Source: Morinoia aosen (taxonomy: Eukaryota > Arthropoda > Malacostraca > Amphipoda > Talitridae). From it: a stretch of DNA of 64,000 nucleotides. Positions 1 to 64,000 of this stretch are shown in pieces. Position 1 is the stretch's first letter; every line of letters begins with the position of its first letter. The notes under the pieces were generated by a model. The model was not told where the DNA came from, searched no databases, and saw nothing but the letters and a program-made list of their open reading frames with translations. Made by a program: the position numbers and the translations under genes. Location of the stretch: contig CM059576.1 in the NCBI GenBank assembly GCA_030386875.1, positions 67,207,581-67,271,580 of the forward strand, read 5' to 3'.

Positions 1-328
1 TTTGACGAAATTTGGAGAGTTATTTTGAGAAAACCACGCACTTTTAAACTTTCAAAGTTTGATAGCTCGTACATTTCCAAAAGTTCTACGCCTCATGAAA
101 TCAACGGCTCTGGAAACGATCAAGTTTCCACACAACTTCGGGTCAAAGTTTTCCTAAAAAATTTGGGACAATTTTGGTGAGGCGGGAGTTTTGTCCTGAG
201 TTCGACGGCAATACCTGTGGTTCTCAAACTTTGTAGTCTCGTTCAGAAAGCTTTGTAATATACCCAGCGAGTTTTACAGAGTGCCAGCTATGAAAACTTG
301 AGTGGTGCGCAACTTTGAAGTTCAAGTA

Positions 329-344
329 AAAAAACGCGTTTTTT
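329..344. repeat. A6-CGCG-T6 perfect palindrome (U1)
   Basis: A perfect 16-bp self-complementary sequence, AAAAAACGCGTTTTTT, with an ACGCGT core. It recurs at the same offset in the other units (for example 6195-6210 in U2), except U7, where it is deleted, and U8, where the core reads CGCC. Function unknown; a protein-binding or nucleosome-excluding site is possible. Confidence 0.6.
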
Positions 345-1499
345 ATAAGGTCATTTTCGAACGCCAGTTGTGACGTTGTTTGATTGATTGGTGACTTGAA
401 AATTTGATACGACCTAGTTTTAACCTTTTTCTCAAAGTTATCAAGTTTACAGGTCATCATGAGCGAAACTTTTCTCAAAAAATGGTTCCAAACACAACCC
501 CCAACACCCTCAAAAAACGTTCCAAACCTGTTTTTGGAAAATGGGGGTGATGTACGAAAAACTTCATTTAACACTTTGTGCTCGGTTTTTCGTCGTGCAT
601 TCAAAAGTTTTTGGGGTTGTTGAATTTCGGCTTCGTTTGAGCGTGAGACATTATTTTCACTTTTCCAGGCCATTTTTGCCTTTCCTTCGCCCCTGAAGCC
701 CACTTCCTCACCTTCGAGGGAGCTGAAAATCACTTGAAAGATGCGTCTTGAGGAGATCTTTCGATTGATACTCGTGTCTCAAAGTTGTAGGCCTTCAACT
801 TTTTGTTTAAATTTGAAAAAACATCAAACCTTAGGGAGGAATCCCGAAAATTGACAAATCTAGCGCAAAAATTGGATACCGATCCAGCTTGTAATGAAGT
901 CTCCATAATGCGAATTTTTTTTAATGACTGAATTTGGGGCCTGAAATTGAATTTTATTGAGTTTAAAGGTTTTTTATAGATGCCCATTTTTATGAACTTG
1001 TTGCTGTGGTGTTTTCGAATGCGAAACAATATATTTAATTGAATTGTCGAAGTTCAAAGTTTTTCCTGATTTTTAGTTTATTCTAGACGGTTTTGCGTAT
1101 TTTTAAGAGTTGTAATGTGTTGTTAGAGTTGAAATAAATTTATTAGGACTCGCAAGTTAACCTTCTAAGTGGCTTATTTCACCTTGAAATTCTTATAACT
1201 TTTTTACATGACGCGTAATTCATTAATTTCAGCGATTTATAGTGGTTTCACAGGAAATTTTATAGAGAGCAAATGTGTTTAAAATAGGCGATTTACCTTA
1301 TGGTAGCATTATTTTACTTCCAACAAGTTTTGGTAGGGAAAAAAAATTTTGGTTCTGGGATGAAATTTTGCCTAAGTCGAGAAAGTATTTATGCTTGGCC
1401 ATGTCGAATTGCAATATGTGAATGAGGTTCACAATTTGAGGCTGAAATCTTCTGCTGCTTGTAGAAGTTGTCATGTAAAAGATGTTTACAAAGTTTCAC

Positions 1500-1562
1500 C
1501 TACTGGTATGGCCTAAAGTGTCCCCATAATCGTAATAGGTAAGTCAATTGACGTCAAATATA
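1500..1562 (+). repeat. Internal sub-repeat S1a (U1)
   Basis: Core CTACTGGTATGGC followed by a diverged A-GTGT-CCAT-AT-GTA pattern and GTCAAATAT. It matches S1b 417 bp downstream at roughly two bases in three by eye. In U10 the pair (about 54,315 and 54,734) is more alike, both starting CACGTACTGGTA. Confidence 0.6.
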
Positions 1563-1916
1563 ACTGATATTTGTAATCGATTTGTTAACCCTCGAAAAAA
1601 TTTTCTTCGGAATTCTTAGAAAATTATTTAAATGGTATACTCTTTGATGAAATATTGCTTTTAAATGTAGAATTCGATAGTTAGGAGAATACATACTACC
1701 GTACATTAATGAAAGAATGCATGGTAATGTAAGGAAGATAAAGCTTGTAATTAGTTACCAGATTATGGAAGGTGCAAGGAATGAATGCTCGAGGTTATCT
1801 GAATGTAATATTTTCGAACATTTTGTAATATTTTGTCTCGTACGTCGGGAAGTGTAACTTCTGGGAGGTGTTGAAGAGATTTGGATTTGGGCTAGTGAAA
1901 TTCACGCAAAATTAAC

Positions 1917-1979
1917 GTACTGGTATGGCTGAAGGTGTGACCATGATAGTAGTCGCAAAGTAATGAGAGGTCAAACATG
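1917..1979 (+). repeat. Internal sub-repeat S1b (U1)
   Basis: Second copy of S1: GTACTGGTATGGCTGAAGG, then GTGTGACCATGATAGTAG and GGTCAAACAT. It lies 417 bp after S1a in the same orientation, and the same pair is seen in U2, U3 and U6. Confidence 0.6.
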
Positions 1980-2130
1980 CAAAGTGATGACTTTTTGACG
2001 CTAAAAAATTTGTCGCAAGTGAAGACCTATCCGTTATGATAGAAATTGGATTATTTTGCTCACCATTTTTGCGGAATTCCAACAAGATGGATACAAAATA
2101 GTTATTATTTGTTTAAATAACTCCTATTTA

Positions 2131-2345
2131 TTAATGTATAACTCATTTATTTATGTCAAGCTTCGTTGTTACTTGAATCTTTGCCTTAAATACTTAGATA
2201 TTGAGTGAAGTAGGAACAGCATTTTTGACTTGAGTTACCCCTCGAAGCCGTGCTTAATCAGGAGGTATGTTCAGTCATTTTGAGACACTGTACAACTTTG
2301 GATAGTGACTTGAAAAACAAAACGTAAGCTCCGTTCAAAGTTCCA
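2131..2345 (+). repeat. Internal sub-repeat X1 (U1)
   Basis: Contains ATGTCAAGCTTCGTT, then GATATTGAGTGAA, then ACTTGAGTTACCCCTCGAAG. It is homologous to X2 522 bp downstream and more weakly to X3. This implies that the 6-kb unit grew from a smaller ancestral repeat of about 0.5 kb. Confidence 0.7.
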
Positions 2346-2652
2346 TATGTCGGTGAGGGTTGAGAAATATTTGTGGTACTAAATGGAAATATTATCGGCT
2401 CATGAGTCGGAAATGCCTGTGCATGAGAATTAAAGATATGAAATAACTCGCATTTTAACATAGAAAATGGTGCAAAGTTGTTTAGGCGGTGTTAACCAGT
2501 GAAGCTATTGAATATGATGGAAGGATCGATTCTATTATGTTTTTCGGGAGGTAAATTGAACATTTACGGGTGAAATGACGAACATGAATTTATTTAGAAA
2601 TTATAGGAATGGGTCATTTCACTTATTTCGATGCCGAAATTTGAATGAATCT

Positions 2653-2860
2653 TTAATGAGAACTCACTTGATGCATGTCAAGCTTCGTTTTTGCTTCAAT
2701 GTTGTCTTTAAAGATGTAAATATTGAGGAAATGCAGAACAGAATTTCTTACTTGAGTTACCCCTGAAAGCTCTCCCTTGAGCAGTGCATGTTTTCAGTTA
2801 GTTTGAGATGCACAATGTCTCTTCATGGAACGAAAACTTAAATTTGATGTTCGACAAATC
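2653..2860 (+). repeat. Internal sub-repeat X2 (U1)
   Basis: Contains ATGTCAAGCTTCGTTTTTGC, then AAATATTGAGGAAATGC, then ACTTGAGTTACCCCTGAAAG, in the order seen in X1. Its tail (GCAGTGCATGTTTTCAGTTA, then CACAATGTCTCT) continues into similarity with X3. Confidence 0.7.
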
Positions 2861-2891
2861 ACTCATTTCGCATAGATCATGGTTGCAGTTT

Positions 2892-2904
2892 GCACGAAGC
2901 GTGC
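2892..2904. other. Small hairpin GCACG-AAG-CGTGC (U1)
   Basis: A perfect 5-bp stem with a 3-base loop, in AT-rich surroundings. It is kept in the other complete units; in U5 the arm is shortened to CACG/CGTG. It is followed by a conserved TCTGATGTAGGG and GGCGATAGC. It is not a hammerhead ribozyme core. Confidence 0.45.
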
Positions 2905-3699
2905 GGTCTGATGTAGGGAGGCGATAGCACTTTTTTCGTGTGGAGAAAGTGATATTGAGTTATGTTGATAGGTATTGGGTTTGCTTTCATTGTAAATGAT
3001 GATGCATTGGTGAACTCAGTTATCAACTGAGTGTAGTTTGAATTAGGCATATCATTTTTTTGTACATTGCAGGTAGATGCTCGAAATTTTGATACAATGT
3101 ACATATGTATGTCTGTCTATGCTGACATTTTGAGAATGGACCTATCGATATTTTAGGGTGAATGAGTAATTTTCGAAATTTCTATGCATGTTTCAATGTA
3201 CGATTAAGGGTACTTTGAAATGAGCTAGAGAATTCATTTTGGGCTCATATGACGCGGAATGAAAAGCAGGGTGTGAATGTTGTTGATTATATCATGTTTA
3301 TTCATGATTGTTTGATATATGGTGAAATGAGTTGTGTTAAATGTTTTGTCCGTTATTTCGTCCGTGGAACGTGTTGTGAGCTATTTTTGTGGCAATTTCG
3401 GACATTTCGACTTGTGCAATGACCAAGCATGTGGAAAATTTAGGAAGAGTTAGACAAAAGTTCAGGGATATTGAAATGCTATTTCCAATGCAAAATTGCA
3501 AGGAATATAAAAATCGCTGCAGATAATACTTTCATAACCATACAGACTGATGCCTTCAAGCCCGTTGGTAAACTGTAGGGGGTAACTACACTGAAACTGG
3601 GTGGAAATGAGACAGAAATGATATTTTTCAGAGTTTCAAATGGATTCGAAGGTGAATGCAGTGCCCTTCGAGTATGACTAATATAAGAGCTGCAATTTT

Positions 3700-3735
3700 G
3701 CCGCTCAACGAGGTGCGTAGCACTCGTTGAGCGGC
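3700..3735. other. Conserved stem-loop, type A (U1)
   Basis: Outer stem GCCGCTCAACGA with TCGTTGAGCGGC, one bulged G, inner stem GTGC/GCAC and a GTA loop: 16 bp in 36 bases. In RNA this would be a stable hairpin on either strand, but it is too short for a typical miRNA precursor. Confidence 0.7.
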
Positions 3736-3776
3736 TCGAGAAGTCAGATTTAATTGTTTTAAGCCTTGAATTTGAT

Positions 3777-3790
3777 CGCGCGACGGCGCG
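3777..3790. other. Second small hairpin CGCGC-GACG-GCGCG (U1)
   Basis: A 5-bp all-GC stem with a 4-base loop, 42 bp after the main stem-loop. It is unchanged in all nine complete units although flanking bases differ by type (TGAT before it in A, TAAC in B). Confidence 0.55.
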
Positions 3791-4563
3791 TTCCCTCATT
3801 GTGAACCCAATGAAGATGAACAGGTGTCAATGTTGTTTTATTAAACGAGAATTATCTTTCGTTTTGATGTGGCATTGCGATGGCATTTTTATTTTGTGAT
3901 GATTTTTATGTTATTAAGGATTAATGATTGTTTTGTTGTACAATGGAGCAAGATTGGATGATTTAAGGGCTCTGCATGAATAAGTTAGACGCCATCTGAT
4001 GTATGTAAATGTTACGCTCATTCGCATCATTTATTCGTGGAAAGAAAGATATTCAGTATTGGGTTTTTGAGGTTCATTTCAGGAATTATTGATAGTAATT
4101 GGATGTGTCAAGAAGTTGGTGAATATTTTGCGTTTTTTGTGGATTATTTTAAATGAATTTTCAGAACGAAAGGATATTGCTCCCATACGAAAGGGAGTAA
4201 TCAATTTTGAAATGAGAAGTGGCTATTTTTGTGGGTTTCGGGAAGACTAATTTTCGTGCGTCTGGGTTTGGGGAAATTTTGAATAGTTTTGGTAGAATTT
4301 CGTTATTTTTTGAACCGCATGTATAAGTGAAATTTGGAATGAGGCTCATGTAATTTAAACTAGTTATAGGTAACATGTAATGTGTTCTGGTGGGATGAAC
4401 GATCATATTGATAGTCTTGTAAGCGTTTTTGACCTTAGGTGAATTCGCAATTTAATTTCAAAATGTCATTCTCCCACGACTCTGTAAATAATGTTGTTAC
4501 GAAAGTTTCAGTCCCGCTTCATATAAGGGATTTCTGTAATTGTAAGTTTTGATTTAGGGGAAG

Positions 4564-4575
4564 CTATATAATTTT
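4564..4575 (+). promoter_or_regulatory. TATA-like sequence (U1), weak candidate
   Basis: CTATATAATTTT, kept at the same offset in other units (for example near 10,563 and 16,562). It resembles a TATA box, but in AT-rich DNA such a match is weak, and no initiator or transcript evidence supports it. Confidence 0.15.
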
Positions 4576-4725
4576 GAGTAGGAAAGGTTGAATGACTTTT
4601 TGTAAATTGATGAGAAATAAGGATGGACGGTAAGTTAAATGGAATACAATGAGAGTGGTGAAAAATGCAACCAAGAAATTGGATACATGAGGTTATAAAG
4701 TCAGGTGAGGATAAAATTGCTTATG

Positions 4726-4803
4726 CTAGGTTTGATTAGACTAGGTTGGGTTAGATTACTTGAGGTTGGGTTGAGTTGGTTATATTATTTTGGGTTTGGT
4801 TCG
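4726..4803 (+). repeat. TTAGG-like G/T-rich tract (U1)
   Basis: Runs of GGTT/TTAGG-like pentamers: TAGGTTTGATTAGACTAGG, TTGGGTTAGATTACTTGAGG, TTGGGTTGAGTTGG. It resembles a degenerate insect telomere-type repeat (TTAGG), but the spacing is irregular. Origin from telomeric DNA is inference. Confidence 0.45.
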
Positions 4804-4879
4804 GAAGTGATTGGTGAACTTATTGGTTGAATTGTGATTGGTGTAGTCATTTTATAAGAGTAGATCTGATTGATTTGTT

Positions 4880-5060
4880 GAGGTTGTGTTACTCATGAAA
4901 AATGTTAGTTACCCCTCAAAGCTCTTCTCCTGCAGCGCATATTTTCAGTTATTGGGATATACACCGTGAAAGTTCCCCGGTAGAAAACAAATTTGAAAAT
5001 GCAGTGTGTCACCGATGTCTCTTAGATCAGTGTGAAAATTTGAGAGATCACGGTCTGTGA
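4880..5060 (+). repeat. Internal sub-repeat X3 (U1)
   Basis: Third, most divergent X copy: TTAGTTACCCCTCAAAGC, GCAGCGCATATTTTCAGTTA, then GATGTCTCTTAGATCAGTG. It matches the second half of X2 in order, with substitutions and small gaps. It lies about 2.15 kb from X2. Confidence 0.5.
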
Positions 5061-5270
5061 AATGATTTTTAAACTGTAAATATGGGATTAGGTTACGTTT
5101 TTATTTGGTATTTGTGAATGGTGTGGGAAAATCAATTGATTTTGGTGTTTTAAAGGTAAACGTAGAACTTCGAGGGGAATTCATTGTACACATCGGTTTG
5201 TGATTTGAGACGATGGTGTATCTGATTGTGTTGGCCAATTGTGGTTATTTTTTTAAGTGTGCGCGACATG

Positions 5271-5368
5271 TATTTGTGTATATGTGTGTCTGTGTGTGTG
5301 GGAGTGTGTGTAAGAGTGTGAAGGTTTGGGGTTATGAGGTGTGTGTGTGTGTGGGGGTGTGTATGTGT
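5271..5368. repeat. Degenerate GT microsatellite (U1)
   Basis: Mostly TG/GT with interruptions (TGTGTCTGTG, GTGGGAGTGTG, TATGAGG). It ends exactly at the GGTCCGCC arm of the head. The minus-strand reading of these tracts gives His-Thr runs, which are low-complexity artefacts rather than proteins. Confidence 0.9.
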
Positions 5369-5866
5369 GGTCCGCCCCGGTCTGTGCTGGTTTCTGTGCG
5401 CCCGGCGGACCCCTCTGCGACATTCCGGTGAAAAACCAAGACCCATACGCGCACCGATTCGAAGAAGGATGAACACCACTTACCCTAGGGGCCGCGCTGG
5501 CGTTCACCGAAATGGTGTTATACCCCGACGTGTCGTCCATGAATAGGGTAGCCCCTCGAACGCGTCGTCGCAGCGCCTTCAAATTTGGCAGGCACATAAA
5601 AGGCCTTTTGGACACGAACCTAAGCTTTTTTCTCGCAGATCGGGCGAGAACTTTTCCTTTAATGGCGGTTCAAAGGTCAAAAATCGACCAAAATGGGTCA
5701 TTTTCAAACTGCTGCCAAACACCCATAGAATGCCTCTAGGCGGCTATAATTTCAGCGTGTGGTAGACGAAACAATGGAGCATGCGCCAACGTTGCCATTT
5801 TGCGATCCGTTCGTAAAAAGTATCCCTCTTTGCCCCTCAAAGTTGACGAAAAATTTTTAGGGTAAT
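5369..5866. other. GC-richer head, type A (U1, 498 bp)
   Basis: Opens with inverted repeat GGTCCGCC (5369-5376) and GGCGGACC (5404-5411). CpG-rich stretches follow (GAACGCGTCGTCGCAGCGCC at 5558). Two copies of the CCCCTCRAA motif lie at 5549 and 5830. A plus-strand frame is open to 5739, but a T insertion relative to U2 (GTGTTATACC) breaks its upstream part. No function recognised. Confidence 0.75.
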
Positions 5867-8800
5867 TTTGACGAAATTTGGAGACTTTTTTTGAGAAAAC
5901 CACGCACTTTAAAACTTTCAAACTTTGATAGCTCGTACATTTCCAAAATTTCTACGCATCATGAAATCAACGGCTCTCGAAACGATCAAGTTTCCACACA
6001 ACTTCGGGTCAAAGTTTTCCTAAAAATATTTGGACAATTTTGGTGAGGCGGGAGTTTTGCCCTGAGTTCGACGGCAATACCTGTGGCTTTCAAACTTTGT
6101 AGTCTCGTTCAGAAAGCTTTGTAATATACCCAGCGAGTTTTACAGAGTGCCAGCTATGAAAACTTGAGTGGTGCGCAACTTTAAAGTTCAAGTAAAAAAA
6201 CGCGTTTTTTATAAGGTCATTTTCGAACGCCAGTTGTGACGTTGTTTGATCGATTGGTGACTTGAAAATTTGATACGACCTATTTTTAACCTTTTTCTCA
6301 AAGTTATCAAGTTGACAGTTCATCATAAGCGAAACTTTTTTCAATAAATGGTTCCAAACACAACCCCCAACACCCCCAAAAAACGTTCCGAACATGTTTT
6401 TGGAAAATGGGGGTGACCTACGAAAAACTTCATTTAACACTTTGTGCTCGGTTTTTCGTCGTGCATTCAAAAGTTTTTGGGCGGGTTGAATTTCGGCTTC
6501 GTTTGAGCGTGAGACATTATTTTCACTTTTCCAGGCCATTTTTGCCTTTCCTTCGCCCCTGAACCCCACTTCCTCACCTTCGAGGGAGCTGAAAATCACT
6601 TGAAAGATGCGTCTTGAGGAGATCTTTCGATTGATACTCGTGTCTCAAAGTTGTAGGCCTTCAACTTTTTGTTAAAATTTGAAAAAACATCAAACCTTAG
6701 GGAGGAATCGCAAAAATTTGCCAATCTAGGGCAAAAACTGGATACCAATCCACCTTGTATTGAAGTCTCCAAAATGCGAATTTTTTTTAATGACTGAATT
6801 TGGGGCCTGAAATGGAACTTTATTGAGTTTAAAGGTTTTATATAGATGCCCATTTTCATGAACTTTATGCTGTGATGTTTTCGATTGCAAAACATTATAT
6901 TTAAATGAATTGTTCAAGTTGAAAGTTTTTCCTGATTTTTTTGTCATTCTAGGCGGTTTTGCGTACTTTTAAGAGCTGAACTGTGTTCTTAGAGTTGAAA
7001 TAAAATTATTAGGACTCGCGAGTCAACTTTCTAAGTGGCTTATTTCACCTTGAAATTCTTATAAATTTTTTACATGACGCGAAATTCATTAATTTAGAGT
7101 GTTCATATTCGTTTCACAGGAAATTTTATAGAGAACAAATGTGTTTAAAATAGGCGATTTACCTTATGGTACTATTATTTTCCTTCCAACAAGTTTAAGT
7201 AGAGGAAAAAAAAATTTTGTTCTTCATTTGATTTTCGCCAAAGTCGAAAAAATTTGGATCCATTTCGATGTCTAATTGCAATATGTCAATGAGGTACAGA
7301 ATTTGAGGCTCAAATCTTCTGCTGCTTGTAAAAGTTGTAATGTAAAAGATGTTCACAGAGTTTCAACTACTGGTATGGCCTAAAGTGTTCCCATAATCGT
7401 AATAGGTAAGTCAATTGACGTCAAATATAACTGATATTTGTAATCGATTTGTTAACCCTCGAAAAAATTGTATTCGGAATTCTTAGAAAATTATTTAAAT
7501 GGTATACTCTTTGATGAAATATTGCTTTTAAATGTAGAATTCGATAGTTAGGAGAATACATACTACCGTACATTAATGAAAGAATGCATGGTAATGTAAG
7601 GAAGATAAAGCTTGTAATTACTTACCAGATTATTCAAGGTGCAAGGAATGAATGCTCGAGTGAACCTTAATGTAATATTTTCGAACATTTTGAAATATAA
7701 TGTCATGTCTGTCGGGAAGAGGAACTTCTTGGAGGTGTTGAAGAGATTGGGATTTTGGGTAGTGAAATTCACGCACAATTACCTACTCGTTTGGCTGAAG
7801 GTGTGACCATGATAGTATTCGCAAAGTAATGGGAGGTCAAACATGCAAAGTGATTAATTTTCGACGCAAAAATTTGTCGCAACTAATGACCTATCAGTTA
7901 TCATAGAAATTGTATTATTTTGGCTTCCATTTTTGCGGTATGTGTAATTATTTGTAGGGTTTATTGTTTGCAACGAAAATAAAGCGCATTCTTAAGACTT
8001 CCAACTGCATTTGGTATTCGATGGTCGAATTACTCCTGAGAGACGCGGACTGGCGTATGGCCTTTATGACCTTGATACCAAGCAAGATGGATAGAAAATA
8101 GTTATTACTTGTTTATATAACTCCTTTCTATTCATGTATAACTCATTTATGTATGTCAAGCTTCGTTGTTAGTTGAATCTTTGCCTTAAATACTTAGATA
8201 TTGAGTGAAGTAGGAACAGCATTTTTGACTTGAGTTACCCCTCGAAGCCGTGCTTAATCAGGAGGTATGTTCAGTCATTTTGAGACACTGTACAACTTTG
8301 GGTGGTGATTTGAAAAAGAAAACGAAAGCTTCTTTAAAGGTTCCATATGTCGGTGAATTTTAGAGAAATATTTGTGGTATTAAATGGAAATATTATCGGC
8401 ACATGAGTCACAAATACCTCTGTACGAGAATTTAAGATATGAAATAAGTCGCATTTTAACATAGAAAATGGTGCTTAGTCGTTTAGGCGGTGTAAAGCAG
8501 TGAAGCTATTGAATATGATGGAAGGATGTATTCTATTATGTTTTTCGGGAGGTAAATTGAACATTTACGGATTGAAATGACGAACATGAATTCATATTAG
8601 AATTATAGAAATGGCTCTTTCACCTATTTCGATGCCGAAATTTGAATGAATCTTTAATGAGGACTCACTTCATGTATGTCAAGCTTCGTTTTTGCTTCAA
8701 TGTTGTCTTTAAAGATGTAAATATTGAGTAAATGCATAACAGAATTTCTTACTTGAGTTACCCCTGAAAGCTCTCCCTTGAGCAGTGCATGTTTTCAGTT

Positions 8801-9699
8801 AGTTTGAGATGCACAATGTCTCTTCATGGAAAGAAAACTTAAATTTGATGTTCGCTAAATCACTCATTTCGCATAGATCATGGTTGCAGTTTGCACGAAG
8901 CGTGCGGTCTGATGTAGGGAGGCGATAGCACTTTTTTCGTGTGGAGAAAGTGATATTGAGTTATGTTGATAGGTAATGGGTTTGCTTTCATTGTAAATGA
9001 TGATGCATTGGTGAACTCGGTTGTCAATGGAGTGTAGTTTGAATTAGGCATATATTTTTTTGTGCATTGCAGGTAGATGTTCGAAATTTTGATACAATGT
9101 ACATATGTATGTCTGTTTATGCTGACATTTTGAGAACGGACCTTTAGATATTTTGGGGTGAATGAGTAATTTTCGAAAATTCTATGCATGTTTAAATGAA
9201 CGATGAAGGGTACTTTGAATTCAGGTAGAGAATTCATGTTGGGCTCATATGACGCGGAATGAAAAGCAGGGTGTGAATGTTGTTGATTATATCATGTTTA
9301 TTCATGATTGTTTGATATATGGGGAAATGAGTTGTGTTAAATGTTTTGTCCGTTATTTCGTCCGTGGAACCTGTTGTGAGCTATTTTTGTGGCAATTTCG
9401 GACATTTCGACTTGTGCAATGACCAAGCATGTGGAAAATTTAGGAAGAGTTTGACAAAAGTTCAGGGATATTGAAATGCTATTTCTAATGCAAAATCGCA
9501 AGGAAGACAAAAATCGCTGCAGATAATACTTTCATAACCATACAGACTGATGCTTTCAAGCCCGTTAGTAAGCTGTAGGGGGTAACTACACTGAAACTGG
9601 GTAGAAATGAGACAGAAATGATATTTTTCAGAGTTTCAAATTGATTCGAAGGTGAATGCAGTGCCCTTGGAGTATAACTAATATAAGAGCTGCAATTTT

Positions 9700-9735
9700 G
9701 CCGCTCAACGAGGTGCGTAGCACTCGTTGAGCGGC
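9700..9735. other. Conserved stem-loop, type A (U2)
   Basis: Identical to the U1 hairpin, arms and loop. The second small hairpin follows at 9777-9790. Confidence 0.7.
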
Positions 9736-10724
9736 TCGAGAAGTCAGATTTAATTTTTTCAAGCCTTGAATTTGATCGCGCGACGGCGCGTTCCCTCATT
9801 GTGAACCCAATGAAGATGAACAGGTATCGATGTTGTTTTATTAAACGAGAATTATCTTTCGTTTTGATGTGGCATTGCGATGGCATTTTTATTTTGTGAT
9901 GATTTTTATGTTATTGAGGATTAATGATTGTTTTGTTGTGCAATGGAGCAGGATTGGATGATTTAAGGGCTCTGCATGAATAAGTGAGACGACATCTGAT
10001 GTATGTAAATATAACGCTCATTCGCATCATTTATTCGTGGAAAGAAAGATATTCAGTATTGGGTTTTTGAGGTTCATTTCAGGAATTATTGATAGTAATT
10101 GGATGTGTCAAGAAGTTGGTGAATATTTTGCGTTTTTTGTGGATTATTTTAGTGAATTTTCAGAACGAAAGGATATTGCTCCCATACGAAAGGGAGTAAT
10201 CAATTTTGAAATGAGAAGTGGCTATTTTTGTGGGTTTCGGGAAGACTAATTTTCGTGCGTCTGGGTTTGGGGGAATTTTGAATAGCTTTGGTAGAATTTC
10301 GTTATTTTTTGAACCGCATGTATAAGTAAAATTTGGAATGAGGCTCATGTAATTTAAATGAGTTATAGGTAACATGTAATGTGTTCTGGTGGGATGAACG
10401 ATCATATTGATATTGTTGTAAGCATTTTTGACCTTAGGTGAATTGGCAATTTAATTTCAAAATGTCATTCTCGCACGACTCTGTAAATAATGTTGTTAAG
10501 AAAGTTTGAGTCCCGCTTCATATAAGGGATTTCTGTAATTTTAAGTTTTGATTTAGAGGAAGCTATATAATTTTGAGTAGGAAAGGTTGAATGACTTTGT
10601 GTAAATTGATGAGAAATAAGGATGGACGGTAAGTTAAATGGAATACAATGAGAGTGGTGAAAAATGCAACCAAAAAATTGGATACATGAGGTTATAAAGT
10701 CAGGTGAGGATAAAATTGGTTATG

Positions 10725-10802
10725 CTATGTTTGATTAGACTAGGTTGGGTTAGATTACTTGAGGTTGGGTTGAGTTGGTTATATTATTTTGGGTTTGGTT
10801 CG
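10725..10802 (+). repeat. TTAGG-like G/T-rich tract (U2)
   Basis: Same layout as in U1, with TATGTTTGATTAGAC at the start, so the first TTAGG-like unit is mutated. Confidence 0.4.
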
Positions 10803-11266
10803 GAAGTGATTGGTGAACTTATTGGTTGAATTGTGATTGGTGTAGTCATTTTAACAGAGAAGATCTGATTGATTTGTTGAGGTTGTGTTACTCATGAAAA
10901 ATGTTAGTTACCCCTCAAAGCTCTTCTCCTGCAGCGCATATTTTCAGTTATTGGGATATACACCGTGAAAGTTCCCCGATAGAAAAGAAATTTGAAAATT
11001 CAGTGTGTAACCGATGTCTCTTAGATCAGTGTGAAAATTTGAGAGATCACGGTCTGTGAAATGATTTTTAAACTGTAAATATGGGATTAGGTTACGTATT
11101 TATTTGGTATTTGTGAATGGTGTGGGGAAAAAAATTGATTTTGGTGTTTTAAAGGTAAACGTAGAAGTTCGAGGGGAATTCATTGTACACATCGGTTTGT
11201 GATTTGAGACGATGGTGTATCTGATTGTGTTGGCCAATTGTGGTTATTTTTTAAAGTGTGCCCTAC

Positions 11267-11337
11267 ATGTGTATGTGTATATGTGTGTGTCTGTGGGTGT
11301 GGGAGTGTGTGTAAGAGTGTGAATGTTTGGGGTGTTG

Positions 11338-11369
<32 letters not shown>
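11267..11369. repeat. GT microsatellite (U2)
   Basis: Includes the longest uninterrupted TG run of the array, about 16 dinucleotides ending at 11,370. Elsewhere it is interrupted as in U1. Confidence 0.92.
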
Positions 11370-11371
<2 letters not shown>

Positions 11372-11866
11372 TCCGCCCCGGTCTGTGCTGGTTTCTGCGC
11401 GCCCGGCGGACCCGTTGCGATAATCCGGTGAAAAAACCAAGACCCATACGCGCACCAATTCGAAGAAGGATGAACACCACTTACCCTAGGGGCCGCGCTG
11501 GCGTTCACCGAAATGGTGTATACCCCGACGTGTCGTCCATGAATAGGGTAGCCCCTCGAACGCGTCGTCGCAGCGCCTTCAAATTTGGCAGGCACATAAA
11601 AGGCCTTTTGGACACGAACCTAAGCTTTTTTCTTTCAGATCGGGCGAGAACTTTTCCTTTAATGGCGGTTCAAAGGTCAAAAATCGACCAAAATGGGTCA
11701 TTTTCAAACTGCTGCCAAACACCCATAGAATGCCTCTAGGCGGCTATAATTTCAGCGTGTGGTAGACGAAACAATGGAGCATGCGCCAACGTTGCCATTT
11801 TGCGATCTCTTCGTAAAAAGTATCCCTCTTTGCCCCTCAAAGTTGACGAAAAATTTTTAGGGTAAT
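11370..11866. other. GC-richer head, type A (U2, 497 bp)
   Basis: Inverted repeat at 11370-11377 and 11405-11412. Variant CCGTTGCGATAATCC follows, shared with U5. Lacking the extra T of U1, it has one plus-strand frame open from 11,323 to 11,739, ending in SNCCQTPIECL. The N-terminal part of that frame is GT-repeat translation, so coding is doubtful. Confidence 0.75.
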
Positions 11867-14800
11867 TTTGACGAAATTTGGAGAGTTATTTTGAGAAAAC
11901 CACGCACTTTTAAACTTTCAAACTTTGATAGCTCGTACATTTCCAAAAGTTCTACGCCTCATGAAATCAACGGCTCTCGAAACGATCAAGTTTCCACACA
12001 ACTTCGGGTCAAAGTTTTCCTAAAAATTTTTGGACAATTTTGGTGAGGCGGGAGTTTTGCCCTGAGTTCGACGGCAATACCTGTGGCTCTCAAACTTTGT
12101 AGTCTCGTTCAGAAAGCTTTGTAATATACCCAGCGAGTTTTACAGAGTGCCAGCTATGAAAACTTGAGTGGTGCGCAACTTTAAAGTTCAAGTAAAAAAA
12201 CGCGTTTTTTATAAGGTCATTTTCGAACGCCAGTTGTGACGTTGTTTGATTGATTGGTGACTTGAAAATTTGATACGACCTAGTTTTAATCTTTTTCTCA
12301 AAGTTATCAAGTTTACAGTTCATCATGAGCGAAACTTTTCTCAAAAAATGGTTCCAAACACAACCCCCAACACCCCCAAAAAATGTTCGGAACAAGTTTT
12401 AGGAAAATGGGGGCAACGTACGGAAAACTTCATTTAACATTTTCTGCTCGGTTTTTTGTCGTGCATTCAAAAGTTTTTGGGCTGGTTGAATTTCGGCTTC
12501 GTTTGAGCGTGAGACATTATTTTCACTTTTCCAGGCCATTTTTGCCTTTCCTTCGCCCCTGAAGCCCACTTACTCACCTTCGAGGGAGCTGAAAATCACT
12601 TGAAAGATGCGTCTTGAGGAGATCTTTCGATTGATACTCGTGTCTCAAAGTTGTAGGCCTTCAACTTTTCGTTTAAATTTGAAAAAACATCAAACCTTAG
12701 GGAGAAATCGCGAAAATTTGCCAATCTAGCGCAAAAACTGAATACCGATCCACCTTGTAATGAAGTCTCCAGAATGCGAATTTTTTTTAATGACTGAATT
12801 TGGGGCCTGAAATAGGACTTTATTGAGTTTAAAGTTTTTATATAGATGCCCATTTTCATGAACTTAATGCTGTGATGTTTTCGATTGCGAAACAATATAT
12901 TTAAATGAATAATTGAAGTTCAAAGTTTTTGCTGATTTTTTTGTCATTCTAGGCGGTTTTGCGTACTTTTAAGAGTTGTACTGTGTTGTTAGAGTTGAAT
13001 TAAATTTATTAGGACTCGCAAGTCAACCTTCTAACTGGCTTATTTGACCTTGAAATTCTTAAAACTTTTTTACATGACGCGTAATTCATTAATTTCAGGA
13101 ATTTATAGTGGTTTCACAGGAAATTTTATGAAGAGAAAATGTGTTTAAAATAGGCGATTTACCCTATGGTAGGGTTATTTCACTTCCAACAAGTTTTGGT
13201 AGAGAAAAAAAATGTTGGTTGCGCGATCAATTTTTCTCAAAGTCCAGAAAAATTTTACGCATCTCCATCTCGATTTGTAATATGTCATTGAGGTTCAGAA
13301 TTTGAGGCTCAAATCTTCTGATGCTTGTAAAAGTTGTCATGTAAAAGATGTTTACAAAGTTTCACCTACTGGTAAGGTCTATAGTGTAACTATCATGGTA
13401 CTGAATAAGTGAAATGAGGTAAAATATTTCAATTTGTGGAATGGATTTGTTAACCCTACAAAAAGTTTTCTTTGGAATTCATCGAAAATAATTGAAAAGG
13501 TATACTAATTCATTAAACATATTCTTAATATGTAGAATTCCGTAGTTATGAGAATACATAGTACGTAACATTCATGAAAGAATGCATGCTAATGTAAGGA
13601 AGATAAAGCTTGTAATTATTCACCAGATTATTCAAGAAGCAAGGAATGAATGCTCGAGGTTATCTGAATGTAATATTTTCGAACATTTTGTAATATTTTG
13701 TCTCGTACGTCGGGAAGTGTAACTTCTGGGAGGTGTTGAAGAGATTTGGATTTGGGCTAGTGAAATTCACGCAAAATTAACGTACTGGTATGGCTGAAGG
13801 TGTGACCATGATAGTAGTCGCAAAGTAATGAGAGCTCAAACATGCAAAGTGATTAGTTTTCGACGGGGAAAATTCGTCGCAAGTAAAGACCTATTCATTA
13901 TGATAGAAATTTTATTATTTTGCCCTCCATTTTTGCGGTATCTGTAATTATTTTTAGTGTTTATTGTTTGCAACGAAAACAATGCGCATTCTTAATACTT
14001 CCAACTGCATTTGGTATTCGATGGTCGAATTACTCCTGAGAGACGCGGACTGGCGTATGGCCTTTATGACCTTGATACCAAGCAAGATGGCTACTAAATA
14101 GTTATTACTTGTTTATATAACTCCTTTCTATTCATGTATAACTCATTTATGTATGTCAAGCTTCGTTGTTACTTGAATCTTTGCCTTAAATACTTAGATA
14201 TTGAGAGAAGTAGGAACACCATTTTTTACTTGAGTTACCCCTCGAAGCCGTGCTTAATGAGGAGGTATGTTCAGTAATTTTGAGACACTGTACAACTTTT
14301 GGTAGTGACTTGAAAAAGAAACGAAAGCGTTGTTCAAAGCTCCATATGTCGGTGAGTTTTTGAGAAATATTTGTGGTACTACATGGAAATATTATCGGCT
14401 CATGAGTCGGAAATACCTCTGGATGAGAATTCAAGATATGAAATAACTCGCATTTGAACATAGAAAATGGTGCTAAGTTGTTAAGGCGGTGTTAAACAGT
14501 GAAGCTATTGAATATGATGGAAGGATCGATTCTATTATGTTTTTCGGGAGGTTAATTGAACATTTACGGGTGAAATCACGAACATGAATTCATTTAGAAA
14601 TTATAGAAATGGGTCATTTCACTGATTTCGATGCCGAAATTTGAATGAATCTGTAATGAGAACTCACTTGATGTATGTCAAGCTTCGTATTTGCTTCAAT
14701 GTTTGCTTTCAAGATGTAAATATTGAGTAAGTGCATAACAGGATTTCTTACTTGAGTTACCCCTGAAAGCTCTCCCTTGAGCAGTGCATGTTTTCAGTTA

Positions 14801-15697
14801 GTTTGAAATGCACAATGTCTCTTCATGGAAAGAAAACTTAAATTTGATGCTCGCTAAATCACTCATTTCGCATAGCTCATGGTTGCAGTTTGCACGAAGC
14901 GTGCGGTCTGATGTAGGGAGGCGATAGCACTTTTTTCGTGTGGAGAAAGTGATATTGAGTTATGTTGATAGGTAATGGGTTTGCTTTCATTGTAAATGAT
15001 GATGCATTGGTGAACTCGGTTGTCAATGGAGTGTAGTTTGAATTAGGCATATATTTTTTTGTGCATTGCAGGTAGATGTTCGAAATTTTGATACAATGTA
15101 CATATGTATGTCTGTTTATGCTGACATTTTGAGAACGGACCTATAGATATTTTGGGGTGAATGAGTAATTTTCGAAATTTCTATGCATGTTTCAATTTAC
15201 GATTAAGGGCACTTTGAAATGAGCTAGAGAATTCATTTTGGGCTCATATGAAGCGGAATGAAAAGCAGGGTGTCAATGTTGGTGAATAAATTATGTTTAT
15301 TCATGATTTTTAGATATATAGGGAAATGAGTTTATTTAAATGTTTTGTCCGTTATTTCGTCAGTGGAACGTGTTGTGAACTATTTTTGAGGCAATTTCAG
15401 ACATTTCGACTTGTGCAATGACCAAGCGTGTTGATTTTTTAGGAAGAGTTTGAGAAAAGTTGAGGGATATTAAAATGCTATTTCCAATGCAAAATCGCAA
15501 GGAAGATAAAATCGCTGCAGATAATACTTTCATAACCATACAGACTGATGCCTTCAAGCCCGTTAGTAAACTGTTGGGGGTAACTACACTGAAAGTGGGA
15601 AGGAATGAGACAGAAATGACATTTTTCAGAGTTTCAAAGTGATTCGGAGGTGAATGCAGTGCCCTTGGAGTATAACTAATATAAGAGCTGCAATTTT

Positions 15698-15733
15698 GCC
15701 GCTCAACGAGGTGCGTAGCACTCGTTGAGCGGC
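15698..15733. other. Conserved stem-loop, type A (U3)
   Basis: Same sequence as U1 and U2. Upstream it shares CCCTTGGAGTATAAC with U2 and U6. Confidence 0.7.
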
Positions 15734-16724
15734 TCGAGAAGTCAGATTTAATTTTTTCAAGCCTTGAATTTGATCGCGCGACGGCGCGTTCCCTCATTGT
15801 GAACCCAATGAAGATGAACAGGTGTCGATGTTGTTTTATTAAACGAGAATTATCTTTCGTTTTGATGTGGCATTGCGATGGCATTTTTATTTTGTGAGGA
15901 TTTTTATGTTATTGAGGATTAATGATTGTTTTGTTGTACAATGGAGCAGGATTGGATGATTTAAGGGCTCTGCATGAATGAGTGAGACGCCATCTGATGT
16001 ATGTAAATGTTACGCTCATTCGCATCATTTATTCGTGGAAAGAAAGATATTCAGTATTGGGTTTTCGAGGTTCATTTCAGGAATTATTGATAGTAATTGG
16101 ATGTGTGAAGAAGTTGGTGAATATTTTGCGTTTATTGTGGATTATTTTAAATGAATTTTCAGAACGAAAGGATATTGCTCCCATACGAAAGGGAGTAATC
16201 AATTTTGAAATGAGAAGTGGCTATTTTTTTGGGTTTCGGGAAGACTAATTTTCGTGCGTCTGGCTTTGGGGGAATTTTGAATAGCTTTGGTAGAATTTTA
16301 TTATTTTTTGAACCGCATGTATAAGTAAAATTTGGAATGAGGCTCATGTAATTTAAACTAGTTATAGGTAACATGTAATGTGTTCTGGTGGGATGAACGA
16401 TCATATTGATAGTCTTGTAAGCATTTTTGACCTTAGGTGAATTCGCAATTAAATTTTAAAATGTCATTCTCCCAGGATTCTGTATATAATATTGTTAAGA
16501 AAGTTTCAGTCGCGCTTCATATAAGGGATTTATGTAATTTTAAGTTTTGATTTAGGTGAAGCTATATAATTTTGAGTAGGAAAGGTTAAATGACTTTGTG
16601 TAAATTGCTGAGAAACAAGGGATTGACGGTAAGTTAAATGGAATACAATAAGAGTGGTGAAAAATTAAACCAAAAAATTGGATACATGAGGTTATAAAGG
16701 CAGGTGGGGATAAAATTGGTTATG

Positions 16725-16802
16725 TTAGGTTTGATTAGACTAGGTTGGGTTAGATTACTTTAGGTTGGGTTGAGTTGGTTATATTAGTTTGGGTTTGGTT
16801 CG
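16725..16802 (+). repeat. TTAGG-like G/T-rich tract (U3)
   Basis: Reads GTTAGGTTTGATTAGAC, then TTGGGTTAGATTACTTTAGG. Slightly closer to TTAGG than U1, because TTTAGG replaces TTGAGG. Confidence 0.45.
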
Positions 16803-17270
16803 GAAGTGATTGGTGAACTTATCGATTGAATTGTGATTGGTGTAGTCATTTTATAAGAGTAGATCTGATTGATTTGTTGAGGTTGTGTTACTCATGAAAA
16901 ATATTAGTTACCCCTCAAAGCTCTTCTCCTGCAGCGCATATTTTCAGTTATTCGGATATACACCGTGAAAGTTCCCCGATAGAAAAGAAATTTGAGAATT
17001 CAGTGTGTAACCGATGTCTCTTAGATCAGTGTGAAAAATTGAGAGATCACGGTCTGTGAAATGATTTAGAAACTGTAAATATGGGCTTAGGTTACGTTTT
17101 TATTTGGTATTTGGGAATGGTGTCGTAAAATCAATTGATTTCGGTGTACGATAGGTAAACATAGAGGCTAAAATGAAATACATTGTACACATCGGTTTGT
17201 GATTTGAGACGATGGTGTATGTGATTGTGTTGGCCAATTGTGGTTATTTTTACAAGTGTGCGCGACAAGT

Positions 17271-17368
17271 ATTTGTGTATATGTGTGTCTGTGGGTGTGG
17301 GAGTGTGTGTAGGAGTGTGAGCGTCTGGGTTTTGATGTGTTTGTAAGTGTGTGGGTGTGTGTGTGTGT
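17271..17368. repeat. Degenerate GT microsatellite (U3)
   Basis: Carries the AGGAGTGTGAGCGTCTGGG interruption shared with U5, U6 and U7, unlike the AAGAGTGTGAA form of U1, U2, U4, U8 and U9. Two microsatellite haplotypes thus exist and they do not follow the A/B split of the head. Confidence 0.9.
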
Positions 17369-17866
17369 GGTCCGCCCCGGTCTGTGCTGGTTTCTGTGCG
17401 CCCGGCGGACCCCTCTGCGACATTCCGGTGAAAAACCAAGACCCATACGCGCACCGATTCGAAGAAGGATGAACACCACTTACCCTAGGGGCCGCGCTGG
17501 CGTTCACCGAAATGGTGTTATACCCCGACGTGTCGTCCATGAATAGGGTAGCCCCTCGAACGCGTCGTCGCAGCGCCTTCAAATTTGGCAGGCACATAAA
17601 AGGCCTTTTGGACACGAACCTAAGCTTTTTTCTCGTAGATCGGGCGAGAACTTTTCCTTTAATGGCCGTTCAAAGGTCAAAAATCGACCAAAATGGGTCA
17701 TTTTCAAACTGCTGCCAAACACCCATAGAATGCCTCTAGGCGGCTATAATTTCAGCGTGTGGTAGACGAAACAATGGAGCATGCGCCAACGTTGCCATTT
17801 TGCGATCCGTTCGTAAAAAGTATCCCTCTTTGCCCCTCAAAGTTGACGAAAAATTTTTAGGGTAAT
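17369..17866. other. GC-richer head, type A (U3, 498 bp)
   Basis: Same as the U1 head (CCCTCTGCGACATTCC variant), with the extra T that shifts the plus-strand frame. TCTCGTAGATCGGG near 17,631 is shared with U9. Confidence 0.75.
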
Positions 17867-20800
17867 TTTGACGAAATTTGGAGAGCTTTTTTGAGAAAAC
17901 CACGCACTTTTAAACTTTCAAACTTTGATAGCTCGTACATTTCCAAAAGTTCTACGCCTCATATAATCAACGGCTCTCGAAACGATCAAGTTTCCACACA
18001 ACTTCGGGACAAAGTTTTCCTAAAAATTTGTGGACAATTTTGGTGAGGCGGGAGTTTTGCCCTGAGTTCGACGGCAATACCTGTGGCTCTCAAACTTTGT
18101 AGTGTCGTTTAGAAAGCTTTGTAATATACCCAGCGAGTTTTACAGAGTGCCAGCTATGAAAACTTGAGTGGTGCGCAACTTTAAAGTTCAAGTAAAAAAA
18201 CGCGTTTTTTATAAGGTCATTTTCGAACGCCAGTTGTGACGTTGTTTAATTGATTGGTGACTTGAAAATTTGATACGACCTAGTTTCAACCTTTTTCTCA
18301 AAGTTATTAGGTTTACAGTTCATCATGAGCAAAACTTTTTTCAAAAAATGGTTCCGAACACAACCCCCAACACCCCCAAAAAATGTTCCGAACATGTTTT
18401 TGGAAAATGGGGGCGATCTACGGAAAACTTCATTTAACATTTTCTGCTCGGTTTTTTGTCGTGCATTCAAAAGTTTTTGGGCAGGTTGAATTTCGGCTTC
18501 GTTTGAGCGTGAGACATTATTTTCACTTTTCCAGGCCATTTTTGCCTTTCCTTCGCCCCTGAAGCCCTCTTACTCACCTTCGAGGGAGCTGAAAATCACT
18601 TGAAAGATGCGTCTTGAGGAGATCTTTATATTGATACTCGTGTCTCAAAGTTGTAGGCCTTCAAATTTTTGTTTAAATTGGAAAAAACCTCAAACCTTAG
18701 GGAAGAATCGCGAAAATTTGCCAATCTAGCGCAAAAACTGGATACCAATCCACCTTGTATTGAAGTCTCCATAATGCGAATTTTTTTTAATGACTGAATT
18801 TGGGGCCTAAAATGGAACTTTATTGAGTTTAAAGGTTTTCTATGGCTGCCCATTTTCATGAACTTGGTGCTGTGTGGTTTTCGATTGCAAAACATTATAT
18901 TTAAATGAATTTTTCAACTTGAAAGTTTTTCCTGATTTTTTTGTCATTTTAGGCGGTTTTGCGTACTTTTAAGAGTTGAACTGTGTTCTTAGAGTTGAAA
19001 TAAAATTATTAGGACTCGCGAGTCAACTTTCTAAGTGGCTTATTTCACCTTGAAATTCTTATAAATTTTTTACATGACGCGAAATTCATGAATTTAGAGT
19101 GTTCATATTCGTTTCACAGGAAATTTTATAGAGAACAAATGTGTTTAAAATAGGCGATTTACCTTATGGTAGGATTATTTCACTTCAAACATGTCATGGT
19201 ATGGAAAAAAAATTTCGGATCTACGATCAATTTTTCTCCAAGTCCCGAAAATTTTGACGCATCTCGATTTCCATTTGCATTACCTCATTGAGGTTCAGAA
19301 TTTGAGGCTCAAATCTTCTGCTGCTTGTAGAAGTTGTAATGTGAAAGATGTTACAACTACAAAGATGTTACAACTAATGTTGAAGTGTCCGCATCATCGT
19401 AATAAGTAAGTAAAGGACCTCATATATAACTGATATTTTGAATGGATTTGTTAACCCTAAAAAAATTGTCTTTCTAATTAATAGAAAATTATTTAAATGG
19501 GGTACTTGTTGATTATATGTCATTGGTAAGAGAATAACATGCTTCTGTGACACTGCAGTCATTTCGGACGGTGACGTGTTACATGAGGTTTTCATGAAAT
19601 AGATACAAAAACATTACATAAGTTTTTAAAAGTGGAAAGTGTAACGTTTCTTTAATGAAACGAAACTTGAAAAGAAGTTTTTAATATTGTCTAATGAAAA
19701 TGAACATGATACGCATATTTCAAAAGATGAGAACTCGCCAAATTTCGTAATACAAAGAGAAATTATACATTTCGTAGGTTTATTACTTTCTCAAAGGTTT
19801 ATTCGATGGTCCAATTACTCCTCAAAGACGCGGACTGCCGTGGCCCTGATGGTATGGATACCAAGCAAGATGGATACTTAATAGTTATTATTTGTTGATA
19901 TAAGTCGTTACTGTTAATGTATAACTGATTTATGTATGTCAAGCTTCGTTGTTACTTGAATCTTTGCCTTAAATACTTAAATATTGTGTGACGTAGGAAC
20001 AGCATTTTTGACTTGAGTTACCCCTGGAAGCCGTGCTTAATCAGGAGGTATGTTCAGTCATTTTGAGACACTCTAAAACTTTGCTAGTTACTTGAAAAAG
20101 TAAACGAAAGCTTTGTTCAAAGTTCCACATGTCGGTGAGTTATTGAGAAACATTTGTGGTACTAAGTGGAAGTATTATCGGCTCATGAGTCAGATATACC
20201 TCTGTATGAGAATTCAAGATATGAAAGAACTCGCATTTTAACATAGAAAATGGTGCTAAGTTGTTTAGGCGGTGTAAACCAGTGAAGCTATTGAATATGA
20301 TGGAAGGATCGATTCTATTATGTTTTTCGGGAGTTAAATTGAACATTGACGGGTGAAATCACGAACATGAATTCATTAAGAAAATATAGGAATGGGTCAT
20401 TCCACTTATTTCGATGCCGAAATTTGAATGAATCTTTAATGGGAACTCACTTTATGTATGTCAAGCTTCGTTTTTGCTTCAATGTTGTCCTTAAAGGTGG
20501 AAATATTGAGTAAATGCATAACAGAATTTCTTACTTGAGTTACCCCTCAAAGCTCTCCCTTGAGCTGTGCATGTTTTCAGTTAGTTTGGGATACACAATG
20601 TCTCTTCTTGAAATGAAAATTTAAATTTGATGTTCGCTAAATCACTTATTTCGCATAGATGATGGTTGCAGTTTGCACGAAGCGTGCGGTCTGATGTAGG
20701 GGGGCGATAGCTCATTTTTGGTGTGGAGAAAGTGAGATTGATTTATATTGAGAGGTAATGGTTTTGTTTTCATGGTAAATGATGATGCATTGGTGAACTC

Positions 20801-21477
20801 GGTTATCAATTGAGTGTAGTTTGAATTAGGCATATGATTTTATGTGCATTGCAGGTAGATGTTGGAAATTTTGATACAATGTACATGTCTGTTTATGCTG
20901 ACATTTTGAGATTTGACCTATCGACATTTTGGGGTGAATGAGTAATTTTCGAAAATTGTATGCATGTTCAAATTTACGATGAAGGGTACTTTGAAATCAG
21001 GTAGAGAATTCATTTTGGGCTCATATGAAGCGGAGTCAAAAGCAGGGTGCGAATGTTGTTGATTATATTATGTTTATTCATAATTGTTTGATATAGGGAG
21101 AAATAAGTTGTGTGAAACGTTTTGTCCGTTATTTCGTCAGTGGAACGTGTTGTGAACTATTTTTGTGGCAATGTCGGACATTTCGACTTGTGCAATGACG
21201 AAGCATGTGGAAAATTTAGGAAGAGTTAGACAAAAACGTTGAGGGATATTGAAATGGTATATCCAATGCAAAAACGCAAAAAGACGAGAACCGCTGCAGA
21301 TAATACTTTAATAACCATACAGACTGATGCCTTTAAGCCCGTTAGTAAACTGTACGGGGTAACTACACTGGAAATGCGTAAAAATGAGACAGAAATGGCA
21401 TTTTTTTAGAGTTTGAAAGTTTTTGTAAGGTAAATTCAGTGCCCGTCGAGTGTGACTAATATAAGAGCTGCAATTAT

Positions 21478-21513
21478 GCCGCTCTGCGAGGTGCGTAGCA
21501 CCCGTAGAGCGGC
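21478..21513. other. Conserved stem-loop, type B (U4)
   Basis: Arms GCCGCTCTGCGAGGTGC and GCACCCGTAGAGCGGC around a GTA loop. Relative to type A, A-T became T-A, A-T became G-T (a wobble in RNA), and a T-to-C change moves the bulge from G to the neighbouring A. The paired length is kept. Confidence 0.7.
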
Positions 21514-22496
21514 GCAAGAACTCAGATTTCATTTTCTCAACCTTCGAATTTAACCGCGCGACGGCGCGTCCCATCATTATGAACCCAATGAAGATGAACA
21601 GGTGTCGATGTTGTTGTATGAAACGAGAATTAGCTTTCGTTTTGATGTGGTATTGCGATGTTTGTTTATTTTGGTGATGATTTCTATTTTATTGAGGATT
21701 TATGGTTGTTTGTTATAGTTTGGAGAAGGATTGGATTATTTAATGGCTCTGCATGAATAACTGCGACGCTATCTGATGTATGGTAATGTACAGCTCATTC
21801 GCGTGATTTATTCGTGAGAACAAGAATACATTTGGTTCTTGTGGTTAGTTTGAAAAAGTATTGATAGTAATTGGATGTGACACGAAGTTGGCGGATATTT
21901 GTTGTTTTCTCTTGAAGGTTTGAAATTAATTTTAATAACGTAAGGTTATTTCTCGCTGATGCAGGTGAGTAATGTATTTTGATGTCTGAGGTGGCAATTT
22001 TTTGGGGTTATGGGAAGCCTAATTTCCCTACGTCAGGCTTTAGCGTATTTTGAAATAGCTTTGGTAGAATTTCATATATTTTTGAACCGCATGTATAATT
22101 AGAATTTGGAATTAGGCTCATGTAATATAAATGAGTTATATGTAACATGTAATGTATTCTGGTAGAATGAAGGAACATATTTATAGTCTTGTAAGCATTT
22201 TTTACCTTAGGTGAATTCGTGATTTAATATTAAAATTTCATTCTCCCAGGATTCTGTATATAATATTGTGAAGAAAGTTTCAGTCGCGCTTCATATTAGG
22301 GATTTATGTTATTTTAAGTTTTGATTTAGGTGAAGCTATATAATTTTGAGTAGGATAGGTTAAATGACTTTGTGTAAATTGATGATAAACAGGGGATGGA
22401 CGGTAAGTTAAATGGAATACAATAAGAGTGGTGAAAATTTCAACCAACAAATTGGATACATGAGGTTATAAAGTCAGGTGAGGATAAAATTGGTTA

Positions 22497-22576
22497 TGTT
22501 AGGTTTGATTAGACTAGGTCGCGTTAGATTACTTGAGGTTGGGTTGAGTTGGTTATATTATTTTGGGTTTGGTTCG
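22497..22576 (+). repeat. TTAGG-like G/T-rich tract (U4)
   Basis: As in U1 but with GGTCGCGTTAG in place of GGTTGGGTTAG, a change shared only with U9. Confidence 0.4.
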
Positions 22577-23041
22577 GAAGTGATTGGTGAACTTATTGGT
22601 TGAATTGTGATTGGTGTAGTCATTTTATAAGAGAAGATCTGATTGATTTTTTGAGGATGTGTAATTCATAAAAAATTTTAGTTACCCCTCAAAGCTCTGC
22701 TCCAGCAGCGCATGTGTTCAGTTATTGGGATATACACCGTGAAAGTTCCCCGATAGAAAAGAAATTTGAAAATTCAGTGTGTAACCAATGTCTCTTAGAT
22801 CAGTGTGAAAATTTGAGAGATCACGGTCTGTGAAATGATTTTTAAACTGTAAATATGGGATTAGGTTACGTTTTTATTTGGTATTTGTGAATGGTGTGGG
22901 AAAATCAATTGATTTTGGTGTTTTAAAGGTAAACGTAGAACTTCGAGGGGAATTCATTGTACACATCGGTTTGTGATTTGAGACGATGGTGTATGTGATT
23001 GTGTTGGGGAATTGTGGTTATTTTTACAAGTGTGCGCGACA

Positions 23042-23143
23042 TGTATTTGTGTATATGTGTGTCTGTGGGTGTGGGAGTGTGTGTAAGAGTGTGAATGTTT
23101 GGGGTTATGAGGTGTGTGTGTGTGTGTGGGGGTGTGTATGTGT
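23042..23143. repeat. Degenerate GT microsatellite (U4)
   Basis: GT tract with the AAGAGTGTGAATGTTTGGGG interruption and TATGAGG near 23,106, as in U1. It ends at the head inverted repeat. Confidence 0.9.
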
Positions 23144-23641
23144 GGTCCGCCCCGGTCTGTGCTGGTTTCTGTGCGCCCGGCGGACGTCTTAGCGAAAATC
23201 CGGTGAAAAAACCAAGACCCATACGCGCACAGATTCAAAGGAAGATGAACACCACTTACCCTAGACGCCGCGTGGCGTTCACCGAAGGATTGTTCCTTCT
23301 ATTGATGTCGCCTTTTTATAGGGTAGCCCCTCGAACGCGTCGTCGCAGCGCCTTCAAATTTAACAGGCACATAAAAGGCCCTTTCGACACGAACCTAAGC
23401 TTTTTTCTTCGAGATCGTGCGAGAACTTTTCTTTCAATGGCCGTTCAAAGGTCGAAAATCGACCGAAATGACACATTTTCAAACTGCTGCCAAACACCCA
23501 TAGAATGCCTGTAGGCGGCTTTAATTTCAGCATGTGGTAGACGAAACAATGGAGTATACGCCAACGTTGCCATTTTGCGATCCGTTCGTAAAAAGTATCC
23601 TTCTTTGCCCCTCAAAGTTTGCAAAAAATTTTTAGGGTATT
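23144..23641. other. GC-richer head, type B (U4, 498 bp)
   Basis: The right inverted-repeat arm is GGCGGACG, leaving 7 bp paired. Diagnostic bases are GTCTTAGCGAAAATCC and GAAGGATTGTTCC. Despite dozens of differences from type A, its length is the same. A plus-strand frame is open from 23,095 to 23,514. Confidence 0.75.
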
Positions 23642-26600
23642 TTTGACGAAATTTGGAGAATTATTTTGAGAAAACCACGGAGGTTAAATCTTTCAAAGTT
23701 TGATAGCTCGTACATTTCCAAAAGTTCTAAGCCTCATAAAATCAGCGGCTCTCGAAGCGATTAAGTTCCGACACAACTTGGGGTCAAAGTTTTCCTCAAA
23801 ATTTTCGAAAATTTTGTGTGAGGTTTGAGTTTGCGTAAGTATTGAACGGTAATACCTGGGGGTGTCAAACTTTGTAGTCTCGTTTAGAAAGCTTTGTAAT
23901 ATACCCAGCGAGTTTTACAGAGTGCCAGCTTTGAAAACTTGAGTGGTGCGCAACTTTAAAGTTCAAGTAAAAAAACGCGTTTTTTATAAGGTCATTTTCG
24001 AACGCCAGTTGTGACGTTGTTTGATTGATTGGTGACTTGAAAATTTGATACGACCTAGTTTTAACCTTTTTCTCAAAGTTATTAGGTTTACAGTTCATCA
24101 TGAGAAAAACTTTTCTCAAAAAATGGTTCCAAACACAACCCCCAACACCCCCAAAAAATGTTCCGAACATGTTTTAGGAAAATGGGGGCGATCTTCGGAA
24201 AACTTCATTTAACATTTTCTGCTCGGTTTTTTGTCGTGCATTCAAAAGTTTTTGGGCAGGTTGAATTTCGGGTTTGTTTGAGCGTGAGACATTATTTTCA
24301 CTTTTCCAGGCCATTTTTGCCTTTCCTTCACCCCTGAAGCTCACTTCGTCACCTTTGAGGGAGCTGAAAATCACTTCAAAGATGCGTCTTGAGGATATCT
24401 TTCGATTGATACTCGTGTCTCAAAGTTGTAGGCCTTCAACTTTTTGTTCAAATTTGAAAAAACATCAAACCTTAGGGAGGAATCGCAAAAATTTGCCAAT
24501 CTAACGCAAAAACTGGATACCGATCCACCTTGTAATGAAGTCTCCAGAATGCGAATTTTTTTTAATGACTGAATTTGGGGCCTGAAATGGAACTTTATCG
24601 AGTTTAAAGGTTTTATATGGATGCCCATTTTCATGAACTTGGTGCTGTGCTGTTTTTCGATTACGAAACAATATATTTAAATTAATCATTGAAGTTCAAA
24701 GTTTTTTCCAATTTCTTTCCATAGGAAGCGATTTTGCTAAGTTTTGAGTGTTTTAATGTGTTGTTAGAGTTCATAAAAATATATTGTATTTCGAGGTAAA
24801 CATTGTAAGTGCCTTTTTTGGCCTTGAAATTCATGGTTTTTTTTTACATGACGCGTAATTCATCATTTTCAATGGTTTATATTCGTTTCACAGGAAATTT
24901 TATAGAGAACAAATGTGTTTAAAACAGGCGATTTACCTTATGGTAGGATTATTTCACTTCCAACAAGTTTTGGTACAGAAAAAGAAAATGTTAATTGAGC
25001 TTAAAATTTTCGTCTAAGTCGAGAAAATCGGTATGGAAGGCGGTTTGCAGTTGCAATACCTAAATGAGGTTCAGAATTTGAGGCTGAAATCTTGTGCTGC
25101 TTGTAGAAGTTGTAATGTAAATGATGTTAGAACTAGAAAGATGACAAAACTAATGTTAAAGTGTCCGCATCATCGTACTGAGCATGTAAAGTGACTTCAA
25201 TTATAACTCATTTTTGGAATGGAATTGTTAACCCTCATAAAATTGTCTTTGTAATGGATAGAAAATTATTTCAATGGGATACTTGTTGATTAAAGGGCGT
25301 TGTTAGGAGAATCCATCCTTCTGTCCCACTGCAGTCATTCCGCACAGTCAACTGTTACATCAGTTTTTCATGAAGAGAGATACGAAATCAACCCATAAGT
25401 TGTTGAAAGTGAAAAGTGTCCCCTTTCTTCAATGAAACGAAACTTGAAAAGAAATTGTTAACATTGTCTACTGAAGATTAACATGATACGTACATTTAAA
25501 ATGATTCCAACTCGATGAATTTCGTAATAGGAACAGAAATTATTGATTTCAAACATATTCATAAATTTCAAGTGTAATGCCTGTTCGATGGGCGAATTGG
25601 TCCTCAAAGACGCGGCCTGCCGTGTGTGTGTCCTTTATGACTGGGATAACAAGCAAGAGGGATGCAAAATAGTTATTATTTGTTTATATAACTGCTATCT
25701 ATTAATGTATAACTCATTTATGTATGTCAAGGTTCGTTGTTACTTGAATCTTTGCCTTAAATACTTAGATATTGAGTGACGTAGGAACAGCATTTTTGAC
25801 TTGAGTTACCCCTCGAAGCCGTGCTTAATCAGGAGGTATGTTCAGTAATTTTGAGACACTGTACAACTTTGCGTAGTTACTTGAAAAAGTAAACGAAAGC
25901 TTTGTTCAAAGTTCCACATTTCGGTGAGTTTTTGAGAAACATTTGTGGTACTAAATGGAAGTATTATCGGCTCATGAGTCAGATATACCTCTGTATGAGA
26001 ATTCAAGATATGAATTAACTCGCATTTGAACATAGAAAATGGTGCCAAGTTGTTTAGGCGGTGTAAACCAGTGAAGCTATTGTATATGATGGAAGGATGT
26101 ATTCTATTATGTTTTTCGGGAGGTAAATTGAACATATACGGGTTGAAATCACGAACATGATTTCATTTAGAAATTCTAGAAATGGCTCATTTCACTTATT
26201 TCGATGCCGAAATTTGAATGAATCTTTAATGGAAACTCACTTTATGTATGTCAAGGTTCGTTTTTGCTTCAATGTTTGCTTTAAAGATGTAAATATTGAG
26301 TGAATGCATAACAGGATTTCTTACTTGAGTTACCCCTGAAAGCTCTCCCTTGAGCAGTGGATGTCTTCAGTTATTTTTAGATACACAATGTCTCTTTTTA
26401 GAACGAAAACTCAATTTAGAGGTTCGCAGAAATCACTTATTTCACTTAGATCATGGTTGTAGTTTGGATACACGAAGCGTGCGTCCTGATAAAGGGAGGC
26501 GATAGAATTTTTTTCGTGTGGAGAAAGTGAGATTGATAGGTAATGGGTTTGTTTTCATTGTAAATGATGATGCATTGTTGAACTAGGTGGGCAATTGTGT

Positions 26601-27266
26601 GTAGTTTTAATTAGGCATATCATTTTTTGTGCATTGCATGTAGATGCTCGAAATTTTGATACAATGTACATATGTATGTCTGTCTCTGCTGACATTTTGA
26701 GAATGGACCTATCGATATTTTGGGGTGAATGAGTAATTTTCGAAAATTATATGCATGTTTAAATTTACGATGAAGGGTACTTTGAAATCATCTAGAGAAT
26801 TCATTTTGGGCTTATATGACGCGGAATGAAAAGCAGGGTGTGAATGTTGTTGATTATATCATGTTTATTCATGATTGTTTGATACATGGGGAAATGAGTT
26901 GTGTTAAATGTTTTGTCCGTTATGTCGTCCGTGGAAGGTGTTGTGAGCTATTTTTGTGGCAATTTCGGACATTTCGACTTGTGCAATGACCAAGCATGTG
27001 GAAAATTTAGGAAGAGTTAGAAAAAAGTTGAGGGATATTAAAATGCTATTTCCAATGCAAAATCGCAAGGAAGACAAAAAACGCTCCAGATAATACTTTC
27101 ATAACCATACAGACTGATGCCTTCAAGCCCGTTAGTAAACTGTAGGGGGTAACTACACTGAAACTGGGTAGAAATGAGACAGAAATGACATTTTTTAGAG
27201 TTTCAAAGTGATTCGAAGGTGAATGCAGTGCCCTTCGAGTATGACTAATATAAGAGCTGCAATTTT

Positions 27267-27302
27267 GCCGCTCAACGAGGTGCGTAGCACTCGTTGAGCG
27301 GC
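27267..27302. other. Conserved stem-loop, type A (U5)
   Basis: Type A hairpin in a unit whose front half is type B. It therefore bounds the B-to-A switch, which lies between the B block at about 25.6 kb and this point. Confidence 0.7.
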
Positions 27303-28297
27303 TCGAGAAGTCAGATTTAATTTTTTCAAGCCTTGAATTTGATCGCGCGACGGCGCGTTTCCTCATTGTGAACCCAATGAAGATGAACAGGTGTCGATGT
27401 TGTTTTATTAAACAAGAATTATATTTCGTTTTGATGTGGCATTGCGATGGCCTTTTTATTTTGTGATGATTTTTATGTTATTGAGGATTAATGATTGTTT
27501 TGTTGTACAATGGAGCAGGATTGGATGATTTAAGGGCTCTGCATGAATAAGTGAGACGGCATGTGATGTATGTAAATGTAACGCTCATTCGCATCATTTA
27601 TTGCTGGAAAAGAAAGATATACAGTATTGGGGTTTTTGAGGTTCATTTCAGAAATTATTGATAGTCATTGGATGTGTCAAGAAGTTGGTGAATATTTTGC
27701 GTTTTTTGTGGAATATTTTAAATGAATTTTCAGAACGAAAGGATATTGCTCCCATACGAAAGCGAGTTATCAATTTTGAAATGAGAAGTGGCTATTTTTG
27801 TGGGTTTCGGGAAGACTAATTTTCGTGCGTCTGGCTTTGAGGGAATTTTGAATAGCTTTGGTAGAATTTCATTATTTTTTGAACCGCATGTATAAGTAAA
27901 ATTTGGAATGAGACTCATGTAATTTAAATGAGTTATAGGTAACATGTAATGTGTTCTGGTGGGATGAACGAACATATTGATAGTCTTGTAAGCATTTTTG
28001 ACCTTAGGGGAATTCGTGATTTAACATTAAAATTTCATTCTCCCAGGATTCTGTAAATAATATTGTTAAGAAAGTTTCAGTCGCGCTTCATATAAGAGAT
28101 TTATGTAATTTTAAGTTTTGATTTTGGTGTGAAGCTATATAATTCTGAGTAGGAAAGGTGAAATGACTTTGTGTAAATTGCTGAGAAACAGGGGGATGGA
28201 CGGTAAGTTAAATGGAATACAATAAGAGTGGTGAAAAATTGAACCAAGAAATCGGATACATGAGGTTATAAAGTAAGGTGAGGATAAAATTGGTTAT

Positions 28298-28376
28298 GTT
28301 AGGTTTCATTAGACTAGGTTAGGTTAGATTAGTTTAGGTTGGGTTTAGTTGGTTGTATTAGTTTGGGTTTGGTTCG
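28298..28376 (+). repeat. TTAGG-like G/T-rich tract (U5)
   Basis: The best TTAGG match of the nine: TTAGGTTTCATTAG, ACTAGGTTAGGTTAGATTAG, TTTAGGTTGGGTTTAG. It holds at least four TTAGGTT or TAGGTTAG words in about 60 bp. Confidence 0.5.
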
Positions 28377-28833
28377 GAAGTGATTGGTGAACTTATTGGT
28401 AGAATTGTGATTGGTGTAGTCATTTTATAAGAGTAGATGTGATTGATTTGTTGAGGTTGTGTTACTCATGAAAAATGTTAGTTACCCCTCAAAGCTGTGC
28501 TCCTGCAGCGCATATCTTCAGTTATTCGGATATAGACCAAGAAAATTCCGAGAAAGAAAAGAAATTTCAGAATTCAGTGTGTAACCGATGTCTCTTAGAT
28601 ACGCGTTGAAATTTGAGAGATCACCGTCTGTGGAATGATTTTTGAAGTGTAAAAATGGCCATGTTACGTTTTTAAATGGCAATGGTGTCGGAGAATCAAT
28701 TTATTTTGATGTTTGAAAGGTTAACATAGAGCTTAGAGTAAAATGTACTGTATACTTATCGATTTGTGACTTGAGACGATGGTGTATCTGATTGTGTTGT
28801 CTAATTGTGGTTATTTTTAAAAGTGTGCTTGGC

Positions 28834-28936
28834 ATGTATTTGTGTATATGTGTGTCTGTGTGTGTGTGGGAGTGTGTGTAGGAGTGTGAGCGTCTGGGTT
28901 TTGATGTGTTTGTGTGTGTGTTTGTGGTGTGTGTGT
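28834..28936. repeat. Degenerate GT microsatellite (U5)
   Basis: GT tract with the AGGAGTGTGAGCGTCTGGG interruption and a private TTTGTGGTG near 28,921. Confidence 0.9.
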
Positions 28937-29435
28937 GGTCCGCCCCGGTCTGTGCTGGTTTCTGCGCGCCCGGCGGACCCGTTGCGATAATCCGGTGAAA
29001 AAACCAAGACCCATACGCGCACCGATTCGAAGAAGGATGAACACCACTTACCCTAGGGGCCGCGCTGGCGTTCACCGAAATGGTGTATACCCCGACGTGT
29101 CGTCCATGAATAGGGTAGCCCCTCGAACGCGTCGTCGCAGCGCCTTCAAATTTAGCAGGCACATAAAAATCCCATCTCGACACGAACCTAAGCTTTTTTC
29201 ATTTAGATCGGGGCGAGAACTTTTCCTTTAATGGCGGTTCAAAGGTGAAAAATCGACCGAAATGGGTCATTTTCAAACTGCTGCCAAACACCCATAGAAT
29301 GCCTGTAGGCGGCTCTAATTTCAGCGTGTGGTAGACGAAACAATGGAGCATACGCCAACGTTGCCATTTTGCGATCCGTTCGTAAAAAGTATCCCTCTTT
29401 GCCCCTCAAAGTTGACGAAAAATTTTTAGGGTAAT
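28937..29435. other. GC-richer head, type A variant (U5, 499 bp)
   Basis: Carries the CCGTTGCGATAATCC variant of U2. The plus-strand frame is broken near 29,210 by an extra G (ATCGGGGCGAG), the first of the homopolymer insertions that continue through U6. Confidence 0.75.
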
Positions 29436-32400
29436 TTTGACGAAATTTGGAGAGTTATTTTGAGAAAACCACGCAGTTTTAAACTTTCAAACTTTGATAG
29501 CTCGTACATTTCCAAAAGGTCTACGCCTCATGAAATCAACGGCTCTCGAAACGATCAAGTTTCCACACAACTTCGGGTCAAAGTTTTCCTAAAAATTTTT
29601 GGAGGAATTTTGGTGAGGCGGGGAGTTTTGCCCTGAGTTCGACGGCAATACCTGTGGCTCTCAAACTTTGTAGTCTCGTTCAGAAAGCTTTGTAATATAC
29701 CCAGCGAGTTTTACAGAGTGCCAGCTATGAAAACTTGAGTGGTGCGCAACTTTAAAGTTCAAGTAAAAAAAACGCGTTTTTTATAAGGTTATTTTCGAAC
29801 GCCAGTTGTGACGTTGTTTGATTGATTGGTGACTTGAAAATTTGATACGACCTAGTTTTAATCTTTTTCTCAAAGTTATCAAGTTTACAGTTCATCATGA
29901 GCGACACTTTTCTCAAAAAATGGTTCCAAACACAACCCCCAACACCCCCAAAAAATGTTCGGAACAAGTTTTAGGAAAATGGGGGCAACGTACGGAAAAC
30001 TTCATTTAACATTTTCTGCTCGGTTTTTTGTCGTGCATTCAAAAGTTTTTTGGGCTGGTTGAATTTCGGCTTCGTTTTGAGCGTGAGACATTATTTTCAC
30101 TTTTCCAGGCCATTTTTGCCTTTCCTTCGCCCCTGAAGCCCACTTACTCACCTTCGAGGAAGCTGAAAATCACTTGAAAGAGATGCGTCTTGAGGAGATC
30201 TTTCGATTGATACTCGTGTCTCAAAGTTGTAGGCCTTCAACTTTTCGTTTAAATTTGAAAAAAACATCAAACCTTAGGGAGAAATCGCGAAAATTTGCCA
30301 ATCTAGCGCAAAAACTGAATAGCGATCCACCTTGTAATGAAGTCTCCAGAATGCGATTTTTTTTTAATGACTGAATTTGGGGCCTGAAATGGAACTTTAT
30401 TGAGTTTGAAGGTTTTGTATGGATGCCCATTTTCATGAACTTAATGCTGTGATGTTTTCGATTGCGAAACAATAAATTTGAATGAATAATTGAAGTTCAA
30501 AGTTTTTGCTTATTTTTTGTTTATTCTAGACGGTTTTGCGTATTTTTGAGAGTTGTACTGTGTTGTTAGAGTTGAAATAAATTTATTAGGACTCGCAAGG
30601 TCAACCTTCTAAGTGGCTTATTTCACCTTGAAATTCGTATACCTTTTTTACATGACGCGTAATTCCTTAACTTCAGGGATTTATAGTGGTTTCACAGGAA
30701 ATTTTATAGAGAGCAAATGTGTTTTAAAATAGGCGATTTACCATATGGTAGGGTTATTTCACTTCCAAAAAGTTTTGGGTAAAGAAAAAAAATTTGGGTT
30801 CCGCGATCAATTTTTCTCAAAGTCCAGAAGAATTTTACGCATCTCGATTTCGATTTGTAATATGTCATTGAGGTTCAGAATTTGAGGCTCCAATCTTCTG
30901 ATGCTTGTCAAAGTTGTCATGTAAAAGATGTTTACAAAGTTTCACCTACTGGTAAGGTCTATAGTGTAACTATCATGGTACTGAGTAAGTGAAATAAGGT
31001 AAAATATTTCAATTTGTGGAATGGATTTGTTAACCCTACAAAAAGTTTTCTTTTGAATTCATCGAAAATAATTGAAAAGGTATACTAATTCATTAAACAT
31101 TTTCTTAATATGTAGAATTCCGTAGTTATGAGAATACATAGTACGTAACATTCATGAAAGAATGCATGGTAATGTAAGGAAGATAAAGCTTGTAATTATT
31201 CACCAGATTATTCAAGAAGCAAGGAATGAATGCTCGAGGTTATCTGAATGTAATATTTTCGAACATTTTGTAATATTGTCTCGTACGTCGGGAAGTGTAA
31301 CTTCTGGGAGGTGTTGAAGAGATTTGGATTTGGGGCTAGTGAAATTCACGCGAAAATTAACGTACTGGTATGGCTGAAGGTGTGACCATGATAGTAGTCG
31401 CAAAGTAATGAGAGCTCAAACATGCAAAGTGATTAGTTTTCGACGGGGGAAAATTCGTCGCAAGTAAAGACCTATTCATTATGATAGAAATTTTATTATT
31501 TTTGCCCTCCATTTTTGCGGGTATCTGTAATTACTTTTAGTGTTTATTGTTTGCAACGAAAACAATGCGCATTCTTAATACTTCCAACTGCATTTGGTAT
31601 TCGATGGTCGAATTACTCCTGAGAGACGCGGACTGGCGTATGGCCTTTATGACCTTGATACCAAGCAAGATAGATGGCTACTAAATAGTTATTACTTGTT
31701 TATATAACTCCTTTCTATTCATGTATAACTCATTTATGTATGTCAAGCTTCGTTGTTACTTGAATCTTTGCCTTAAATACTTAGATATTGAGAGAAGTAG
31801 GAACACCATTTTTTACTTGAGTTACCCCTCGAAGCCGTGCTTAATCAGGAGGTATGTTCAGTAATTTTGAGACACTGTACAACTTTTGGTAGTGACTTGA
31901 AAAAGAAAACGAAAGCGTTGTTCAAAGCTCCATATGTCGGTGAGTTTTTGAGAAATATTTGTGGTACTACATGGAAATATTATCGGCTCATGAGTCGGAA
32001 ATACCTCTGGATGAGAATTCAAGATATGAAATAACTCGCATTTGAACATAGAAAATGGTGCTAAGTTGTTTAGGCGGTGTTAACCAGTGAAGCTATTGAA
32101 TATGATGGGAGGATCGATTCTATTATGTTTTTCGGGAGGTAAATTGAACATTTACGGGTGAAATGACGAACATGAATTCATTTAGAAATTATAGGAATGG
32201 GTCATTTCACTTATTTCGATGCCGAAATTTGAATGAATCTTTAATGAGAACTCACTTGATGTATGTCAAGCTTCGTTTTTGCTTCAATGTTGTCTTCAAA
32301 GATCTAAATATTGAGTGAATGCATAACAGAATTTCTTACTTGAGTTACCCCTGAAAGCTCTCCCTTAAGCAGTGCATGTTTTCAGTTAGTTTGAAATGCA

Positions 32401-33288
32401 CAATGTCTCTTCATGGAAAGAAAACTTAAATTTGATGTTCGCTAAATCACTCATTTCGCATAGATCATGGTTGCAGTTTGCACGAAGCGTGCGGTCTGAT
32501 GTAGGGAGGCGATAGCACTTTTTTCGTGTGGAGAAAGTGATATTGAGTTATGTTGATAGGTAATGGGTTTGCTTTCATTGTAAATGATGATGCATTGGTG
32601 AACTCGGTTGTCAATGGAGTGTAGTTTGAATTAGGCATATATTTTTTTGTGCATTGCAGGTAGATGTTCGAAATTTTGATACAATGTACATATGTATGTC
32701 TGTTTATGCTGGACATTTTGAGAACGGACCTATAGATATTTTGGGGTGAATGAGTAATTTTCGAAATTTCTATGCATGTTTCAATTTACGATTAAGGGCA
32801 CTTTGAAATGAGCTAGAGAATTCATTTTGGGCTCATATGAAGCGGAATGAAAAGCAGGGGTGTCAATGTTGGTGAATAAATTATGTTTATTCATGATTGT
32901 TAGATATATAGGGAAATGAGTTTAGTTAAATGTTTTGTCCGTTATTTCGTCAGTGGAACGTGTTGTGAACTATTTTTGAGGCAATTTGAGACATTTCGAC
33001 TTGTGCAATGACCAAGCGTGTTGATTTTTTAGGAAGAGTTTGAGAAAAGTTGAGGGATATTAAAATGCTATTTCCAATGCAAAATCGCAAGGAAGATAAA
33101 ATCGCTGCAGATAATACTTTCATAACCATACAGACTGATGCCTTCAAGCCCGTTAGTAAACTGTAGGGGGGTAACTACACTGAAAGTGGGAAGGAATGAG
33201 ACAGAAATGACATTTTTCAGAGTTTGAAAGTGATTCGGAGGTGAATGCAGTGCCCTTGGAGTATAACTAATATAAGAGCTGCAATTTT

Positions 33289-33324
33289 GCCGCTCAACGA
33301 GGTGCGTAGCACTCGTTGAGCGGC
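33289..33324. other. Conserved stem-loop, type A (U6)
   Basis: Unchanged hairpin even though flanks in this unit carry many single-base insertions. Just after it GAGAAGTCAG reads GATAAGTCAG. Confidence 0.7.
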
Positions 33325-34317
33325 TCGATAAGTCAGATTTAATTTTTTCAAGCCTTGAATTTGATCGCGCGACGGCGCGTTCCCTCATTGTGAACCCAAT
33401 GAAGATGAACAGGTGTCGATGTTGTTTTATTAAACGAGAATTATCTTTCGTTTTGATGTGGCATTGCGATGGCATTTTTATTTTGTTTGTGATGATTTTT
33501 ATGTTATTGAGGATTAATGATTGTTTTGTTGTACAATGGAGCAGGATTGGATGATTTAAGGGCTCTGCATGGATGAGTGAGACGCCATCTGATGTATGTA
33601 AATGTTACGCTCATTCGCATCATTTATTCGTGGAAAGAAAGATATTCAGTATTGGGTTTTCGAGGTTCATTTCAGGAATTATTGATAGTAATTGGATGTG
33701 TGAAGAAGTTGGTGAATATTTTGCGTTTATTGTGGATTATTTTAAATGAATTTTCAGAACGAAAGGATATTGCTCCCATACGAAAGGGAGTAATCAATTT
33801 TGAAATGAGAAGTGGCTATTTTTTTGGGTTTCGGGAAGACTAATTTTCGTGCGCCTGGCTTTGGGGGAATTTTGAATAGCTTTGGTAGAATTTTATTATT
33901 TTTTGAACCGCATGTATAAGTAAAATTTGGAATGAGGCTCATGTAATTTGAACTAGTTATAGGTAACATGTAATGTGTTCTGGTGGGATGAACGATCATA
34001 TTGATAGTCTTGTAAGCATTTTTGACCTTAGGTGAATTCGCAATTTAATTCTAAAATGTCATTCTCCCAGGATTCTGTATATAATATTGTTAAGAAAGTT
34101 TCAGTCGCGCTTCATATAAGGGATTTATGTAATTTTAAGTTTTGATTTAGGTGAAGCTATATAATTTTGAGTAGGAAAGGTTAAATGACTTTGTGTAAAT
34201 TGATGAGAACCAAGGGATGGACGCTAAGTTGAATGGAATACAACATGAGTGGTTAAAAATTAAACCAAAAATTGGATACATGAGGTTATAAAGGCAGGTG
34301 GGGATAAAATTGGTTAT

Positions 34318-34397
34318 GTTAGGTTTGAGAAGACTAGGTTGGGTTAGATTACTTTAGGTTGGGTTGAGTTGGTTATATTAGTTTGGGTTTGGTTCGG
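34318..34397 (+). repeat. TTAGG-like G/T-rich tract (U6)
   Basis: Like U3 but with GTTTGAGAAGACTAGG at the start. Confidence 0.4.
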
Positions 34398-34862
34398 AAG
34401 TGATTGGTGAACTTATTGATTGAATTGTGATTGGTGTAGTCATTTTATAAGAGTAGATCTGATTGATTTGTTGAGGTTGTGTTACTCATGAAAAATATTA
34501 GTTACCCCTCAAAGCTCTTCTCCTGCAGCGCATATTTTCAGTTATTCGGATATACACCGTGAAAGTTCCCCGATAGAAAAGAAATTTGAAAATTCAGTGT
34601 GTAACCGATGTCTCTTAGATCAGTGTGAAAAATTGAGAGATCACGGTCTGTGAAATGATTTAGAAACTGTAAATATGGGCTTAGGTTACGTTTTTATTTG
34701 GTATTTGGGAATGGTGTCGTAAAATCAATTGATTTCGGTGTACGATAGGTAAACATAGAGGCTAAAATGAAATACATTGTACACATCGGTTTGTGATTTG
34801 AGACGATGGTGTATGTGATTGTGTTGGCCAATTGTGGTTATTTTTACAAGTGTGCGCGACAA

Positions 34863-34962
34863 GTATTTGTGTATATGTGTGTCTGTGGGTGTGGGAGTGT
34901 GTGTAGGAGTGTGAGCGTCTGGGTTTTGATGTGTTTGTGTGTGTGTGGGTGTGTGTGTGTGT
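34863..34962. repeat. Degenerate GT microsatellite (U6)
   Basis: Same haplotype as U3 (AGGAGTGTGAGCGTCTGGG) with TTTGTGTGTGTGTGGG where U3 has TTTGTAAGTGTGTGGG. Confidence 0.9.
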
Positions 34963-35460
34963 GGTCCGCCCCGGTCTGTGCTGGTTTCTGTGCGCCCGGC
35001 GGACCCCTCTGCGACATTCCGGTGAAAAACCAAGACCCATACGCGCACCGATTCGAAGAAGGATGAACACCACTTACCCTAGGGGCCGCGCTGGCGTTCA
35101 CCGAAATGGTGTTATACCCCGACGTGTCGTCCATGAATAGGGTAGCCCCTCGAACGCGTCGTCGCAGCGCCTTCAAATTTGGCAGGCACATAAAAGTCCC
35201 TCTGGACACGAACCTAAGCTTTTTTCTCGCAGATCGTGCGAGAACTTTTCCTTTAATGGCGGTTCAAAGGTCAAAAATCGACCAAAATGGGTCATTTTCA
35301 AACTGCTGCCAAACACCCATAGAATGCCTCTAGGCGGCTATAATTTCAGCGTGTGGTAGACGAAACAATGGAGCATGCGCCAACGTTGCCATTTTGCGAT
35401 CCGTTTGTAAAAAGTATCCCTCTTTGCCCCTCAAAGTTGACGAAAAATTTTTAGGGTAAT
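34963..35460. other. GC-richer head, type A (U6, 498 bp)
   Basis: CCCTCTGCGACATTCC variant with the extra T that shifts the plus-strand frame. Private change AAGTCCCTCTGGACACG near 35,193 replaces AAGGCCTTTTGGACACG. Confidence 0.75.
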
Positions 35461-37050
35461 TTTGACGAAATTTGGAGACTTTTTTTGAGAAAACCACGCA
35501 CTTTTAAACTTTCAAACTTTGATAGCTCGTACATTTCCAAAAGTTCTACGCCTCATGAAATCAACGGCTCTCGAAACGATCAAGTTTCCACACAACTTCG
35601 GGTCAAAGTTTTCCTAAAAATATTTGGACAATTTTGGTGAGGCGGGAGTTTTGCCCTGAGTTCGACGGCAATACCTGTGGCTTTCAAACTTTGTAGTCTC
35701 GTTCAGAAAGCTTTGTAATATACCCAGCGAGTTTTACAGAGTGCCAGCTATGAAAACTTGAGTGGTGCGCAACTTTAAAGTTCGTGACGTTGTTTGATCG
35801 ATTGGTGACTTGAAAATTTGATACGACCTAGTTTTAACCTTTTTCTCAAAGTTATCAAGTTTACAGTTCATCATAAGCGAAACTTTTTTCAAAAAATGGT
35901 TCCAAACACAACCCCCAACACCCCCAAAAAACGTTCCGAACATGTTTTTGGAAAATGGGGGTGACCTACGAAAAACTTCATTTAACACTTTGTGCTCGGT
36001 TTTTCGTCGTGCATTCAAAAGTTTTTGGGCGGGTTGAATTTCGGCTTCGTTTGAGCGTGAGACATTATTTTCACTTTTCCAGGCCATTTTTGCCTTTCCT
36101 TCACCCCTGAAGGCCACTTCCTCACCTTCGAGGGAGCTGAAAATCACTTCAAAGATGCGTCTTGAGGAGATCTTTCGATTGATACTTGTGTCTCAAAGAT
36201 GTAGGCCTTCAACTTTTTGTTTAAATTGGAAAAAACCTCAAACCTTAGGGAGGAATCGCGAAAATTTGCCAATCTAGGGCAAAAACTGGATACCAATCCA
36301 CCTTGTATTGAAGTCTCCAAAATGCGAAATTTTTTTAATGACTGAATTTGGGGCCTGAAATGAAACTTTATGGAGTTTAAAGGTTTTATATGGATGCCCA
36401 TTTTCATGAACTTGGTGCTGTGTTGTTTTTCGATTGCGAAACAATATAATTAAATGAATCGTTGAATTTCAACGTTTTTTTTAATTTTTTTCCATTGGAA
36501 GCGATTTTGCTAAGTTTTGAGTGTTTTAATGTGTTGTTAGAGCTCATAAAAATATATTGTATTTCGAAGTAAACGTTGTAAGTGCCTGTTTTTGCCTTGA
36601 AATTCATAATTTTTTTTTGCATGACGCGTAATTCATCATTTTCAATGGTTTATATTCGTTTCACAGGGAATTTTATAGAGAACAAATGTGTTTAAAATAG
36701 GCGATTTACCTTATGGTAGGATTATTTCACTTCCAACATGTCATGGTATGGAAAAAAAATTTCGGATCCACCATCAATTTTTCTCCAAGTCCCGAAATTT
36801 TTGACGCATCTCGATTTCCATTTGCATTACCTCATTGAGGTTCAGAATTTGAGGCTCAAATCTTCTGCTGCTTGTAGAAGTTGTAATGTGAAAGATGTTA
36901 CAACTACAAAGATGTTACAACTAATGTTGAACTCTCCGCATCATCGTAATAAGTAAGTAAAGGACCTCATATATAACTGATATTTTGAATGGATTTGTTA
37001 ACCCTAAAAAAATTGTCTTTCTAATTAATAGAAAATTATTTGAATGGGAT

Positions 37051-37142
37051 ACTTGTTGATTATATGTCATTGGTAAGAGAATAACATGCTGCTGTGACTT
37101 GTTGATTATATGTCATTGGTAAGAGAATAACATGCTGCTGTG
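37051..37142. repeat. 46-bp direct tandem duplication in U7
   Basis: Two adjacent copies, 37051-37096 and 37097-37142, each starting ACTTGTTGATTATATGTC and ending CATGCTGCTGTG. U4 has a single copy at the matching place (about 19,504-19,550). The copies are identical, so the event is recent. Confidence 0.9.
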
Positions 37143-37609
37143 ACACTGCAGTCATTTCGGACGGTGACGTGTTACATGAGGTTTTCATGAAATAGATACA
37201 AAAACATGACATAAGTTTTTAAATGTGGAAAGTGTGACGTTTCTTTAATGAAACGAAACTTGAAAAGAAGTTTTTAATATTGTCTAATGAAAATGAACAT
37301 GATACGCAAATTTCAAAAGATGAGAACTCGCCAAATTTCGTAATACAAAGAGAAATTATACATTTCGTAGGTTTATTACTTTCTCAAAGGTTTATTCGAT
37401 GGTCCAATTACTCCTCAAAGACGCGGACTGCCGTGGCCCTGATGGTATGGATACCAAGCAAGATGGATACTTAATAGTTATTATTTATTGATATAAGTCG
37501 TTACTATTAATGTATAACTCATTTATGTATGTCAAGCTTCGTTGTTACTTTAATGTTTGCCTCATATACTTAGATATTGAGTGACGTAAAAGCAGCATTT
37601 TTTACTTGA

Positions 37610-37915
37610 GTTACCCATCAAACCTTTGCTTTGGTTCGGTATATGTTCGGTAATTTTGGGGTGTACGCTGGAAATTGCTGTACTGACTTTAACTAAATAA
37701 TGCAGGCTTTGTGAAGGGTTCTACATGTAGGTGATTTACCGAGGAAAATTTGTGGTAAGGGAAGGGAATGTATCAGTTCATGAATCATGAAAGACCTGTT
37801 TTGGAAGAAGTTAATGACGTGATACAACTCGCATTCGAACGTTGATAATGGTGATAACCTGTTTGGGCGGTGTTAAACCAGTCTAGGTATTGAATATGAT
37901 GGAAGGATCGATTTT
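37610..37915. other. Divergent patch in U7
   Basis: From about CATCAAACCTTTGCTTTGG to CTAGGTATTGAATATGATGG the X1 region differs heavily from every other unit, while sequence on both sides is ordinary. Some words survive in order (TTTGTGGTA, GGCGGTGTTAA), so it is a diverged homologue and not an insertion. It may have been copied from a distant branch of the family. Confidence 0.65.
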
Positions 37916-39079
37916 ATGTTTTTCGGGAGGTAAATTGAACATTTACGGGTTGAAATCACGAACATGAATTCATATATTGAAATTATAGAAATGGCTCATT
38001 TCACTTATTTCGATGCCGAAATTTGAATGAATCTTTAATGAGAACTCACTTCATGTATGTCAAGCTTCGTATTTGCTTCAATGTTTGCTTTAAAGATGTA
38101 AATATTGAGTAAATGCATAAAAGGATTTCTTACTTGAGTTACCCCTCAAAGCTCTTCCTGGAGCAGTGCATGTTTTCAGTCATTTTGAGATACACAATGT
38201 CTCTTCTTGGAAAGAAAATTGAATTTGGATGTTCGAGAAATCACTGATTTCACTTAGATCATGGTAGCAGTTTGCACGAAGCGTGCGGCGTGATGTAGGG
38301 AGGCGATAGCAATTTTTTCCGTGTGGAGAAAGGGATATTGAGTTATATTGATAGGTAATGGGTTTGCTTTCATTGTAAATGATGATGCATTGGTGAACGC
38401 GGTTATCAATGGAGTGTAGTTTGAATTAGGCATATCATTTTTTCTGCATTGCAGGTAGATGTTCGGAATTGTGATACAATGTACATATGTACGTCTGTTT
38501 ATGCTGAAATATTGAGATTTAACCTATCGACATTTTGGGGTTAAGGAGTAATTTTCGGAAATTCTATGCATGTTTCAATTAACGATGAAGGCTACTTTGA
38601 AATCTGCTAGAGAAATCATTTTGGGCTCATATAGAGCGGAATGAAAAGCTGGGTGTTAATGTGGTTGATTATGTTTATTCAGAATTGTTTGATATAGGGG
38701 GAAATAAGTTGTGTGAAATGTTTTGTCCGTTATTTCGTCAGTGGAACGTGTTGTTAACTATTTTTGTGGCAATGTCGGACATTTAGACTTGTGCAATGAC
38801 GAAGCATGTGGAAAATGTAGGAAGAGTTAGACAAAAACGTTGAGGGATATTAAAATGCTATTTCCAATGCAAAATCGCAAAAAAGACGAGAACCGCTGCA
38901 GATAATACTTTCATAACCATACAGACTGATGCCTTTAAGCCCGTTAGTAAACTGTAGGGGGTAACTACACTGAAAATGTGTAAAAATGAGACAGAAATGG
39001 CATTTTTTTAGAGTTTGAAAGTTTTTCTAAGGTAAATTCAGTGCCCCTCGAGTGTGACTAATATAAGAGCTGCAATTAT

Positions 39080-39115
39080 GCCGCTCTGCGAGGTGCGTAG
39101 CACCCGTAGAGCGGC
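39080..39115. other. Conserved stem-loop, type B (U7)
   Basis: Identical to the U4 hairpin. The second hairpin CGCGC-GACG-GCGCG follows about 42 bp later. Confidence 0.7.
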
Positions 39116-40100
39116 GCAAGAACTCAGATTTCATTTTCTCAACCTTCGAATTTAACCGCGCGACGGCGCGTCCCATCATTATGAACCCAATGAAGATGAA
39201 CAGGTGTGGATGTTGTTGTATGAAACGAGAATTAGCTTTCGTTTTGATGTGGTATTGCGATGTTTGTTTATTTTGGTGATGATATATATTTTATTGAGGA
39301 TTTATGGTTGTTTGTTATAGATTGGAGAAGGATTGGATTATTTAAAGGCTCTGCATGAATAACTGCGACGCCATCTGATGTATGGTAATGTACAGCTCAT
39401 TCACATGATTTATTCGTGAGAACAAGAATACATTTGGTGCTTGTGGTTAGTTTGAAAAGGTATTGGTAGTAATTGGATGTGACACGAAGTTGGTTAATAT
39501 TTGTTGTTTTCTCTTGAATGTTTGAAATGAATTTTAAGAACGCAAGGTTATTTCTCGCTTATGCAGGTGAGTAATGTATTTTGATGTCTGAGGTGGCAAT
39601 TTGTGAGGGTTATGGGAAGCCTAATTTCCCTACGTCAGGCTTTGGCGGAATTTGAAATAGGTTTGGTAGAATTTCATTTATTTTTGAAACGCACGTATAA
39701 TGGAAATTTATAATGAGGCTCATGTAATTTAAATCAGTTATAGGTAACATGTAATGTATTGTGGTTAAATGAACGAACATATTTATAGTCTTGTGAGCAT
39801 TTTTGACCTTAGGTGAATTCGTGATTTAATATTAAAATTTCATTCTCCCAGGATTCTGTATATAATATTGTGAAGAAAGTTTCAGTCGCGCTTCATATTA
39901 GGGATTTATGTTATTTTAAGTTTTGATTTAGGTGAAGCTATATAATTTCGAGTAGGATAGGTTAAATGACTTTGTGTAAATTGATGATAAACAGGGGATG
40001 GACGGTAAGTTAAATGGAATACAATAAGAGTGGTGAAAAATTCAACCAAAAAATTGGATACATGAGGTTATAAAGTCAGGTGAGGATAAAATTGCTTATG

Positions 40101-40178
40101 CTATGTTTGATTAGACTAGGTTGGGTTAGATTACTTGAGGTTGGGTTGAGTTGGTTATATTATTTTGGGTTTGGTTCG
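40101..40178 (+). repeat. TTAGG-like G/T-rich tract (U7)
   Basis: Reads TATGCTATGTTTGATTAGAC, as in U2, rather than the U4 form, although the stem-loop upstream is B and matches U4. Confidence 0.4.
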
Positions 40179-40642
40179 GAAGTGATTGGTGAACTTATTG
40201 GTTGAATTGTGATTGGTGTAGTCATTTTAACAGAGAAGATCTGATTGATTTGTTGAGGTTGTGTTACTCATGAAAAATGTTAGTTACCCCTCAAAGCTCT
40301 TCTCCTGCAGCGCTTATTTTCAGTTATTGGGATATACACCGTGAAAGTTCCCCGATAGAAAACAAATTTGAGAATTCAGTGTGTAACCGATGTCTCTTAG
40401 ATCAGTGTGAAAATTTGAGAGATCACGGTGTGTGAAATGATTTTTAAACTGTGAATATGGGATTAGGTTACGTATTTATTTGGTATTTGTGAATGGTGTG
40501 GGGAAATAAATTGATTTTGGTGTTTTAAAGGTAAACGTAGAACTTCGAGGGGAATTCATTGTACACATCGGTTTGTGATTTGAGACGATGGTGTATCTGA
40601 TTGTGTTGGCCAATTGTGGTTATTTTTTTAAGTGTGCCCTAC

Positions 40643-40746
40643 ATGTGTATGTGTATATGTGTGTCTGTGGGTGTGGGAGTGTGTGTGTAGGAGTGTGAGC
40701 GTCTGGGTTTTGATGTGTTTGTGTGTGTGTGGGTGTGTGTGTGTGT
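40643..40746. repeat. Degenerate GT microsatellite (U7)
   Basis: Begins like U2 (CCCTACATGTGTATGTG) but then has the AGGAGTGTGAGCGTCTGGG haplotype of U3, U5 and U6, another sign of exchange inside the tract. Confidence 0.9.
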
Positions 40747-41244
40747 GGTCCGCCCCGGTCTGTGCTGGTTTCTGTGCGCCCGGCGGACGTCTTAGCGAAA
40801 ATCCGGTGAAAAAACCAAGACCCATACGCGCACAGATTCAAAGGAAGATGAACACCACTTACCCTAGACGCCGCGTGGCGTTCACCGAAGGATTGTTCCT
40901 TCTATTGATGTCGCCTTTTTATAGGGTAGCCCCTCGAACGCGTCGTCGCAGCGCCTTCAAATTTGGCAGGCACATAAAAGGCCCTTTCGACATGAACCTA
41001 AGCTTTTTTCTTTGAGATCGTGCGAGAACTTTTCCTTCAATGGCCGTTCAAAGGTCGAAAATCGACCGAAATGACACATTTTCAAACTGCTGCCAAACAC
41101 CCATAGAATGCCTCTAGGCGGCTCTTATTTCAGCATGTGGTAGACGAAACAATGGAGTATACGCCAACGTTGCCATTTTGCGATCCGTTCGTAAAAACTA
41201 TCCCTCTTTGCCCCTCAAAGTTTGCGAAAAATTTTTAGGGTATT
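40747..41244. other. GC-richer head, type B (U7, 498 bp)
   Basis: Type B with the 7-bp inverted repeat. The plus-strand frame is cut by a TGA where U4 has TTTCTTCGAGATCG and U7 has TTTCTTTGAGATCG (about 41,011). Confidence 0.75.
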
Positions 41245-44200
41245 TTTGACGAAATTTGGAGAATTATTTTGAGAAAACCACGGAGGTTAAATCTTTCAAA
41301 GTTTGATAGCTCTTACATTTCCAAAAGTTCTAAGCCTCATAAAATCAACGGCTCTCGAAGCGATCAAGTTTCGACACAACTTGGGGTCAAAGTTTTCCTC
41401 AAAATTTTCGAAAATTTTGTGTGAGGTTTGAGTTTGCGTAAGTATTGAACGGTAATACCTGGGGGTGTCAAACTTTGTAGTCTCGTTTAGAAAGCTTTGT
41501 AATATACCCAGCGAGTTTTACAGAGTGCCAGCTATGAAAACTTGAGTGGTGCGCAACTTTAAAGTTCAAGTAAAAAAACGCCTTTTTTATAAGGTCATTT
41601 TCGCCCGCCAGTTGTGACGTTGTTTGATTGATTGGTGACTTGAAAATTTGATACGACCTAGTTTCAACCTTTTTCTCAAAGTTATCAGGTTTACAGTTCA
41701 TAATGAGCAAAACTTTTCTCAAAAAATGGTTCCAAACACAACCCCCAACACCCCCAAAAAATGTTCCGAACATGTTTTAGGAAAATGGGGGCGATCTACG
41801 GAGAACTTCATTTAACATTTTCTGCTCAGTTTTTTGTCGTCCATTCAAAAGTTTTTGGGCAGGTTGAATTTCGGGTTTGTTTGAGCGTGAGACATTATTT
41901 TCACTTTTCCAGGCCATTTTTGCCTTTCCTTCACCCCTGAAGCCCACTTCCTCACCTTCGAGGGAGCTGAAAATCACTTGAAAGATGCGTCTTGAGGAGA
42001 TCTTCCGATTGTTACTCGTGTCTCAAAGTTGTAGGCCTTCAACTTTTTGTTTAAATTTGAAAAAACATCAAACCTTAGGGAGGAATCGCAAAAATTTGCC
42101 AATCTAACGCAAAAACTGGATACCGATCCACCTTGTAATGAAGTCTCCAGAATGCGAATTTTTTTTAATGGCGAAATTTATGGCCTGAAATGAAACTTTA
42201 TGGAGTTTAAAGAATTTATATGGATGCCCATTTTCATGAACTTGGTGCTGTGTTGTTTTTCGATTGCGAAACAATATAATTAAATGAATCGTTGACGTTC
42301 AAAGTTTTTCTTAATTTTTTTCCATTGGAAGCGATTTTGCTAAGTTTTGAGTGTTTTAATGTGTTGTTAGAGCTCATAAAAATATATTGTATTTCGAAGT
42401 AAACGTTGTAAGTGCCTGTTTTTGCCTTGAAATTCATAATTATTTTTTGCATGACGCGTAATTCATCATTTTCAATGGTTTATATTCGTTTCACAGGGAA
42501 TTTTATAGAGAACAAATGTGTTTAAAATAGGCGATTTACCTTATGGTTGGATTATTTCACTTCCAACAAGTTTTGGTACAGAAAAAAAAAATGGTAATTG
42601 AGCTTAAAATTTTCGTCTAAGTCGAGAAAATCGGTATGCAAGGGGGTTTGCAGTTGCAATACCTAAATGAGGTTCAGAATTTGAGGCTGAAATCTTGTGC
42701 TGCTTGTAGAAGTTGTAATGTAAATGATGTTAGAACTAGAAAGATGACGAAACTAATGTTAAAGTGTCCGCATCATCGTACTGAGCATGTAAAGTGACTT
42801 CAATTATAACTTATTTTTGGAATGGAATTGTTAACCCTCATAAAATTGTCTTTGTAATGGATAGAAAATGATTTGAATGGGATACTTGTTGATTAAAGTG
42901 CGTTGTTAGGAGAATCCATCCTTCTGTCCCACTGCAGTCATTCCGCACAGTCAACTGTTACATAAGTTTTTCATGAAGAGAGATACGAAATCAACCCATA
43001 AGTTGTTGAAAGGGAAAAGTGTCCCCTTTCTTCAATGAAACGAAAGTTGAAAAGAAATTGTTAACATTGTCTACTGAAGATTAACATGATATGTACATTT
43101 AAAATGATTCCAACTCGATAAATTTCGTAATAGGAACAGAAATTATTGATTTCCCATATTCATAAATTTCAAGTGTAATGCCTGTTCGATGGGCGAATTG
43201 GTCCTCAAAGACGCGGCCTGCCGTGTGTGTGTCCTTTATGACTGGGATAACAAGCAAGATGTGGATACAAAATAGTTATGATTTGTTTATATAACTCCTA
43301 TCTATTAATGTATAACTCATTTATGTATGTCAAGCTTCGTTGTTACTTGAATCTTTGCCTGAAATACTTAGATATTGAGTGAAGTAGGAACAGCATTTTT
43401 GACTTGAGTTACCCCTCGAAGCCGTGCTCAAGCAGGAGGTATGTTCAGTCATTTTGAGACACTGTACAAGTTTGGGTAGTGACTTGAAAAATAAAACGAA
43501 AGCGTTGTTCAAAGCTTCGTATGTCGATGAGTTTTTGAGAATTATTTGTGGTACTACATGGAAATATTATCGGCTCATGAGTGGGAAATACCTCTGTATG
43601 AGAATTCAAGATATGAAAGAACTCGCATTTTAACATAGAAAATGGTGCTAAGTTGTTTAGGCGGTGGAAACCAGTGAAGCTATTGAATATGATGGAAGGA
43701 TCGATTCTATTATGTTTTTCGGGAGTTAAATTGAACATTTACGGGTGAAATCACGAACATGAATTCATTTAGAAATTATAGGAATGGGTCATTTCACTTA
43801 TTTCGATGCCGAAATTTGAATGAATCTTTAATGAGAAGTCACTTAATGTATGTCAAGCTTAGTTTTTGCTTCAATGCTGTCTTTAAAGATGAAAATATTG
43901 AGTAAATGCATAACAGAATTTCTTACTTGAGTTACCCCTCAAAGCTCTCCCTTGAGCTGTGCATGTTTTCAGTTAGTTTGGGATACACAATGTCTCTTCT
44001 TGGAACGAAAATTTAAATTTGATGTTCGCGAAATCACTTATTTCGCAGAGATCATGGTTGCAGTTTGCACGAAGCGTGCGGTCTGATGTAGGGGGGCGAT
44101 AGCTCATTTTTCGTGTGGAGAAAGTGAGATTGAGTTATATTGAGAGGTAATGGTTTTGTTTTCATGGTAAATGATGATGCATTGGTGAACTCGGTTATCA

Positions 44201-44876
44201 ATTGAGTGTAGTTTGAATTAGGCATATGATTTTATGTGCATTGCAGGTAGATGTTGGAAATTTTGATACAATGTACATATGTATGTCTGTTTATGCTGAC
44301 ATTTTGAGATTTGACCTATCGACATTTTGGGGTGAATGAGTAATTTTCGAAAATTGTATGCATGTTAAAATTTACGATGAAGGGTACTTTGAAATCAGGT
44401 AGAGAATTCATTTTGGGCTCATATGAAGCGGAGTCAAAAGCAGGGTGCGAATGTTGTTGATTATATTATGTTTATTCATAATTGTTTGATATAGGGAGAA
44501 ATAAGTTGTGTTAAATGTTTTGTCCGTTATTTCGTCAGTGGAACGTGTTGTGAACTATTTTTGTGGCAATGTCGGACATTTCGACTTGTGCAATAACGAA
44601 GCATGTGGAAAATTTAGGAAGAGTTAGACAAAAACGTTGAGGGATATTGAAATTGTATTTCCAATGCAAAAACGCAAAAAAGACGAGAACCGCTGCAGAT
44701 AATACTTTAATAACCATACAGACTGATGCCTTTAAGCCCGTTAGTAAACTGTACACGGTAACTACACTGGAAATGTGTAAAAATGAGACAGAAATGGCAT
44801 TTTTTTAGAGTTTGAAAGTTTTTGTAAGGTAAATTCAGTGCCCGTCGAGTGTGACTAATATAAGAGCTGCAATTAG

Positions 44877-44912
44877 GCCGCTCTGCGAGGTGCGTAGCAC
44901 CCGTAGAGCGGC
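44877..44912. other. Conserved stem-loop, type B (U8)
   Basis: Same arms as U4; the base before the stem differs (AATTAGG instead of AATTATG). Confidence 0.7.
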
Positions 44913-45896
44913 GCAAGAACTCAGATTTCATTTTCTCAACCTTCGAATTTAACCGCGCGACGGCGCGTCCCATCATTATGAAGCCAATGAAGATGAACAG
45001 GTGTCGATGTTGTTGTATGAAACGAGAATTAGCTTTCGTTTTGATGTGGTATTGCGATGTTTGTTTATTTTGGTGATGATTTATATTTTATTGAGGATTT
45101 ATGGTTGTTTGTTATAGATTGGAGAAGGATTGGATTATTTAAAGGCTCTGCATGAATAACTGCGACGCCATCTGATGTATGGTAATGTACAGCTCATTCA
45201 CATGATTTATTCGTGAGAACAAGAATACATTTGGTTCTTGTGGTTAGTTTGGAAAGGTATTGATAGTAATTGGATGTGACACGAAGTTGGTTAATATTTG
45301 TTGTTTTCTCTTGAAGGTTTGAAATGAATTTTAAGAACGCAAGGTTATTTCTAGCTGATGCAGGTGAGTAATGTATTTTGATGTCTGAGGTGGCAATTTT
45401 TGGGGGTTATGGGAAGCGTAATTTCCCTACGTCAGGCTTTGGCGGAATTTGAAATAGCTTTGGTAGAATGTCATTTATTTTTTAACCGCATGTATGATTA
45501 AAATTTGGAATGAGGCTCATGTAATTTAAATTAGTTATAGGTAACATGTAATGTATTCTGGTAGAATGAACGAACATATTGATAGTCTTGTAAGCATTTT
45601 TGACCTTAGGTGAATTCGTGATTTAATATTAAAATTTCATTCTCCCAGGATTCTGTATGTAATATTGTAAACAAAGTTTCAGTCGCGTTTCATATTAGGG
45701 ATTTATGTAATTTTAAGTTTTGATTTAGGTGAAGCTATATAATTTTGAGTAGGAAAGGTTAAATGACTTTGTGTAAATTGATGAGAAACAAGGGATTGAC
45801 GGTAAGTTAAATAGAATACAATAAGAGTGGTTACAAATTAAACCAAAAAATTGGATACATGAGGTTATAAAGTCAGGTGGGGATAAAATTGGTTAT

Positions 45897-45976
45897 GTTA
45901 GGTTTCATTAGACTAGGTGGGGTTAGATTACTTTAGGTTGGGTTGAGTTGGTTATATTAATTTGGGTTTGGTTCGG
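45897..45976 (+). repeat. TTAGG-like G/T-rich tract (U8)
   Basis: GTTAGGTTTCATTAGAC as in U5, then GGTGGGGTTAGATTACTTTAGG. Confidence 0.4.
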
Positions 45977-46430
45977 AAGTGATTGGTGAACTTATTGGTT
46001 GAATTGTGATTGGTGTAGTCATTTTATAAGAGTAGATGTGATTGATTTGTTGAGGTTGTGTTATTCATGGAAAATGTTAGTTACCCCTCAAAGCTGTGCT
46101 CCTGCAGCGCATATCTTCAGGTATTCGGATATAGACCAAGAAAATTCCCAGACAGAAAAGAAATTTCAGAATTCAGTGTGTAACCGATGTCTCTTAGATC
46201 CGTGTCCAAATTTGAAAGATCACGGTCTGTGAAATGATTTTTAAACTGTTAATATGGGCTTAGGTTACGTTTTTATTTGGTAATGGTGTCGGAAAATGAA
46301 TTGATTTTTGTGTTCGAAAGGTAAACATAGAGCCTAAAATGGCCATTGTACACATCGGTTTGTGAATTGAGACGATGGTGTATCTGATTGTGTTGGCTAA
46401 TTGTGGTTATTTTTTAAAAGTGTGCACTGC

Positions 46431-46531
46431 ATGTCTATGTGTATAGGTGTGTCTGTGTGTGTGGGAGTGTGTGTAAGAGTGTGAAGGTTTTGGGTGTTGA
46501 GGTGTGTGTGTGTGTGGGGGTGTGTATGTGT
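46431..46531. repeat. Degenerate GT microsatellite (U8)
   Basis: GT tract with AAGAGTGTGAAGGTTTTGGG and a GTATAGGTGTG interruption near 46,441. Confidence 0.9.
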
Positions 46532-47029
46532 GGTCCGCCCCGGTCTGTGCTGGTTTCTGTGCGCCCGGCGGACGTCTTAGCGAAAATCCGGTGAAAAAAC
46601 CAAGACCCATACGCGCACAGATTCAAAGGAAGATGAACACCACTTACCCTAGACGCCGCGTGGCGTTCACCGAAGGATTGTTCCTTCTATTGATGTCGCC
46701 TTTTTATAGGGTAGCCCCTCGAACGCGTCGTCGCAGCGCCTTCAAATTTGGCAGGCACATAAAAGGCCCTTTCGACACGAACCTAAGCTTTTTTCTTCGA
46801 GATCGTGCGAGAACTTTTCCTTCAATGGCCGTTCAAAGGTCGAAAATCGACCGAAATGACACATTTTCAAACTGCTGCCAAACACCCATAGAATGCCTCT
46901 AGGCGGCTGTTATTTCAGCATGTGGTAGACGAAACAATGGAGTATACGCCAACGTTGCCATTTTGCGATCCGTTCATAAAAACTATCCCTCTTTGCCCCT
47001 CAAAGTTTGCGAAAAAATTTTAGGGTATT
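46532..47029. other. GC-richer head, type B (U8, 498 bp)
   Basis: Same as the U4 head, with the plus-strand frame open to 46,902 (ending CCQTPIECL). Its last bases read GCGAAAAAATTTTAGGG, private to this copy. Confidence 0.75.
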
Positions 47030-50000
47030 TTTGACGAAATTTGGAGAATTATTTTGAGAAAACCACGCAGTTTTAAACTTTCAAACTTTGATAGCTCGTA
47101 CATTTTCAAAAGTTCTACGCCTCATAAAATCAACGGCTCTCGAAGCGATCAAGTTTCGACACAACTTGGGGTCAAAGTTTTCCTCAAAATTTTCGAAAAT
47201 TTTGTGTGAGGTTTGAGTTTGCCTAAGTATTGAACGGTAATACCTGGGGGTGTCAAACTTTGTAGTCTCGTTTAGAAAGCTTTGTAATATACCCAGCGAG
47301 TTTTACAGAGTGCCAGCTATGAAAACTTGAGTGGAGCGCAACTTTAAAGTTCAAGTAAAAAAACGCGTTTTTTATAAGGTCATTTTCGAACGCCAGTTGT
47401 GACGTTGTTTGATTGATTGGTGACTTGAAAATTTGATACGACCTAGTTTTAAGCTTTTTCTCAAAGTTATTATGTTTACAGTTCATCATGAGCAAAACTT
47501 TTCTCAAAAAATGGTTCCAAACACAACCCCCAACACCCCCAAAAAATGTTCCGAACATGTTTTAGGAAAATGGGGGCGATCTACGGAAAACTTCATTTAA
47601 CATTTTCTGCTCGGTTTTTTGTCGTGCATTCAAAAGTTTTTGGGCAGGTTGAATTTCGGGTTTGTTTGAGCGTGAGACATTATTTTCACTTTTCCAGGCC
47701 ATTTTTGCCTTTCCTTCACCCCTGAAGCCCACTTCCTCACCTTCGAGAGAGCTGAAAATCACTTGAAATATGCGTCTTGAGGAGATCTTTCGATTGATAC
47801 TCGTGTCTCAAAGTTGTAGGCCTTCAACTTTTTGTTTAAATTTGAAAAAACATCAAACCTTAGGGAGGAATCGCAAAAATTTGCCCATCTAGGGCAAAAA
47901 TTGGATACCAATCCACCTTGTATTGAAGTCTCCAAAATGCGAATTTTTTTTAATGGCGAAATTTATGGCCTGAAATGAAACTTTATGGAGTTTAAAGGTT
48001 TTATATGGATGCCCATTTTCATGAACTTGGTGCTGTGTTGTTTTTCGATTGCGAAACAATATAATTAAATGAATCGTTGAAGTTCAAAGTTTTTTTTAAT
48101 TTTTTTCCATTGGAAGCGATTTTGCTAAGTTTTGAGTGTTTTAATGTGTTGTTAGAGCTCATAAAAATATATTGTATTTCGAAGTAAACGTTGTAAGTGC
48201 CTGTTTTTGCCTTGAAATTCATAATTTTTTTTTGCATGACGCGTAATTCATCATTTTCAATGGTTTATATTCGTTTCACAGGGAATTTTATAGAGAACAA
48301 ATGTGTTTAAAATAGGCGATTTACCTTATGGTTGGATTATTTCACTTCCAACAAGTTTTGGTACAGAAAAAAAAAATGTTAATTGAGCTTAAAATTTTCG
48401 TCTAAGTCGAGAAAATCGGTATGCAAGGCGGTTTGCAGTTGCAATACCTAAATGAGGTTCAGAATTTGAGGCTGAAATCTTGTGCTGCTTGTAGAAGTTG
48501 TAATGTAAATGATGTTAGAACTAGAAAGATGACAAAACTAATGTTAAAGTGTCCGCATCATCGTACTGAGCATGTAAAGTGACTTCAATTATAACTTATT
48601 TTTGGAATGGAATTGTTAACCCTCATAAAATTGTCTTTGTAATGGATAGAAAATTATTTCAATGGGATACTTGTTGATTAAAGGGCGTTGTTAGGAGAAT
48701 CCATCCTTCTGTCCCACTGCAGTCATTACGCACAGTCAACTGTTACATAAGTTTTTCATGAAGAGAGATACGAAATCAACCCATAAGTTGTTGAAAGTGA
48801 AAAGTGTCCCCTTTCTTCAATGAAACGAAACTTGAAAAGAAATTGTTAACATTGTCTACTGAAGATTAACATGATACGTACATTTAAAATGATTCCAACT
48901 CGATAAATTTCGTAATAGGAACAGAAATTATTGATTTCCCATATTCATAAATTTCAAGTGTAATGCCTGTTCGATGGGCGAATTGGTCCTCAAAGACGCG
49001 GCCTGCCGTGTGTGTGTGTCCTTTATGACTGGGATAACAAGCAAGATGTGGATACAAAATAGTTATTATTTGTTTATATAACTCCTATCTATTAATGTAT
49101 AACAAATTTATGTATGTCAAGCTTCGTTGTTACTTGAATCTTTGCCTGAAATACTTAGATATTGAGTGAAGTAGGAACAGCATTTTTGACTTGAGTTACC
49201 CCTCGAAGCCGTGCTCAAGCAGGAGGTATGTTCAGTCATTTTGAGACACTGTACAAGTTTGGGTAGTGACTTGAAAAACAAAACGAAAGCGTTGTTCCAA
49301 GCTTCGTATGTCGGTGAGTTTTTGACAATTATTTGTGGTACTACATGGAAATATTATCGGCTCATGAGTCGGAAATACCTCTGTATGAGAATTCAAGATA
49401 TGAAAGAACTCGCATTTTAACATAGAAAATGGTGCTAAGTTGTTTAGGCGGTGTAAACCAGTGAAGCTATTGAATATGATGGAAGGATCGATTCTATTAT
49501 GTTTTTGGGGAGTTAAATTGAACATTTACGGGTGAAATCACGAACATGAATTCATTTAGAAATTATAGGAATGGGTCATTTCACTTATTTCGATGCCGAA
49601 ATTTGAATGAATCTTTAATAAGAACTCACTTTATGTATGTCAAGCTTCGTTTTTGCTTCAATGTTGTCTTTAAAGATGAAAATATTGAGTAAATGCATAA
49701 CAGAATTTCTTACTTGAGTTACCCCTCAAAGCTCTCCCTTGAGCTGTGCATGTTTTCAGTTAGTTTGGGATACACAATGTCTCTTCTTGGAACGAAAATT
49801 GAAATTTGATGTTCGCTAAATCACTTATTTCGCATAGATCATGGTTGCAGTTTGCACGAAGCGTGCGGTCTGATGTAGGGGGGCGATAGCTCATTTTTCG
49901 TGTGGAGAAAGTGAGATTGAGTTATATTGAGAGGTAATGGTTTTGTTTTCATGGTAAATGATGATGCATTGGTGAACTCGGTTATCAATTGAGTGTAGTT

Positions 50001-50234
50001 TGAATTAGGCATATGATTTGATGTGCATTGCAGGTAGATGTTGGAAATTTTGATACAATGTACATATGTATGTCTGTTTATGCTGACATTTTGAGATTTG
50101 ACCTATCGACATTTTGGGGTGAATGAGTAATTTTCGAAAATTGTATGCATGTTCAAATTTACGATGAAGGGTACTTTGAAATCAGGTAGAGAATTCATTT
50201 TGGGCTCATATGAAGCGGAGTCAAAAGCAGGGTG

Positions 50235-50630
50235 TTAAAGTGGTTTATTATATTATGTTTATTCATAATTATTTGATATATGGGGGAAATGAGTTTGTGA
50301 AATGTTTTTGCCGTTATTTCATCATTGGAACGTGTTTTGAACCGTTTTGTGAGTAATTTCGGCTATTTCGATCTGTGTAATGATCACGGATTTGGAAAAT
50401 TTAGGGAAAAGTTCGATAAAAGTGTACGGATATGAAAATGTTATTATCAATGCAAAAAGGGATGCATATGAGAATTGCTGCAAATGAAAATGTCAGTACC
50501 ATGCGGACAGTTATTTTTTAGGCTGTTAGTGAAGTGTAGGGGGTAAGTACGGTGAAAAAGGGGTAAAAATGAGACAGAAATGTTTTTTTTGTAGAGTTTG
50601 AAAGTGTTTCTAAGGTAAATGCAGTGTCCC
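50235..50630. other. Divergent patch in U9
   Basis: About 400 bp between ordinary sequence ending AGCAGGGTGTTAAAG and the conserved stem-loop block. It is alignable to other units (TTTGCCGTTATTTC, GGAACGTGTT, AGGGGGTAAGTACGGTG) but with far more changes than A differs from B. This implies a third sequence type not otherwise present in the window. Confidence 0.65.
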
Positions 50631-50662
50631 TCGAGTATGACTAATATAAGAGCTGTAATGAT

Positions 50663-50698
50663 GCCGCTCTGCGAGGTGCGTAGCACCCGTAGAGCGGC
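50663..50698. other. Conserved stem-loop, type B (U9)
   Basis: Intact type B hairpin directly after the divergent patch, while bases just before it have changed (GCTGTAATGATG). Conservation resumes at the hairpin block. Confidence 0.7.
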
Positions 50699-51680
50699 GC
50701 AAGAAGTCAGATAAAATTGTCTCAACCTTCGAATTTAACCGCGCGACGGCGCGTTCCATCATTATGAACCCAATGAAGATGAACAGGTGTCGATGTTGTT
50801 GTATGAAACGAGAATTAGCTTTCGTTTTGATGTGGTATTGCGATGTTTCTTTATTTTGGTGATTATTTATATTTTATTGAGGATTTATGGTTGTTTCTTA
50901 TAGTTTGGAGAAGGATTGGATTATTTAATGGCTCTGCATGAATAAGTGCGACGCTATCTGATGTATGGTAATGTACAGCTCATTAACATGATTTATTCGT
51001 GAGAACAAGAATACATTTGGTTCTTGTGGTTAATTTGAAAAAGTATTGATAGTAATTGGATGTGACACGAAGTTGGTGGATATTTTTTGTTTTCTCTTGA
51101 AGGTTTGAAATGAATTTTAAGAACGCAAGGTTATTTCTCGCTTATGCAGGTGAGTAATGTATTTTGATGTCTGAGGTGGCAATTTTGGAGGGTTATGGGA
51201 AGCCTAATTTCCCTACGTCAGGCTTTGGCGGAATTTGAAATAGGTTTGGTAGAATTTCATTTATTTTTGAAACGCATGTATAATGAAAATTTGGAATGAG
51301 GCTCATGTAATTTAAATCAGTTATAGGTAACATGTAATGTATTGTGGTTAAATGAACGAACATATTTATAGTCTTGTGAGCATTTATGACCTTAGGTGAA
51401 TTCGTGATTTAATATTAAAATTTCATTCTCCCAGGATTCTGTATATAATATTGTGAAGAAAGTTTCAGTCGCGCTTCATATTAGGGATTTATGTTATTTT
51501 AAGTTTTGATTTAGGTGAAGCTATATAATTTTGAGTAGGATAGGTTAAATGACTTTGTGTAAATTGATGAAAAACAGGGGATGGACGGTAAGTTAAATGG
51601 AATACAATAAGAGTGGTGAAAAATTCAACCAAAAAATTGTATACATGAGGTTATAAAGTCAGGTGAGGATAAAATTGCTT

Positions 51681-51760
51681 ATGTTAGGTTTGATTAGACT
51701 AGGTCGCGTTAGATTACTTGAGGTTGGGTTGAGTTGGTTATATTATTATGGGTTTGGTTC
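51681..51760 (+). repeat. TTAGG-like G/T-rich tract (U9)
   Basis: Has the GGTCGCGTTAG variant shared with U4 only. Confidence 0.4.
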
Positions 51761-52217
51761 GGAAGTGATTGGTGAACTTATTGGTTGAATTGTGATTGGT
51801 GTAGTCATTTTAACAGAGAAGATCTGATTGATTTGTTGAGGATGTGTTATTCATAAAAAATTTTAGTTACCCCTCAAAGCTCTGCTCCAGCAGCGCATGT
51901 GTTCAGTTATTCGGATATACACCATGAAAGTTCCCCGAATGAAAATAAATTTCCATATTCAGTGTGTAACCGTTGTTTCTTAGATCCGTGTCATAATTTG
52001 AGAGATCACGGTCTGTGAAATGATTTTTAATCTGTAAATATGGGCTTAGGTTACGTTTTTATTTGGTAATGGTGTCGGAAATCAATTGATTTTTGTGTTT
52101 GAAAGGTGAACATAGAGCCTAAAATGAAATACATTGTACACATCGGTTTGTTATTTGAGACGATGGTGTATCTGATTGTGTTGGCTAATTGTGGTTATTT
52201 TTAAAAGTGTGCACTGC

Positions 52218-52289
52218 ATGTCTATGTGTATATGTGTGTCTGTGTGTGTGTGGGAGTGTGTGTAAGAGTGTGAAGGTTTGGGGTTTTGA

Positions 52290-52320
<31 letters not shown>
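52218..52320. repeat. GT microsatellite (U9)
   Basis: Begins like U8 (GCACTGCATGTCTATGTG) and ends in a long clean run of GT (about 52,297-52,320). Confidence 0.9.
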
Positions 52321-52818
52321 GGTCCGCCCCGGTCTATGCTGGTTTCTGTGCGCCCGGCGGACCCCTCTGCGACATTCCGGTGAAAAACCAAGACCCATAC
52401 GCGCACCGATTCGAAGAAGGATGAACACCACTTACCCTAGGGGCCGCGCTGGCGTTCACCGAAATGGTGTTATACCCCGACGTGTCGTCCATGAATAGGG
52501 TAGCCCCTCGAACGCGTCGTCGCAGCGCCTTCAAATTTGGCAGGCACATAAAAGGCCTTTTGGACACGAACCTAAGCTTTTTTCTCGTAGATCGGGCGAG
52601 AACTTTTCCTTTAATGGCGGTTCAAAGGTCAAAAATCGACCAAAATGGGTCATTTTCAAACTGCTGCCAAACACCCATAGAATGCCTCTAGGCGGCTATA
52701 ATTTCAGCGTGTGGTAGACGAAACAATGGAGCATGCGCCAACGTTGCCATTTTGCGATCCCTTCGTAAAAAGTATCCCTCTTTGCCCCTCAAAGTTGACG
52801 AAAAATTTTTAGGGTAAT
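52321..52818. other. GC-richer head, type A (U9, 498 bp)
   Basis: Back to type A after a type B unit, so the right end of the second B tract lies just upstream, probably in or near the GT tract. Inverted-repeat arms are at 52321-52328 and 52356-52363. Confidence 0.75.
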
Positions 52819-54950
52819 TTTGACGAAATTTGGAGAACTTTTTTGAGAAAACCACGCACTTTTAAACTTTCAAACTTTGATAGCTCGTACATTTCCAAAA
52901 GTTCTACGCCTCATGAAATCAACGGCTCTCGAAACGATCAAGTTTCCACACAACTTCGGGTCAAAGTTTTCCTAAAAATATTTGGACAATTTTGGTCAGG
53001 CGGGAGTTTTGCCCTGAGTTCGACGGCAATACCTGTGGCTTTCAAACTTTGTAGTCTCGTTCATAAAGCTTTGTAATATACCCAGCGAGTTTTACAGAGT
53101 GCCAGCTATGAAAACTTGAGTGGTGCGCAACTTTAAAGTTCAAGTAAAAAAACGCGTTTTTTATAAGGTCATTTTCGAACGCCAGTTGTGACGTTGTTTG
53201 ATCGATTGGTGACTTGAAAATTTGATACGACCTAGTTTTAACCTTTTTCTCAAAGTTATCAAGTTTACAGTTCATCATAAGCGAAACTTTTTTCAAAAAA
53301 TGGTTCCAAACACAACCCCCAACACCCCCAAAAAACGTTCCGAACATGTTTTTGGAAAATGGGGGTGACCTACGAAAAACTTCATTTAACACTTTGTGCT
53401 CGGTTTTTCGTCGTGCATTCAAAAGTTTTTGGGCGGGTTGAATTTCGGCTTCGTTTGAGCGTGAGACATTATTTTCACTTTTCCAGGCCATTTTTGCCTT
53501 TCCTTCGCCCCTGAAGCCCACTTCCTCACCTTCGAGGGAGCTGAAAATCACTTGAAAGATGCGTCTTGAGGAGATCTTTCGATTGATACTCGTGTCTCAA
53601 AGTTGTAGGCCTTCAACTTTTTGTTCAAATTTGAAAAAACATCAAACCTTAGGGAGGAATCGCGAAAATTTGGCAATCTGGGGCAAAAACTGGATACCAA
53701 TCCACCTTGTATTGAAGTCTCCAAAATGCGAATATTTTTCAATGACTGAATTTGGGGCCTGAAATGGAACTTTATTGAGTTTAAAGGTTTTATATAGATG
53801 CCCATTTTCATGAACTTTATGCTGTGATGTTTTTCGATTGCGAAACAATGTAATTAAATGAATCGTTGAAGTTCAAAGTTTTTTTTAATTTTTTTCCATT
53901 GGAAGCGATTTTGCTAAGTTTGGAGTGTTTTAATGTGTTGTTAGAGCTCATAAAAATATATTGTATTTCGAAGTAAACGTTGTAAGTGCCTGTTTTTGCC
54001 TTGAAATTAATAATTTTTTTTTGCATGACGCGTAATTCATAATTTTCAATGGTTTATATTCGTTTCACAGGAAATTTTATAGAGAACAAATGTGTTTAAA
54101 ATAGGCGATTTACCATATGGTAGGATTATTTCACTTCCAACATGTCATGGTATGGAAGGAAAAATTTTGGTTCCGCGATGAATTTTTCTCAAAGTCCAAA
54201 ACATTTTTACGCAAGTCGACTTCCATTTTCATTACCTCGTTGAGGTTCAGAATTTTAGGCTCGAATCTTCTGCTGCTTGTAGAAGCTGTAATGTAAAAGA
54301 GGTTCAGCAAGTTTCACGTACTGGTAAGGCGTTAAATGTCAACATCATCGTCTTCAGTGAGTAACGTGAGGTGATTGGTTGTAAAGGATTTTTGGAATGG
54401 ATTAGTTTACCATGAAAAAATAGTGTTTCGAATTCATAGAAAATCATTTCGATGGTATACTCGTTGATTACATATGTTATTAAAATGTAAAATGTAATAG
54501 TTAGGAGCATACATACTACCGTACATTCTTGAGAGAATTCCTGGTAATATAAGAAAGATAAAGCTTGTAATTACACACCAGATTTTGAAAGGAGCAATGA
54601 AATAATGCTCCCGTTGACCTGACTGTAACATTTTGTAAGATTTTGTAATATAAGGAGTTGTAGGTCGGGAAGAAAAACTGCTTAGAGGTGTTGATGGGAT
54701 TGTGATTTTGGCTAGTGAAATTCCACCCAAATTCACGTACTGGTATGGCTGAAGGTGTGACCATGATCGTCGTCGCAGAATAATGGGAGCTCAAACATGC
54801 AAGCTGATTATTTGTAGACGCGAAAAATTGTCCGCAATGTCGTTTTCGTTTTGAGAGGAATTTGATTCTTTTGCCTTCCTTTTGTGCGGTACCGTAAATA
54901 ATTTTTACTGTTTTACGGTTGCAACGAAAGCAATGCGTATTCGTAGAGAA
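52819..54950. repeat. Partial terminal unit U10, right edge of the array
   Basis: Type A to about 53.82 kb, then B-like to about 54.15 kb, then clearly more divergent from every other unit. Recognisable homology ends around 54,943, after TTGCAACGAAAGCAATGCG, which corresponds to about 7,963-7,990 in U2. Decay in the outermost copy is expected where homogenising exchange fades. The missing remainder is about 3.8 kb. Confidence 0.88.
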
Positions 54951-56811
54951 TTTCCGAAATGGAAGCAAATTCGAAGTTATTCAAGTTCAAATTTATCATA
55001 TGTATAGATTTGAAGCATCCATGGGTACTTCTCTTGCGGCACATCATTCTGTTCCTATTAGTGTGGTGTTTTAAACCGCGTTTAGACGTTGTATTGTAAA
55101 GATTTTAGGTATTTGACTAGCCGCGGGAACTTGAATGAAATGAAATAAGGGTAAGAGATGAAGTTGAATGTTATATTATCGCGTTCTTAAAGGTTATAAT
55201 ATGGGTCACAAAACAAGATTATAGGAAGAGCTATCTGAAAGGGTCGAACAGTAGATACTTAAAATGTAATGGGAGCGTTGGTTACATATACCTGTACATT
55301 TTATGTAAATGAATAATTTACGGATAATGTTTTATTAAGTATTGCTCGTGTGTTACGGAGCAATAAAGAGAAAGTAACAGGTTTTAGATTGGAGGACACT
55401 GTCTCCGACACTGTCGGGCTTCAAATTTCATTTCGGCTAAATCGTATGGTAAGCGTGTTTGATGATGTACAAAAGTGTTTGAATAACCTGATTGGATTTA
55501 TGAAAGTTTCGTTAGAAAAGGGTAAAAATCACATAGACTCGATTTATGATTGTTAGAGCATTTATTGAGTCGGAAATCATGGCAAGGCTTATGTGTTTCA
55601 CAGTGGCACAGAAAGTGTGCGAGTAGATGAAGAAATTCATTACCCTCCATGCACAATATAATAGAGGGTGAAATATGATACGTAATGGGCATAACACGTT
55701 TCCACTTTTTGCTCTATGCCTTCGTTCATTGCCATAATTTTGTTATGGATTTGTCTCTTAGAGCAATGTGTCATTATTTCCAGAATAAAATATTTATCGG
55801 ACCGTGCTGAGAAAGTAGTTTTTATTTTATTTTGAACCTCAATTTCTATCGACATTGACGCATTCACCGTGGGAAAAAATGTGCATGTGATAATGATTGC
55901 AGTTGGTTTACTTCATGTTTTAATAGATGTAGATTTAGGTTACGGAATTTTCATACTTACATTGGACCGTAGTCATTGCCATATGAATTTACGTAGCTCA
56001 AGTTCGAAACGTGTGAGAATTTAACGGCTACGTCGTTTTGTGTAATAGAATAATAATAATGAAGGGGGTTAACGACAATTTCGGTCAATGACTATTTAGT
56101 TGTCGCTTTGGTAGTTGACCAGAGTTACCTTCGTCTTGATAAGTGATAAACGTTTCCGTATTGATGCAATTTGGATTTAATAGCAATATTAAGAGTATCT
56201 TACGCCCGGTATACAAATTTCATGAAACGAGGAGCTCGCACACGCAACCACGCTGATAGATCATAGACACGAAAATTTGGAGCGTACCAAAATTATTCCT
56301 GTGCTTGAGGATGATCGTAAAGAACGTATAGTTTCTTTGGTGAAACCATTTCTACGCAATTTTTCAGGTGAAATCATTCTTAAACCGTCATAGCGTCCTG
56401 GTGTTTGTTATTGGCAAACCAATGTACAAGAATAAGAAGTTTAGGGTTACGTTTCTACCAGGGTCGCCAACAACTTGCAAGTATGGACCCCCCTAGCCTC
56501 AGGTAGTAGTAGTAACATAGATTTACTAGCGCTTTAGTAGCTCCGACTATTTCGCGCCGAATGTCTCATGGTTTAAAAAAGATACCAGGATTCTACATCA
56601 CGTCCGAAGTAGTATTATAAGAACATTATTTCGGTGGTCAACTCAATTTCTATTGCCTCAACACACACAGTTATATTTGTTTGCATAAGCACATGACGAT
56701 ATCTCACTCAATAAGCAGGATCCTTTCTACAGGTCGCACCTGCAAAACGTATCGGTATACAGCGCGAGTTGATACAAAACGAAGATTTTTAAAATTTTAG
56801 CAGGGTAAAGA
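54951..56811. other. Unique flank, no gene recognised
   Basis: Non-tandem AT-rich DNA. Its longest plus-strand frame (55350-55556) has no recognisable motif. No tRNA, splice-site cluster or terminal repeat is evident. Composition becomes a little more balanced from about 56.2 kb. Confidence 0.6.
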
Positions 56812-57125
56812 GTGCGAGAACAGCTGGGACCCCAAATCGGAGGCTCCAGCTACCCCGCCCACACTATGGCCGAGCGTCTTACCCACGCTGGAACCCCCTC
56901 ACAAAGACAAGAGTGGCAGCACGGTACGCTCAGGCATTCCTTCTCCTCAAGTTATAACTTCGGCATGATTTTGCACTTGCAGAGTGCACACAGAATTCCG
57001 TTTTCTGGGCATAAAAGCTCGTTATATTTTACTAATCAAATCGCTTCGTGCAAGAAAGGTCGCTAGCGCTCCGAGGTTGAAACGAGCACGGAGGGGCTCA
57101 CGAAGCATCCCAATGGGTAGGTAAT
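56812..57125. other. GC-richer patch, possible transposon fragment
   Basis: Contrasts with its surroundings (for example CCAGCTACCCCGCCCACAC and GAACCCCCTCACAAAGAC). An A-box-like TATGGCCGAGCG resembles the start of tRNA-Leu or tRNA-Ser, but no B box sits at the right distance, so a tRNA or tRNA-derived SINE is not supported. The open frame 56812-57066 has no known motif. Confidence 0.3.
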
Positions 57126-57943
57126 CACAGATCGGCTATGCGATCGCATTATGAGCGGCGAGACTTGCTACAGACAACTGGATTAAGCAATGTACAAGTT
57201 GATACGTCTATGGATTATAAATAGGGCTATACTATGCGAGAAATACTCTATAAGTTAGGTTAAGGAAAACAAAGACATCACGTTTCAAGATATGGCAGGG
57301 AAGGATGTTGTCAATGATGACGTGACTGAGATTCGAGTAATTTTTCTCGATAAGAAAGAGGTGTACCTAATAACTGCCATATCCTGAACTGTGATGAAAT
57401 ATTTATTAAGGTGCAGTCACGTCGAAAGGATGCGACGCAGTCTTCTCTCCTCACACGAGTCCGGAGGTCGTAGACGCGGTCGGAATCTGCAATTGGTGTG
57501 ACAGGTTCAGTTCATTTATCGTGATTGATTTGGAAAGCTGTCGAGTCTTTTTGACATCACATGCAGGATATGAGAATTGAAAAAGCTAACAATAAAATTT
57601 GGGATGCTTAGAAGTAACTTCGAAAGATAGATGGAAATGATATGTTAAGATGTTGTGACGATATGTACATCAAAAACAATGATATAACTGATTACAAGCG
57701 CTGCTAACCAGACTAGAATAGTGGCAAGACCACTGTCAGTATTGAAACTGTAGGCGTGCACAGTAGCAAATGAGAACGATGAGGCGTCCATGAATTTACT
57801 TGACTGCTCGCTTTAGCAAGAAACGTTTAAGTTGTAGGAATTGCACCATGTTTCTACTTCTGGCATTTATGCATAATCTTGCTCGAGAGCAGTTGCCTTT
57901 ATTGGGAAAAGTACTGTAACTTTGTATCCATAATATATTAAGA
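57126..57943. other. Intergenic stretch, nothing recognised
   Basis: No open frame of note, no repeats longer than a few bases and no RNA gene seen. Base composition shifts to purine-rich on the plus strand near its right end. Confidence 0.5.
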
Positions 57944-58639
57944 GTGTGGAGTCGTATATATTTAGTGAAGCAGGAGGTAGGGTGTCATATGTGTGAAACA
58001 AGGTCCATTGAAATGTTTATTGGAAAGAAATTGATGCGTTTTCTAGCAATGGAAATGAAGGAACAGATAATTATGAGTATAAACAGCCGTTTTATGAAAG
58101 TTGAAGATAAGAAGGAAGTGACATTTGTTTACCCCAGAATAAATGAGAATGAATGAAATTTTCTCTTGTATTTGGAACATAAAAGCAGGTGTTTCTTCTG
58201 TGGAAAGAAAGAAGAAAGCATCCTAGATGTAGATATAGATGCCTTGATGAGAAAATTGGATGTGAAAGTGGAAGAAGTTTGATGAAAGTCGTTGCATGGA
58301 AATATTGCATGGAATCGAAGCAACACGCTTACTGCTGCCGTTGACTTGACGATGACAGAAAAAGAGAGGCTGTTAAATGTAACTCACATGAATCCAAAAA
58401 GGAAGTGTTGGAGACGAGCCGTGCTGCACGTTGTTCAGGAGTCTGCTCTGAACTTCATGCGTCGTCGTCGACGCGGTTTTCTGGCACAACCTGAACACAA
58501 AACGAGCGTTTACGAAATGGAATGGTCACATTGGTTTAAAGGTTACAAAGAGAAGCAAGAGAAGGATGTCACAAGAGTTGTAGTACCAAGTAAATACTGT
58601 GGCAAGTTACGAGGGTATGCTCATGGGAGTGGAAGTTGA
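57944..58639 (+). pseudogene. Decayed reading frame, possible retrotransposon remnant
   Basis: One frame runs 232 codons with only three interruptions before the final stop: TGA at 58154 and a TGA TGA pair at 58280-58285. It contains two Cys-x2-Cys pairs (CHMC early, CFFC after the first stop), a basic MRRRRRG run, and near the end VVVPSKYCGKLRGYAHGSG. The last resembles the VVP...Y...LLKLAHD stretch at the start of the Ty3/gypsy integrase zinc-binding region, but the expected GHLG does not follow. No start codon is convincing. It could also be chance in purine-rich DNA. Confidence 0.2.
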
Positions 58640-60884
58640 ATTTCAAGTAGTAGGTAATACTTGAGAAACAAAAGAAGGATCAACTAATTCCCATAGTTAA
58701 TTAGAAAGTAAGTCGCAATAGCAATGTGCCGAAAGTGAAGTAAAATCTCAAAGTTGTTGAAATTCCCGCGTGGCTTTAAGTGCGCGAATGAAAGTAGGTT
58801 CGCAGATTTTGCCTGAATTTTGTGTGTTGATGATGATGATGGAAGGGTGATATGATAGTTTTGCAAACATTGCATTTAATACTTAGAATATAATGATATA
58901 CAACTTTGGATAGATCGCCATAATGCTATGAATGGAAGTATTGTAAATACTGACTGTTAAGTGGATGATTTTGAGAGGAACATGAGAGAGACGAGCATGG
59001 AGGGCATTTTTGATAAATATAGGTGCTAGAGGGGCGGTTTGCATTACATCGAGAAGAAGTAGTCAAAGGTTCTACGTCAGGTCCTGCAAATGGACAGATG
59101 CAGGGGTACATAAATATGGGAAGAACAGCAGCAAATGAGGCGTTTCGTTCACTTTGTCCATGTTCAGGATGAAAGAGGAAAAGAGACAAGGATTAAAGGT
59201 GCATTTTATTCAGTTGAAGTGGTAATGTCACGAGACATTATGAGAAGATTAGAATTTGGACCTGAGTTTGCTAGAAAGTGGTGTCTTCATGTGACTGAGG
59301 CGGCTAGGAAAAGTGCGATACCGGGATACGAAAGGGGACGTACAATGTCATCAGGACATACATGGTAAAGTAGGTGAAGAAAGAATTTATATACTTGGAC
59401 GGAAAGAACGTGTACAGGTTATGACTATCCTTGTAATTGTTTGTCAAGATGCTTTAGTGTCATTAAAGGATATTTTATGAGATGGTCGAGTAGGACATTA
59501 TTGAAGAAAAGAGCAATCTATGTACAAGGTGTTTGTTGCCACACATTTTCTCTGTGACTAGAAACTGCAACTTACGGGAAGAGAGAAGAAATGACGAAGA
59601 ATGCAGGACAATAGGAAGAAAAGAAAGCAGGGAAGACAAAGTTTCTTTGGAAACCTAGTATTACTTTCTTCGGGGACATATTTTATTGGATAGGAAGTAC
59701 AAACTGAATGAACATAAGGAATAATTGCGGAGAACATTAATAAAGAACAAGAATGTGAATGCTATAATAATTTGAAAAGAACAATGTCGTAATATGGATA
59801 GAAAAATATGTGATAAATTGAAATAGAAATGATATGGTTGGCGTGGCGAGCATATTACCGCCAGGTGAGATGTGAAGGTTGTGTGACAGCGTCATAGAAT
59901 GTTTAAGTTAAGAATGGTTTCGCAGGATATAGGGACGACATAGATATTGAGGAGGGACGAGAAATGAGCCACCAGAATATTATTGCAAATAAAAATGTAC
60001 ATACATATCTCTCTCAATGTATATCTCTCTCCATGGAAGATTTGGATGTGGATTGTACCGTTGTACAATGTTGGAGCATTTGATGCACTGCGCAGCTTTC
60101 AGTACAAAATAGTTAACATGTGAATTATAGTTCGATAACAATATTTTATGATTTTTGATAAAGTTCAAGCAATTTCTGTGCAGATGGATCCTAGGAATGT
60201 GGAGGAATAAAATAACAAAGTTCAAGTGTTAGAATGCAATTTGGACGGATTAGCATAGGTTGAATATTGGGTCAATGTTATTCCGAAATGAAAGGGAGTT
60301 TGCAAACATTTCTTTAAAAGGCGCTGATGAAATTTTGTAGAGAAATGAAACGAAGTTGTAGAGTAAGTCCTCAACTTAGTAAAGAATCAAGAAAGAATGG
60401 AGAAATGGAACAAGCAAATGACCATGAAATGTATAACCTGGTCAGGAGAACGAAATGTTTAGAATATATTTGTGTCAGTGTATACGAGTATTTGAAGTCA
60501 TGTATGGAAATATAGAAGGTGAATATTGTGTGATTTGTGAAGAACAAATGGTAGAAGTGTATATTATGTTGACATGTAGATAAATCTTGTATGAAGTCAA
60601 AATGATTTATTTTGATTTCTTTAATTACGCATATGTGAACTATATTTGGAGTTTATTTCAGAGCGTTGCGTAAAATTGTTTACAAATTTGACAATTAATT
60701 TCAATGCTAGTCGTAGCAAATGACATTAATGAAATAGAGAATACAGGTCAGGTGAAATGCTAAGGTATGTAAATGAATGATGTTCGATTGTAGGCGTGGA
60801 TATGAATAAGAATTTAAAGCACGCATTGATGTTTCCTTTTGAAATTTCTCATCAAATTGGAATGAAATTAAGATTTGGGTGTAG
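58640..60884. other. Purine-rich flank, no gene recognised
   Basis: Strongly A/G-rich on the plus strand (for example around 59,580-59,640). A frame at 59135-59368 has an ATG start and is in the same phase as the decayed frame upstream, but many stops lie between them and its product has no recognisable motif. Short frames elsewhere are not convincing. Confidence 0.5.
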
Positions 60885-60924
60885 GTGAGAAATCAGAAAT
60901 TGAAACAAAAGGACATACCTACGA

Positions 60925-61092
60925 GAGCGTACAGGAGCAGCAGTGCAGCAGGAGCAGCAGTGCAACAGGAAGACGAGTGCGGCAGCGCAGCACTCAGGAG
61001 GCTGTCAGTGCCTCAGCTGTCACAGGCGCAGGCAGTGAGAGACGACGCTAGTTGGCCAGTTTTGAGTCTGTGTTCTGAAAATGGAAGGAAAG
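60925..61092 (+). other. CAG-rich GC island, possible leader exon
   Basis: Compositional outlier made of GCAGCAG/GGAGCAGCAG words followed by non-repetitive GC-richer sequence. It ends with ATGGAAGGAAAG immediately before GTAAGG, a good match to an insect 5' splice donor (exon/intron boundary 61092/61093). It could be a first exon with a short coding start, or the leader or LTR part of a retroelement. No partner exon was identified. Confidence 0.25.
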
Positions 61093-63417
61093 GTAAGGAA
61101 AGACATTGTGGTTTTGATCAAGTTAGATTGCTTTGCTCCAATGTTCGTTATCATAAATGAATCAACGGTCATTATTGCTGAAGAGAAGTACAGCATGTGC
61201 TGTGTCACTTGAGCATCGATTTTCAAGCATTTTGTATCATTTAATACATGAAAAATAATAAAGAACGTAGTTATGTTCTCTGCAAATGTTTTCTTACAAA
61301 TATCACTATGATTATGATTTGTGTAGTTTTAGTTTTCGTAAATGGTTGCCAAGTTTAATTGCCGCAGCGAAATAGGACAGAGGGCAATATGAGCAGGAAG
61401 AAATGGGAACTTGTCAGTGAAGAGAAATATTTGTTGCTGCTAGGTGTAAGATGAAATAAATATTTAAATGAAGAGGCACTAAAGAAATTGTACAGGAGAG
61501 AATACATTGTGTCTTTATTGAGTAACGTCTTCCTATGTGTGTATTTATTCTTATTCCTACTGAGAGAAATGAATATCGCTTGTCAATGGAGTTGTTCACA
61601 TCATACATGTGATGCCTGAATTCAAACTTGCGGAAAATACTTTGACAGACATCATGGTATTTTGGGACAGGCATCATTAGATTAGTTTTGCTAGTACTAG
61701 ATTTATAGTTTTGGAATCATTTTCTTAGAAAACACCAGTTATTTATTGAGAACAGCAAATGACTGGAGAAATTTTGAGAAGAGCGGTAAATATATTGATC
61801 CATTCTGGCAAGTGAAAATATGGTTAACTTTGATGCGGATAAAGAACCTAAATTTCCCAGTGAGATATGATTAATATACGTGCTGCAATAAATATCAAGC
61901 TGTCTAATTTCATACTTGGTAGCTGCAGCATTAGTGTGTAGCAGGTGTTTGGGTCAGCATCAGCAGTGTAGGCCCAAGGTGTTTGAGTGGAGAATAATCC
62001 AGATATAGTGTTTTCAGAGATTTTTTGGTATGTAGGAGGCAATTCTTCAGATGAGAGAATGTCCCACAGAAAAACAATATAAGTGATATTTGCATATTAT
62101 AAAGAAACACTGAAAAATGAAGTGAGCTATTAGGAAAAAATGAAATATATATCTGAAGAAAGGCAATGGTATGGACTTTAGTAGAAGGTATTTGATTCTA
62201 TGATTATAAGTACTTGTGAAATCAATCCACTCAATGGAAAATACGTTTAATTCACAATTGCAATTTTGTTATACATTTAGGAGAGAATTGAATGTAGGTC
62301 AATTATGAAAGTAATGTAAGCCATGAATGTAAGTGTCTAATTCAATTGTTGTAATAGTTATTGCATTTATACAGAGCAATTTTAAATCAGTTACTGAATG
62401 ATAAAGTAATCGTGAAGGATTGAATGAATGTATATTGTAGGTTTAATTCATGAGCATAAAGGGAATTTTTAAGCATGACAAGATCGGCGAAGAGAGGGAC
62501 TCATTTTATTAGTTGGAATATTGCATCAAGCAAGTCATCAGTGTTTAGTTTGACCAGGTTTAAGATGTTTATTTTATATAGTGAGCTATGAATACTTGTA
62601 TTGTTGAGGAAAATGAGTAAGGATGCTAGAAAAGCAATTGCACAAGTTTGAGGATGCATACTCACGGTTGGGCTATTGGCTTTTAGAACAGCAGCAATGT
62701 GACAGATGAACAGAGGATGGTAAGAGCACCATTAGGAGCCACCACTGAAGGAGGGCAGCTTGCAAGCGTTTTGTGTACGAGGAGCATCATTCTGACGTGT
62801 AGCCCAGGCAGGGATGAGCTGGACCAGAAGTCAGAGTTGGGCTTGGAAGTTCTGAAATGAAGATTATATTGAAGCCAAAAATTGAAATGAGACAGTAGGA
62901 AAGTTTCAAAATGATGTTGGTCAAGAGATATTGCTATGTTAAAAATGATGAGAAGTAGTATTTAACAGTTGAGTTATGCATTCATTTGTTAAAGAATACA
63001 GTTATAATAACGACATATATAAATTAGAATCTCAAAGAAATAAATAAGGAGAAACCCTCATGAAATGTCAGTATATTCTCAACCTAATGTAGAAATGGAC
63101 TAGTACAAACATGATAATGAGGTATGAAATGAACACATTCATTTGTGATAAGGTGAATTATTTCAAAATTATTTGACATGTTGTTCAGGAAGGAAGGATG
63201 CAGGCATATGTAATTAGGCATCAAGGAAATGTACACAATCTATTCAATAAATTTACCAAAAGATACGAAATGAACAAACTATGGAATATAGAACTGGTTA
63301 ACAATACAAAGTTCACAAAGAAAGACCAAGGGGCTGTTAAGGAAGATAGCTGTGAAATGGAATGAATGGTATGTATAACACAAAATACATTATTGATTAA
63401 TTATTGAAAAGAGAGGG
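61093..63417. other. AT-rich flank, no gene recognised
   Basis: Long AT-rich stretch with only short frames and no motif recognised. A slightly more GC-rich part (about 62,690-62,850) has no open frame of note. Confidence 0.5.
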
Positions 63418-63458
63418 TATGTATATATATATATATATATATATATCTATATATAGAC
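63418..63458. repeat. TA microsatellite
   Basis: About 12 TA dinucleotides, one interruption (ATCTAT), then a few more TA. Self-complementary and likely length-variable. Confidence 0.92.
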
Positions 63459-64000
63459 TCTAACAAGCAAGGTAAATAGTGAAATGTTTTGGTTAGAGAT
63501 TTGGTATTCGTGGAGGAGAGGACAATAATTAATGTTCCCAGTTTGGCTGCCTAAACATAGTGAATTAGACATTAACCACTTTTGTTCTATAGATTTTTTG
63601 GGGTAAATGAGTATTTAAAGAGTTATAGCGCTAGGTTAAATTTTTTGTTCCATAGCAGTAATATATTATAAGCCAAACCCGCAGAACCTGAACTCACTTT
63701 TAGGATGTTTTACTTATAACTCAAGTAAGGTTATGACCCAAATATAAGATGTTATAGGAATTTGTTTATTTTTGTCTTTGATGGCTAGAATGCGCTCGAT
63801 CATTTGAGAGCGTTGGAAGGAAAAGTCCATTGTATTTTTTGTCTGCACGATTTATTATGTCTTCAAACACTTGAGTTGCGGTAATTGATCAATATAATTT
63901 GTTAACAACTAAGTTTCCTTGGAAAGTGAATAGAAGAAAAATTATTGATTTAGATCTGATGAACTATGTTTAGGCACTGAAAAGTGGATTTTTATTATTG
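63459..64000. other. AT-rich right end, nothing recognised
   Basis: No frame or repeat of note. A 20-odd-base stretch near 63,590 (TTTTTTGGGGTAAATGAGTA) resembles TATTTTGGGGTGAATGAGTA of the array, but the similarity does not extend. Confidence 0.5.

Follow-up and report, generated by a model that had tools for sequence, protein, structure and literature searches.

Large gene-free repeats tend to be regarded as passive, and the locus described here raises the question of why one of them should carry the same short stem-loop in copy after copy. The window that we analysed is a stretch of 64,000 nucleotides (C21:67207581-67271580) from a 1.99-Gb genome in 29 contigs, and its positions 1-54945 are occupied by arrayed units, which measure 5.8-6.0 kb and fall into two main types, A and B. 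A sequence-only reading of this DNA had claimed that every complete unit contains a 36-base hairpin with one bulge and a GTA loop, and alignment of the units bore this out in nine of nine cases (Table 1), the hairpin of the first unit, U1, having 16 pairs.

Table 1. Positions in the window of the stem-loop, its preceding motif and the repeat unit that carries them.
Feature	Position	Strand	Basis or remark
24-base motif TATGAYTAATATAMGWGCTGCAAT	3673..3696	+	ends 3 bases before U1 hairpin
Hairpin U1, type A	3700..3735	+	alignment, folding
Rest of block	3736..3882	+	alignment, folding
Unit junction	5370..5410	.	right end GTCCGCCCCGGTCTGTGCTGG joined to left end TTTCTGTGCGCCCGGCGGAC
Complete repeat unit holding U2	5391..11391	+	TTTCTG left end to GCTGG right end
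Hairpin U2, type A	9700..9735	+	alignment, folding
Hairpin U3, type A	15698..15733	+	alignment
Hairpin U4, type B	21478..21513	+	alignment
Hairpin U5, type A	27267..27302	+	alignment
Hairpin U6, type A	33289..33324	+	alignment
Hairpin U7, type B	39080..39115	+	alignment
Hairpin U8, type B	44877..44912	+	alignment
Hairpin U9, type B	50663..50698	+	alignment, folding
Motif copy in right flank (type C)	61866..61889	+	followed by different DNA, weak hairpin only

The stem-loop in the window

The type A hairpin, GCCGCTCAACGAGGTGCGTAGCACTCGTTGAGCGGC, is found in five of the nine units and the type B hairpin, GCCGCTCTGCGAGGTGCGTAGCACCCGTAGAGCGGC, in the other four. The two differ at positions 8, 9, 25 and 29, and pairing is kept at every difference, exactly as had been described from the sequence: pair 8-29 goes from A-T in type A to T-A in type B, pair 9-28 from A-T to G-T, and a T-to-C change at position 25 shifts the bulge from G to A. 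Equally sound was the observation that the hairpin of U9 is unchanged in spite of its diverged upstream DNA, as it is identical to those of U4, U7 and U8 while U9 is only 66-82% identical to the other units in 100-base windows over about 3250-3640 (U1 numbering). In all nine complete units the order is the 24-base motif, three bases and the 36-base hairpin, and in the eight units other than U1 the motif keeps this position and shows one difference from TATGACTAATATAAGAGCTGCAAT or none. The three bases between motif and stem vary from copy to copy (TTT, TAT, TAG, GAT, AAT). With up to three mismatches the motif occurs at 525 places in the genome, and its reversed pattern at 6. Among the matches listed, 20 motif places are of type C; as a candidate for a second hairpin built on this design, the stretch that follows the type C motif was folded and gave -6.7 kcal/mol (z -1.6 alone and -2.6 with the motif). 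A second GC-rich inverted repeat, CGCGCGACGGCGCG, lies at 3777-3790 of the window and is unchanged at the same place in all nine units, and a minus-strand frame that runs through the hairpin is open across the block in eight of nine units, with a stop in U1; that of U2 had no Pfam match.

No other local structure in the unit examined comes near the hairpin in stability. Types A and B fold at -27.6 and -30.1 kcal/mol, with 16 pairs each; in U2 the hairpin segment reaches -28.8 kcal/mol against -13.8 for the next best 40-base segment, and the best segments of 20 dinucleotide shuffles of U2 average -14.7, with an extreme of -18.3 kcal/mol. Taken together, motif and hairpin give z = -5.3 (A) and -6.1 (B), with none of 200 shuffles as low. 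Random mutants with four changes (20,000 per setting) keep 16 pairs in 1.2-5.2% of cases and fold no worse than the real A or B partner in 0.03-1.9%, the figures varying with the direction of change and the mutation model; the argument from A/B pairing is, by itself, a modest one. The whole block (3673-3882) also folds better than shuffles (z -3.8 and -4.0), and a structured RNA of that length was considered and rejected; because the stems predicted outside the hairpin differ between A and B, we do not claim further stems in the rest of the block.

The host repeat and its spread

The repeat that carries the hairpin has fixed ends and a unit length of about 5.8 kb, and was found about 500 times in the genome, on at least 27 of the 29 contigs, in head-to-tail arrays as well as in dispersed copies. 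Head-to-tail joints, the first of them at 5391, read GTCCGCCCCGGTCTRTGCTGG then TTTCTGYGCGCCCGGCGGAC, and near-identical junctions follow at 11392, 17391, 23166, 28959, 34985, 40769, 46554 and 52343 (first base of the next unit). Genome-wide, the right end was matched at 413 places when three mismatches were allowed, and its controls at none. One copy, L142, is a single unit whose flanking DNA has no match in the window. When the expected ends of eight dispersed copies were read, the right end was present in six of eight windows and the left end in three of eight; the remaining end windows held unit-internal or foreign DNA, and many dispersed copies are therefore truncated or interrupted. TT follows seven of eight right ends (dispersed copies including L141 and L142). 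At 20 places picked by the right end the block was present in 12 and absent in 8, so a copy of the repeat can exist without it. Another unit type without the block was seen at L211, L216, L218, L220 and L221, which share 361 identical bp at five places on five contigs, and L217 shares 263 bp of this type at 99.6%.

No genes are visible in the unit. The longest stop-to-stop frame listed has 184 codons; a Pfam search of five frames gave no match above the cut-off, and ARAGORN found nothing in the window. Searches of the literature by subject rather than by sequence or organism, covering few subscription papers, returned no paper on this repeat.

Types A and B are 70-88% identical, in 100-base windows, over roughly 3590-4290, and outside it much of the unit is about as similar between types as within them. 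Strong differences are in fact confined to certain stretches (window 3593-4290, 5425-5574 and 5972 onward), and for this reason the units look like mosaics of exchanged pieces. On a larger scale, nine clusters among the matches listed (on C5, C9, C13, C15, C19, C21, C23, C24 and C27) have block A' at 22,804-22,822 bp from block C, the exceptions being C4 (22,216 bp) and a second place on C15 (23,477 bp), and neighbouring C motifs on C23 and C24 are separated by 45.7-45.9 kb. Over about 3 kb, type A loci are 86-100% like the window unit; block order and spacing recur between chromosomes, where some stretches are 99.7-100% identical. Part of the identity of the hairpin is thus recent spread of copies, and because ordered blocks were copied between chromosomes, the array copies are not independent.

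Conservation of the stem-loop across the genome

We read the hairpin in 199 records, which represent 191 distinct places after de-duplication by hand from coordinates (L033, L038, L043, L049, L060 and L070 each repeating a place read in another record, and the window units U1 and U3 being L003 and L030). L001-L030 were chosen by similarity to the block; L031-L100 by the exact degenerate motif, four of them being of type C, without this hairpin; L143-L182, L199 and L200 by similarity to diverged copies; and L203-L222 by the right end. L101-L140 are 40 places picked by hand, isolated ones preferred, among 100 listed exact anchors about 640 bp from the hairpin, a choice that was blind to the hairpin itself. 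By place, the hairpins comprise consensus A (80), consensus B (77), C33T (13), T8.T29 (3), A8G (2), B with T25 (2), AA.C.TT (2) and twelve variants seen once each. The sequence-only reading had named, as the pattern that would speak against it, further copies with the stem broken as often as the flanks; what we found was a broken pair at 8 of 191 places and none at the other 183. Three of these eight are T8.T29 (L096, L163 and L164), and the others are L153 (G34T), L165 (C10A), L173 (G4A and G35A), L175 (C22G) and L209 (C24G). Broken copies made up 0/30 of the sample chosen by block similarity, 1/66 records of the exact-motif sample, 0/40 of the anchor sample, 6/42 of the diverged sample, 1/12 of the right-end sample and 0/7 of the other window units. 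Among the matches listed they sit at isolated places, in a pair 44 kb apart on C18 and in one small cluster on C20, and none is in a large array.

That the hairpin is constrained beyond its flanks is well supported. Exact copies of 26 bases of the hairpin, two of them two-letter positions, were found at 440 places, and no reversed control matched, on a denominator of about 505 blocks (525 motif places minus 20 of type C). For a 24-base control anchor about 640 bp distant the denominator is another set, 480 places with three mismatches or fewer, of which 279 are exact. Parsimony on a tree built from the flanks only (112 haplotypes) counts 27 changes on the 36 sites of the hairpin (0.75 per site), against 75 in the next 36 bases (2.08) and 44 in the following 36 (1.22); upstream, 37 fall in the 25 bases before the motif (1.48) and 62 in the 25 before those (2.48). 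The motif has 27 changes on 24 sites, a count lowered by sample selection. Comparisons of hairpin with flank give p from 4e-8 to 0.03, the weakest being that with the second downstream stretch (0.03). In an early part of the exact-motif sample, 5 of 36 hairpin sites vary among 37 type A copies and 0 of 36 among 9 type B copies, compared with 12 and 10 sites, respectively, in the next 36 bases. The hairpin is kept better than the surrounding DNA, and this therefore suggests that the repeat needs the folded shape.

Compensation and single changes in the stem

Pair 8-29 occurs as A-T, G-T, T.T and T-A, and pair 9-28 as A-T and G-T. Next to B-like flanks we found A8-T29 with A9-T28 (L176, L199 and also L173, which has other breaks), A8-T29 with G9.T28 (L177), T8.T29 with G9.T28 (L096, L163, L164) and then T8-A29 with G9.T28, which is type B. 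A stepwise path between A and B via wobble and mismatch intermediates is plausible, and a single conversion tract from type A (T25) fails for L176 and L199, because C25 is kept between their changed arms.

The claim that covariation marks selection on RNA structure survives in part: constraint beyond the flanks and the wobble and mismatch intermediates speak for it, but only one of 15 pairs (8-29) is doubly changed among 19 distinct hairpins. The covariation score is 0.115 against a shuffled mean of 0.072 (sd 0.009), and paired cells are 97.5% against 94.9% in shuffles, with 0/500 as high in either case, in a test in which relatedness alone can beat all shuffles; the number of doubly changed pairs, on the other hand, is no more than chance (485/500 shuffles as high), as is the number of pair types (318/500). 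Sliding the partner by -3 also gives one doubly changed pair, in 7 cells versus 6 in the true pairing. On a flank tree of 46 haplotypes, picked by hand from the 112, positions 8 and 29 each require four changes and the pair as a whole six. Trees on which T-A arises once are rejected with L170 included (AU p = 0.0002) and not without it (p = 0.18), and L170 looks recombinant, since B-like bases follow its hairpin yet it groups with type A; there was therefore perhaps only one compensation. One compensation is safe, and more than one is possible.

By hand count, 5 of 11 single stem changes keep pairing (the eleven being C3T, G4A, A8G, A9G, C10A, C17T, C22G, C24G, C33T, G34T and G35A). A kappa of 1.08, as fitted on the flanks, puts the neutral share at 0.19 and gives p = 0.04; p becomes 0.05 if A8T is counted as a break, 0.13 with kappa 2 and 0.31 with kappa 4. 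Loop and bulge, with 8 of the 36 sites, account for 9 of the 27 changes (p = 0.13), a share that becomes 9 of 17 without pairs 8-29 and 9-28 (p = 0.012, an exclusion chosen after seeing the data). Plus-strand wobbles account for five of seven stem transitions (p = 0.23, not significant), and the two wobbles that have grown common, G9.T28 in type B and G4.T33 at 13 places, are both on the plus strand.

Comparison with known elements

A search of the whole window with Rfam at gathering scores gave no matches, and the earlier statement that no family with this sequence was known to the reader stands in that no Rfam family reaches its cut-off. Like structured RNAs in Rfam, the hairpin has a stable stem with one compensatory pair; unlike them, it stays below every family's cut-off. 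An Sm site just before the stem is conserved at the 3' end of Sm-class snRNAs and SL RNAs, and we take AAGAGCTG and AATTTTG before the stem to resemble the context of a histone 3' stem-loop or of a U7-like or other Sm-type RNA; these candidates were rejected, as the bases just before the stem are unconserved and nothing was found in Rfam. The degenerate hairpin pattern had no match in viral contigs, nor the block in plasmids, both collections without ordinary eukaryotic chromosomes.

The repeat as a whole resembles Helentron-type non-autonomous elements. HINE/DINE-1 elements are described as dispersed and without coding capacity, with inverted repeats near both ends, a microsatellite and TT at the insertion point, some having internal tandem repeats and the group including whole-element tandems (PMC4067079, PMC7492417). 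By the definition in one of these papers, they carry subterminal inverted repeats, 12-15 bp long in general and 13 bp in DINE-1, have a palindrome or stem-loop near the 3' end and prefer to insert at TT (PMC4067079). The repeat studied here is alike in being dispersed and without visible genes, in its microsatellite and in the TT that follows the right ends, which agrees with the preference. It too has inverted repeats near its ends, but the perfect match between GGCGGAC on the left and GTCCGCC on the right is limited to 7 bases, flanked by G+C-rich bases that are similar but shifted. It differs also in the place of its conserved hairpin, which lies inside the ~5.8-kb unit, some 1.7 kb short of the right end. 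Helentron and HINE elements are not known to make target duplications, and none was seen by eye at the three places where both ends were read (L142, C15:71.39M and C12:98.83M). Because inspection by eye showed no 3' palindrome within the 12 bases that follow the right inverted repeat, we do not file the repeat under Helentron. The genome has at least 150 matches to Helitron_like_N (150 scored of 289 candidates), compared with none in 14 control genomes; two 3.5-kb Rep loci contain neither GGCGGAC nor GTCCGCC, although these loci may stop short of the element ends. Long-period satellites and higher-order repeat arrays form another known class, with which the repeat shares head-to-tail units and a higher-order plan, and from which its fixed ends and single copies with unrelated flanks set it apart.

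At L223 (C5:4606430-4616400) the right 1.57 kb of the unit is joined to other DNA, with the same joint in L204, 1.28 Mb away; the adjoining DNA of L223 has, by eye only, reverse transcriptase- and endonuclease-like frames on the opposite strand. L203/L204 was considered as an autonomous partner and rejected, being read as a truncated copy beside another element.

Possible roles of the stem-loop

The explanation that we favour, tentatively and at somewhat less than even odds, is that a selfish repeat depends on the hairpin for its propagation, as a cis-acting stem-loop that acts more probably as RNA. The copies that spread would be those whose hairpin works, and selection would therefore act through propagation of the repeat. 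Less certainly, the working form would be a folded single strand of plus sense, more likely an RNA copy than single-stranded DNA, because wobbles possible on the plus strand only have become common; a factor encoded elsewhere might recognise it. RNA and single-stranded DNA both tolerate G.T, and a double-stranded palindrome would also keep pair 8-29.

It seems to us on the unlikely side, in fact, that the hairpin is such a palindrome, bound by a dimeric protein beside the 24-base motif, with nothing folding at all. Pair 8-29 would then be kept as symmetry, the recurrence of the motif in type C without this hairpin is what a binding site might show, and the G4A and G35A changes of L173 are wobbles on the minus strand only, so such changes occur too; however, G9.T28 and G4.T33 break the symmetry and are common nonetheless, and the bulge offsets the two half-sites. 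More doubtful is a role as single-stranded DNA in Helentron-like rolling-circle copying, for example at the start of the second strand. The fixed ends, the TT after most right ends, the direct head-to-tail joints and the abundance of Helitron_like_N matches in this genome are consistent with it, but the hairpin does not lie at the right end, and no Rep-encoding element with these ends was found in the right-end count and the two Rep loci. We consider it improbable that the hairpin has no function and is an old palindrome that seems conserved since most copies are recent or homogenised. The recurring block order, the near-identical stretches and the existence of places with a broken pair would fit, yet changes per site in the flanks of these copies are 1.6 to 3.3 times those in the hairpin, and the exact-match rate of the hairpin is well above that of the anchor. 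Precursors of small RNAs usually have stems longer than 16 bp, and a short-hairpin or miRNA-like precursor is very improbable here in spite of the stable short hairpin and a miRNA model being the best sub-threshold Rfam match in 3550-3950, as that match scores 18.6 bits against a cut-off of 61 (E = 0.36).

Returning to a stem-loop needed for propagation, a broader proposal, which we regard as a long shot, starts from a kind of non-coding mobile repeat that has not been described before and can spread either unit by unit or in ordered blocks of several units, about 46 kb in size. Motif and stem-loop together would be the signal for its replication or amplification, and selection would see the hairpin as RNA or single-stranded DNA. 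More generally, a structural part under selection inside a large gene-free repeat would mark a signal on which its spread depends and would open that signal to testing.

Other features of the window

An open frame at 58286-58639 had no Pfam match, and its end may resemble the integrase region of a retroelement. The array contains a perfect 46-base tandem duplication, in two copies, at 37051-37144. The right flank beyond the array (54946-64000) is itself repeated, as four 3-kb loci around the type C motif are 99.7-99.9% identical to it.
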